Assembly (NCBI GenBank): GCA_020073545.1 | Contig: JAIQEZ010000036.1 | Location: forward strand, 1 to 36,933 | DNA length: 36,933 nucleotides | Reading direction: 5' to 3' | DNA from: Terriglobia bacterium | Lineage (GTDB): Bacteria > Acidobacteriota > Terriglobia > UBA7540 | Shown: positions 1-36,933 of the stretch, piece by piece | Layout of the letters: each line of letters opens with the position of its first letter | How positions within the stretch are numbered: position 1 is the first letter of the stretch | Notes under the pieces: generated by a model | The model's input: the letters and a program-made list of their open reading frames with translations, nothing else | Database searches by the model: none | Told to the model about the DNA's origin: nothing | Translations under genes and position numbers: made by a program

Positions 1-270
1 CCGCCTGTGGCGGCGAACCACCCACGCGTAGCCGGGGACGGAATCGCTGCTCCCTTCGCGGGCCTGTGGAGTCGAGGACTCGTAACAATATCATGATGCC
101 AATCCGTCTAAGCAAGATCTTGAGCCTCTCACCCCGCAGTTGCCACACAGACTCCCTGGGGGGGGTGGCCGTCCTGAGGACGGCCGGGTGGGGGGGCCTT
201 CTGCCTTCTCTGCCTCGCGCTGACCCGTGCACGCCGCCTGCGTCGCCAATCCAAAGTCGCAAATCCAAAA
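1..270. other. No gene seen; one REP-like hairpin
   Basis: No convincing coding region is visible. The open frames here have no ribosome binding site and do not look like a protein. A perfect 8-bp stem (GGCCGTCC, loop TGA) lies at 167-185 inside G-runs. It has no T-tract on either strand, so it reads as a REP-like palindrome rather than a terminator of the epimerase gene that ends at 271. Confidence 0.6.
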
Positions 271-1404
271 TTACTGTTTGAGCCCCAGGCCGGGACGATC
301 CGGGAGCAAGAGCTTTCCATTCTTGACCTGCACACCTGAGAAAGGATCGTTGGCGATCAAAAGGTTCCCATCCAAGTCCGCGTAGTCGACCAGAGGCGAG
401 AGATGCGCTGCGGCGGTGACGCTCACGGAACTCGAGACCATGCAACCCAGCATAGTCTTGAGCCCGAGGGCACGCGCGATTTGAATCATCTTGAAAGCCT
501 CCAGAATCCCGCCGGACTTGTCCAGCTTGATGTTCACGCCGTCGTAGACACCGGCGAGCCTGGGAATATCGCTCGCATGCATGCAGGCCTCGTCGGCAAT
601 TAAAGGGAGGTGCACGCGTTCCCGCACCCAACGTGTCTCCTCCAGCCTGTCGGCGGGCAAGGGCTGTTCGACGCATTCCACTCCCTGGGTTGCCAGCCAG
701 TTAATCTTTCGCACCGCCTCTTCTTTGTCTTTCCACCCTTCATTGGCGTCCACGCGGAGGGGTCGGTTCGTGACACTGCGCACGGCCGCGATGGTCGTTT
801 CATCGGTGTCCAGGCCCACTTTGACTTTAAGAACGGGGAAAGGTTCAGCTTCCCGAACCTTCTGGCGGGTTATTTCCGGAGCGTCAATCCCGATGGAGAA
901 CGTCGTGATGGGGGCATCGTTGGGATCAAGACCGAAGTAGCGATACAGCGGCACGCCCAGCTTTTGGCCAACCCAATCCATCAAGGCGATGTCGAGAGCG
1001 GCTTTGGCGGCGTATTGCCCCGGCACACGATGGAAAACCTCCGTCAGAAGTTTCTCGAATTGCCAGGGGTCGGCGCCGGTCACCCAATCGCGGACGGATT
1101 GGATCGCCCGCTGCGCGCCTTCGGCGTTCTCCTTGTAACGGACGATGGGCGCGCCTTCGCCGTGGCCGATCACACCGTCGCGAACAAACCGCACATGGAG
1201 CGTGTCGCGATACTCGCTCGACGACATCGTGGTGGTCCAGGTGTGCCGCAGCTTCAAACGGACAATCTCGGTCTCCAGCGTGGTCGCGGAAGAGCTGCTC
1301 GTGCCACTGAGGGCTCCCGTCCCGCCATGCGCGGACGGCGGGAATTCCAGACCATTCAGTGCGCAAGCAGTTCCCAGCGTTTTCATCCAGTCACGGCGGT
1401 TCAT
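271..1404 (-). CDS. Dipeptide epimerase (enolase superfamily), Tat-type leader
   Basis: A 377-residue enolase-superfamily protein most like L-Ala-D/L-Glu (dipeptide) epimerases, which invert the second residue of murein-derived dipeptides. Visible are the KVKVGL motif carrying the KxK catalytic lysine, the metal ligands in RVDANEGW, VEQPLP and IADEACM, the second catalytic lysine in NIKLDKSGG, and the DLDGN (DxD) motif typical of dipeptide epimerases. The start at 1404 has an AGGAGG box 8 nt upstream and overlaps the stop of the NlpC/P60 gene as ATGA, implying translational coupling. An in-frame start at 1440 lies inside the upstream gene. The N-terminus (NRRDWMKTLG followed by an uncharged stretch) resembles a Tat signal, so the enzyme may act in the periplasm, whereas YcjG/YkfB relatives are cytosolic. 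Substrate specificity is inferred. Confidence 0.85.
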   Translation of the reverse strand: MNRRDWMKTLGTACALNGLEFPPSAHGGTGALSGTSSSSATTLETEIVRLKLRHTWTTTMSSSEYRDTLHVRFVRDGVIGHGEGAPIVRYKENAEGAQRAIQSVRDWVTGADPWQFEKLLTEVFHRVPGQYAAKAALDIALMDWVGQKLGVPLYRYFGLDPNDAPITTFSIGIDAPEITRQKVREAEPFPVLKVKVGLDTDETTIAAVRSVTNRPLRVDANEGWKDKEEAVRKINWLATQGVECVEQPLPADRLEETRWVRERVHLPLIADEACMHASDIPRLAGVYDGVNIKLDKSGGILEAFKMIQIARALGLKTMLGCMVSSSVSVTAAAHLSPLVDYADLDGNLLIANDPFSGVQVKNGKLLLPDRPGLGLKQ

Positions 1405-2249
1405 TTCAACCTCCTGCATGCGACCAGCAGTTTCGTCCACGGCGGGTCCGCAAGGCGGCTGATCTGCACGCCGGGATGCCCGCGCGTCGTGTCGTGTATG
1501 AATTTGCCGTGCCCGATGTACATTCCAGTGTGCGTGATCCTCTGGGGCGACTCAGCGAAGAAAAGCAAATCACCGGCCCGAAGTTTGTTGCGCGTCACCG
1601 GCACGACGCCCTCCCACGCCGCCTGCAAGTCCGCATCGCGCGGCATCTCGACACCGCGTCGGCGCACCAACATTTGGGTAAAGCCTGAGCAATCGAACCC
1701 GAAACTGGAAGTCCCGCCCCAGAGGTAGGTGAGGCCGAGGAAACGCTTGGCAAGTTCGATCGTCTCCTTGCCGCTGCGCGGCCTGGGGTTCAGATCGACG
1801 TCGCCGCGCTGAATCCAGGCCGAGCGCTCGTCCGGCAGGCGAACCTCAATCCAGCGGCCGCCATCATTCTCTCGCTCCACGACCACCTCCAGCCGCGCCT
1901 CAAAGGGGAGCGTCAGCACAGGTTGATGCTTCGTCACGTCGGGTTCGCGGTAGACGTTCGCAAAAAGGCTTTCCACCTGCGCAGCCTTTCCAGCGGAGGC
2001 GTACGGGTGATCGCCGGGGCCATAGCGACGCAGCGAAGCGAGCGGCATCCAGCCCGTGTAGTCATCCGGCGTGCGCACCTTCACCCATTCGTTCTTTCCT
2101 TCCACCAGAACAAGGCTGGCGCCGTAGATTGCTTGTGACACCACGTCGGCGTCTTCGCTCGGGCCGGAATACATGTTGGCGACGGGCCTCACCACGACTG
2201 CACCCGGCGAAGCCGACGCCATCAACACTAAGGCCAGCAAGAAATTCAT
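1401..2249 (-). CDS. Exported NlpC/P60 peptidase with SH3 domains (YkfC-like)
   Basis: A 282-residue secreted cell-wall peptidase. A short hydrophobic leader (residues 1-20) precedes a bacterial SH3 region (about 20-80) and a second SH3-like segment. The NlpC/P60 catalytic domain starts near residue 160, with the nucleophile in FGFDCSGF and the catalytic histidine in ITHTGMYIGHG. This architecture is that of gamma-D-glutamyl-L-diamino acid endopeptidases such as YkfC, which release L-Ala-D-Glu. That dipeptide is the expected substrate of the epimerase encoded by the overlapping next gene, so the two form a two-step murein-peptide pathway, as in the Bacillus ykf operon. The start at 2249 is followed directly by the leader and has a GGAGAG element upstream. 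Confidence 0.88.
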   Translation of the reverse strand: MNFLLALVLMASASPGAVVVRPVANMYSGPSEDADVVSQAIYGASLVLVEGKNEWVKVRTPDDYTGWMPLASLRRYGPGDHPYASAGKAAQVESLFANVYREPDVTKHQPVLTLPFEARLEVVVERENDGGRWIEVRLPDERSAWIQRGDVDLNPRPRSGKETIELAKRFLGLTYLWGGTSSFGFDCSGFTQMLVRRRGVEMPRDADLQAAWEGVVPVTRNKLRAGDLLFFAESPQRITHTGMYIGHGKFIHDTTRGHPGVQISRLADPPWTKLLVACRRLK

Positions 2250-2675
2250 AGGAAGCTCTCCATCAGCGCAACCTCAGGTGGCGGCGCGCACCCTGATTAC
2301 GAGCCGGCGACAGGACGAGTGTAACTCACTGGCCACTGCGGCACTATCCTTCCTGTTGATGCGCAAGGTCCGGCCCCGGCTGGTGGAGTTGGAGAAGCAA
2401 AGCCTGCTCGTGGTCTTCGACGTCACGCCAAAGGATCAGAGCGCGACCCTGAAACTGTCGCCGCGTTATACGAAAGCCCCAGACCTGCATAGCAGAGCGG
2501 CGCGCGTGGCGGTGGATCATTCCGTGAGCCTCACGGTTCCGTATCAGGACGCGGTGGTCTTGCGGCTCGAATTGCAGACCGCCCCTGCAGGTGGGGGTTG
2601 GCTTGGAAATCGCTGGGCGATGGTGGGCCATCGAACCTCGTTGCGATTTCAAGAAGGAGGAATTACACTCCGGTC
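2250..2675. other. Intergenic stretch between the murein operon and the PilZ gene
   Basis: A divergent gap of about 425 bp upstream of the NlpC/P60 gene (-) and the PilZ gene (+). The plus strand is open from about 2359 with GC-rich third codon positions and may hold a short or decayed gene, listed separately. No clear promoter or terminator could be assigned. Confidence 0.4.
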
Positions 2676-2721
2676 ATGGTCAAGAACCGACGACGTGCTC
2701 CTCGTTATTGGGCTCATCTGA
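2359..2721 (+). CDS. Possible small protein, unrecognised (doubtful)
   Basis: An open frame of 120 codons from an ATG at 2359 overlaps the start of the PilZ gene. Third-position GC is clearly higher than first-position GC over about 2360-2590, which favours coding on this strand over the antisense frame. There is no good ribosome binding site, no signal peptide and no recognised domain. The last 45 nt run out of frame through the PilZ gene, so the true 3' end may have been lost. It could be a gene remnant or chance. Confidence 0.22.
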   Translation: MRKVRPRLVELEKQSLLVVFDVTPKDQSATLKLSPRYTKAPDLHSRAARVAVDHSVSLTVPYQDAVVLRLELQTAPAGGGWLGNRWAMVGHRTSLRFQEGGITLRSWSRTDDVLLVIGLI

Positions 2722-3023
2722 AAGCCAGCCTCAGTTTGCCGGCGGAAGGCACCACCTTCGGGGTGATCGTGGAAGATCTGTGCGTGCTCGGCTGCTTGCT
2801 GGAATATGCGCCATGGCTGCAGGTTCGCCAGGATTGCGAACTCGCCGTGGAATGGAAAGGCCGGGAATTCCGGACTCCTGCGGTGGTCATCTGGAAGAGC
2901 GTGCAGGGCAAGGCGGGACTGCAATTCGGCAGTAACGATCCCGCCAACCAGGTGTTGTTGCGGGAAATCTGCGCCGATCTTCGCCTGAAGCCGCTCGTAC
3001 GAATGCCGGAAGATCCCGAGTAG
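2676..3023 (+). CDS. PilZ-domain protein
   Basis: A 115-residue stand-alone PilZ-like protein. The N-terminal RxxxR element is present (R6 and R10 in RRAPR) and is followed by beta-strand-rich sequence. The second c-di-GMP contact motif, normally D/NxSxxG, reads DLCVLG (residues 34-39), so the serine is replaced by cysteine and nucleotide binding may be weakened. The family binds c-di-GMP to control motility, exopolysaccharide or secretion. The ATG at 2676 is the only plausible start before the RxxxR motif. An AGGAGG lies 15 nt upstream, farther than ideal. Confidence 0.7.
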   Translation: MVKNRRRAPRYWAHLKASLSLPAEGTTFGVIVEDLCVLGCLLEYAPWLQVRQDCELAVEWKGREFRTPAVVIWKSVQGKAGLQFGSNDPANQVLLREICADLRLKPLVRMPEDPE

Positions 3024-3104
3024 GCTGTGAGGCTAGGAGATGGGAGCAGCCGGAAGTACTGACGAGGCGGGCGGGACCCGCTCCTGGCGTTGAGGAGGGC
3101 AGCC

Positions 3105-3611
3105 ATGTGTGGTTCATCAAAGTGTCTGCGCATCAGCGTGCTTTTCCTTTCCTCGATCGTGTTGCTGGCGGTGGCCTGGAGAGGGGCCGCGCGTGCGGAA
3201 GACTCCACGGATTACGTTCTCACTGAAGATGCACTCAACAAGACGCTGGGCGCGCTGAGTGACCTTCGATCAAAGGGTCTTCCCATCAGCGTGGGCGGGG
3301 ACAGCCTGGAGTCCGAGATTGCGAATTTGAAAAAGCAGCCCAAGGTCGCGAAAATCATCAAGAAGCGTGGGCTTTCTTTGCGGGAGTTTGTACTGACGTA
3401 TAAGTCGGCGGCGCAGATCCGGGAGGCGGAAAACGCCAGAGACAATTGGCAGAAGATCCTGGCGGATCCGAACACGACGCCTGAGGCCAAATTCGAAGCT
3501 ACCCAGAAACTCGGCGAGTCGCTGCAGACCAACCTGTTTACGCTCGAGCAGATTGAACTGGTCCGCCGCAAGATGCCGGACCTGGAAACCCTACTCCCCA
3601 CCCCCAAATAA
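3105..3611 (+). CDS. Exported small helical protein, unknown function
   Basis: A 168-residue protein with a signal peptide (hydrophobic segment about residues 10-28, ending AARAED). The mature part is rich in charged residues and predicted helical, with no cysteines and no motif I recognise. The ATG at 3105 sits 6 nt after GAGGAGGG. A TTG at 3090 in the same frame is the ribosome binding site itself and is rejected as the start. It converges on the radical SAM gene, and the hairpin at 3610-3636 lies directly after its stop. Confidence 0.72.
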   Translation: MCGSSKCLRISVLFLSSIVLLAVAWRGAARAEDSTDYVLTEDALNKTLGALSDLRSKGLPISVGGDSLESEIANLKKQPKVAKIIKKRGLSLREFVLTYKSAAQIREAENARDNWQKILADPNTTPEAKFEATQKLGESLQTNLFTLEQIELVRRKMPDLETLLPTPK

Positions 3612-3636
3612 AAAGGGCCGCCCGTGGGGGCGGCCC
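3610..3636 (-). terminator. Rho-independent terminator of the radical SAM gene
   Basis: A perfect 9-bp GC stem (GGGCCGCCC, loop of 4, GGGCGGCCC) at 3615-3636. Read on the minus strand it is followed by five T residues (A5 at 3610-3614 on the plus strand), so it ends transcripts coming from the gene that stops at 3664. On the plus strand the T-tract is missing, although it may weakly end the convergent gene. Confidence 0.82.
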
Positions 3637-3663
3637 TCGGTAATCCTAGCTGGAATTCTGGAA

Positions 3664-5751
3664 CTAAACCGGGACTTTATCTTCCTCCGGCGTCGGGGTG
3701 GCGCCGATCTGCACGAGGGCCGGCTGGGGGTTCTTGAGGACCAATTCCTCATAAACCTGCCGCGCTTGCGCGGCCTGTTGGGCTTCCCAGGCCGCTTTGC
3801 GGCGAGCTTTTTCTTCCTCGGCGGCGGTGAGGGGAACATCGTGCTCAAGCTTGCGCACGCGCGCGGCGTCCGCGGCATTCACCGTAAGCGAATGCTGGGT
3901 GGAATCCAATTCCACGCTCTTGCCCTTGGCGTAAATTTGGTGCTTGCCGTGGGTCTTATACCACTCGGCCACCGTGGCGTTCTTGTACATGTTCTCGATG
4001 ATCTTCCGCCAGCCGATGCCCGTGTTGTACGCGCAGAAGGATATCTCGCCCAGTTGGGTTGCGTACGGGATAATGCACATCTCGGTGCGGCGGAAGTCGT
4101 AGTTGAACAGATCCTGGAACCACATGCCGGCGATGAAGAGCAGGTTCCAGGGATCGGAGCGGCGCTTGAGAGCGTCTTCGAGCGTGCGGTCGGGGTCTGA
4201 GGCGCCGTACTTCTTCCGCGTCCGTTCCTCGCCCGAGAGCGCAAACGACTTGTCAAACTTCTTGATCAGATCCATCAAGGCCAGGCTCCTGGGCGCCTTG
4301 AAGGGCCGGTAGTTCTTCAGGATGGCCAGGGCCAACATGCCGTTCGAGAACCATTTCCCGCGCGCCGCGTCGGTAATCCGCCTTACATCCTTCACCAGGC
4401 CCGGGACATGCAGGAATTGCGGCACGGGCGCCCATTCCTTGGTTTCCTTGTTGATCATCAGCGCGGTGCCCACGCCGCAGTTGGGGTGGCAACCGCAACT
4501 CACCATGCCCCACTGCGCCTCCGGGCCCTTGACCAGATCCGCAAAGTCCGCGAAGCTGCTGAACAACGAGAGGGGGAACCAGTCGCGCGTGGGCTCGGTG
4601 ATGCCGGTTTGCTTTTTGACGTCATGCGCGAGATGCGCGAGCGTGTAACGCTGGCGCAGGCGGCGCTGCGGGGTGATGTCCTCATCGCGCCCGGTAAAGG
4701 AAACGGGCTGGAAGGCGACAAAAGCGATCTTCTTGGGATTCTCGCGCGCGAAGTTCACGATGGGACCCACCTGGTCGTTGTTGACGTTATTTACGAGGGT
4801 GATGACCAGGATGATCTCAATGCCGGCCTCGTGCATGTTCTCAATGGCGCGCAGCTTCACGTCGAACAGATTGCCGACCTGGCGATGGCCGTTGGCGTCG
4901 TTGCCGATACCGTCGAATTGCAGGTAGGCGTAGCGCAGGCCGGCCTCGAAGGCGCGCCGGCAGAAATCCTTACTCTTCGCGAACTCGATGCCGTTCGTCG
5001 CCGCCTGCACGCTGTTGTAGCCGAGCTGGCGCGCGTAGCGGATCGCGTCAACGAAGTACGGCGACATGGTCGGCTCGCCGCCCGAGAACTGCACCGACAT
5101 CTGCCGTCGCGGTTTGATCTTGGTGGCGTTGTCGAGAATTTCCTTGATCTCTTCCCAGGAAAGTTGGTGGACAAAGCCCACCTGGTTGGCGTCCATGAAG
5201 CAGGGGTCGCACATCATGTTGCAGCGGTTGGTTAGGTCCACCGTCAGCACCGAACCGCGCCCGTGCTTGATGGAGCTCGACCCATGATTGTGCAGGCCCT
5301 CGTCGTTGTGGGCGCGGATATCGCGGCCTGGAAAGTTTTGTTCGATCCACTTCAGGAAGCTGGAGTCGACGGCCATCATGTCTTCGAAGCGCCCATGGAG
5401 GGGGCAATCCTTCACCATCCAGACCTGGCCGTCCCGCTCGAGGATGGTGGCCTTGACTTCACCGGTCTTCTCGGTGAGCAGCGACTGCCAATTCTCTTCA
5501 CCATTCAGAATCTTGGCGCGCGCTTCCTTTACGCACTCCGGGCAGAGCGAGTCGGTCTGGCGAGGCCAGCCCAGCGGCGGCTTGGTCTTCTCCCAGGATT
5601 TCAGGAGTGGCTTATCCGACCATTTGGGAGTGAAAGTTGGACCGGGCCGGTACTTGTTGAAGAATTGAATGGTGTCGAACAGAACCGTGGCCGTCGAACA
5701 AACGGCCTGATCGACGTACTTCATGAGCCGCTGACCTTTGATTCTCGGCAT
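3664..5751 (-). CDS. Radical SAM enzyme, COG1964 / tetraether-synthase-like
   Basis: A 695-residue radical SAM protein. The SAM-cluster motif CxxxCxxC is at C177, C181 and C184, followed by GGEP at 224-227. An N-terminal cysteine pair CPEC (70-73) and CPLHG (116-120) precede the core. A further cysteine cluster CGCHPNC (419-425) and C559 and C573 (in ISFCAYN) follow it. This layout is that of COG1964, the group containing MJ0619 and the archaeal tetraether synthase Tes, which joins lipid tails through unactivated carbons. At 695 residues it is longer than archaeal Tes (about 500), with a lysine- and alanine-rich C-terminal tail (about 640-695). The start at 5751 has GAGAGG upstream. It appears monocistronic with its own terminator. 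The radical SAM call is firm; the lipid-coupling role is an inference. Confidence 0.88.
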   Translation of the reverse strand: MPRIKGQRLMKYVDQAVCSTATVLFDTIQFFNKYRPGPTFTPKWSDKPLLKSWEKTKPPLGWPRQTDSLCPECVKEARAKILNGEENWQSLLTEKTGEVKATILERDGQVWMVKDCPLHGRFEDMMAVDSSFLKWIEQNFPGRDIRAHNDEGLHNHGSSSIKHGRGSVLTVDLTNRCNMMCDPCFMDANQVGFVHQLSWEEIKEILDNATKIKPRRQMSVQFSGGEPTMSPYFVDAIRYARQLGYNSVQAATNGIEFAKSKDFCRRAFEAGLRYAYLQFDGIGNDANGHRQVGNLFDVKLRAIENMHEAGIEIILVITLVNNVNNDQVGPIVNFARENPKKIAFVAFQPVSFTGRDEDITPQRRLRQRYTLAHLAHDVKKQTGITEPTRDWFPLSLFSSFADFADLVKGPEAQWGMVSCGCHPNCGVGTALMINKETKEWAPVPQFLHVPGLVKDVRRITDAARGKWFSNGMLALAILKNYRPFKAPRSLALMDLIKKFDKSFALSGEERTRKKYGASDPDRTLEDALKRRSDPWNLLFIAGMWFQDLFNYDFRRTEMCIIPYATQLGEISFCAYNTGIGWRKIIENMYKNATVAEWYKTHGKHQIYAKGKSVELDSTQHSLTVNAADAARVRKLEHDVPLTAAEEEKARRKAAWEAQQAAQARQVYEELVLKNPQPALVQIGATPTPEEDKVPV

Positions 5752-6484
5752 AGCGAATTATCCTCTCCCCTCAGAATGACAAACCATCGCCCCATCAGGA
5801 GCAGTGTGGGCCTGCTTTGCAGCCCTTGGGCAGCCAAGTCGGTAGGATTGTCTGAGCCCATACTCGCCCGCATTGTCCACAAGCCCGGTGCGGAACACAG
5901 AGAGATATGTTCTCTGGTGCCCAAAGGCCCCGCGCCGGAGTGTTTAATTCAGGGCTTGCCTGCCCATCTTGGATCGCGGGGAGCACTAGAGGTCAACAAC
6001 CGGATGATCCCGCGCCCATTAATTGTGCGTGCAAATGATACGAACTAGAAGGGTTAAGGTTAAGGAATTTACGCTGAACGGCCGTTTGGGCCGGTTGTAA
6101 GGCACAAAAAGTCCATTGAGCGGTGTTTGTCAAACAGCCGATGATCAAGGCGTTTGGCAGCTCATTTTGTGATCTTTGTCATCACCATGGAAGGGTTGAC
6201 CTGCCCTCTCCTGGGTGCGCGCCAGGGAGGGCTGCCTCTCGGCATGCGAGCGGTTTCTTCCTGGGGTCCCTTCAACTGACCTCCCCGCGCTCTCCCCGTC
6301 ACGCGCTGCTAATCCTGTCGTGCGGATTTCGACCCGGTGCCGCTGAGCGCTGCCTGGCAGCCCTGGCAAATGTCGTTGAGGGCTTGTGGGCGGAGGTCCG
6401 GGCCGACACCCCACGTTTGACCATTTGCTATACTCGTTGTTATAGTTAGGATTTGCATCTTGCAGGCAGGACGCAATCTAGACA
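5752..6484. other. 733-bp intergenic region before thrS
   Basis: A divergent spacer between the radical SAM gene (-) and thrS (+). No convincing ORF, tRNA or T-box-like leader was seen. A sigma70-type promoter lies at its right end and is listed separately. The remainder holds no structure I can name. Confidence 0.5.
6417..6446 (+). promoter_or_regulatory. Sigma70-type promoter of thrS
   Basis: TTGACC (6417-6422) and TATAGT (6441-6446) are separated by 18 nt and lie 39 nt before the thrS ATG. A short inverted repeat (CTATA/TATAG) spans the -10 region. The predicted leader is only about 30 nt, too short for a T-box or an operator of the E. coli thrS kind. Confidence 0.6.
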
Positions 6485-8422
6485 ATGGCCAATATCCAGA
6501 TAACTTTCCCTGACGGGTCGTCCCAAGAATTTCCCCAGGGTACAACCGCGCTGGAAGTTGCGAAGTCAGTGGGGCCACGCCTGGCGGCTGAAGCGCTGGC
6601 GGCAAAGGTGGGCGACCAACTGATTGACCTTTCGAGCAAGCTCGAAGCGAGTGGACCCATTCAATTCATCACACCCACCTCTCCCGAAGGCCTGGAGATC
6701 TTCCGCCACTCATCGGCACACTTGCTGGCCGCGGCGGTGACGGACCTTTTCCCGGACGCGCATCCGGGTATCGGGCCCGCCACCGAGAACGGCTTCTTCT
6801 ACGATTTCTACCGTGAGACCCCCTTCACGGAAGAGGATCTAAAAAAGATTGAGGCGAAGATGCAGGAGCTCGTCAAGGCCAACTTGCCGAACGAGCGGAT
6901 CTATTATTCGAAGGATGAAGGGGTGAAGGTGTTCGAGCAGATGGGCGAGTTCCTGAAGTGTGAACTGATTCAGGAAAAAGCCGACCCGGTGTTTTCCGCG
7001 TATCAAACCGGCAAGTTCCTGGACTTCTGCCGCGGGCCGCACATTCCTTCCACCGGGCGGATCAAAGCGTTCAAGCTTTTGAGCGTAGCAGGGGCTCACT
7101 GGAAAGGTGATGAGCGCTCGCATCCGATGCAGCGCATCTATGGAACCGCTTTCTTCAGCCAGAAAGACCTGGAGGCTTATCTCCACCAGCTCGAGGAGGC
7201 CAAGAAGCGCGACCATCGCCGCCTGGGCAAGGACCTGGATCTTTTCAGCATTCAGGACGACGCCGGCCCGGGGCTGATTTTCTGGCATCCCAAGGGCGGG
7301 GTCATTCGCAGGGAGATCGAAGATTGGCTGCGCGCCGAGCTGACGGCTCGCGGCTACGACCTGGTCTTCACTCCGCACACCATGCGGTTGCATTTGTGGG
7401 AGACGAGCGGTCACACGAACTTTTATCGCGAGAACATGTTCGGCGCGATGGAGGTCGAAAACGACCAGTATCAGCTCAAGCCCATGAACTGCCCCGGCCA
7501 CATCCTGATCTACAAGTCGCGCGTGCGCAGTTATCGTGAGTTGCCGATGAGGCTGGCGGAACTCGGCACGGTTTATCGTTACGAGCGCTCGGGCGTAATG
7601 CATGGACTGATGCGGGTGCGCGGGTTCACGCAGGATGACGCCCACGTCTTCTGCATGCCGGAACAGCTTGAGACCGAGGTTCAGGCTTGCGTGGAGTTTG
7701 CTTTTCTGGTGCTTAAAACTTTTGGCTTCGACCGCTATCAAGTCGAGCTCTCCGCGCGTGATCCGGAGCATCCCGAACATTACGCGGGCACCGTGGAGGA
7801 ATGGAACCTGGCGGAAGGCGCGCTGATGAACACGCTTAAGCGCATGGACATCCCCTTCAAATACATGCCCGGTGAGGCGGTGTTTTACGGGCCGAAGATT
7901 GACATCAAGCTGGTGGACGCCATCGGCCGACCCTGGCAGCTCACCACGGTGCAGTTCGACTTCAACTTGCCGCCGCGCTTTGGCTTGGAGTACGTAGGAT
8001 CGGACGGCCACCTGCACACCCCGGTCATGGTACATCGGGCGCTGCTAGGTTCCATCGAACGGTTCTTTGGAGTCTTGATTGAGCATTATGCGGGGGCTTT
8101 TCCCGTGTGGTTGGCGCCGGTGCAGGTCGTCGTGCTGCCCATCAGCGACAAACACGCGTCGTATGCCCAGGCGGTCCTCGAAGAACTCCGCCGAGCCAAG
8201 GTTCGCGTCCAACTGGATGACCGCAACGAGAAGTTGAATGCGCGGATCCGGGACGCGCAACTGCAGAAAGTCCCCTTCATGCTTGTGGTGGGCGATCGCG
8301 AGGCCCAAAACCACAGCGTAGCGGTCCGCAGGAGAGACACCGGCGACGCGGGATCTCGCCCTTTGGCTGAGTTTATAGGTTGGGCTCGGCAGCTTATCGA
8401 CACTCGGGCTGCAAAATGGTAA
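6485..8422 (+). CDS. thrS: Threonine-tRNA ligase
   Basis: A 645-residue class II aminoacyl-tRNA synthetase that charges tRNA-Thr. The order is TGS domain (about 1-62), the editing domain with HSSAH (75-79) and the later FCRGPH segment, then the catalytic core. The core carries MNCPGH near residue 335 (a zinc ligand) and the motif-2 region with YRYERSG. The C-terminal anticodon-binding domain follows. Length is normal for the family. It is the first gene of the thrS-infC-rpmI-rplT-pheST cluster, a conserved translation operon. Confidence 0.98.
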   Translation: MANIQITFPDGSSQEFPQGTTALEVAKSVGPRLAAEALAAKVGDQLIDLSSKLEASGPIQFITPTSPEGLEIFRHSSAHLLAAAVTDLFPDAHPGIGPATENGFFYDFYRETPFTEEDLKKIEAKMQELVKANLPNERIYYSKDEGVKVFEQMGEFLKCELIQEKADPVFSAYQTGKFLDFCRGPHIPSTGRIKAFKLLSVAGAHWKGDERSHPMQRIYGTAFFSQKDLEAYLHQLEEAKKRDHRRLGKDLDLFSIQDDAGPGLIFWHPKGGVIRREIEDWLRAELTARGYDLVFTPHTMRLHLWETSGHTNFYRENMFGAMEVENDQYQLKPMNCPGHILIYKSRVRSYRELPMRLAELGTVYRYERSGVMHGLMRVRGFTQDDAHVFCMPEQLETEVQACVEFAFLVLKTFGFDRYQVELSARDPEHPEHYAGTVEEWNLAEGALMNTLKRMDIPFKYMPGEAVFYGPKIDIKLVDAIGRPWQLTTVQFDFNLPPRFGLEYVGSDGHLHTPVMVHRALLGSIERFFGVLIEHYAGAFPVWLAPVQVVVLPISDKHASYAQAVLEELRRAKVRVQLDDRNEKLNARIRDAQLQKVPFMLVVGDREAQNHSVAVRRRDTGDAGSRPLAEFIGWARQLIDTRAAKW

Positions 8423-8485
8423 GCTAGGCATCACCTTCGGACTAGGTAGTCCCCAGTCCTGGACGAACCTTGCAGTTTTTTGTCG

Positions 8486-8508
8486 CCCCCGCGGGGGTGG
8501 GAGGGAAG
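8486..8508 (+). promoter_or_regulatory. GC hairpin and Shine-Dalgarno of infC
   Basis: A palindrome CCCCCGCGGGGG (8486-8497) lies directly upstream of a strong purine-rich ribosome binding site, GGGAGGGAAG (8499-8508). The site is well placed for the ATC codon at 8513 rather than for a TTG at 8480, which lies upstream of the hairpin. The hairpin could gate access to the ribosome binding site. Confidence 0.5.
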
Positions 8509-8512
8509 ATTT

Positions 8513-9133
8513 ATCGCCGACCGATTTGTTCGAGTGAATGAGAGGATTCGTGCCCGGGAAATCCGGGTGATTGATGAGGAAGGGAAGCAACTCGGGATCA
8601 TGCCTCCCTTCGAGGCCCTGAAAACCGCCAAAGGTCAGGGTCTGGATCTGGTGGAAGTTGCCCCTACCGCAAACCCTCCGGTCTGCCGCATCATCAACTA
8701 TGGAAAGTACCTCTACCAGCTCAACAAGCGGCAACACGAGGCGCGCAAGCATCAGAAGTCGATTGGGCTCAAGGAAGTGAAGATGCGGCCGCGGACCTCG
8801 GCGCACGATTTCGAGACGAAGCGGAATAAGGTCCTCGCATTTCTGCAGGAAGGGGCCAAGGTTAAGATCACGATCATGTTCCGCGGGCGCGAGATGGCGC
8901 ATCGGAATTTGGGCTTCAATATGATGGAACGCTTGATTCAGGACATAGGAGAAGCCGGCCAAGTGGAGACTCGGCCCCGGCTCGAGGGCCCGAACTTGAC
9001 CACCATCCTGGCGCCCAAGAAGGCCGCGGGCAAGGCCACGACTGCATCCGCCCGCCCAGCGGCCAGCCAGCCCAGCACACCCCCGCCGGCTCAAGCCAAG
9101 CCCACGGGCCCGCAAGAATCCTCAGGAGGATAG
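8513..9133 (+). CDS. infC: Translation initiation factor IF-3, apparent AUC start
   Basis: A 206-residue IF-3, which binds the 30S subunit and proofreads start codon selection. The N-domain begins [13 protein letters not shown] and the C-domain runs from about residue 90 (KEVKMRPRT). A low-complexity Ala/Pro/Lys tail (about 165-206) is an extension beyond the usual 170-180 residues. No ATG or GTG is suitably placed. The codon after the strong ribosome binding site is ATC (8513). Non-standard AUU or AUC starts are known for infC (E. coli; Myxococcus dsg), where IF-3 represses its own synthesis by discriminating against them. An alternative TTG at 8480 would add 11 residues unlike IF-3. Confidence 0.93.
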
Positions 9134-9135
9134 AT

Positions 9136-9357
9136 TTGGCCAAGGTCAAGAAAGTAAAGCTGAAGCTCAAGACTCACAAGGGAGCGGCCAAACGCTTCAA
9201 ACTGACTGGCAGCGGCAAGGTCATGCGTCGGCATTCATTTGCCCGCCACATCCTGACATCCAAACCCAGCAAGCGGAAACGGCGGCTGGGTCGGTCCGTC
9301 GAATTGTCTGCCGCCGACACGGTTGCGGTTCGCCGGATGCTTCCCTACGGGAGGTAA
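9136..9357 (+). CDS. rpmI: 50S ribosomal protein L35
   Basis: A 73-residue, highly basic L35 with the conserved [10 protein letters not shown] and [10 protein letters not shown] segments. It starts with TTG at 9136, 5 nt after an AGGAGGA box and just after the infC stop (9131-9133), which implies translational coupling. The position between infC and rplT is the universal arrangement. Confidence 0.97.
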
Positions 9358-9503
9358 GACTGAGGGAACAGGGAACAGCGCGCAGCCGAAGAAGGTGTGG
9401 TTTGCTGTCACCTGTAACCGGCTTTTCCAGGGTGCGGGAAGGCTTCGCCGAGGCGAATAGGGTGCCTTCGCTGCCCCGAAAATTCTAGAAAGGAGTAAAA
9501 CCC
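9358..9503 (+). other. rpmI-rplT spacer, possible structured leader
   Basis: A 146-nt spacer inside the ribosomal operon, longer than usual between rpmI and rplT. It contains repeated GGCTTCGCC and GCCTTCGC-like segments that can pair with each other. L20 regulates its own operon in other bacteria, so a regulatory leader is possible, but I cannot identify a known L20 site. An AAAGGAG ribosome binding site for rplT is at its end. Confidence 0.3.
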
Positions 9504-9878
9504 ATGCCTCGAGTTAAGCGCGGCTCTGTTCGCCGCGCCAATCGCAAGAAGCTCGCCAAGCTCACCAAAGGTTATTTCCTCAATAAAAGCAAGCTCTATC
9601 GATCTATGAAGGAGGCCGCGGATAAGGCCGGCCGTTATGCGTACCGCGACCGGCGGCGCCGTAAACGCGATTTCCGCCGCCTCTGGATCCTGCGCATCAG
9701 CGCCGCCGCGCGCTTGAACGAGCTCACTTACAGTCAGTTCATATACGGGCTGAAGAAGCTAGGAGTGGAGCTGGACCGCAAGATGCTCGCGGAAATGGCC
9801 GTGAAAGATCAGGCGGCGTTTGCAGACCTAGCTGGTAAGGTGAGGCAGGCGGTGAGTAGTACAGCCCCGGCCGCCTAA
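9504..9878 (+). CDS. rplT: 50S ribosomal protein L20
   Basis: A 124-residue L20, needed early in 50S assembly, with the typical start MPRVKRG, the basic N-terminal helix and the globular C-terminal part (RISAAARLNELTYSQF). The ATG is preceded by AAAGGAG. Length is typical for the family. Confidence 0.98.
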   Translation: MPRVKRGSVRRANRKKLAKLTKGYFLNKSKLYRSMKEAADKAGRYAYRDRRRRKRDFRRLWILRISAAARLNELTYSQFIYGLKKLGVELDRKMLAEMAVKDQAAFADLAGKVRQAVSSTAPAA

Positions 9879-9908
9879 GACCAGTTTTCCCAGACGTGAT
9901 TCTGCGTC

Positions 9909-9930
9909 GGGGCGCATTGCGATGCGCCCC
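9909..9930 (+). promoter_or_regulatory. Intercistronic hairpin before pheS
   Basis: A perfect 9-bp stem GGGGCGCAT / ATGCGCCCC with loop TGCG, 21 nt before the preferred pheS start. No T-tract follows, so it is not a full terminator. It may be an attenuating or mRNA-stability element. It contains the upstream alternative ATG (9922) of pheS. Confidence 0.55.
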
Positions 9931-9951
9931 AGCAGAACGCAAACTCTTGCG

Positions 9952-11094
9952 ATGACCATTGACGAAAAGGTTCGGAAGACTCTCGCCGAACTCGGCGTCA
10001 CCGACGCCGCGGGCGTGGAAGCGCTCTTCGGCGAAGTGCGTGCGGCGATGGAACAGGAGAGGAGTAGCCTGGTTTCGCACGGCGCGTCAAGCGAAGCGGA
10101 GCGCGACAGGCTCTCGAAGAGCCTGCGCGACCGCTGGCTGGCGCGCCAGAATGGGCTGCTCGCGAATATCGATGAACGCTGGCTGAAAACTTCACCAAAA
10201 GAATTAAAACCTTCCGTCGGGAAGAGCTTCAATGGGCTTCGCCAAGCCGCTGCTGCCCTGGAAATGGATGCACTCGTTAAGGGTGTCGGTCTTAAGATTC
10301 CCACGAAAGTTGCTGCGGTGGACGCCGCTGAAATCCGTGGGGCTGGCCTGCGCGACCTCACGCTTCCTGGCTATTGCCGCCCGCTCGGCTCGCTGCACCC
10401 CGTCACGCAGATGCAGCGCGAAATCGAACAGATCTTCCTCAATCTGGGATTCCGGATCGAGGACGGGCCGGAGATTGAATCGGTCTATTACAACTTTGAC
10501 GCGCTCAATATTCCGGAGAGTCATCCTTCGCGCGACGACTGGGATACGCTCTACATCAACGCGCAGACCGTGTTGCGCACCCACACGTCGCCCGTTCAAA
10601 TCCGTGCGATGGAAAAATACGGCGCGCCGCTCTACATCATCATTCCTGGGAAGTGCTATCGGCACGACAATCCCGACGCCAGCCACACGCCGATGTTTCA
10701 TCAAATCGAAGGCTTGGCGATCGACAGCGACATCACCTTCGCCGACTTGAAGGGGACACTCGATTTCTTTGCCAAGAAACTCTTTGGCGAGAAGATTCAC
10801 ACGCGTTTTCAGCCCAGCTTTTTTCCATTTACTGAACCCAGCGGCGAGGTGGCCATCAGTTGTATTTTCTGCGGCGGCGAAGGCTGCCGGGTGTGCAAAG
10901 AAAGCGGCTGGATTGAAGTCATGGGGTGCGGCATGGTTCATCCCCAGGTGCTGCACAACGGAGGAATCGATCCCGAAAAGTATTCCGGCTGGGCCTTCGG
11001 TTTGGGTGTGGACCGCTACGCGATGATGAAGTATGACATCAACGACATTCAGCTCCTTTTCCAGAGCGACGTACGCTTTTTGGAGCAATTTTGA
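9952..11094 (+). CDS. pheS: Phenylalanine-tRNA ligase, alpha subunit
   Basis: A 380-residue catalytic subunit of the (alpha-beta)2 enzyme that charges tRNA-Phe. An N-terminal coiled coil (about 1-100) that contacts tRNA is followed by the class II core with HPVTQM, the RHDNPDASHTPMFHQ motif-2 region and the GWAFGLGVDR motif 3. A four-cysteine knuckle (CxxCxxxGCxxC, around 305-315) is present, as in many bacterial PheS. The start at 9952 is preferred because the in-frame ATG at 9922 is buried in a 9-bp hairpin; neither has a strong ribosome binding site. Confidence 0.97.
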   Translation: MTIDEKVRKTLAELGVTDAAGVEALFGEVRAAMEQERSSLVSHGASSEAERDRLSKSLRDRWLARQNGLLANIDERWLKTSPKELKPSVGKSFNGLRQAAAALEMDALVKGVGLKIPTKVAAVDAAEIRGAGLRDLTLPGYCRPLGSLHPVTQMQREIEQIFLNLGFRIEDGPEIESVYYNFDALNIPESHPSRDDWDTLYINAQTVLRTHTSPVQIRAMEKYGAPLYIIIPGKCYRHDNPDASHTPMFHQIEGLAIDSDITFADLKGTLDFFAKKLFGEKIHTRFQPSFFPFTEPSGEVAISCIFCGGEGCRVCKESGWIEVMGCGMVHPQVLHNGGIDPEKYSGWAFGLGVDRYAMMKYDINDIQLLFQSDVRFLEQF

Positions 11095-11118
11095 ATAGGG
11101 TGGTTGGCCCGCAGCCAA

Positions 11119-11189
11119 GAGTAGCGCTGACCTTTAGGTCAGCACAGGGGAAGACAACAGGACTGCCGACCTAAAGGTCGGCGCTACTT
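11119..11189. repeat. REPIN-like pair of inverted REP palindromes between pheS and pheT
   Basis: Two hairpins in inverted orientation: GTAGCGC followed by GCTGACCT-tt-AGGTCAGC (11126-11143), and GCCGACCT-aa-AGGTCGGC (11165-11182) followed by GCGCTAC. The outer GTAGCGC/GCGCTAC ends also pair, so the whole block can fold as one cruciform. A GTAG tetranucleotide before a palindrome is the hallmark of REP elements mobilised by RAYT transposases. No RAYT gene is in this window. Confidence 0.75.
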
Positions 11190-11223
11190 CGGAACTCATA
11201 ATTTTTCGCGGCCTTGTCCAACG

Positions 11224-13263
11224 ATGAAGATTTCCGTAAACTGGCTCAAGGAATTCGTCGACGTTACGAGTGACCCGCGTCAGCTCAAGTCGGACCTGAC
11301 GATGATCGGCCTGAACACCGAGTCGTGCGCGCCGGTGGGCGACGACTGGGTGCTCGACGTGGAAGTTACCACTAATCGCCCCGACTGCCTGAGCCATTAC
11401 GGTGTGGCGCGGGAACTCGCCACACTCTATCGCCAACCGCTCCAGAGGGTGGAAGTTTTCCTGAAGGAATCCGGGGAGCCCACCTCCGCCGCGGCGACAG
11501 TTGAAATTGCTGATCCCGACCTCTGCGCCCGATACTGTGGCCGTATCGTCCAGAAGGTCCAGGTGGGACCTTCGCCCGACTGGCTTGTGAAGCGGTTGGA
11601 AGCGATTGGCCAGCGGTCCATCAACAACGTGGCCGACGCCACGAACTACGTGTTGATGGAGCTGGGTCATCCCCTTCATGCCTTCGACTTGTTCCGCTTG
11701 AGACAGCACAAGATTATCGTGCGACGCGCCAACCCCGGAGAACCGCTGCGAACCCTCGACGGCGTGGACCGCACTCTCACCCGCGATAGTCTGGTGATCG
11801 CTGATGGTGAACGCCCCGTGGCTCTCGCGGGCGTTATGGGCGGCGAGGAGTCCGAGATTTCCTCGCGAACTGGCTCCGTTCTGCTGGAGAGTGCGTGGTT
11901 CGAGCCGGTGTCGGTTCGCCGCACGGCGAAGTCTCAGGGGATGCACACGGAGGCTTCCCATCGCTTCGAGCGGGGCGCCGACCTTGAGATGGCGCCGCTG
12001 GCCCTGGATCGCGCCGCCGATTTGATTCAGAAAGTCGCCGGAGGAGAGATCCTCCGGAAGATGATTGACGTCTATCCCCGGCCGGAGTCCCGCAAGGACC
12101 TGCTGCTCCGGCGAAGTGAGATCGCACGTATTCTGGGAACCGAAGTCGCCTGGGAAGAGGTGGAACGTATTCTGTGCGGTTTGGGATTCCAGACCGAACG
12201 ACAAGGCACGGAAGGCTGGCGCGTATCCCCACCTTCCTTCCGGCTGGATGTTTCTCGGGAAATAGACCTGATCGAGGAAGTGGCGCGACACGTCGGCTAC
12301 GACCGCCTACCCGCCCGCGTGCGCCCTGCGCCGCCACGCGTCGAGAGGGACATCACCCGCGAGAAGATCATGGCTGTTTCTTCCCTGCTGGTGGGGCTGG
12401 GGTATCATGAGATCATCGCCCCAGCGATGGTTGATCCCGCAGAGAACCAGCGCTTTGCGGATTGTGCGCCTGTGATGCTCGCGAACCCGTTGAGCCAGGA
12501 TGCGTCGGCTATGCGCTCCTCCGCCGTCCCGAGCATGCTGCGGGCGATTCGCTGGAACCTGGATCGTGACCTGAGGGATGTAAAGTTTTGTGAGTTCGGG
12601 AAAACCTACAGCCTGACCACGGAGGGGACGCCTGAAGAACGCCGGGTTCTCACGCTCGGCGCGACGGGACATCGTCGGCCAGCTTCGGTCCACGACAGCG
12701 AAAAAGTCGTCGACTTTTTCGACTTGAAGGGCGATCTCGGGACGATGTTTGCACCGTTCGACCTGCCGAAGCTGGACTTCGAACCTTCCAGTTGCCCGTA
12801 TTACGAGGAAGGGTGCTGCGGGCGCCTGACGTCACAAGGTATAGCGCTGGCAGTTTTCGGGCAACCCCGGCAGGATCTGGCCCGCGAATACAAGTTGCGT
12901 CAGGCGGTGTGGGTGGCCGAGATCGATCTTGAACACCTTCTGAACTTTTCCCTGCGCCCCCGGCAGTTCCGGCCGTTCTCGAAGTTTCCAGCCGTGGAGC
13001 GAGACTTTTCGCTCGTCGTGCCGGACGGGGTGCCCTATGCCCGCCTCGCTGCGGCGGTCGCTGGTTTGGATCTGGAGGAGATTCGCCGCCATCGCCCGGT
13101 CGACCGCTTCCGCGGCGGCGCGATTGCCGCCCAGCATCACGGCCTTCTGCTGCGAGTCACCTTTCAAAGCCAGACTCACACCCTGACGAGCGAAGAAGTG
13201 GGAGGACTGAGTCAGCGCTTGCTCGCAGTGCTTGAACCCCTGGGGGTGCGCCTGCGGGGTTGA
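11224..13263 (+). CDS. pheT: Phenylalanine-tRNA ligase, beta subunit (short form)
   Basis: A 679-residue beta subunit. The B1 region begins MKISVNWLKEFVD, then at about residue 40 runs straight into DVEVTTNRPDCLSHYG. The OB-fold tRNA-binding domain that sits here in the roughly 800-residue form is therefore missing. B3/B4 editing, B5 and catalytic-like domains follow, and the last 95 or so residues are the FDX-ACB anticodon-binding domain (FPAVERDFSLVV). It is separated from pheS by a 129-nt spacer containing a REPIN-like element, so expression balance between subunits may depend on that structure. Confidence 0.96.
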   Translation: MKISVNWLKEFVDVTSDPRQLKSDLTMIGLNTESCAPVGDDWVLDVEVTTNRPDCLSHYGVARELATLYRQPLQRVEVFLKESGEPTSAAATVEIADPDLCARYCGRIVQKVQVGPSPDWLVKRLEAIGQRSINNVADATNYVLMELGHPLHAFDLFRLRQHKIIVRRANPGEPLRTLDGVDRTLTRDSLVIADGERPVALAGVMGGEESEISSRTGSVLLESAWFEPVSVRRTAKSQGMHTEASHRFERGADLEMAPLALDRAADLIQKVAGGEILRKMIDVYPRPESRKDLLLRRSEIARILGTEVAWEEVERILCGLGFQTERQGTEGWRVSPPSFRLDVSREIDLIEEVARHVGYDRLPARVRPAPPRVERDITREKIMAVSSLLVGLGYHEIIAPAMVDPAENQRFADCAPVMLANPLSQDASAMRSSAVPSMLRAIRWNLDRDLRDVKFCEFGKTYSLTTEGTPEERRVLTLGATGHRRPASVHDSEKVVDFFDLKGDLGTMFAPFDLPKLDFEPSSCPYYEEGCCGRLTSQGIALAVFGQPRQDLAREYKLRQAVWVAEIDLEHLLNFSLRPRQFRPFSKFPAVERDFSLVVPDGVPYARLAAAVAGLDLEEIRRHRPVDRFRGGAIAAQHHGLLLRVTFQSQTHTLTSEEVGGLSQRLLAVLEPLGVRLRG

Positions 13264-13338
13264 GCTGCTACTCACCAGCTTTGTATTTCTGGCGATTTTG
13301 CAGGGCTGGGGAGCAGGCGCGAGATATCCGAGGGGCTC

Positions 13339-13605
13339 GTGACGGATCCGAACGAGCAGTTTCAGCGACTGGAAGAAAAGCTCTTGAAGGCGATCGACGT
13401 CTTCAAGCAAACTCAAGCGCAGAGGCGCGCCCTCGAGCAGGACGCCGAAAAGCTCAGGCTGGCGATGAAGGAACGCGCCCAACAGATCAGCGTGATGGAA
13501 CGAGAACTCATTGCTTTGCGCCGGGAACGCGAGGACATTCGGACGCGAGTCGACAAACTGCTCAAGCGGTTAGATGTATTGACAAGTTCGGGCTCCGAGG
13601 GATAA
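13339..13605 (+). CDS. Small coiled-coil protein upstream of zapA (ZapB-like)
   Basis: An 88-residue protein that is almost wholly heptad-rich helix, with alternating Glu/Lys/Arg and Leu/Ile. It starts with GTG at 13339 directly after a GAGGGG ribosome binding site. Small coiled-coil proteins of this size lie next to zapA in several lineages and are annotated as ZapB-like division factors. Length and position suggest a Z-ring accessory role, but the sequence has no diagnostic residues. Confidence 0.7.
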   Translation: MTDPNEQFQRLEEKLLKAIDVFKQTQAQRRALEQDAEKLRLAMKERAQQISVMERELIALRREREDIRTRVDKLLKRLDVLTSSGSEG

Positions 13606-13677
13606 TGACCTGGTGGTTGATCTCCTGCATGTTATAACTCTGGTCGAGCAGGATAGCGTGATCCAAGGAGGCCTCTG

Positions 13678-13983
13678 ATGATCGCGGCAAAGGAACCCCA
13701 GGGCATCCGAGTGGTCATCTACGACCAGGAATATTTCATGCGGGGTGACCTGAACCAGGAGTACATTCAGAAGCTCGCTCGATACCTGGACGCCAAGATG
13801 CGTTCCATTGCCGAGCGCACTCGAACCGTTGACACGCTACGCGTGGCCATTCTAGCGGCGCTCAACGTCGTCGACGAGTACCATCAGCTAAAAGCCCGGC
13901 ATGAGGAAGTCACCCAACACATGGACCAGAAAGTTGGTGAGTACACAGCGGCACTCGATAAGATCCTGAAGGCAGCGCTCTGA
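13678..13983 (+). CDS. zapA: Cell division protein ZapA
   Basis: A 101-residue ZapA, which bundles FtsZ filaments at the division site. The N-terminal domain (RVVIYDQEYFMRGD, then YIQKLARYLDAKM) and the TLRVAILAALNVVDEY segment leading into the C-terminal coiled coil are typical. An AAGGAGG box lies 6 nt upstream. The region downstream of zapA often holds the 6S RNA gene in bacteria, which matters for the next feature. Confidence 0.9.
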   Translation: MIAAKEPQGIRVVIYDQEYFMRGDLNQEYIQKLARYLDAKMRSIAERTRTVDTLRVAILAALNVVDEYHQLKARHEEVTQHMDQKVGEYTAALDKILKAAL

Positions 13984-13984
13984 G

Positions 13985-14116
13985 ATCCGCGGTCTCCCTC
14001 ACACTTGCGGACACGAAATACCTCCTGGATTCGGTGGGAAGATTTCTCGCTTCGGTCCGGGCCTTGCATTCGCTGCCAGGAATCCACCCCTCATTGGTTG
14101 CTGCAGACATGCGGAT
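13985..14116 (+). ncRNA. Structured RNA candidate between zapA and ymdB (possibly 6S RNA)
   Basis: The 198-nt zapA-ymdB spacer has no ORF and folds in a 6S-like layout. A closing stem ATCCGC/GCGGAT (13985-13990 with 14111-14116) continues as GTCT/AGAC. A large internal bubble follows (about 30 nt on the 5' side, 18 nt on the 3' side). A second stem TGGATTC/GAATCCA (14026-14032 with 14080-14086) then closes the apical arm. The position after zapA is the usual 6S RNA locus. The 132-nt length is shorter than typical 6S RNA (about 180 nt), so the call is tentative. Confidence 0.3.
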
Positions 14117-14121
14117 GAGTA

Positions 14122-14169
14122 CGGTTCGGGCGGTGGTACGAGCGGTCGTCCCGGGACGCCGCCACGAAC
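14122..14169 (+). promoter_or_regulatory. Long hairpin just upstream of ymdB
   Basis: GTTCG-GGCGG near 14124 pairs with CCGCC-a-CGAAC near 14159-14169, enclosing the perfect palindrome CGTCCCGGGACG. There is no following T-tract. It ends about 12 nt before the ymdB start and could limit transcription from zapA or hide the ribosome binding site. Confidence 0.4.
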
Positions 14170-14181
14170 GGGATTAAGAAG

Positions 14182-14964
14182 ATGCGAATTCTGTTTATCG
14201 GTGACATCTTTGGGCAGGCCGGGCGGCGCATGGTCAGAGACACCCTTCCACTTCTCCGGGAAGAGTTCGAACCGGACCTCGTTCTGGCCAATGCGGAGAA
14301 TGCCGCGGCGGGTTTTGGTATTACTCCTCCCTTGGTGGAGGAGCTACTCGATCTGAATATCGCCGTTTTAACTTCAGGCAATCACATTTGGGATAAGAAA
14401 GAGATCTATCCTTACCTCCGCGAGCACCTTGACGGCCGTTTGTTGCGACCCGCCAACTATCCCGAGGAAGCTCCGGGCCATGGCCTTTATGTAGGGAACA
14501 CCCCTGCAGGGATTGGATATGCCGTCATTAACCTGCAAGGCCGCGTCTTCATGCCGGCCATCGACTGCCCCTTTCGGAAAGCGGACGCTCTTTTGCACAG
14601 CATTCCGCCAGAGGTGAGGATCCGCATTGTGGACATGCACGCCGAGGCGACCTCCGAGAAGCAAGCCATGGGTTGGTACCTCGACGGGCGTGTGACCGCC
14701 GTCCTGGGAACACATACGCATGTTCCCACGGCCGACGAGACGGTGCTTCCCCAGGGGACCGCTTACCTCACGGATCTCGGCATGACCGGTCCCTACGAGT
14801 CGATCATCGGCATGGAGCGGCAAGCGGTCATCCGAAAGTTCCTCGACCAACTCCCCACCCGGTTTGAAGTCGCCAAGGGTGACGTTCGCCTGTCCGCCGC
14901 CCTCCTGGAGGCTGACCCCCAGACCGGTCGTGCGCTTTCCATTTCCAGGATCATGCGGAAGTAA
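14182..14964 (+). CDS. ymdB: YmdB-family metallophosphoesterase
   Basis: A 260-residue dinuclear metal phosphodiesterase of the TIGR00282/YmdB family. In Bacillus, YmdB hydrolyses 2',3'-cyclic nucleotides and affects RNA turnover and the choice between motility and biofilm. Metal ligands fall at the family positions: D8 (GDIFG), E39 and N40 (NAEN), N67 and H68 (GNHIWD), and a C-terminal GTHTHVPTAD. In many genomes the RNase Y gene lies between zapA and ymdB; here it is absent and replaced by a structured spacer. An AAGAAG precedes the ATG. Confidence 0.93.
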   Translation: MRILFIGDIFGQAGRRMVRDTLPLLREEFEPDLVLANAENAAAGFGITPPLVEELLDLNIAVLTSGNHIWDKKEIYPYLREHLDGRLLRPANYPEEAPGHGLYVGNTPAGIGYAVINLQGRVFMPAIDCPFRKADALLHSIPPEVRIRIVDMHAEATSEKQAMGWYLDGRVTAVLGTHTHVPTADETVLPQGTAYLTDLGMTGPYESIIGMERQAVIRKFLDQLPTRFEVAKGDVRLSAALLEADPQTGRALSISRIMRK

Positions 14965-15107
14965 AGCCCAACTAAATTTCCTGAACAGTCTCGCTCGACC
15001 GCACGGGCCTCAGGAGTCAAACACCATGAGACTCAAGGCGAGGCTTGCGGCTTTTGTCATGATCGGCCCCGCTCGGTGAGTTGGTAGGGAGAATCAAGAA
15101 GGACCCA

Positions 15108-15140
15108 GGGCGCGACCTGAGGTGGCTCGAAGTCGCGCCC
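15108..15140. repeat. Inverted repeat between convergent genes
   Basis: A perfect 9-bp stem GGGCGCGAC / GTCGCGCCC with a 15-nt loop, between ymdB (+) and the CsgG-like gene (-). There is no T-tract on either strand, so it is REP-like rather than a canonical terminator. The rest of 14965-15178 shows no gene, apart from a 17-codon ORF at 15026 that I do not accept. Confidence 0.5.
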
Positions 15141-15178
15141 CGGCGAAGGAGGTCATTGCGGCACAAGCAGGGTGGCCG

Positions 15179-16144
15179 CTACTGGGGCTTGACGGCGTCG
15201 CCCACCCGCGCCTTGCCCACGCCATGGAACTCGGCCATCGAAGAGCCGTCGTCTACAGAAGTGATTTTTGCTGTTCCGATGCGCTCCGTGATGGTGCGGA
15301 GGACCTGGCCGGTGGCGGGATCTTTGACTGTTTTCAAGACGCGCTCGACGGCTACGACATCGCCGACCTTCAGGCCCTGATTCTTTCCGACGTTTAGCAC
15401 CAGAACGTTTTCGGTGACATCGGCCACCAGACCATGGATTTCGATCGTGGTGCCCTCGACCTTATCGGCCTGCGCGACCAACTGGCGGGTGAGGTCATCC
15501 ACGGCTTGGCGCGTGGCCTCGCCAATAATGGTCTGTTGGAAGTTGCTGCTGCCCATATCAATGCCGCCCGCGTTGCCCCCGGCCCCGCCCAGCAGGTTCA
15601 CTCCACCGCGGCTCGACTGGCCTTTGCCCGAGGCCACCGCCATAATCTCGGCCGTTTCGGTATTCACCATGCGCGCGTCGATTACCACGTTTGCTTTGCT
15701 GCTGGAGGTCCCCACGTGGCCCAAGCCAAATCTGCTGGTTATGGCGCCCGCATCGATTTTCTTCGTTTCGGCCCCAAACTGGGTGATCGTGCCAATGATG
15801 ATGGCATTGAGGCCCAGAACTTTCCCGATCTTGGCCGCCGTGGCCGGGTTAGCGCGGTCACTATTCGAGAAGTTCTGTTCCTGGAGAATCTTGTCGAGCT
15901 GTTTGCGCTCAATGACGGAGTACGTCCCGTCTCGTACCAGATTGGTGACCATCATGTCTGAAATGCCCTTGCCGATGTCCCAATCGCCGCTCCACCAATG
16001 GTGCACTGTGCCGAAATCGAAATCGAAAATCGCGACACGCTTTTTCGCCTCGTCAGCTCCCCATGCAGCGCTGACAACGAAAAGAAAAACGACAGCACAC
16101 ACCCAAACAACACGAACCCACCACCTCATGACATCACCTCGCAT
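15179..16144 (-). CDS. CsgG-like exported protein
   Basis: A 321-residue protein with an N-terminal signal sequence (hydrophobic about 8-28, ending AAWGAD) and a CsgG/HfaB-type domain: KRVAIFDFDFG, IGKGISDMMVTNL, YSVIERKQLDKIL, and GLNAIIIGTITQFG. The C-terminal about 80 residues (VLNVGKNQGLKVGD) look like a separate beta-rich module. CsgG forms the outer-membrane curli secretion channel, but no curli subunit is nearby and there is no lipobox cysteine, so a general envelope role is likelier. The start at 16144 has AGGAGGG 5 nt upstream; the start at 16129 has GAGGTGAT, and both are plausible. It is 24 nt downstream of the PEGA gene, in an operon. Confidence 0.82.
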   Translation of the reverse strand: MRGDVMRWWVRVVWVCAVVFLFVVSAAWGADEAKKRVAIFDFDFGTVHHWWSGDWDIGKGISDMMVTNLVRDGTYSVIERKQLDKILQEQNFSNSDRANPATAAKIGKVLGLNAIIIGTITQFGAETKKIDAGAITSRFGLGHVGTSSSKANVVIDARMVNTETAEIMAVASGKGQSSRGGVNLLGGAGGNAGGIDMGSSNFQQTIIGEATRQAVDDLTRQLVAQADKVEGTTIEIHGLVADVTENVLVLNVGKNQGLKVGDVVAVERVLKTVKDPATGQVLRTITERIGTAKITSVDDGSSMAEFHGVGKARVGDAVKPQ

Positions 16145-16168
16145 TTGACCCTCCTGATACCCGGGAAT

Positions 16169-17122
16169 CTACAGCCCCATGGCGTAACGAATTTCGTTCA
16201 CTACCGGTCCGGGGCTCACTTCGTGCCCTTTGTCGTCCACGGCCACGAAGTCGTACTTGCGGCCAAAATCCAGCTTGATCACCAATCCACCGGTACCCGA
16301 ACCCGCTTTGACATCGCGGATTTCACTGGTGTTCATCAAGTATTGGTGCGGGCTGTCGGTGCTGATGTAACGCACGTAGCCAACGTTGACAATCATCCAG
16401 CCTAGACAAAACCCGGGACCGGAGGCGCCCTCCACCGCCCGGTGGACATGACGCACCAGGAATTTCTTGCCTGCGGGAAGCGCAGCGGCCGTCGCCGCGG
16501 GCGGCGGAGCTTGCGTTTGGGCCAGCCACACCGGCGTCTCCGCGAGCTGCCCAGCCACAACTTCCGCGGGTCCTTCCAAGTCCTCGTAACCCTGCAGGGT
16601 GGCACGCAGGCGATGCTTGCCGGGCTTGAGCGGGGCAATGTCGAGCAAGCCTTCCTGAGCGTCCGTTTGGCCTTTAAGCTCACCATCGATGTAAACCGCC
16701 ACCCCGCCCGGGTGGGAGTGAATGGTCAGTCCCGTTGCCGGTTGTTGTGATGTCGTCGGTGCCTTGGAGGGAGTCCGCGAAATCGCTCCGGGCGCCGAAG
16801 AAATCGCGGGAGATACGGGGGATCCCCCCTTCCGAATCGCGGCAAGGAGCGCCGGGTCCGCGCCGGCATCCTGAAAGGCCCTGTCCAACTTCGGAGTCAA
16901 TTCGAAGTCCACGCCGCGATCCAGGACCAGGTAGGTGACCCGGGAAACCTCCACACCGCCGGAAAGCAGCTCCATGATATTTTCAGCCGTGAGTTTCTTC
17001 TTCTCTGGAGGGGCCGCGGCTAGCACGGTCGCAAGAATCAAGAACAGAGAACTAAGAAGTGCCAGAAGAGAGGCCCGGTGGAGTCCTTTCCTTCTTCCTT
17101 GCTCGAGCGTTTGGGTTCTCAC
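16169..17122 (-). CDS. Exported PEGA-domain protein
   Basis: A 317-residue exported protein starting with GTG at 17122. The signal peptide covers about 18-36. The first mature domain (about 42-98) begins LTAENIMELLSGGVE and resembles a module seen in many acidobacterial exported proteins. A proline/serine linker follows, then a PEGA domain (about 130-200: IHSHPGGVAVYIDGELKG). A C-terminal domain of about 100 residues is unrecognised. PEGA domains are thought to bind surface-layer or cell-wall structures. It is first in an operon with the CsgG-like gene, behind a good sigma70 promoter. Confidence 0.8.
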   Translation of the reverse strand: MRTQTLEQGRRKGLHRASLLALLSSLFLILATVLAAAPPEKKKLTAENIMELLSGGVEVSRVTYLVLDRGVDFELTPKLDRAFQDAGADPALLAAIRKGGSPVSPAISSAPGAISRTPSKAPTTSQQPATGLTIHSHPGGVAVYIDGELKGQTDAQEGLLDIAPLKPGKHRLRATLQGYEDLEGPAEVVAGQLAETPVWLAQTQAPPPAATAAALPAGKKFLVRHVHRAVEGASGPGFCLGWMIVNVGYVRYISTDSPHQYLMNTSEIRDVKAGSGTGGLVIKLDFGRKYDFVAVDDKGHEVSPGPVVNEIRYAMGL

Positions 17123-17530
17123 GTTCGACTCCCGCTCTCCGTTCCCATCGGCAAGCCTGAGAGGACGATTGTAGTGGGGACACGGGTAGATTTCGATTTC
17201 GAAAGATCATATAGCACGACGCTTGATGAGAGTCAACTCGTATGAGCCGTGAGCGAAGCTTCCGTCATTTACAGGCGTATCCGCAGGAGTCTTATGTCAG
17301 CATGGAAGCAACCGGGAGGAACTGACCGACAGGGTTCCTTTCGGGAGTCGACCGTCACCTCAGAGTTAGGAAGGACCGTAAGGAGAAGGAGGGGATTCCA
17401 CCGACGTCATCCGCGCTGGCGATTGCAGCAGATCTCGTTTTCGAGGGCACGCGGAGGAGCAAGCCCGAGTACAGACCCAGACTCAATAACTTCTTCCGGC
17501 GCGCGCATTCGCCGGGTTAACATTCCCTCC
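17123..17530. other. 408-bp divergent region between the PEGA operon and queG
   Basis: It holds the promoter of the PEGA operon on its left side. The queG frame stays open upstream of 17531, but that translation is Arg/Ser-rich and unlike QueG, so it is treated as non-coding. No further structure was seen. Confidence 0.5.
17208..17236 (-). promoter_or_regulatory. Sigma70-type promoter of the PEGA-CsgG operon
   Basis: On the minus strand, TTGACT (plus 17231-17236) and TATATG (plus 17208-17213) are separated by exactly 17 nt, about 90 nt before the GTG start. Confidence 0.6.
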
Positions 17531-18778
17531 ATGGGCCTGGCGAGCACCATCAAGCAGCACGCCATCGAGGTCGGCTTCGACCTGGCGGGGATTGCCCCGC
17601 CCTCGGCCCTCCAAGATCTGGAGTTTCTGCCGCGGTGGGTCAGGAAGGGATATGGCGGGGAGATGCACTACCTTGCTGATCCCAGGCGCGACGATCCGCG
17701 TAAGGTCCTATCCTCGGTGAAGTCTGTAATCTGCGTTGGACTCATTTACAATACGCCGCACCCTTATTCCACAAACGTTCAGGGCTGCAGCGCGGGCGAA
17801 CGGACTTCGACCGCTCATCATGCGACGACGCGCGATGTGCGCTCGCGAGCGTGGGTTTCACGTTACGCCTGGGGAATAGACTATCACCACGTGATGCGCA
17901 GGAAGCTCGAACAACTGCGTACGACCGTCGAGAAACTGGCAGCAGGCGTTGAGACGCGCGTCTACGTGGATACGGGCCCCATTGTGGAGCGCGCTTTCGC
18001 GCGGCTTTCGGGCATTGGATGGATGGGCAAGAATACATGCCTCATCAATGAACTCAAGGGGTCATGGTTTTTCCTGGGTGTGATTCTGACCAATCTCGAA
18101 TTGGCACCGGATCTTCCCGCGCCGGACCGATGCGGTTCCTGCACGCGCTGCCTGGAAGCCTGTCCGACGGGAGCGCTGGTTGAGCCCTACGTGATGGACG
18201 CCTCGCGTTGCATTGCCTATTTCAACATCGAGCTCAAAGACGTCATCCCGGAGCAATTCCGGACAGCGATCGGCAGCAATGTCTTCGGTTGCGACATCTG
18301 CCAGGACGTTTGTCCCTGGAATAGCCGTCCGTTGTCCGGGGTCAGTGGTCCGTTGTACAACGACGACCCGCGCGATGAGTCATCTGGTGCTGGCTCTGGG
18401 CAGAGACGTGCGGCGACGACGAGCCTTCCCGAGTTCCAGCCCATGCAGGTTGAGATCAAATCGCACCGGCCGCTGTCGCCGCGGACGACGGACCGCGAGC
18501 CAGCCCCTCATCTGCCGGACACAGCTACGTTTTCGCTTTTCAATCCACCACTGGAGTCACTCGCAGCGCTCACGAAGGAAGATTTTCGCCGGATCTTTGC
18601 GCGGTCACCGATCAAGCGCAGCAAGTATCGAGGCTGGCTGCGCAATCTGTGCGTAGCGATGGGGAATTCCCGCGACCTCCGGTTGCTTCCCTGGCTGGAA
18701 GCCGCCGCACAACATCCGGATCCGGTTGTGCGGGAACATGCGGCGTGGGCGCTGCGCCGTTTAGGAGCCGCAGGATAG
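17531..18778 (+). CDS. queG: Epoxyqueuosine reductase
   Basis: A 415-residue cobalamin-dependent iron-sulfur enzyme that reduces epoxyqueuosine to queuosine in tRNA. The catalytic aspartate lies in VYVDTGPIVERAFA. The two ferredoxin-like clusters are CGSCTRCLEACPTGA and CDICQDVCPWN. HEAT-like repeats form the C-terminus (RLLPWLEAAAQHPDPVVREH). Two segments look inserted relative to the usual roughly 380-residue enzyme: one after TPHPYS (about 77-105) and a Ser/Arg/Pro-rich one after CPWNSRPL (about 265-330). The start at 17531 (MGLASTIKQHA) matches family N-termini, though its ribosome binding site is weak. Confidence 0.93.
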   Translation: MGLASTIKQHAIEVGFDLAGIAPPSALQDLEFLPRWVRKGYGGEMHYLADPRRDDPRKVLSSVKSVICVGLIYNTPHPYSTNVQGCSAGERTSTAHHATTRDVRSRAWVSRYAWGIDYHHVMRRKLEQLRTTVEKLAAGVETRVYVDTGPIVERAFARLSGIGWMGKNTCLINELKGSWFFLGVILTNLELAPDLPAPDRCGSCTRCLEACPTGALVEPYVMDASRCIAYFNIELKDVIPEQFRTAIGSNVFGCDICQDVCPWNSRPLSGVSGPLYNDDPRDESSGAGSGQRRAATTSLPEFQPMQVEIKSHRPLSPRTTDREPAPHLPDTATFSLFNPPLESLAALTKEDFRRIFARSPIKRSKYRGWLRNLCVAMGNSRDLRLLPWLEAAAQHPDPVVREHAAWALRRLGAAG

Positions 18779-18828
18779 TTGCGCTGAAGCAGGTGGGTGT
18801 AAGCCGGCGAGAGGGTTCCTTAATTCAA

Positions 18829-19779
18829 CTACTCCAGCGGAATGCGGTTCTTGTTCTGCGTAAGCCACTGCTCAAAGGTTTGGAGCGACGGATTCAAGCG
18901 GCGGGCAACATCGAGCTTGCGCGCGCCACAGAAGTACTCATTGAAATCGCGCTTGAACTGAAACATGTTGCCGAGGTCCGCCGCGCCTGGGAAACCGAAG
19001 CTGCGGTACGCATCGGCGGGTACGGCGTTGTAGCGCACGTCCTGTCCCAGCGCTCTGCTGAGCGCAGCGGCCATCTCGGAACCGGTCAAGTGCTCGCCCG
19101 CGATGCCGACCGTCTTGCCGATGAATTCCCGGCCCTTCTTGAGAATTCCGTAGGCGCACTTGCCGATGTCCTCCACGGCGATGGCCGGCAGTTTCTTGTC
19201 GCCCATGGGCAGAGTGATTGCGAGCTTCCCGTCCGGGCCTTTCTTCGGGCCCATGCCAAAGTAGATGAAGTTATCCCAGTAGAACGACGTCAGCAGAAAT
19301 GTGGTGGGAACGCCGAGGTCCGTGAAGACATGGTCTGCTTCGCCCTTGGCATCGAAGTGTGGCACCTTGTATTTGCCCATGAGGGTGGGCATGCGGCTGT
19401 CAGCGAGAGGAACCCACTTGCGGGTGTCTTCAAGAGTCGACCAAATAACATGTTGCACGCCTGCGTCCTTTGCCGCCTGGGCCATGGCGGTAGCATTGGC
19501 GAGTTCCCTCTCGGGCGAAAAATGGGCCCAGAAAAAGGTGACGCAATAGGCCCCGTAAGCCCCGTGGAATGCGCGCTTCAGGCTCTTGAGGTCGTCCACG
19601 TCGGCCGCCACCACCTCGGCGCCCAGCTTGGCCAACTCTCTCGCTTTCTCGGAATTGGGATCTCGGGCCAGCGCGCGCGCCGTAAAGCCACCGGCCGGAT
19701 CGCTCAGGATGGCGCGAGCCAAGCCGCCGCCCTGCGCGCCGGTGGCGCCGACCACAGCAATGATCTTCTTTTCCGTCAT
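18829..19779 (-). CDS. NmrA-like NAD(P)-binding protein
   Basis: A 316-residue atypical short-chain dehydrogenase with the N-terminal Rossmann motif GATGAQGGG (residues 11-19). The central region (VIWSTLEDTRKW, then MGKYKVPHFDAKGE) is characteristic of NmrA/HSCARG-like proteins. Members either reduce small substrates or act as NADPH redox sensors; the catalytic Tyr-x-x-x-Lys of classical enzymes is not evident. AGGAGA lies 6 nt upstream of the ATG. It points the same way as the sod gene, about 150 nt downstream of it, consistent with a redox-stress neighbourhood. Confidence 0.85.
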   Translation of the reverse strand: MTEKKIIAVVGATGAQGGGLARAILSDPAGGFTARALARDPNSEKARELAKLGAEVVAADVDDLKSLKRAFHGAYGAYCVTFFWAHFSPERELANATAMAQAAKDAGVQHVIWSTLEDTRKWVPLADSRMPTLMGKYKVPHFDAKGEADHVFTDLGVPTTFLLTSFYWDNFIYFGMGPKKGPDGKLAITLPMGDKKLPAIAVEDIGKCAYGILKKGREFIGKTVGIAGEHLTGSEMAAALSRALGQDVRYNAVPADAYRSFGFPGAADLGNMFQFKRDFNEYFCGARKLDVARRLNPSLQTFEQWLTQNKNRIPLE

Positions 19780-19930
19780 GTCATTCTCCTGGTCGAGGTG
19801 GCTGGCGAAACACGCCGCCCACGATGATTTGCCCTGGCCCCTTTCGGCGCGCAGAACGGCCTGCCCGCGCTAGCCGGGTCGCTTCGAAAACTTACGCCTC
19901 TGAGGGATACCGAAATCGCCCCTCAGCAGT

Positions 19931-20542
19931 TCACTTTGCAGATTGGAATCGTTTCTCGATCTCAGCCCAATTCACAACATTCCACCATGCGCCAACGTAC
20001 TCGTTCCGCCGATTCTGGTACTTGAGGTAGTAGGCGTGCTCCCAGACGTCGATTCCCATCACCGGGTATTTACCTTCCATCACCGGGCTGTCCTGGTTGG
20101 CGGTCGAGTAGATGTCGAGCTTGCGGTTGTGAACGACGAGCCATGCCCATCCTGAGCCGAAGCGGCCCATGGCGGCTTCCGCGAGCTTGGCTTTGAATTG
20201 ATCAATACTCCCAAAGGTGCTCTTGATGGCCTCGGCGAGCTTGCCGCTCGGCTGGCCCCCGGCCTTCGGTCCCATGATCTGCCAGAACATGGAGTGATTG
20301 AGGTGGCCGCCGGCGTTGTTGCGGACAGCCGTCCGGATGTTCTCCGGAACAACCGCACAGTTATTCGCCAGCAGTTCTTCCAGGCTCTTGTTGGTCAGGT
20401 TGGGTGCGGATTCGAGCGCCTTGTTTAGATTGGTCACGTAAGCGTTGTGGTGTTTGCCGTGATGGATTTCCATCGTCATCTTATCGATGGAAGGCTCCAG
20501 CGCATCAAACGCATACGGCAATGCAGGAAGAGAGAACGGCAT
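19931..20542 (-). CDS. sodA: Superoxide dismutase, Mn type
   Basis: A 203-residue Fe/Mn-family superoxide dismutase. Metal ligands are H27 (IHHGKHH), H83 (LNHSMFW), D165 and H169 (DVWEHAYY). The active-site glutamine is in NQDSP (Q150), the manganese-type position, so Mn is the likelier metal. Length is normal and no signal peptide is present, so it should be cytosolic. The start at 20542 ([17 protein letters not shown]) has AAGGAG upstream. The longer frame from 20656 adds 38 residues unlike the family. Confidence 0.95.
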
Positions 20543-20635
20543 AGCAGCTCCTTTGGTTCTGAAGGTTTCGAAGGCGCGCTGCGGATTCCCAGTGTTGAAG
20601 AGAAACCACCGCCCGCCGGCGGCGGCGCCTTCTGC

Positions 20636-20686
20636 ATACTTGAGAATGTCTGTCAAAACAGCCCGAGCAGTGAGGTACTCAAGTAT
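20636..20686. promoter_or_regulatory. Spaced inverted repeat upstream of the superoxide dismutase gene
   Basis: Perfect 9-bp arms ATACTTGAG (20636-20644) and CTCAAGTAT (20678-20686) are 33 nt apart and lie 94-144 nt before the sod start. Between them is a TTGACA on the minus strand (plus 20651-20656) and a small CTGT/ACAG dyad. It could be a paired operator site; no known regulator motif was recognised. Confidence 0.4.
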
Positions 20687-20860
20687 TCAGATTAAACCAT
20701 GTTGACCGACCTGTCAAACATCGCAGCGTGATGGAATTGGGGATCCTGCGGTTTCCCTCCCCAGGCGGCACATAGGATGTGCGTCTCAGATCCAGTGCGA
20801 CGATTGTTTTGACAAGCTCCTTATCCTTGCAGTACCGTGAGTGAACCCAAGGAGGTCATC

Positions 20861-21250
20861 ATGCGCGCCATACTACTGTACCTTGTGGGCGCGGCACTGG
20901 TTTTGAGCGGCTGCAGTGGGTCCGCGGGGGTTCAATCGAAAGCCGCGATCCAAGAGGCCATAGAACGACACCTCCAGAAACAGTCTAGCGTCCTGCTCGA
21001 CAACATGACGGTGGAAGTCCAGGACGTCAAGTTTGAAGGTGACCGAGCGAATGCTGACGTGAAGTTCCGGAGCAAACAGTCGCCGGACGTGGTTGTGGGG
21101 AGACAATACGTTTTGCGAAGAGTGGGAAAGCAGTGGCAGGTCGAATCGAGTTCCTCCGCCGGGGGCATGGGCGACCCTCATGGTGGGCCCATGTCTCCCC
21201 AGCCAACCTCGCCTTCCCCCGCGCCTGTCACGCCCCAACCCAGCCACTAA
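20861..21250 (+). CDS. Small lipoprotein, unknown function
   Basis: A 129-residue lipoprotein with lipobox LSGC near residue 18. The mature domain (about 25-95) has an alpha plus beta pattern (IQEAIERHLQKQ, then MTVEVQDVKFEGDRANADV and QYVLRRVGKQWQVES) like small secreted carrier folds. A low-complexity Gly/Pro/Ser tail ends it. The ATG at 20861 follows an AAGGAGGT box. A TTGACA at 20809-20814 with a poor -10 may be its promoter. Confidence 0.75.
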   Translation: MRAILLYLVGAALVLSGCSGSAGVQSKAAIQEAIERHLQKQSSVLLDNMTVEVQDVKFEGDRANADVKFRSKQSPDVVVGRQYVLRRVGKQWQVESSSSAGGMGDPHGGPMSPQPTSPSPAPVTPQPSH

Positions 21251-21259
21251 AACGTTGGG

Positions 21260-22165
21260 TCACTCGTAGACTAAATGTTCTAGAGACTTGAGAATGGTTT
21301 TGTACTGGTCCTGAAGTTTCTTGACTTCCTTTTCCTTGTCTTTGTCGGGGTTGTCTTTCAAGAGCGCCAGAGCAGCTTTCGCAACGTCATCGCCCGCCGA
21401 GCAGAGCATTTTCGCCTTCGCGGAGTCGCCACCGTGCTTGCGATCGAAGACGATGGCGCCTTCCGCGAGTTGGTGTCCGAGGAAGATCGCGAAGTCGAGG
21501 CCATTGAGCTTCGTGGAGCCGTTGGCCAGAGCGCTGTGGACTCTTGCCCGGTCTCCGGAAACCGCCCCGGCGAGCGCGTCATCAATGCCCTTGCGGAGAG
21601 AATCGTGGGCCATACTCTCTTGATCGCCGGGCTCGATCCAACCGCCCTCCGCGGCCCGCTTCAGATCTTTCACCTCGGCCGGGCCTTCCGTGGCGGGTAG
21701 GCTCGCTTCCAAAGTCAGCTCTTTGGCGATCACCCCGTCGGTAACGAGTTGATGCGCCGTTTCAGCCAAGCCCAGCGCGGCTTTGCCTGCGTACTGCAGA
21801 TCGTCATGCCGCAGCCGTCCATACTCGGCCTTGACGTGCGTGTCCAAGGTCTTTTCAGTCCCTCGATCGTAAGCCTCCGCCAATTGTTTGTAGCTTTTGA
21901 GTTCGCCCGCATAGATTACGGCGCGGAGCACGCGTGCGCGCTCCGTGAAAGCGGTGGGCGGCGAAGCGGTCGCCAGCCCATCCGTGAAGTTCAGCGCCCG
22001 ATCGAATCGACCGCGCTTGAACATGTCTTTCGCACCCTCATAATCGCGTGCTGGGCCAATGGGTTTCTGAATAGGAGCTGAGCAGCTTGCGAGAACCATC
22101 CCTGCAACAGCCATCAAACTGAACCAGCGAGACCTGCGAGAGAACGAATCAAAGGGACGCGACAT
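21260..22165 (-). CDS. Lipoprotein with TPR-like helices, unknown function
   Basis: A 301-residue lipoprotein with a lipobox (LASC) near residue 28. The mature chain is mostly helical with TPR-like features (AKDMFKRGRFDRALNF, and later RVLRAVIYAGELKSYK) and ends in a Lys/Glu-rich helix. The start at 22165 follows a GGAGGAA box; the longer frame to 22231 lacks one. It converges on the small lipoprotein gene with only 9 nt between stops. No specific family was recognised. Confidence 0.72.
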   Translation of the reverse strand: MSRPFDSFSRRSRWFSLMAVAGMVLASCSAPIQKPIGPARDYEGAKDMFKRGRFDRALNFTDGLATASPPTAFTERARVLRAVIYAGELKSYKQLAEAYDRGTEKTLDTHVKAEYGRLRHDDLQYAGKAALGLAETAHQLVTDGVIAKELTLEASLPATEGPAEVKDLKRAAEGGWIEPGDQESMAHDSLRKGIDDALAGAVSGDRARVHSALANGSTKLNGLDFAIFLGHQLAEGAIVFDRKHGGDSAKAKMLCSAGDDVAKAALALLKDNPDKDKEKEVKKLQDQYKTILKSLEHLVYE

Positions 22166-22319
22166 GGGGATTCCTCCCGGGGAGGGTGACAATGCGAGTC
22201 GTATCGCCGAACAGGAACGGGCGCGACACAACCCGTGCCTATTGGATTGCCAGGACCGCCGCTCTTACTCCGAGGGATTTCTGAGGCAGAGCAGCCCGGC
22301 TCGGCTCCGTTGCGCCGCC

Positions 22320-22348
22320 ACTATATGTCAAGCCTGAAGTGAATTCAA
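22320..22348 (-). promoter_or_regulatory. Sigma70-type promoter of the lipoprotein gene
   Basis: On the minus strand, TTGAAT (plus 22343-22348) and TATAGT (plus 22320-22325) are separated by 17 nt. The predicted leader to the start at 22165 is about 145 nt. Confidence 0.5.
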
Positions 22349-22487
22349 TAGCAAGCCTGGTGGCTCGCGGAGAGACCTGAGCCGTTCCGCCCGCATTCCA
22401 GCGAAGTCAATTCCGGTCCGCGCAAAACAATTCATTGCAGAGCGCGCAGCGCGGCCTCTCGCGGCGACTAAACATGACGTGGGGTCT

Positions 22488-22539
22488 TGTAGGGCCGGGG
22501 CTTGCCGCGGCCTAGGCCGCCCCAAGGGGTGGCCCTACA
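22488..22539. repeat. REP-like inverted repeat with GTAG ends
   Basis: Arms TGTAGGGCC (22488-22496) and GGCCCTACA (22531-22539) enclose further GC palindromes, including GGCCTAGGCC. The GTAG..CTAC ends resemble those of the pheS-pheT REPIN, although the inner sequence differs. Confidence 0.6.
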
Positions 22540-22669
22540 GGCACGACGAAAAATGTTTGCCAAAAGAACAAGAAATTACGATATTGCAGCACCTAGAGCA
22601 CGGAGGTCTTTCCTTCAGCGTTCTCTGCGGCCTCTGTGGTAAGGGGCGCCTTCCTCGGCGAGTACCAGT

Positions 22670-23578
22670 TCACCTCTGCCCGCCTTGCTGAGTTGAGAGA
22701 TAGATCCCGCCAAAGACCATTGCCGCGCCGAGCAGACTCGGTAGGCTGAGCCGCTCACTCAGGAAGATCATGGCCACAAGGCTGGCGAAAACAGGTTCGA
22801 GATAGGAAAACATCCCAGCGCGCGCAGCCTCGATCTTGGCCAGTCCCCAATTCCAGAAGTTCATCGCCAGGGTTCCCGCACCGATGCCCATGAAAGCCAA
22901 GGCCAGCAGGGTTCCAGGGTGAAGTCCCACTAGCGGAAACCGCATCTTCTGCAGCCAAACCCATGCGGTGAGTGGCACCGCTCCCAGGGTGAGGATGTAA
23001 AAGGAGTAGGTTTCCACCGGAATCCTCTGAGTGACCCAGCGGGTGATGACGGAGTAGGCTGCCCAATAGACCGTGGCGCCGAAGACGATGAGGTTGCCGG
23101 CCAACACTCCATGCAGACTCAACGAATTCAATTGACCTTGGGTGATGATGAGCACCACCCCGAAGAATCCTGCCGCTGCCCCGGCAAGTTTCCATACCGT
23201 GAATCTTTCGCCAAGAAGCAGGGAAGCCAGGACCGCGATGAGGACGGGAGAGAAACCGTAGAGAAGCGCCGCATTGGTGGCGGTGGTGTAAGCAAGGCCG
23301 AGATAGGTGAGCCCGTTAAGGACGTTCTGCCCGGCAAGGGCCAACCCCACCACCAGCGGAACAAACGGGCGAGGCAACCCGAGCAGCCGAACGCGTCCGC
23401 GAGCGACAGTCCAAATCACTTGGGTTATCGCCGAGAAAATGCTCGCTCCGGCCAGGAGCTCGAGCGGCGAAACTTCTCGCAGTGCGAACTTGGCGACCGC
23501 GAACCCGCCCCCCCACAAGCACGCCGAGGCGGTGAGCGCCAAGTAGACGAGCTTCCGCGAAGCTGGAATCTGGCTCAT
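22670..23578 (-). CDS. EamA-family (DMT superfamily) transporter
   Basis: A 302-residue inner-membrane protein with about ten hydrophobic segments arranged as two EamA repeats. Typical signatures are CLWGGGFAVAKFALREVSPLE in the first repeat and SYLEPVFASLVAMIFLSERLS in the last. Relatives export amino acids or metabolites; the substrate cannot be predicted from sequence. AGGGGAA precedes the ATG. It appears monocistronic. Confidence 0.9.
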   Translation of the reverse strand: MSQIPASRKLVYLALTASACLWGGGFAVAKFALREVSPLELLAGASIFSAITQVIWTVARGRVRLLGLPRPFVPLVVGLALAGQNVLNGLTYLGLAYTTATNAALLYGFSPVLIAVLASLLLGERFTVWKLAGAAAGFFGVVLIITQGQLNSLSLHGVLAGNLIVFGATVYWAAYSVITRWVTQRIPVETYSFYILTLGAVPLTAWVWLQKMRFPLVGLHPGTLLALAFMGIGAGTLAMNFWNWGLAKIEAARAGMFSYLEPVFASLVAMIFLSERLSLPSLLGAAMVFGGIYLSTQQGGQR

Positions 23579-23799
23579 CTGATTCCCCTGAGGCGCCGGT
23601 CATTCGCACCTCCTATTGTTGAGAATTATATCCGTGTGCGCCGTCGAACAGCCAGAATCGCAGTTGCGGGGATCGCCGGGTCCAACCCCGGTTCCAATCA
23701 CATGGGGAAATGTGGCGGAATTGAAGTCTAGGCACTAACCGTGCGTACGAGTGTCAGACTGCTCGTGATATGAGAAGGAATCGGAAAGCGGCTTTTGGG

Positions 23800-25137
23800 T
23801 CAAGCCCAAGGTACCGTTTGGACCTCATCGCCTGCCCACTTTCCCCGCACCGTCCTGTTTGAGTAACGTCCCCTGTATCCGCAGGCGTTCAGCATGCAGA
23901 GGTCCAGGTACCACGATGCCAAAAGCCAAGTGTCCATGAGTGTTCGTCGGTACGTCTTGAGGCGGGCTCTTTTTGCCGGGCTTGGGTGTACAAGTGCGTT
24001 GCGGATCGATGTGATCCCTTCGGGGCCATCCAGTGCCTGGTTGGCACTACAATAGGCGCTCAAGTCGGAGAGGTCTGGCGGGATCGAGAGCGGGATCGAA
24101 GTCAGGCACAGCAAGCGCCGTAGTTTGCTCGAGAATGGGGTTTTTTTATTGTCCTTCCAGTCCTTCTTTGCCAGAACCTTCTTCTCTTCCACCAGCCGAA
24201 CCCAGGCGAACAGTTCGAGAGCTGCTTGCATTAAGATGATCGATTTCCCGACGTCGCCGGTGCTGCTCTCGACGTACCACTGTGTGACAGTCTGCAGCGC
24301 ATCGCCCCATAACCCAGAGAACCAAGCGTCGGCATAACCCGCAAATGCACTCTGCAGATGCGCGGCTATTGGCTCAGTTGATGGCACCCAGGAACACGTG
24401 GATTTATAGCGATCAACAGTACTGCTTGCCCACCTCCTCCCGATAACCCGGCCACCTTCATTTTCGGCTGAGAGCAGGATTGGGCGCGTCCACGCGCCCC
24501 GACAGAATGACAGAAAGTGCGAAATGCACTCCAGTAGTGATTCGCAATCCGTCAATGAGAACGAAGCACCATCTCGACGGACTAAAGTACCGACGTGCGT
24601 CAGTCGGTGTCCACCGCTATTCTTCAGTTCCGCATAGTCCCGGCCCTCGAACATGATCGCGTCGATGGTTACGTCCCACTCGGCGTAGCGAAGTGAGAGG
24701 CGCTTCAAAGCGCTGCCGCCCTGCTGGGTTCGAACGGGATCGCCTAACCATTGTGGCAGATTCGGAATGTGAAACCGGAGGCGTGCGCAAATGCTGTTCT
24801 TGCCAGAATCGACCTGACGGACCACCCCCTCCACCGGATCCGCCGCAGGACCAGGAAACGCGAACGGAACTCGTGTGACATTCAGGTCTGCTTCGCTGTC
24901 CAACACCGAGACTCGTAGTTTAGAAGGCTGCAAGTCTATGCGGGCATTTGGCTCTGCTGGACGAAATTTGACCGCTACCCGGCTATAGGGAAGCCACCCG
25001 AACTCAATGACGCCAGTGCCACGCCACGACTTGTCCCCTTGCACGACCTCCATCTCACCCTCGTACAGAATTATGGCTTCGTCGATCTCGGCCGTGGCGT
25101 ATTCGGGTGTCAATTCGATTGGAAGGTCTTCAAACAC
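23800..25137 (-). CDS. Uncharacterised protein with C-terminal HEPN-like motif
   Basis: A 445-residue protein with no signal peptide or membrane segment. The first half is beta-rich. The middle (about 185-255) contains DCESLLECISHFLSFCRGAW, a conserved-looking aromatic segment. The last about 160 residues are helical and carry R379-N380-x3-H384 (IRNALVHP), matching the Rx4-6H signature of HEPN ribonucleases. Domain layout and length are reminiscent of ApeA-like abortive-infection proteins, but I cannot assign it to that family. Start codon GTG at 25137; M28 at 25056 with GAGGGTGAG upstream is an alternative. It is a singleton, less GC-rich than its neighbours, which suggests horizontal transfer. 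Confidence 0.6.
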   Translation of the reverse strand: MFEDLPIELTPEYATAEIDEAIILYEGEMEVVQGDKSWRGTGVIEFGWLPYSRVAVKFRPAEPNARIDLQPSKLRVSVLDSEADLNVTRVPFAFPGPAADPVEGVVRQVDSGKNSICARLRFHIPNLPQWLGDPVRTQQGGSALKRLSLRYAEWDVTIDAIMFEGRDYAELKNSGGHRLTHVGTLVRRDGASFSLTDCESLLECISHFLSFCRGAWTRPILLSAENEGGRVIGRRWASSTVDRYKSTCSWVPSTEPIAAHLQSAFAGYADAWFSGLWGDALQTVTQWYVESSTGDVGKSIILMQAALELFAWVRLVEEKKVLAKKDWKDNKKTPFSSKLRRLLCLTSIPLSIPPDLSDLSAYCSANQALDGPEGITSIRNALVHPSPAKRARLKTYRRTLMDTWLLASWYLDLCMLNACGYRGRYSNRTVRGKWAGDEVQTVPWA

Positions 25138-25318
25138 CCACCTACTGTACCACCGTTCTGGGTGCCATCCGTTCCCTCCAACCGACTCTCGTCATTATTT
25201 CGATTATTCGCAACCGGGCACCGACCGCGAAGCGTTGGGGAAAGGTTGGTCGTCTACCCGAAACTGGCCCGCCGCCGAGGACCATGGCCTCATGCGTCGA
25301 GCCACGTAGTTCGCGCGC

Positions 25319-27154
25319 TCACCGCGCCTTGATTTCGGTCCAGTAGCGGTCATACAGAGAGATGACCGGCCCCACGTCGCGCATGAACTCGCAGCGAGCA
25401 AGTGAGGCAGGATTGGGAAACACCGCAGGATTCGCGAGAAGCCAAGGTTCAATTTCCTGTCGCTCGTACCGGTTGGGCGTATTGAATCCGCAATCATTCA
25501 CGAACAGGGCCGCGACCTCCGGACGATGGAAGTAATTGATGAAGGCTTCCGCCAGTTCTTTGTGCGGAGCATGGCGAGGAAGGCAGGCACTATCGACGGA
25601 AATCGTGCAGCCTTCCCGCGGAATGACGTATCGAATGCGCGGCTCATCGCGCATCACGAAGGTCATGTTTCCGTTGTAGGCTTGGGCGATCCAGGCGTCG
25701 CCGGCAGCCAGATCCTGCTCAAAATTCGAGCTGTTGTAACCCTTTACCAACGGCTTTTCGCGCAGCAACAGGTCGCGGGCCTGCCGGAGCTGGTCAGGGT
25801 CGGTGGAATTCAATGAGTAACCCAGTTTCTTGAGCGCCATCCCAAAGACTTCGCGCGTGTCATCGAGAAGCAGGATGTGGCCCGCGAAGCGGGGATCAAA
25901 CAGCACGGACCAGCTATCAATATTCTCTTTGACCAGGTCGGTGCGATAGGCGAGCCCGGTTGTCCCCCACGCGTAGGGCACCGAATAGTCGTTATGGGGG
26001 TCAAAGGGGAGCCCTAGAAAGCGCGAATCGATATTCGCCCAGGCGTTGGGGAGCCGAGACTTGTCCAATCTTGCCAGCAGGCCCTGCCGAGCCAGGATTT
26101 CCACCATGTAATCGCTCGGAACCACGAGGTCGTAATCCACGTTTCCGGCCTGCAGTTTCGTCAGCAAAGCCTCGTTCGAGTCGTAGAGGTCGTAGTTCAC
26201 CTTGCAGTGAAACTCGCGTTCGAAACCGTGAATGATGCGGGGAGAGATGTAGGTCGACCAGATGTAAATGTTCAATTGGGGAACGTAACCGCCTGCCGGC
26301 CAGGTGCGCGCCACCACCGGGGTCACCATCAGAAGGAAGACCGCGCAAGCGCTCGTAACCGCCGTGCGCAGCTTCATGGAACCGCGCTCCAACCTCTGGG
26401 CGACGAGGACCAGCGGAATCGTTGCAGCCAGGATGATGGTAGAAATGGCGTTGATCTCCGGGGTGATTCCCCGCTTCAGGCGCGAATAGATCTCGAGGGG
26501 CAAGGTCGTGGAGCGAACCCCGGCGACGAAGGAAGTGATGAGGTAGTCATCGAAGGACGTGGTGAAAACCAGTAGGGCTGCGGAAAGAATAGCCGGAGCG
26601 GCCATGGGCAGGGTGATCCGAAAGAACGTGGTCCATTCGTTCGCGCCCAAATCCAGCGCGGCTTCCTGGATGGAGCGATCCATCCCTGCCAGCCGCGCAC
26701 CCACCACGATGATGACGTAGGAGATACAGAACGTGATATGCGCAATGCCGATGGTCCACAGACTCAGCCTCAGACTCAGCAGGCTGAAAAAAATGACCGT
26801 GGCCACGGCGATCACGATCTCCGGGATGACCAGCGGAAGATAGACCACGCCGTCGAGCAGAGCTCTTCCGCGCAGGCGAGGCCGCGCAAAGACGAGCGCG
26901 GACATCGTTCCAAACACCACACAGGCCAGTGTGACCCCGGCCGCGACGACCAAGCTGTTCTCCAGCGATTGAAAAATCTGTTCGTCGCGCCAGAGGACCG
27001 CGTACCACTCATCTGTGAATCCCAACCATCGGGCGGAGAGGCGCGAGCGGTTGAAGGAGTAAATCATCAGGACCAGGATCGGCGCATACAGGAACAGGTA
27101 CACGGCGCCCGTGGTGAGGGAGAGTCCCCAGCTCCCGCGGCGCGTTCCTGCCAT
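25319..27154 (-). CDS. potC-potD: Fused spermidine/putrescine permease PotC and binding protein PotD
   Basis: A 611-residue fusion. Residues about 1-260 are a PotC-type permease with six hydrophobic segments and the EAA loop (IQEAALDLGANEW) that docks the ATPase. A further hydrophobic segment (about 263-283) acts as a signal anchor. Residues about 290-611 are a PotD-like polyamine-binding domain (LNIYIWSTYISPRII, DLVVPSDYMVEIL, VPYAWGTTGLAYR). Such fusions tether the receptor to the channel. The ATG at 27154 overlaps the potB stop as TGATG, so translation is coupled. No potA ATPase gene is in the window. Confidence 0.93.
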   Translation of the reverse strand: MAGTRRGSWGLSLTTGAVYLFLYAPILVLMIYSFNRSRLSARWLGFTDEWYAVLWRDEQIFQSLENSLVVAAGVTLACVVFGTMSALVFARPRLRGRALLDGVVYLPLVIPEIVIAVATVIFFSLLSLRLSLWTIGIAHITFCISYVIIVVGARLAGMDRSIQEAALDLGANEWTTFFRITLPMAAPAILSAALLVFTTSFDDYLITSFVAGVRSTTLPLEIYSRLKRGITPEINAISTIILAATIPLVLVAQRLERGSMKLRTAVTSACAVFLLMVTPVVARTWPAGGYVPQLNIYIWSTYISPRIIHGFEREFHCKVNYDLYDSNEALLTKLQAGNVDYDLVVPSDYMVEILARQGLLARLDKSRLPNAWANIDSRFLGLPFDPHNDYSVPYAWGTTGLAYRTDLVKENIDSWSVLFDPRFAGHILLLDDTREVFGMALKKLGYSLNSTDPDQLRQARDLLLREKPLVKGYNSSNFEQDLAAGDAWIAQAYNGNMTFVMRDEPRIRYVIPREGCTISVDSACLPRHAPHKELAEAFINYFHRPEVAALFVNDCGFNTPNRYERQEIEPWLLANPAVFPNPASLARCEFMRDVGPVISLYDRYWTEIKAR

Positions 27155-28032
27155 CAAAGCATCTCCCGAGTTGCCTGTTCGCTCTTTCGCAAACCGGCCC
27201 CCACCAGCACGAGAACCACAAACGTCAGCAGGAAGGCGACCGCCGAGCCGAAAGGCTGGTCGCGCGCCACGGCAAACTGGTTCTGGATAAGGTTCCCGAC
27301 CATCATGGTTCGAGCGCCTCCCAACAAGTCAGGCGTGATAAAGGCGCCGACGGACGCGATAAACACCAGAATTGAACCGGCCACCAAGCCCGGGGCAGAA
27401 AGCGGCAAAGTGACTCGCAAGAAAGTGGGCCATCGGGTTGCGCCCAGGTCCTGTGCCGCTTCGAGAAGTATCGGGTCCAACTTTTGCAGCACCGCGTAAA
27501 GAGGCAGGATCATGAAAGGCAATTCGCCGTAAACCAATCCGACCATGACCGCCAGCGGCGTGTAGAGCAGATGCAAAGGTTCGTGGATGAAATGAAGCGC
27601 CAGCAAGACGTTGTTGACCACACCTTCGCTGCGCAGGATGATCATCCAGGCGTAGGTGCGAATGAGGAAACTGGTCCAGAAGGGGATGACGACCAGCAGC
27701 AGGAGCGCGGATTTCCATCGGTTCGACACCCGCAGGGCCAGCGTGTAGGCGACCGGAAAACCGAGCACTACGCAGAGGCCCGTCGTGAGCAGAGCCATCC
27801 AGAACGAGCGCCAGTACACCTCCAAGTAGAGTGGCTGGAAGGCGCGTCCGTAATTCCCCAGCCCCAGGGTCCAATCAATCGTTCCATAAGGCGAACGCGC
27901 GGCGAAGCTCACCGCCAGCAGATAGGCCAGGGGGAATAGGAAAAAACCCACCAGCCAGATCAGGCTTCCAGAGAGGAGAGTTGGTGTACGGTATTCAGGA
28001 CGGCGGCGAAAGAATTGGAGGATAGTCTCCAT
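27154..28032 (-). CDS. potB: Spermidine/putrescine ABC transporter permease PotB
   Basis: A 292-residue inner-membrane permease with six hydrophobic segments and the EAA motif LLEAAQDLGATRWPTF. It pairs with the PotC half of the downstream fusion to form the translocation pore. The ATG at 28032 is preceded by 145 nt of chromosomal sequence and then the IS1-like element, so any upstream potA or native promoter beyond 28177 is not present in this window. Confidence 0.92.
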   Translation of the reverse strand: METILQFFRRRPEYRTPTLLSGSLIWLVGFFLFPLAYLLAVSFAARSPYGTIDWTLGLGNYGRAFQPLYLEVYWRSFWMALLTTGLCVVLGFPVAYTLALRVSNRWKSALLLLVVIPFWTSFLIRTYAWMIILRSEGVVNNVLLALHFIHEPLHLLYTPLAVMVGLVYGELPFMILPLYAVLQKLDPILLEAAQDLGATRWPTFLRVTLPLSAPGLVAGSILVFIASVGAFITPDLLGGARTMMVGNLIQNQFAVARDQPFGSAVAFLLTFVVLVLVGAGLRKSEQATREML

Positions 28033-28067
28033 GTCGGTGGATCACACTCACACGAGAACGAAGCAGT

Positions 28068-28164
28068 GTAGCGCAGTCCCGCCGGGCGGGACTACGGCTT
28101 TTTCTCCCGCCCCTGCCGCTGCGAAGGGGTACGGCAAGCCGCACCCCTACGGGTCGTCGACCCG
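28068..28164. repeat. Cluster of three REP-like hairpins upstream of potB
   Basis: First, a GTAGCGC head (28068-28074), then AGTCCCGCC-g-GGCGGGACT (28075-28093), followed on the plus strand by T5. Second, GGGGT-a-CGGC-aa-GCCG-c-ACCCC (28126-28147). Third, CGGGTCG-t-CGACCCG (28150-28164). The GTAGCGC head is shared with the pheS-pheT REPIN. The IS1-like element is inserted just beyond the third hairpin. Confidence 0.6.
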
Positions 28165-28169
28165 GATGG

Positions 28170-28177
28170 CCGCGGCG
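28170..28177. repeat. Left copy of 8-bp target-site duplication
   Basis: CCGCGGCG immediately precedes the left terminal inverted repeat and is repeated exactly at 31207-31214 after the right one. IS1-family elements usually make 8-9 bp duplications. Confidence 0.85.
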
Positions 28178-28196
28178 GGTAGTGTCCTAGTTTGAA
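28178..28196. repeat. Left terminal inverted repeat of the IS1-like element
   Basis: GGTAGTGTCCTAGTTTGAA, identical over 19 nt to the reverse complement of the right end (31188-31206). Weaker similarity continues inward for about 10 nt. Confidence 0.92.
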
Positions 28197-28251
28197 ATTT
28201 TTAGATGATTTTGTCGCTTGTACCCGCCCTCGGGGCGTGGCACATGGGGCC

Positions 28252-28347
28252 ATGCCGAAGAAGCCCGCCAAGCGAAAGTCACGGGAAGACACAAACCAGA
28301 TTGCCTACCGAGTGATGCAAGAGGTAATTAGGCGAAGCGAGGCATAG
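28252..28347 (+). CDS. 31-residue Lys/Arg-rich ORF at the left end of the element
   Basis: It begins MPKKPAKRKSREDTNQIAYR and continues as a short amphipathic helix, ending at 28347, the base before the convergent DUF3467-like stop. The basic N-terminus followed by a REDxNQxA-like helix reads like a conserved micro-protein rather than random sequence, but I know no function. No strong ribosome binding site is seen; GGGGCC precedes it. Confidence 0.4.
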   Translation: MPKKPAKRKSREDTNQIAYRVMQEVIRRSEA

Positions 28348-28704
28348 CTAGGAAATTCGATCTGGGGGTATGATTATACGGGCTTTATCACTGGATTGAA
28401 TATCCCTGAGCTTCCCAAATTGCTTTTCATATGATTCAACGTACTTATGCAAATTGTCAGCAAGAAGCTTTAGGGTTTCTGGCGTCATGATTACAGATAA
28501 GAGCCGTCTATCCACGATTTCGGTAGGACTTGTTGGAAATGTCTCGATCATATACATCCTAACGTCGAGCGGCCCCAAAACAATTTGAAAGCCGTTGGCG
28601 TATAGCTGTGGAACCATCGGTGCATTTTCGGCACGCCTTACGACCCCCGGGGTTCCCGCGACAACGGACACCGCATCTTGCTCAACTTGTTTCTTTTTTG
28701 GCAT
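28348..28704 (-). CDS. DUF3467-like small protein
   Basis: A 118-residue protein. The central region (YANGFQIVLGPLDVRMYM, then VIMTPETLKLLADNLHKYV and ESYEKQFGKL) fits the DUF3467 pattern: an N-terminal YAN motif, a beta-rich core, and a C-terminal helix ending in YExxFG. Function of the family is unknown. The start at 28704 is preferred because GAGGAG lies 9 nt upstream; the ATG at 28713 directly abuts that box. It is 21 nt downstream of the antitoxin gene, so it is probably the third gene of the toxin-antitoxin operon. Confidence 0.68.
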   Translation of the reverse strand: MPKKKQVEQDAVSVVAGTPGVVRRAENAPMVPQLYANGFQIVLGPLDVRMYMIETFPTSPTEIVDRRLLSVIMTPETLKLLADNLHKYVESYEKQFGKLRDIQSSDKARIIIPPDRIS

Positions 28705-28725
28705 GAGATTCATCTCCTCTGGAAA

Positions 28726-29400
28726 CTATATTGTCGGCAATTCCCGTGTTATAGCAGGAGCATTAATGGCCGCCTCGCGACCTGGCAAGAGTTTGGTCTT
28801 TGCTAGCAACTCAAGATTATAAGTAGTATCTAAAGAGTTAATGACCGCGCCTTGCCCCATCAAACATGAAATCCAATCGTACTCTTTCCCTGTAACGTCC
28901 GGGATGGCACCCAACAAGATGTTGTTTCCCAACAAGTGATAAAGTGTTTTCCCACCTGTCACGAGATAGGGTGGTTGTTCAGTAGGCTGATTCTGCACGT
29001 TCCCCGCGATGAACGAGTCCTTCTCTAAGGGAAGTCTTTCAAGGGACTGCCTATCGAAAGTATCTATTTCATGGGGAAGAGTCCCGAATTCTTCAAACGA
29101 TACTTTTAGCCGCAAATGAAACGCCTGCGCCAAACGCCAAAGCGTACTGATACTCCAAGATGAGTAATTCACATCCTCCATGACCGCAATCCGGGGCTGC
29201 TTCATTCCGGCTTCGTCGGCTAACTGACCTTGCGTCCATTCGCGTTGCTCGCGAATAACCTTGATCTGGGTCGCGATATAGGCATTCAACGCACTGCGAG
29301 CATAAGCGTCGGCATAGTCACGGTCCCTAAACGACTTCCGCAAGCGCTCGGTTGTTGTCGGCCCGTTGGAAAGCACCGGATTATCAGAAGTCGGTGTCAT
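28726..29400 (-). CDS. XRE-family antitoxin/regulator with long C-terminal extension
   Basis: A 224-residue protein. After a leader containing RDYADAYARSALNAYIATQI comes a helix-turn-helix (about 45-90: WTQGQLADEAGMKQPRIAVME). This resembles HigA-type antitoxins, which bind the toxin and repress the operon. The further about 110 residues, which include an NNILLGAIPDVTGKEYDW segment, are unusual: HigA proteins are commonly about 100 residues. The start at 29400 follows AGGAGG by 8 nt and overlaps the upstream toxin gene by 17 nt. The toxin-before-antitoxin order is that of higBA. Confidence 0.75.
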   Translation of the reverse strand: MTPTSDNPVLSNGPTTTERLRKSFRDRDYADAYARSALNAYIATQIKVIREQREWTQGQLADEAGMKQPRIAVMEDVNYSSWSISTLWRLAQAFHLRLKVSFEEFGTLPHEIDTFDRQSLERLPLEKDSFIAGNVQNQPTEQPPYLVTGGKTLYHLLGNNILLGAIPDVTGKEYDWISCLMGQGAVINSLDTTYNLELLAKTKLLPGREAAINAPAITRELPTI

Positions 29401-29773
29401 GCCTTCGCCTCCTATTCGAATCACCAATGATGATTTTGCGGTTGGCTTCAGCTCTTCCTGGGGCATCTATTGGGTCGAGATTGCCGCCCCGCTCTACGCA
29501 CCCAAGCAGGAACGTGTATTCAACATCGTTTTTGATTGGGCATTTGCACAGCATGGGACGGAGTTGGACCCGCCCCTTTACTTTCAGCTTGTAAATGTGC
29601 CCGTCAATCGGACCCGCAAGTAACTGCGGCGGCAGTGTGCCTGCTTGGCGTAGCAGGTCTACCTTTTGGTTCAAAATTGCTATCGCTGCCTTTTGAATTT
29701 TCGCGCGTCGAATCCACTCGACAATGATTCCACTTCCGCGATGGTCCAAAAACTCGTATATGTCCCAAGGCAT
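29384..29773 (-). CDS. HigB/Gp49-like toxin of the RelE/ParE superfamily
   Basis: A 129-residue protein. The pattern YEFLDHRGSGIIVEWI, a helical pair with LLRQAGTLPPQLLAGPIDGH, then IYKLKVKGRVQLRPML and a late EYTFLLGC strand, fits phage-derived Gp49-like/HigB toxins. These cleave ribosome-bound mRNA. The canonical basic residues are partly kept (the R in VQLRPML), but the usual lysine-rich end after the last strand is replaced by ERGGNLDP, so activity is uncertain. A TATAAT (plus 29790-29795) lies 17 nt before the ATG, giving a very short leader with no clear ribosome binding site. Confidence 0.68.
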   Translation of the reverse strand: MPWDIYEFLDHRGSGIIVEWIRRAKIQKAAIAILNQKVDLLRQAGTLPPQLLAGPIDGHIYKLKVKGRVQLRPMLCKCPIKNDVEYTFLLGCVERGGNLDPIDAPGRAEANRKIIIGDSNRRRRHDTDF

Positions 29774-29789
29774 AGAATATCACGAAATT

Positions 29790-29795
29790 ATTATA
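29790..29795 (-). promoter_or_regulatory. -10 box of the toxin-antitoxin operon
   Basis: TATAAT on the minus strand lies 17 nt before the toxin ATG. No good -35 hexamer is at the right distance, which suggests an activator or an extended context. The predicted mRNA would be nearly leaderless. Confidence 0.4.
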
Positions 29796-29827
29796 AGGCA
29801 AGCAGGTTCCTTCCTTGATTTCTTCTC

Positions 29828-29843
29828 ATAATAATATTATTAT
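29828..29843. promoter_or_regulatory. 16-bp AT palindrome, candidate operator
   Basis: The perfect palindrome ATAATAATATTATTAT lies about 55 nt upstream of the toxin gene. It overlaps a plus-strand promoter-like pair, TTGATT (29815-29820) and TATTAT (29838-29843) with a 17-nt spacer, that could drive the tRNA-like gene. It could be the XRE regulator's operator, controlling both directions. Confidence 0.45.
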
Positions 29844-29924
29844 ACTGCCCGAGGATCATGAAAATTGCGCCAGAAATTCGATGCCGTGGACCACCCATCA
29901 AGCAAGGCAACCTTGGGGATGGCA

Positions 29925-29954
29925 CAGGGGAGCAGTCGATTAGATGCTCCCCTG
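29925..29954 (+). other. 10-bp hairpin directly 5' of the tRNA-like gene
   Basis: Perfect stem CAGGGGAGCA / TGCTCCCCTG with a 10-nt loop, ending 7 nt before the tRNA-like sequence. There is no T-tract. It could be a processing signal or part of one structured RNA together with the tRNA. Confidence 0.6.
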
Positions 29955-29961
29955 CTCTCTG

Positions 29962-30037
29962 GTGCCCCCGTAGCTCAGTAGGAAAGAGCGGCCCCATGCT
30001 AAGGGGAGGGCCGACAGTTCGAACCTGTCCGGGGCAC
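29962..30037 (+). tRNA. tRNA-like gene, anticodon GCU, short variable arm
   Basis: Visible parts are the U8-A9 equivalent, D-stem GCTC/GAGC with loop AGTAGGAAA, anticodon arm CCCC-ATGCTAA-GGGG (anticodon GCT, 29998-30000), a 5-nt variable loop, and T-arm GACAG-TTCGAAC-CTGTC. The ends GTGCCCC and GGGGCAC pair perfectly, but with canonical D-arm spacing the acceptor stem needs a bulged C (29969), and 27-43 is a G-A mismatch. GCU would decode serine AGC/AGU codons, yet serine tRNAs have long variable arms. No CCA is encoded. It may be a divergent functional tRNA, a tRNA decoy or a decaying copy. Confidence 0.6.
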
Positions 30038-30042
30038 TAGTA

Positions 30043-30213
30043 TCATTGGGATGCTTGCTTGGCCTTTTCCTTTGCCCAACGCGCTTGAACAGCTTTTCTT
30101 GCGCTTTCAGTACGCTCTTCGGCTGTCATCTTTGCGGCCCTTGCGGGTCCACCTTTCTTCCCGCCCCTTCGGCCTAGGGCCACAGCATAAGGGTTTTTCC
30201 GTTTATTTGCCAT
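30043..30213 (-). CDS. 56-residue basic protein of the GRRGGKKGG...ARWAK type
   Basis: MANKRKNPYAVALGRRGG opens it, followed by a Gly/Lys-rich segment and the helix ERTESARKAVQARWAKEK. Small proteins with a G-R/K-GG-x-x-GG-x-ARA motif and a C-terminal ARWAK helix are widespread in bacteria and have no assigned function; the charge suggests nucleic-acid binding. The start at 30213 has GGAG immediately upstream and a TATAAT (plus 30221-30226) just before that. It is transcribed divergently from the transposase. Confidence 0.62.
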   Translation of the reverse strand: MANKRKNPYAVALGRRGGKKGGPARAAKMTAEERTESARKAVQARWAKEKAKQASQ

Positions 30214-30233
30214 ACTCCATATTATACATGACC

Positions 30234-30318
30234 GCTCTTGTGTCATACGCAAGCGGTCACGTATATCTATGAAAGGAGGGCAAATATAGCTCTTGACACA
30301 TACGTGAGCGCGCACGTA
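30234..30318. promoter_or_regulatory. Two 30-nt direct repeats in the divergent transposase promoter
   Basis: Copies at 30234-30263 and 30289-30318 agree at 23 of 30 positions (core GCTCTTG, CATACG, AGCG, CACGTA) with a 55-bp period. The second copy contains TTGACA (30293-30298), the probable transposase -35, and the near-palindrome TACGTGAGCGCGCACGTA. The layout suggests two operators controlling the transposase and possibly the divergent small gene. Confidence 0.5.
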
Positions 30319-30345
30319 CCACGTGTTTCTAAGTTAGGAGATGCC

Positions 30346-31197
30346 ATGAACGGACTGACCCGCGAAAAACAAGCTCAAATCATATCGGCGCTGATTGAAG
30401 GAAACTCTATTCGCGCTACTTCCCGCAGGTTTGGAGTATCGAAGGATACCGTGTTAAAACTCCAAGTCGAAGCAGGCTATGCAGGCGCCGATTATCAGGA
30501 TAAGACTTTCCGTGGCCTGACTTGCAAGCGCGTGCAATGCGACGAAGTGTGGGCCTTCTGCTACGCCAAGGAAAAGAACGTTCCGGCAGACAAGAAAGGG
30601 AAATTCGGATTCGGTGACGTGTGGACCTGGACCGCAATTGACGCGCAAACAAAATTGATTCCCTCTTTCACAATCGGCAATCGTGATACTGCTAGCGCCC
30701 GCATTCTGATTGACGATTTAGCTGGTCGGCTCAAGAATCGCATTCAACTGACAACCGATGGATTAAAGGTATATCTTGAGGCTATTGAGGGTGCCTTCGG
30801 TTGCGAGATCGATTACGCTATGCTCGTTAAGACCTACGAATCAAGCCAAGAGGAAACACGCTACAGCCCGGCTGTTTGTACCTCCTGCGAGCGCAAGCCG
30901 GTCATGGGGAAGCCCGATCCTGACCATATTTCGAGTTCCTATGTCGAACGCTCGAATTTGAGTATCAGAATGGAGACTCGGAGATTTACCCGGTTGACCA
31001 ACGCTTTCAGCAAGAAAGTTGAGAATCATGCGGCTGCCGTGGCGCTCTACTTCATGCACTATAATTTCTGCCGGGCGCATCAGACGTTGCGGGGGACTCC
31101 GGCCATGGAAGCCAAGCTCGCGGACCATATTTGGACAATTGAAGAGATGCTTGGGGCAATTGGATTGCCAAATGGAACATTTGAGAATTCAAACTAG
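30346..31197 (+). CDS. IS1-family-like DDE transposase
   Basis: A 283-residue transposase. An N-terminal helix-turn-helix (about 18-42: IRATSRRFGVSKDTVLKL) precedes an RNase H-like core with the probable DDE triad D66 (QCDEVWAF), D138 (TTDGLKVY) and E201 (SYVERSNL). The C-terminal HYNFCRAHQTLRGTPA is typical of the longer, single-frame IS1-like group; no frameshift is needed. AGGAG lies 5 nt before the ATG at 30346. The reading frame is intact and ends inside the right inverted repeat, so the element looks potentially active. Confidence 0.92.
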   Translation: MNGLTREKQAQIISALIEGNSIRATSRRFGVSKDTVLKLQVEAGYAGADYQDKTFRGLTCKRVQCDEVWAFCYAKEKNVPADKKGKFGFGDVWTWTAIDAQTKLIPSFTIGNRDTASARILIDDLAGRLKNRIQLTTDGLKVYLEAIEGAFGCEIDYAMLVKTYESSQEETRYSPAVCTSCERKPVMGKPDPDHISSSYVERSNLSIRMETRRFTRLTNAFSKKVENHAAAVALYFMHYNFCRAHQTLRGTPAMEAKLADHIWTIEEMLGAIGLPNGTFENSN

Positions 31198-31206
31198 GAC
31201 ACTACC
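31188..31206. repeat. Right terminal inverted repeat of the IS1-like element
   Basis: TTCAAACTAGGACACTACC, the exact inverse of the left end. The transposase stop TAG (31195-31197) lies within it. Confidence 0.92.
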
Positions 31207-31214
31207 CCGCGGCG
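31207..31214. repeat. Right copy of 8-bp target-site duplication
   Basis: CCGCGGCG, identical to 28170-28177. Confidence 0.85.
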
Positions 31215-31289
31215 GGCGCCACGTGATGTGGCATGAGCCGGGACGGGTGGTTGGTGTATTCTGTTCCTATGCGGCTGAGGGGGACTGCC

Positions 31290-33743
31290 ATGCCTTGGCG
31301 ACGCGGGAGGAGTCTTCTCTTCCTGGGCCTTCTTGTAGGTGTTTTGCCGCCGTGTCTCCAGCAGGCGGCGGGACAGGCCGCTGCACCACAAACCGCCCAG
31401 ACAATTCAGAGTGTCCCTCCGCAGTCCGCTCCCTCAACCGCAGAAGAGTTCCTGCAACGAGGCAACGAGTCCTCGCGCCAGGGCAAGTGGGACCAGGCGA
31501 TTGAGGCGTATAAGAAGGCCCTTGACCTGAGGCCCGGCTACGTCGAGGCGCATTACAATCTCGGGAATGCCTATGGCGCTGAGCAGAAAACCGCTGAAGC
31601 CCTCGAAGAGTATCGGGAAGTGCTCCGCCTCCGGCCGGACTTCCCCGGCGTCCACCTGAACATCGGCGCGCTGGAAGAATCTGCCGGGAAGCTTTCCGAG
31701 GCCATCGAAGAATATCGTGCCGAAACCCGCTTACATCCTTCCAATGCCGACGCCCATGTGGACCTGGCCAATGCGCTGACCTTGAGCCGGGCGTTCAGCG
31801 AGGCGATTGGCGAGTACCGCACAGCGCGGGCGCTCGCGCCGCGCGATTTGGAAGTCCGCATGGCCCTGGCGAGCGCGCTCCTTCAATCCGGCGACGCTAA
31901 AGGGGCTGCCGCGGAATATCGCCAAGCTATCGAATTAGACCCCCAGAACCCTGACGCCCATGCCGGACTTGCAGCAGCGCTGACCCAAGCGGGAAATTTC
32001 GCGGAGGGCATCAACGACTACCGCGCGGCCTCGCGCCTGCGCCCCAACGATCCCGAGCTCCACTTGAGTTTGGCAGGGGCCCTGCGCGCCACCGATGACC
32101 TGATTCCCGCCATCGCGGAATACCGGCAGGCGGTGCAACTTCGCCCCGAACAAGTGGACTACCGTTTCGCTCTGGCACTGGCCCTGCGACAAGCTGGCGA
32201 CTATGGCGGCGCCATCGAAGAACTCCGCCGCGTCGTCCGCCAGCGGCCTGACAACGCCTCAGTGCATGCGGAACTCGCCGCCGCCTACCTCTCCACGGGG
32301 GACCATCTTGCTGCCGTCAGCGAATACCATGAGGCTCTGCGGCTGAGGCCTGAGGACCCGGCGCTTCACGAAGCGTTGGGGCTCGTCCTCCGGAAGACGG
32401 GCGACTTGGCAGATTCGATTCGCGAACTCCGCAAGGCCGTTGAACTCGCAAACGATGAACCTGGCTACCATCGCAACTTGGCGGAGGCTTTCCAGGCCGC
32501 CGGTGACGTCGCAGGCTTCGTGCAGGAATATCGCGAGGAAGTTCGCCTGCGCCCCGACGACCCTGATGCTCACGCACACCTCGCCAATGCCTATCAGGCC
32601 GCCGGCGAATTCCAAAACTCGTTCGGAGAATATCAGGTCGCCTTGAAGCTTCGGCCGCAGAGTCCGGAATTTCATTTTCGGACAGCGCTTGTCCTGGAAG
32701 CGCTGGGGAAGAAGGAGGAGGCCCGGGCGATGCTTGAACAAGCGGTTCGACTGCGGCCGGACTATGCCGAAGGTCTGGTCGCTTTAGGTGATTTACTCGC
32801 CCTGGAGAAAAGCTTCGCGCTGGCGGTAGCGACTTACCGCGACGCGCTGCGCCTGCGGCCGGACGATCCGAGCCTGCATGCGAGTCTGGCGGCAGCACTG
32901 CGTCAGAACAGTGATCTGGAGGGCGCGCTCACCGAGGCTCGTGAAGCCGTCCGCCTTAATCCCACGAATCCGGACTATCAGCGCGAGCTTGGAAACACCC
33001 TTTACAGCCGCGGCGACTTCAAGGGGGCTGTAGAAGCCTATCACGCCAGCCTGTCGCGACACGAAGACTCCCAGACAGAGGAAAACCTGGGGCTGGCTCT
33101 TAGTCAGTCCGCAGACTGGCAAGGCGCGGCCGAGGCTTTTCGCGCGGCGCTAAAGGTGCTCCCCGAGTGGTCTGAGGCCCACGTGAATCTCTCCATCGCC
33201 CTTTCTCATCTGAACGACCCCGCCGGGGCGGCCGCGGAAGCGCAGGCAGCTCTACGCGTGACGCCCTATCTCCCCGAAGCACACTTCGCCCTCGGTAGCG
33301 CTTGGTCGCGCCTGGGGAAGACGGATGATGCCATCACGGAGTATCGCGAAGCCTTACGCACCAAGCCGGATTACGCCGACGCCCGGCTGGGGCTGGCCAA
33401 CGCGCTGCGCCAACAGGGCAACCTCGACGAAGCAATTTCGAACTATCGCGAATACCTCCAGATACGGCCCCAGGAAGTCAGTGCCCGGGTGAGTTTGGCG
33501 AATGCCTTGAGGGGTAGGAACGACATCGACGGCGCGATTCACGAATACGAGGAAGCCCTCCGCCTCCGCCCGGACTATCCCAATGCGCATTACAACCTGG
33601 CGGTGACTCTGGAAGGCGCGGGCCAATTCGCACGAGCCCGCCAGGAGTTCGAGGCCTATCTCCAACTGGCTCCCGACGCTCCGGATGCCGAACAGGTTCG
33701 CAAACATTTAAAGGAAGTCGGGGCTCCGCCCAACGAAAAGTGA
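31290..33743 (+). CDS. Exported protein made of about 22 TPR repeats
   Basis: An 817-residue protein with a signal peptide (about 1-28, ending AAGQ). From about residue 50 to the end it consists of tandem 34-residue tetratricopeptide repeats with the consensus positions W/L, G, Y, A, F/Y, A and P (for example AIEAYKKALDLRPGYVEAHY). There is no additional domain. TPR superhelices are protein-binding scaffolds; the target is unknown. The start at 31290 follows GAGGGGGA, and the in-frame ATG at 31269 has no ribosome binding site. The IS1-like element ends 83 nt upstream, so the native promoter may have been displaced or replaced. Confidence 0.9.
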   Translation: MPWRRGRSLLFLGLLVGVLPPCLQQAAGQAAAPQTAQTIQSVPPQSAPSTAEEFLQRGNESSRQGKWDQAIEAYKKALDLRPGYVEAHYNLGNAYGAEQKTAEALEEYREVLRLRPDFPGVHLNIGALEESAGKLSEAIEEYRAETRLHPSNADAHVDLANALTLSRAFSEAIGEYRTARALAPRDLEVRMALASALLQSGDAKGAAAEYRQAIELDPQNPDAHAGLAAALTQAGNFAEGINDYRAASRLRPNDPELHLSLAGALRATDDLIPAIAEYRQAVQLRPEQVDYRFALALALRQAGDYGGAIEELRRVVRQRPDNASVHAELAAAYLSTGDHLAAVSEYHEALRLRPEDPALHEALGLVLRKTGDLADSIRELRKAVELANDEPGYHRNLAEAFQAAGDVAGFVQEYREEVRLRPDDPDAHAHLANAYQAAGEFQNSFGEYQVALKLRPQSPEFHFRTALVLEALGKKEEARAMLEQAVRLRPDYAEGLVALGDLLALEKSFALAVATYRDALRLRPDDPSLHASLAAALRQNSDLEGALTEAREAVRLNPTNPDYQRELGNTLYSRGDFKGAVEAYHASLSRHEDSQTEENLGLALSQSADWQGAAEAFRAALKVLPEWSEAHVNLSIALSHLNDPAGAAAEAQAALRVTPYLPEAHFALGSAWSRLGKTDDAITEYREALRTKPDYADARLGLANALRQQGNLDEAISNYREYLQIRPQEVSARVSLANALRGRNDIDGAIHEYEEALRLRPDYPNAHYNLAVTLEGAGQFARARQEFEAYLQLAPDAPDAEQVRKHLKEVGAPPNEK

Positions 33744-33816
33744 GGCTCGCGCGTCGCGGGACCGACAACGCGCGATCGTGCCTTTCGTTGTCACCCCTGC
33801 GCAAGCGACGGTCCAC

Positions 33817-33864
33817 CCCGCCCGGGATTCCCGCAAGGGCCTGCCCCGATTGCGTCCGGGCGGG
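33817..33864. repeat. REP-like inverted repeat between the TPR and ROK genes
   Basis: Arms CCCGCCCGG (33817-33825) and CCGGGCGGG (33856-33864), each flanked by GGGATTCCCGC- or GGGAATGAC-type sequence. It is of a different family from the GTAGCGC palindromes. It lies 27 nt before the ROK gene start. Confidence 0.55.
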
Positions 33865-33890
33865 AATGACCACGACAATGAGGAGATTTC

Positions 33891-35048
33891 ATGCCCATTA
33901 AGCCTGAGTCAACCCTTCAAAGCCTCTTCCGCGCGATTGCGGAGCCCGGCGAGGTATCGCTCAAGCAGCTTGCCCGGACCCTGGGCCTGAAACCCTTGTC
34001 GCTGAGAGGAAGGATTCGGCCACTCCTCAGGAAAGGTTTGCTCTCCTACTCGGACAACCACGCAAGCATCGGCGTCAACCGTGACTTCGGGCATGTGGTG
34101 GGCATTGATGTGGGCGCAAGTCATCTTCACTTTGCTCTTGCGGATTTTTCCGGCGAGATCCTGGAAGATACCACGGTGAAGATCCGGCCCGAGGACGGCC
34201 CGCGCAAGATGATCGACCAAGTCAAGGAGACCGTCCGTAATCTGTCCCGAAAAGCCGGACATGGTCGGCTGCGGGCGATTGCGGTCGGCGTTCCCAGCCC
34301 CGTGGACGCAGAGCATGGGGTCGTAACGTTCGCAAACAACCTCCCGGGCTGGAAGGACATTCACCTCGGGCACGAGTTGGAACGAGATTTTCGTGTCCCG
34401 GTTTTCATGGAAAATGACGCGAACATGGCAGCCATCGGGGAGCACTGGCGCGGCGTCGCGCGTGGCGTGGACAACTTCGTCTTCATTGCGCTCGGAACGG
34501 GCGTGGGCTCAGGGGTGTTCATCAACGGCAATCTCTTCCGAGGGCGGAACGGCGCGGCGGGCGAGATGTACAAGATGAACATCGACTGGCAGACCTGGGA
34601 CGATGATTTTCCGGACACGGGCCAATTTGAGAACTTCGTTTCGGGGATGGGCATTGCCGCAGAAGGACGCAAGGCGCTTGCCATCCCTTCCCAGGCGGAA
34701 GCCGCCGGCCTCGTCCAGGAACGTGATGCCTACTTTGTCTTCGAGTGCTTCCGCCAGGGCAGCGTCGAGGCGCGCGCAGTTCTCGAAAAGACTTATGTCA
34801 TGTTGGGAGTGGGCATCGCGAATGTTGTGGGGATTCTCGATCCGGACCTCATTGTGTTGGGCGGTGGAATTGCCAAGGGCGCTCCCGAGTTCATGCTTTC
34901 GATTGTGGAGAAAGTGGTCCACCGCATCCAACCGACCCCGCCACCGATCAAGCTGAGTTCGCTTGAGGACAAGGCGCAGACCTACGGCGCTATTCGTTCC
35001 GCGCTCGGTGTGGCGCGCGACGCCATCCTCATGCGCCTGCGAGCCTAA
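33891..35048 (+). CDS. ROK-family protein with N-terminal winged helix
   Basis: A 385-residue protein. Residues 1-60 form a MarR/NagC-like helix-turn-helix (SLKQLARTLGLKPLSLRGRI). The ROK sugar-kinase fold follows, with phosphate-binding GIDVGASHLHFALAD, the catalytic-type aspartate in MENDANMAAIGEH and the ALGTGVGSGVFING loop. The zinc motif CxCGxxGCxE that normally follows GxAGE is missing: the sequence continues GAAGEMYKMNIDW. It therefore reads as a NagC/XylR-type sugar-responsive repressor, or a kinase-repressor, without the structural zinc. A GAGGAG box precedes the ATG. Confidence 0.85.
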   Translation: MPIKPESTLQSLFRAIAEPGEVSLKQLARTLGLKPLSLRGRIRPLLRKGLLSYSDNHASIGVNRDFGHVVGIDVGASHLHFALADFSGEILEDTTVKIRPEDGPRKMIDQVKETVRNLSRKAGHGRLRAIAVGVPSPVDAEHGVVTFANNLPGWKDIHLGHELERDFRVPVFMENDANMAAIGEHWRGVARGVDNFVFIALGTGVGSGVFINGNLFRGRNGAAGEMYKMNIDWQTWDDDFPDTGQFENFVSGMGIAAEGRKALAIPSQAEAAGLVQERDAYFVFECFRQGSVEARAVLEKTYVMLGVGIANVVGILDPDLIVLGGGIAKGAPEFMLSIVEKVVHRIQPTPPPIKLSSLEDKAQTYGAIRSALGVARDAILMRLRA

Positions 35049-35221
35049 GACTGCGATGGCTGCTCCACCAGCCCACCCGGGTGGCATCATCTTAAAAAAT
35101 CCGGTTACTAGTAGAAAGATGCTATTGGGCAAATGCTCCCCTAAGCGGAGAATACTGGCGCACGCGGTTTGACTTCGCCGCTTGTGCATGTTCTGTAAAC
35201 AGGGCTGACAAATTCAACCAA

Positions 35222-36933
35222 ATGGAACGCAGTAATCAGCGCCTTTCGGGCGCAGCCAAGTGGTTTCTCATCCTCGGCCTCCTTCTGGTCGCGAACAGCG
35301 CCTACCTGGCCGCGTTCGGCGATCCCACGCTTTTTTATGTCGCCAACGCCTTGCTGCATCCCTTGCTGGGAATTATCGCCGGAGTTTTCCTAGTGGTGCT
35401 TATCGTGCGCTACCGGACCCTCCTCGCCGGCGCGGCCGGCGCTTTCATGGGATTGTTCCTCGCGCTGGCTGCGGCCTTCGGTATCTATCTTCTCTTCGTG
35501 GGCATGACGCGACCGCACAGCCTGGCGCTGTACGTGCACGTGGGCGCGGCTATCGCCGGCCTTTTCCTGCTGCTCGTGGTTTTGCACGCTCGGGCGCGGG
35601 GCTCGGGCGCGGCCCTCGCAGTGCGGCAGGCCTGGCGTTGGAGCGCGGCCGTGATGGGAGTTGCCGTGGTCTTCTACGCCGCCGCGGCGATTTACCAGCG
35701 CGTGGTTCCCAATCCCCAATACATCATCCACAACCCCGCCACGGCTCCCTTGAGCATGGAACAGGAAGGCGGGGGAGCAGGCAGCCTGGCCTTTCCCAGT
35801 TCCGCGCAGACGGCAGACGGCCGGACGATCAAGGGGGAGTTTTTCCTGAACTCTGAATCCTGCAAGCCCTGCCACACTGACATCTACAACCAGTGGCAGA
35901 GTTCGATGCACCACATGGCGTCGTTCAACAACCAGTGGTATCGCAAATCGATCGAGTACATGCAGGACACCATCGGCGTCAAGCCCTCGCTCTGGTGCGG
36001 GGGCTGCCACGACCACGCCTTGGTCTTTACCGGCATGATGCAGAGTCACCCCGTCCGTGAGATCGAACACACCCCCGAAGGCCAGGCGGGCCTGGGGTGC
36101 ATGTCGTGCCACGCCATCGTGCAGGTAAAAAGCACGATGGGTCAGGGCAACTACGTGATCGAATACCCCTCTCTCGACCGGCTGGCTTCGAGCAAGAACC
36201 CGTTTCTGCAAGCTCTGCACAACTTTGCCGTCAAGCTCAACCCCAAACCTCACCGCCATGTATTTCTCAAGCCCTTCCACCAGCAGCCGCAGCAGGTTCC
36301 GGAATTCTGTTCAACCTGTCACAAGGTTCATCTGGATGTCCCCGTCAACAACTATCGCTGGCTGCGCGGCTTCGATGACTACGACAACTGGCAGGCGAGT
36401 GGCGTGTCGGGGCAGGGTGCGCGTTCGTTCTACTATCCGCCCAAGCCCTCGCAATGTGCCGATTGCCACATGCCCTTGGTGGCCTCCCAGGATTTTGGGA
36501 ACATCCACGGCTTCGTGCACTCGCACCGCTTCGCCGCGGCCAACACGGCGGTTCCCTCTTCTTATGGCGACCACGAGCAAGTTACTGCTGTCGAGAATTT
36601 TCTGAACGGGGCTCTCAGCGTCGATATCTTTGCGCTTGCCGAGGAGCCTGCGGAGGGCGCGGAGGGAGCTGGACCGGCAGGCCCCCGGCCGGAGGCGCCA
36701 CAACTCTCCAGCACTTTCGCCGTAGGTGAAGAATCCTCCGCAGGATTAGCAGGCGCGGGTGTCAGCGCCTTGCCGGTTGCCCAGCTCGTCGCGCCACTCG
36801 GCCGCGTGCAAGCGAGTGTGCGTCACGGCGACACGGTCCGCGTGGAGGTCGTCGTCCGCACGCGAAAACTCGGCCACTTCTTTCCCGGAGGAACCGTGGA
36901 TGCTTTCGATTGCTGGCTGGAGCTCGAGGCGCG
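35222..36933 (+). CDS. Membrane-anchored pentahaem (or larger) cytochrome c, partial
   Basis: It starts at the ATG at 35222 and is open to the window end (570 codons, 3' end cut). Residues 1-150 form about four transmembrane helices. A periplasmic domain then carries five CxxCH haem sites at C214, C259, C293, C363 and C412. The first sits in SCKPCHTDIYNQWQSSMHH, like the cytochrome c554 family, which carries electrons in multihaem chains. After the haem domain there is an Ala/Glu/Pro-rich stretch and then a beta-rich segment (LGHFFPGGTVDAFDCW). The membrane front end may link the haems to the quinone pool; that is inference. A TTGACT at 35169-35174 may belong to its promoter. Confidence 0.88.
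   Translation, partial: MERSNQRLSGAAKWFLILGLLLVANSAYLAAFGDPTLFYVANALLHPLLGIIAGVFLVVLIVRYRTLLAGAAGAFMGLFLALAAAFGIYLLFVGMTRPHSLALYVHVGAAIAGLFLLLVVLHARARGSGAALAVRQAWRWSAAVMGVAVVFYAAAAIYQRVVPNPQYIIHNPATAPLSMEQEGGGAGSLAFPSSAQTADGRTIKGEFFLNSESCKPCHTDIYNQWQSSMHHMASFNNQWYRKSIEYMQDTIGVKPSLWCGGCHDHALVFTGMMQSHPVREIEHTPEGQAGLGCMSCHAIVQVKSTMGQGNYVIEYPSLDRLASSKNPFLQALHNFAVKLNPKPHRHVFLKPFHQQPQQVPEFCSTCHKVHLDVPVNNYRWLRGFDDYDNWQASGVSGQGARSFYYPPKPSQCADCHMPLVASQDFGNIHGFVHSHRFAAANTAVPSSYGDHEQVTAVENFLNGALSVDIFALAEEPAEGAEGAGPAGPRPEAPQLSSTFAVGEESSAGLAGAGVSALPVAQLVAPLGRVQASVRHGDTVRVEVVVRTRKLGHFFPGGTVDAFDCWLELEA

Follow-up and report, generated by a model that had tools for sequence, protein, structure and literature searches.

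A window of 36,933 nucleotides (the whole stretch of DNA analysed) from a Terriglobia bacterium (Acidobacteriota; UBA7540; GCA_020073545.1, contig JAIQEZ010000036.1) very probably harbours a complete IS1-like cargo unit transposon with exchangeable defence-type cargo and a tRNA whose anticodon and body are mismatched, the parts having the roles proposed below. The transposon spans positions 28178-31206 (3,029 bp). It is a member of an IS1-like family that departs from textbook IS1 in that all of the delimited copies examined hold extra DNA. The locus comprises the following features:

28170-28177: 8-bp target duplication on the left side, CCGCGGCG (sequence and automatic end search)
28178-28196, + strand: left terminal inverted repeat, GGTAGTGTCCTAGTTTGAA (repeat search)
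28252-28347, + strand: short ORF of 31 aa resembling the N-terminal part of the KGG/ARW protein (clustering, alignment)
28348-28713, - strand: DUF3467 protein of 121 aa (Pfam PF11950)
28726-29400, - strand: XRE-type antitoxin, predicted (ATG at 29400, ORF open to 29466; HTH_37/HTH_3)
29384-29773, - strand: likely HigB/RelE-fold toxin of 129 aa, overlapping the antitoxin start (predicted structure)
29962-30038, + strand: tRNA gene with class I body, anticodon GCU (Ser AGC/AGU) and Arg-type D-loop (ARAGORN, Rfam)
30043-30213, - strand: short ORF of 56 aa, C-terminal KGG/ARW domain (clustering, alignment)
30293-30319, + strand: TTGACA-like box and imperfect palindrome, ATACGTGAGCGCGCACGTAC, putative promoter/operator 5' of the transposase (sequence)
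30346-31197, + strand: DDE transposase of the IS1 superfamily, 283 aa (Pfam, NCBIfam, alignment of relatives)
31188-31206, - strand: right terminal inverted repeat (repeat search)
31207-31214: 8-bp target duplication on the right side, CCGCGGCG (sequence and automatic end search)

The inverted repeats at the two ends are perfect over 19 bp; the repeat tool gives 20 bp because the bases immediately outside the ends pair too. The 8-bp duplication was also retrieved automatically by the end search applied to the family, and the exact repeats and duplicated target of the preliminary description are confirmed. Alignment revealed an element-free version of the locus in the same-genus relative G006, while in G010, G014, G016 and G026 the syntenic flanks lie near each other with the element absent. 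That the passengers are part of the transposon, as originally claimed, is supported by the G006 locus and by the toxin-XRE-DUF3467 trio, which eight of the 92 elements (that of the window and seven others) have in full, with eight different duplications. The passenger set is not fixed, however, and represents one among many exchangeable cargoes. The 92 elements, from 15 named phyla, comprise 83 delimited elements and nine that have ends without an exact duplication.

The transposase is encoded in one uninterrupted frame, and its catalytic residues D66, D138 and E201 are invariant across 123/123 aligned relatives, in agreement with the single intact DDE transposase described earlier. It matches Pfam DDE_Tnp_IS1 (PF03400) with 28.6 bits, above the cut-off of 24.1, while its 50.1 bits against the NCBIfam IS1 model NF033558 lie below the curated equivalog cut-off of 100. 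Several plasmid relatives are labelled 'IS1 family transposase' by NCBI. The view of a single-unit, passenger-bearing, IS1-like element is supported. Textbook IS1 is ~0.77 kb long, compact and without passengers, and has GGT-type ends and two frames with a frameshift. The window's element shares with the IS1 family an IS1-superfamily DDE transposase and a short target duplication. In contrast, its transposase occupies a single frame and scores half of the NCBIfam cut-off, 83/83 delimited elements measure at least 1.9 kb (1.9-4.8 kb), and the family possesses a hallmark KGG/ARW domain and, at times, tRNA genes. Perfect 7+7 palindromes 5' of the transposase occur in 17/91 family members versus 1 after shuffling.

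The end search, which presupposed no end sequence, covered 125 transposase places in 123 loci and delimited 83 elements with exact and mutually distinct 8-bp duplications, a spurious end pair in L075 having been removed from the initial 84. GGTAGTG is found at both termini in 69 of the 83. Inverted ends were retrieved at 83/123 loci (a figure that includes the spurious L075 pair and omits L053) versus 10, 4 and 4 of 123 with the second end direct, reversed or complemented, respectively. The first relatives were the best 80 of 347 and therefore favour close kin. The delimited elements range from 1,908 to 4,826 bp, of which the transposase takes ~0.85 kb; homologues holding only the transposase, which the preliminary description regarded as an argument against its proposal, are absent among them. 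No element among those compared was found to have a near-identical whole copy at a second site.

The element had been presented as without known parallel. It is indeed a passenger-bearing IS1-like element but no lone oddity, given the 83 delimited elements and the fact that insertion sequences with passenger genes (tIS) are already a known category in the available portions of PMC3129680 and PMC7986276. As in the tIS outlined there, IS-type ends and a single transposase accompany genes unrelated to transposition, and the window's ends enclose genes that are probably dispensable for transposition because cargo is so varied across elements. In contrast to tIS, cargo is the rule in the present family, which extends over 15 named phyla and has interchangeable slots with recurrent defence and toxin-antitoxin cargo. 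Tn7-like transposons carry defence genes of many kinds, according to the accessible part of PMC8649781; the present family differs in its small size, its one recognisable transposase and its 8-bp duplications at many unrelated sites. No prior description of this cargo-bearing IS1-like family was recognised in the literature searched, most of which was represented by less than the full text.

Along with the transposase, the family has a small basic KGG/ARW protein, usually encoded just within the left end and split into two short ORFs in the window. The KGG/ARW domain is present in 83/92 elements and lies at the left end in 61. The 31-aa ORF of the window groups with L006 (C12) and is similar in sequence to full-length left-end proteins at their N-termini, while the short C-terminal form is also found in L001, L002, L003, L006, L082 and L151. 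The two micro-proteins noted initially exist as ORFs, but they correspond to a single protein, whole in other elements, of which one represents the N-terminal and the other the C-terminal part. No fold is claimed for the KGG protein, whose model (pTM 0.30) displays only helical segments. In the compact element L217, inspection of the frames revealed no simple fusion by which the left-end gene would be read through into that for the transposase.

Slots for exchangeable cargo are situated between the KGG/ARW gene and the transposase, and again on the right side of the latter. Relative to flank controls, the cargo is rich in predicted toxin-antitoxin and anti-phage-type genes: 150 cargo ORFs versus 150 ORFs from the flanks of those loci gave 313 versus 40 PADLOC families, the commonest with 10 versus 2 members, and HTH_3 was matched by 17/150 versus at most 2/150. 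The tally (PADLOC, Pfam, NCBIfam) left out ORFs below 85 aa and 5/6 BstA-like ORFs, and the control was a random 150 of 351 flank ORFs with those above 1,500 aa skipped. Some flank ORFs also have defence-type matches, such as PD-Lambda-1 and mads. A BstA cargo protein was matched at E 3e-119; the BstA profile was built without the KGG segment, a version including it having matched 79 elements. The XRE-M78 profile matched 21 elements, of which only 11 also have the partner gene; some of the matches may be bare XRE domains. Along the transposase tree the cargo appears to turn over almost once per bearer, changes per bearers being 9/9 for the toxin, 9/9 for BstA, 18/21 for XRE-M78 and 16/17 for the tRNA (raw counts with no shuffled-label baseline). 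Similarly, L013 and L017, from one genome, have common ends and transposase and a middle without DNA match. Recurring cargo families are found in many hosts.

In the window, the toxin likely adopts a RelE/HigB fold, with modest scores. Its AlphaFold model (pLDDT 78.5) is matched by Foldseek to HigB 6AF4 with probability 0.97 and E 0.0096, and VIA aligns 110 residues at rmsd 4.1 and Z 6.5, a value below 8 that indicates a possibly common arrangement according to the tool's warning. Other RelE-type toxins in the VIA list (YafQ, HigB2, YoeB) reach Z 2.0-3.1, similar to unrelated entries. The window's toxin itself has no Pfam or NCBIfam match; its homologue in L015 passes Pfam Gp49/HigB with 24.6 bits (cut-off 23.9). 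The XRE protein barely exceeds the cut-offs of Pfam HTH_37 and HTH_3, and its relatives were aligned as family A6. Thus the toxin-antitoxin genes claimed earlier are upheld as a predicted pair, and the DUF3467-like gene is established by its Pfam match (39.8 bits, cut-off 25, E 4.8e-10); DUF3467 is encoded in 9/92 elements. Neither the DUF3467 protein nor the toxin of the window matched PADLOC. The system shares with HigBA type II systems a toxin gene that comes first, an overlapping downstream XRE antitoxin and a predicted HigB-like fold, and differs in the third gene, DUF3467, which of the copies examined only the transposon-borne ones have, and often in a tRNA.

The tRNA-like gene of the preliminary description is a real tRNA gene of a type recurrent in the family, called by ARAGORN and scoring 45.7 bits against Rfam RF00005 (cut-off 29). 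Eight aligned AGY-anticodon tRNAs (the window's and seven relatives) have 94.6% of cells paired and 15/21 pairs changed on both sides, a result reached in 0/500 shuffles, and the cloverleaf of these tRNAs appears to be maintained by selection. The Arg-type D-loop is retained in 7/8, which suggests that charging is selected. The window's tRNA ranks 45/49 by score in its own genome, its anticodon arm in isolation folds poorly and CCA is not encoded; it may therefore be decaying.

Throughout the family, a tRNA-like gene lies within 400 nt 5' of the transposase at 18/147 places, always on the transposase strand (18/18). In a hold-out of 89 loci run through tRNA models, four of which duplicated the first set, such a gene lies within 420 nt at 11/85 places, nine on that strand. 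Both sets pooled, 27/29 upstream tRNA-like genes are on the transposase strand and about one place in eight has one, while ~0.9 in 232 such stretches is expected by chance from genome tRNA density. The anticodon matches the body in 1/17 element tRNAs versus 26/30 host tRNAs, and the nearest host body is of another isotype for 16/17 element, 4/30 host and 2/14 flank tRNAs, with the following exclusions: 5/45 host tRNAs (a second Asn, a partial Ser, a Met-type and two Leu-type with UGG, themselves mismatched), the aberrant element hits L006, L068, L143, L151 and L159, hold-out and viral tRNAs, and flank tRNAs other than the 14 chosen (such as L067:9112, L034:8010, L033 and L012); the anticodon was unmasked in L130 and L133. 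Stop-reading anticodons also occur, UUA in L129 and L217 and CUA in L356. An extra pair at position -1 is possible in the L126 tRNA (UAU). Mismatched tRNAs are not exclusive to the transposon family, as in two tRNAs of the window's genome a Pro (UGG) anticodon stands on a Leu-type body, and the 6-8 kb examined around them revealed neither a transposase nor ends of this kind, nor a KGG domain.

Anticodon-body mismatch, together with UAU and ochre anticodons, is shared with the allo-tRNAs of soil bacteria, Acidobacteria included (Mukai et al. 2017), as summarised in the available portion of PMC7609411. In contrast to allo-tRNAs, the window's tRNA (folded with a 7-bp acceptor and a 5-bp T stem) and all eight aligned AGY tRNAs have a 7/5 branch rather than 8/4 or 9/3, many element tRNAs are Arg-type class I rather than Ser-type, and the carrying transposon is identified.

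In the proposed explanation, the GGTAGTG ends would be the substrate of the transposase, whose action would produce the 8-bp duplication, the anatomy being read from the sequence and the movement itself predicted. The HigB-type toxin, XRE antitoxin and DUF3467 protein would most likely retain the element or the host clone through addiction or abortive defence. The window's tRNA, with its Ser (GCU) anticodon and Arg-type body, would presumably be charged by ArgRS, so Arg would be expected at AGC/AGU codons. Rather than decoding the element's genes, the tRNA would most likely serve as an effector of mistranslation or as a partner to linked toxin modules. Against a link of toxin and tRNA, 4/9 toxin-bearing elements have no tRNA, and a tree-aware test of the association, itself too weak, gives a median p of 0.5. 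Tentatively, these pan-phylum cargo transposons may be a natural vehicle of anticodon-swapped, chargeable tRNAs. Such tRNAs would be mobile effectors of mistranslation, serving as RNA toxins or against phage, either by themselves or within the linked toxin-antitoxin modules. The swapped kinds under such a reading are Arg-type on Ser codons, Ser-type on Tyr, Ile, Arg and Ala codons, and Leu-type on UAA.

It is somewhat unlikely that the tRNA acts without translating, as a decoy or antitoxin against a tRNA-targeting toxin or as a transcript-processing signal. Such a role is consistent with the presence of a tRNA in 5/9 toxin-bearing elements (Fisher p 0.0097 with kinship ignored) and with L280, where a tRNA-like gene adjoins HigB-XRE and no transposase was found; in addition, the accessible part of PMC7609411 reports allo-tRNA(UAU)-like RNAs as unusable by an 'E.' species. 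Against it, tRNAs also accompany BstA (L028), DUF5343-like and further cargo, several have a complete cloverleaf and CCA, and the Arg-type D-loop suggests selected charging. The tRNA is no general HigB-XRE component, as 10/11 non-transposon toxin-XRE loci have no adjoining mismatched tRNA, L280 being the exception; at another, L286, an ordinary tRNA-Gly lies ~0.45 kb off.

An ordinary tIS, in which an IS1-family element on a single occasion acquired a tRNA fragment and a toxin-antitoxin operon from the chromosome, with nothing special about it, is improbable. The category is known from the cited excerpts, toxin-XRE pairs also occur outside the transposon and the window's genome has mismatched tRNAs at other places too, but all 83 delimited elements are cargo-sized, cargo families recur across hosts, a hallmark second gene is present, and the tRNAs lie at one place, mainly on one strand, with an equal rate in the hold-out. 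Still less probable is a private decoder, by which element genes with a reassigned codon would be correctly expressed only alongside the element's tRNA: stop-reading and mismatched sense anticodons exist, the L165 transposase has one AGT codon at an 88% Arg column and those of L149 and L150 have AGT codons at non-Ser-rich columns (one 75% Lys, 12% Arg), but in the transposases of 16 tRNA-bearing loci, the only genes covered, the relevant codons lie where the standard amino acid is conserved, with AGC/AGT at 95-100% Ser columns (window, L008, L076), TAC/TAT at Tyr columns (L130, L138) and no in-frame TAA in L129. Recoding of the transposase is accordingly unsupported by the codon columns, the few L149, L150 and L165 codons being equivocal.

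For the cargo transposon proposed here, the 'IS1 family transposase' label, trivial in annotation, would become a pointer to small delimited packages of toxin-antitoxin and anti-phage type. The ends and the 8-bp duplication mark the limits of each package, so that unknown cargo genes within them may be regarded as candidates for defence.

The transposon in the window lies between perfect 19-bp inverted ends, as the preliminary description had claimed, and the 8-bp target CCGCGGCG adjoins both outer sides. The DDE transposase reported inside it scores over the cut-off for Pfam DDE_Tnp_IS1, and the tRNA-like gene is detected by both ARAGORN and Rfam. The further genes between the ends encode a DUF3467 protein, an XRE protein, a family-less ORF and two small ORFs. 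The arrangement is as follows.

28178-31206, IS1-like transposon, 3,029 bp
28178-28196 and 31188-31206, perfect 19-bp inverted ends
28252-28347 (+), N-terminus-like piece of the small basic KGG/ARW (hallmark) protein
28348-28713 (-), DUF3467 gene
28726-29400 (-), XRE antitoxin
29384-29773 (-), HigB-type toxin
29962-30038 (+), tRNA with GCU anticodon and Arg-type body
30043-30213 (-), C-terminal domain of the hallmark protein
30346-31197 (+), transposase
31233-33743 (+), right neighbour, an 836-aa ORF with, by eye, many TPR-like repeats

The left neighbours, also judged by eye, resemble polyamine-type ABC transporter parts. Alignment with G006, a genome of the same genus, places the left and right flank sequences 177 bp apart, against 3,186 bp in the window, and both flanks lie within about 0.6 kb of one another in genomes G010, G014, G016 and G026. 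Since these relatives hold the flanks close together without the element, the passengers arrived with it and, as first proposed, are part of the transposon.

Relatives (L-numbers below) were gathered by a transposase scan, of which the best 80 of 347 were kept, together with 40 regions from same-phylum genomes and 3 places in the window's own genome (G000). At each transposase place the end search looked for inverted 16-bp stretches that match at 12 or more positions and have an exact 8-bp duplication next to them, no end sequence being presupposed. An end pair was found at 84 of 125 transposase places (123 loci) and 83 were kept, all with duplications distinct from one another; GGTAGTG starts both ends in 69 of these. 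The delimited elements measure 1,908-4,826 bp (median 3,200, n = 83), only about 0.85 kb of which is transposase. Control searches with the second end direct, reversed or complemented gave a match in 10, 4 and 4 of the 123 loci versus 83 for the inverted form, a figure that in this comparison counts the spurious L075 and omits L053. Nine elements with ends but without an exact duplication complete the 92 used here. Two relatives of the element reside elsewhere in the window's own genome. L082 (G000:C12) has a 2,540-bp outline and an exact duplication, its transposase being interrupted by in-frame stops; L083 (G000:C57) measures 2,528 bp, and its duplication agrees at 4 of 8 positions.

Hosts named for the 92 elements span 15 phyla (30 elements have no host name) and include one short contig binned as an archaeon. 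Of the genomes drawn, 35 of 297 at phylum level, 93 of 349 at class level and 20 of 39 at family level have the transposase at E 1e-40. Relatives are labelled 'IS1 family transposase' in several plasmid records, and on the Acidiphilium multivorum plasmid NZ_CP041717 (L248) a RES domain/Xre toxin-antitoxin pair starts at the element's right boundary (right end 5400). Transposase relatives also occur on 36 viral contigs from IMG/VR (L210-L245), where the same end search delimits complete elements with 8-bp duplications in 18, and the family may be ferried by phage. The smallest viral element (L217:5518-6840, 1,323 bp) holds a truncated KGG gene, a tRNA and the transposase.

The cargo of the family is recurrent. 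Toxin, XRE and DUF3467 genes stand together in L015, L018, L032, L076, L130, L138, L150 and the window, these eight elements having eight distinct duplications, and two of the three genes are present in L048, L049 and L165. In the regions fetched around 11 toxin-XRE loci outside the transposon, neither a DUF3467 match nor a transposase was found. One of these loci, L280:5173-5798, is a HigB-XRE pair with an adjoining ACU tRNA-like gene; no transposase was detected in the region, which is perhaps a decayed element. The AlphaFold model of the 129-aa toxin (pLDDT 78.5) matches the Streptococcus pneumoniae HigB toxin 6AF4 in Foldseek (prob 0.97, E 0.0096) and in VIA (Z 6.5, rmsd 4.1 over 110 residues, against Z 3.1 for the next other entry), a Z below 8 being one that can reflect a common arrangement. 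The toxin homologue in L015 passes Pfam Gp49.

Across 150 cargo ORFs, Pfam identifies HTH_3 (17), Peptidase_M78 (8), DUF3467 (6) and N6_N4_Mtase (3), and more rarely SocA, HigB, Gp49, Mrr and AAA; every family found in 150 flank ORFs of the same loci occurs in at most 2 members. PADLOC matches 313 families among the cargo ORFs (the commonest has 10 members and PD-Lambda-2_B 9, with BstA at 3e-119) and 40 among the flank ORFs, each in at most 2 members, these being family and not gene counts, as a single protein can match many models. Lone strong PADLOC matches, such as PD-Lambda-1 and mads, do occur in the flanks. Profile searches of the 92 elements detect an XRE-M78 gene in 21, of which 11 also have its PD-Lambda-2-like partner. 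The window-type toxin, DUF3467 and BstA are each present in 9 elements, and 8 hold the full trio. By raw count on the transposase tree, the number of changes nearly equals that of the bearers: 18/21 for XRE-M78, 9/9 for the toxin, 8/9 for DUF3467 and 9/9 for BstA. Cargo is exchanged between elements: L013 and L017, from one genome, are 80-90% alike in their ends and transposase half and have no DNA match in the middle, and L033, L056 and L072 display the same pattern. Similar large DUF5343-like cargo proteins adjoin tRNA-like genes in L021, L126, L131 and L143, the Pfam DUF5343 cut-off being reached in L126 only.

The hallmark pattern NPxAVALGRxGGxKGGKARA...AAxARW, in a small basic protein or a domain of it, is found in 83 of the 92 elements, and in 61 the gene reads inward from a start no more than 420 nt from the left end. 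In the window it is split: the N-terminus-like piece lies at the left end, and a 56-aa minus-strand ORF before the transposase encodes the C-terminal domain, the latter arranged likewise in L001-L003, L006, L082 and L151. The motif also heads the BstA-like cargo proteins of L004, L016, L022, L045, L075 and L078, of which one was checked as Pfam P63C and one as PADLOC BstA. The AlphaFold model of the hallmark protein displays helical segments and no confident fold.

tRNA genes are detected in 12 of 92 elements by ARAGORN at default settings and in 17 by two covariance models. In the 400 nt preceding the transposase start, 18 of the 147 places, viral and plasmid loci among them, have a tRNA, always on the transposase strand; among 85 further, held-out loci one lies within 420 nt upstream in 11, on the transposase strand in 9. 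The genome tRNA density (49 matches in 5.28 Mb) predicts about 0.9 in 232 such stretches. On the opposite strand, about 200 nt from the transposase start, L356:304-378 is a CUA (amber-reading) tRNA-like gene.

The bodies of these tRNAs mostly disagree with their anticodons. When the anticodon is masked, the closest host body agrees in isotype with the anticodon for 26 of 30 host, 12 of 14 flank and 1 of 17 element tRNAs, the host set leaving out two mismatched Leu-type UGG tRNAs of the window's genome. Eight element tRNAs carry a Ser anticodon (GCU or ACU) on a class I body, and a proper class II tRNA-Ser(GCU) is present in the host. The D-loop GGA..AGA(G/T)C is shared by 7 of 8 AGY-reading tRNAs and all 5 Arg tRNAs of the host, and is absent from the 28 other class I tRNAs of the host. 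The four stems of the eight covary, both sides being changed in 15 of 21 pairs (0 of 500 shuffles). Other combinations are Ser-type bodies with GUA, UAU (a UAU-anticodon tRNA lies in L126), UCG or UGC, and Leu-type bodies with the ochre-reading UUA (L129 and the viral L217). The two excluded host genes, G000:C91:24653-24735 and G000:C195:50843-50926 (L395, L396), are class II with a Pro anticodon, and the 6-8 kb fetched around them contains no family transposase, GGTAGTG end or KGG domain; lying away from the transposon, they count against a special link between mismatch and family.

Passenger-bearing insertion sequences are already known as tIS, as passages of PMC3129680 and PMC7986276 describe. 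Among the papers listed by searches of an open-access library, none was recognised as describing IS1-like elements with such cargo or tRNAs borne on them. The family's own transposase, whose DDE residues are conserved, would carry out transposition. In many elements a palindrome of the type TGCTTGAcCGcTCAAGCA overlies the promoter region of the transposase (perfect 7+7 in 17 of 91 vs 1 after shuffling), and expression is thus probably repressed by some DNA-binding protein. In the transposases themselves the codons concerned mostly have their standard meaning, a few AGT codons of L149, L150 and L165 being ambiguous. The anticodon is not recognised by SerRS or LeuRS, ArgRS reads A20 and C35, and by these rules most element tRNAs should be charged and misread. 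The toxin pair would provide addiction or abortive defence, and the tRNA, once charged, would cause mistranslation.

Follow-up and report, generated by a model that had tools for sequence, protein, structure and literature searches.

The DNA analysed here, a 36,933-nt contig of Terriglobia bacterium (the window throughout), contains an IS1-like transposon whose cargo includes a tRNA gene with an arginine-type body and the anticodon GCU. We put the chances at about even that this feature is a mobile missense (mistranslating) tRNA. Judged by their sequences, tRNAs of this kind form a recurring class: body and anticodon disagree in the tRNA cargo of transposons from at least two unrelated families. 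A broader proposal is that at least two unrelated transposon families and some phages repeatedly carry identity-swapped tRNAs, both missense and nonsense suppressors, as cargo under selection, and that in the IS1-like elements a 5' hairpin acts as their partner RNA. This proposal seems to us evenly balanced between right and wrong.

The transposon is intact, and it and its contents are as follows (window positions).

28178..31206, no strand: IS1-like transposon, 3029 bp, with matching terminal inverted repeats (TIR) and an 8-bp target site duplication (TSD)
28252..28347, plus: small ORF (31 aa) immediately within the left end, motif xREDTNQIAxRVMQEVI, common to element L045
28348..28713, minus: DUF3467 cargo gene (Pfam 4.8e-10)
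28726..29466, minus: helix-turn-helix (HTH; XRE/HipB-like) cargo gene, 246 aa (Pfam HTH_37/HTH_3; HipB-like match below the NCBIfam cut-off)
29384..29773, minus: cargo ORF of 129 aa, from the ORF list, no family match
29815..29843, plus: promoter-like site TTGATT-17-TATTAT, 5' of the hairpin and tRNA (a consensus match only, 9/12)
29925..29954, plus: 10-bp hairpin CAGGGGAGCA/TGCTCCCCTG, ending 7 nt before the tRNA
29962..30038, plus: class I tRNA gene, anticodon GCU, Arg-type body (A20, C35, U36), from ARAGORN, Rfam, the R1 model and the closest tRNAs
30043..30213, minus: small basic cargo protein, 56 aa, with homologues in 39 of 64 related elements
30346..31197, plus: transposase, 283 aa (Pfam DDE_Tnp_IS1, 2e-6, over the cut-off)

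A perfect terminal inverted repeat, GGTAGTGTCCTAGTTTGAA, stands at both ends of the element. Perfect inverted arms of 20 nt lie at 28177-28196 and 31188-31207, and the 8-bp TSD CCGCGGCG occupies 28170-28177 and 31207-31214. These arms and duplications enclose 29962-30038, which bears out the placement of the tRNA inside a transposon in the initial annotation. Both hallmarks of the IS1 family are present, an IS1-type DDE transposase (the Pfam DDE_Tnp_IS1 match is over its cut-off) and TIRs with a TSD of 8-9 bp. The best NCBIfam match of the transposase was transpos_IS1 (3e-13; 50 bits, below the cut-off of 100), and its GenBank plasmid relatives are annotated as IS1 family. The element thus resembles IS1 family insertion sequences with passenger genes in its DDE_Tnp_IS1 domain, short TIR and 8-bp TSD; no description of tRNA cargo in that family was found in the literature searched. 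Searches of Pfam, NCBIfam and PADLOC gave no match for the 129-aa ORF or for the 56-aa protein, which shares with its homologues the motif KNPxAVALGRxGGxKGG...ARW. Adjacency to the HTH gene is what suggests that the 129-aa ORF is possibly the toxin partner of that gene. Two other transposase copies in the same genome (one at 67%, with stops, and one at 56%) carry no tRNA.

The tRNA gene is real, though somewhat irregular. ARAGORN labelled 29962-30038 on the plus strand tRNA-Ser(GCT), the sole tRNA called in the window, and the only Rfam match in the window was to tRNA at 29964-30036 (45.7 bits, E 9e-7); the R1 model scored the gene at 72.3 bits. Pairing is perfect in the 4-bp D stem and the 5-bp T stem. 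The anticodon stem consists of 4 bp and a G.A mismatch (27-43), its loop reads AUGCUAA, and the variable loop has 5 nt. The GCU anticodon on a class I shape without a long arm, pointed out previously, is therefore confirmed. So is the observation that the acceptor pairs only with an offset or a bulged C, since two registers were found: GUGCCCC/GGGGCAC, which leaves two additional bases 5' of the D stem, and UGCCCC(C)G/CGGGGCA, a 7-bp stem with a bulged C. Position 73 is C or U depending on the register, and the usual A/G discriminator seems to be lacking. Among the 49 Rfam tRNA matches of the same genome, 44 outscore this one. Because of the acceptor bulge or extra bases, the 27-43 mismatch and the unusual discriminator, the window copy may be weak and may be a poor substrate for ArgRS or EF-Tu.

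Several results point to arginine identity. The best BLAST matches of the window tRNA in 297 genomes of the phylum were tRNA-Arg(CCU), at up to 80%. Bacterial ArgRS reads mainly A20, C35 and U36, and all three bases are present. In a reference set drawn from the window's genome and other genomes, A20 occurred in 28 of 30 Arg tRNAs and in 1 of 49 other class I tRNAs. The arginine isoacceptors share A20, C35 and U36 or G36 with the window tRNA and differ from it in that their anticodons read Arg codons, whereas GCU reads AGC/AGU. SerRS needs a long variable arm, and the 5-nt loop does not provide one. Nearest-neighbour typing of bodies was 87.5% correct on the references and leans towards Arg, so A20 and other identity bases were also used; by nearest neighbour alone, the body of L063 was a near tie between Lys and Arg. 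With A20, C35 and U36 kept, no long arm and closest similarity to tRNA-Arg, the window tRNA evidently derives from tRNA-Arg(CCU/UCU), with a change of base 34 from C/U to G giving GCU. It is an additional gene: two normal class II tRNA-Ser(GCU) genes lie elsewhere in the host genome, whose tRNA-Arg genes are ordinary.

Under the missense explanation, the tRNA would be transcribed from its own promoter together with the 5' hairpin, processed by host enzymes and given its CCA end. It would then be charged with arginine by ArgRS and occasionally insert Arg at serine AGC/AGU codons in competition with host tRNA-Ser(GCU), and the element might benefit. Arginine would enter at AGC/AGU because only base 34 has changed while A20, C35 and U36 are kept.

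We surveyed related elements by a transposase scan, which gave 80 loci from genomes and 36 from viral contigs (about 116 IS1-like loci), and detected tRNAs with ARAGORN and a covariance model. Most related elements have a GGTAGTG...CAGTTTGAA-like TIR and an 8-bp TSD, and their ends match those of the window element. Twelve of the approximately 116 loci bear a tRNA or tRNA-like gene, always on the transposase strand (12/12), and body and anticodon are mismatched in 9 of the 12.

Window element, L050, L063 and L070, transposase strand: Arg body, anticodon GCU
L118, transposase strand: Arg body, anticodon ACU
L076:3840-6561 (Lysobacter sp. MAG): Ser body (class II), Arg anticodon UCG
L336:3518-4840 (IMG/VR 3300019880_000009), 1323-bp element: Leu body, anticodon UUA (ochre)
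L342: Glu body, anticodon UGC
L343: Glu body, anticodon AGU
L095: unclear body, anticodon CUG, atypical D-loop and T-loop
L048 and L110: degenerate tRNA-like sequences

The Arg-bodied elements L050, L063, L070 and L118 are from Syntrophaceae, Nitrospirota, Nitrospinota and Acidobacteriaceae. No clearly matched tRNA was found in the IS1-like elements surveyed, and tRNAs in the flanking DNA were almost all ordinary. The L336 element (TSD AATCTCCC) holds little beyond its Leu-bodied ochre (UUA) suppressor tRNA and the transposase; an ORF that starts at its left end crosses the hairpin and the tRNA. In L110, positions 4756-4823 keep an acceptor with G3:U70 and A73 and a T stem, with indistinct D and anticodon arms; G3:U70 (with A73) is the alanine identity signal.

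The tRNA trait is scattered on the transposase tree: its 12 carriers require 11 changes, of which supported branches force at least 9. A single origin of the tRNA was rejected on these counts, which imply repeated gain or loss of the cargo. The closest elements, L043, L044 and L045 (transposase 77-86% identical), are without a tRNA; together with the scattered trait this indicates that the tRNA is dispensable for transposition.

A second family, IS1595, is unrelated to the IS1-like elements and carries Pro (UGG) or Ala (UGC) anticodons on Leu or Ser bodies.

L317, L318/L366, L367, IS1595: Leu body, anticodon UGG
L368, L369, IS1595: Leu body, anticodon UGC
L370, IS1595: Ser body, anticodon UGG
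L317:5645-7690 and L318:5891-7933: IS1595 transposase, Leu-body tRNA(UGG) and NYN-domain nuclease

The window's own genome contributes two of these: additional "tRNA-Pro(UGG)" genes, in fact class II tRNAs with a Leu body, each with an IS1595-type transposase on one side and an NYN-domain gene on the other. Between the two copies the anticodon is unchanged, although paired substitutions separate them in the anticodon stem, the variable arm and the T stem. Larger stretches around L367 and L370 (L396 and L399) show an element, delimited by TIR and TSD, that encloses the tRNA. A stem-loop in the 5' region or leader of the NYN gene (L317, L318), GGGCCTTGGAAGCCC, copies the tRNA anticodon arm; a search of the viral contigs found no relatives of the NYN gene.

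Two tRNA types were searched for in 396 genomes of the phylum, and neither turned up on a chromosome except in or beside transposons. The pattern for an Arg body with GCU or ACU (R34) matched once, in the window, and the Leu-body UGG pattern three times, always beside IS1595 transposases. The first type recurs in viruses, where 26 contigs (L124-L149) have class I tRNAs with GCU or ACU and A20; only one class I GCU/ACU tRNA of the viral contigs had another base at 20. These viral tRNAs are mostly isolated, and several have a 12-18 bp hairpin right upstream. Thus some phages share with the transposons the carriage of this type on mobile DNA, whereas most phage tRNAs with the Arg body have a matched anticodon, the normal CCU/UCU giving at least 120 matches in viral contigs. 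Misreading of AGC/AGU was one of three options raised by the initial annotation, beside a decoy and a structural signal. It is the best supported of the three, given the arginine identity, the recurrence in related transposons and the 26 viral contigs, with transcription, charging and decoding as the steps that we infer.

Compensatory change in related elements, proposed earlier as a check, was found. We aligned 16 Arg-body GCU/ACU tRNAs, 5 from transposons and 11 viral, selected in part with a search pattern that constrained the D arm, anticodon and some of the T loop and left the acceptor, anticodon and T stems free. In this set 93.1% of cells pair, both sides changed in 17 of 21 pairs, and covariation was 0.690, compared with at most 0.22 in slid controls and 0.174 in shuffles; relatedness inflates the shuffle controls, and the slid controls are far lower too. 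C35, U36, U33 and A37 are invariant in the set, partly as imposed by the search pattern. By this measure folds and anticodons are preserved, the stems covarying while the anticodon stays.

If charging matters, swap-tolerant bodies should predominate, and most of the bodies found do tolerate the swap: Leu and Ser, where the anticodon is not read, and Arg with C35/U36 kept. LeuRS does not read the anticodon. Nor does SerRS (PMC7609411, PMC11415595), so charging of the Leu- and Ser-bodied swapped tRNAs should survive. The Glu-bodied tRNAs of L342 and L343 are probably not charged by GluRS; that of L343 could be a Thr acceptor. Recoding of the elements' own genes was considered and rejected. AGY codons in the IS1-like transposases sit where homologues have Ser/Thr/Ala or no conserved residue, and they include the invariant Ser174 and Ser222. 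Recoding checks were likewise negative for TAA/TAG (L336), ACY (L343), GCR (L342), CGN (L076), CCN/GCN (IS1595) and the cargo ORFs. With no recoding in the element genes, any mistranslation would act on the host or on competing elements, and at low frequency, in competition with normal tRNAs.

A possible but doubtful alternative is that hairpin and tRNA fold form a structural RNA module in which decoding is irrelevant and RNase P/Z processing, or the fold itself, would insulate the transposase from read-through transcription or tune its expression. The hairpin and tRNA of the window fold together at -58.7 kcal/mol (z -3.35). A strong stem of about 10-15 bp ends 5-31 nt 5' of the tRNA in 11 of 12 IS1-like carriers, against 3 of 30 host tRNA genes in the same test (Fisher 9e-7), and a phage hairpin lies within 100 nt, at any distance, in 10 of 23 GCU/ACU tRNAs versus 15 of 111 normal ones (p 0.002). 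The tRNA, on the transposase strand in all 12 carriers, stands just upstream of the transposase in 10, and in L048 and L110 the acceptor and T stem persist although the remaining arms have degenerated, all as a structural module would have it. However, the tRNA is downstream of the transposase in L050 and L118, and the IS1595 tRNA elements have mixed orientation and no significant hairpin. Furthermore, anticodon stems, U33 and A37 are mostly kept and GCU recurs with different stems, more than a signal made by the fold alone would require, and for most bodies the synthetase would tolerate the swap. Two specific functions of the hairpin were tried and rejected. For T-box-like pairing between the anticodon loop and the upstream hairpin, the longest matches were no better than permuted ones (p 0.32); for a terminator, the T run is absent in most transposons, though the hairpins of L050 and some phages are terminator-like.

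We consider it unlikely that the tRNA is a decoy or antitoxin against a tRNA-cleaving toxin of the same element or the host. The window element does have the HTH gene with its possible toxin partner, and in L317 and L318 an NYN-domain nuclease lies beside the tRNA, its leader bearing the anticodon-arm copy. Most carriers, however, have no recognisable nuclease, L336 has no cargo protein except a small ORF, and ACU, AGU and UUA mimic no host tRNA; to our knowledge these are not normal bacterial anticodons. A captured host tRNA now decaying as a relic is quite unlikely. The acceptor bulge, the 27-43 mismatch and a score among the lower ones in the genome fit decay, and the relic test implied by the initial annotation gave a divided answer: the nearest elements, L043-L045, lack the tRNA, but distant ones have it in the same place with intact, covarying stems. 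Random capture would also predict ordinary body-anticodon pairs, of which the elements surveyed held no clear case. Finally, a true serine tRNA charged by SerRS despite its short arm, as the GCU anticodon might suggest, is highly improbable given the absent long arm, A20, the tRNA-Arg relatives and the two class II tRNA-Ser(GCU) genes already in the host.

The missense reading has precedents. In E. coli, the mutA/mutC missense glycine tRNAs reportedly arose by anticodon change with charging kept and alter cell physiology; they resemble the window tRNA in that an anticodon change yields a missense tRNA, and differ in being laboratory mutants rather than mobile cargo. The closest known group is the allo-tRNAs of Acidobacteria and Proteobacteria, in which body and anticodon disagree across many anticodons and Ser or Ala is inserted at foreign codons (Mukai et al. 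2017, as described in PMC7609411). The same source describes an irregular Edaphobacter C40 allo-tRNA(UAU) overlapping a transposon-related ORF and suggests a link of allo-tRNAs to transposable elements (PMC7609411). Irregular allo-tRNAs, as described there, share with the window tRNA a G-1 base and extra nucleotides between the acceptor and D stem, and an anticodon that disagrees with body identity. Allo-tRNAs are characterised in that text by an 8/4 or 9/3 acceptor domain and Ser/Sec-like long arms, whereas the window tRNA is class I, with a 5-bp T stem, a 5-nt variable loop and Arg identity, and related element tRNAs have ordinary Leu, Ser or Glu bodies. Thus the element tRNAs are not allo-tRNAs by structure. 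Streptomyces tRNA-ProX/ProRSx provides natural tRNAs with disagreeing body and anticodon that were shown to mistranslate, with both toxicity and a stress benefit in E. coli (PMC10365949). These have a Pro body, an Ala/Asn/Thr anticodon and a dedicated adjoining ProRSx, and are not described there as transposon cargo; the window element, in contrast, has no synthetase gene. No systematic linkage to defined IS1-like or IS1595 elements was found in the literature searched. Within that literature, a systematic association of two transposon families with identity-swapped tRNAs of canonical shape appears to be new.

Annotation by anticodon alone names these swapped genes "tRNA-Ser", "tRNA-Pro" or "tRNA-Ala" and so hides them. 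They offer natural portable suppressor tRNAs, such as the Leu ochre tRNA in a 1.3-kb element. A few bacteria are known to have mistranslating tRNAs; a link to transposons would account for the source of such tRNAs and for their spread, and would suggest a selfish or regulatory role open to testing. Mobile DNA may thereby spread tools for mistranslating the genetic code.
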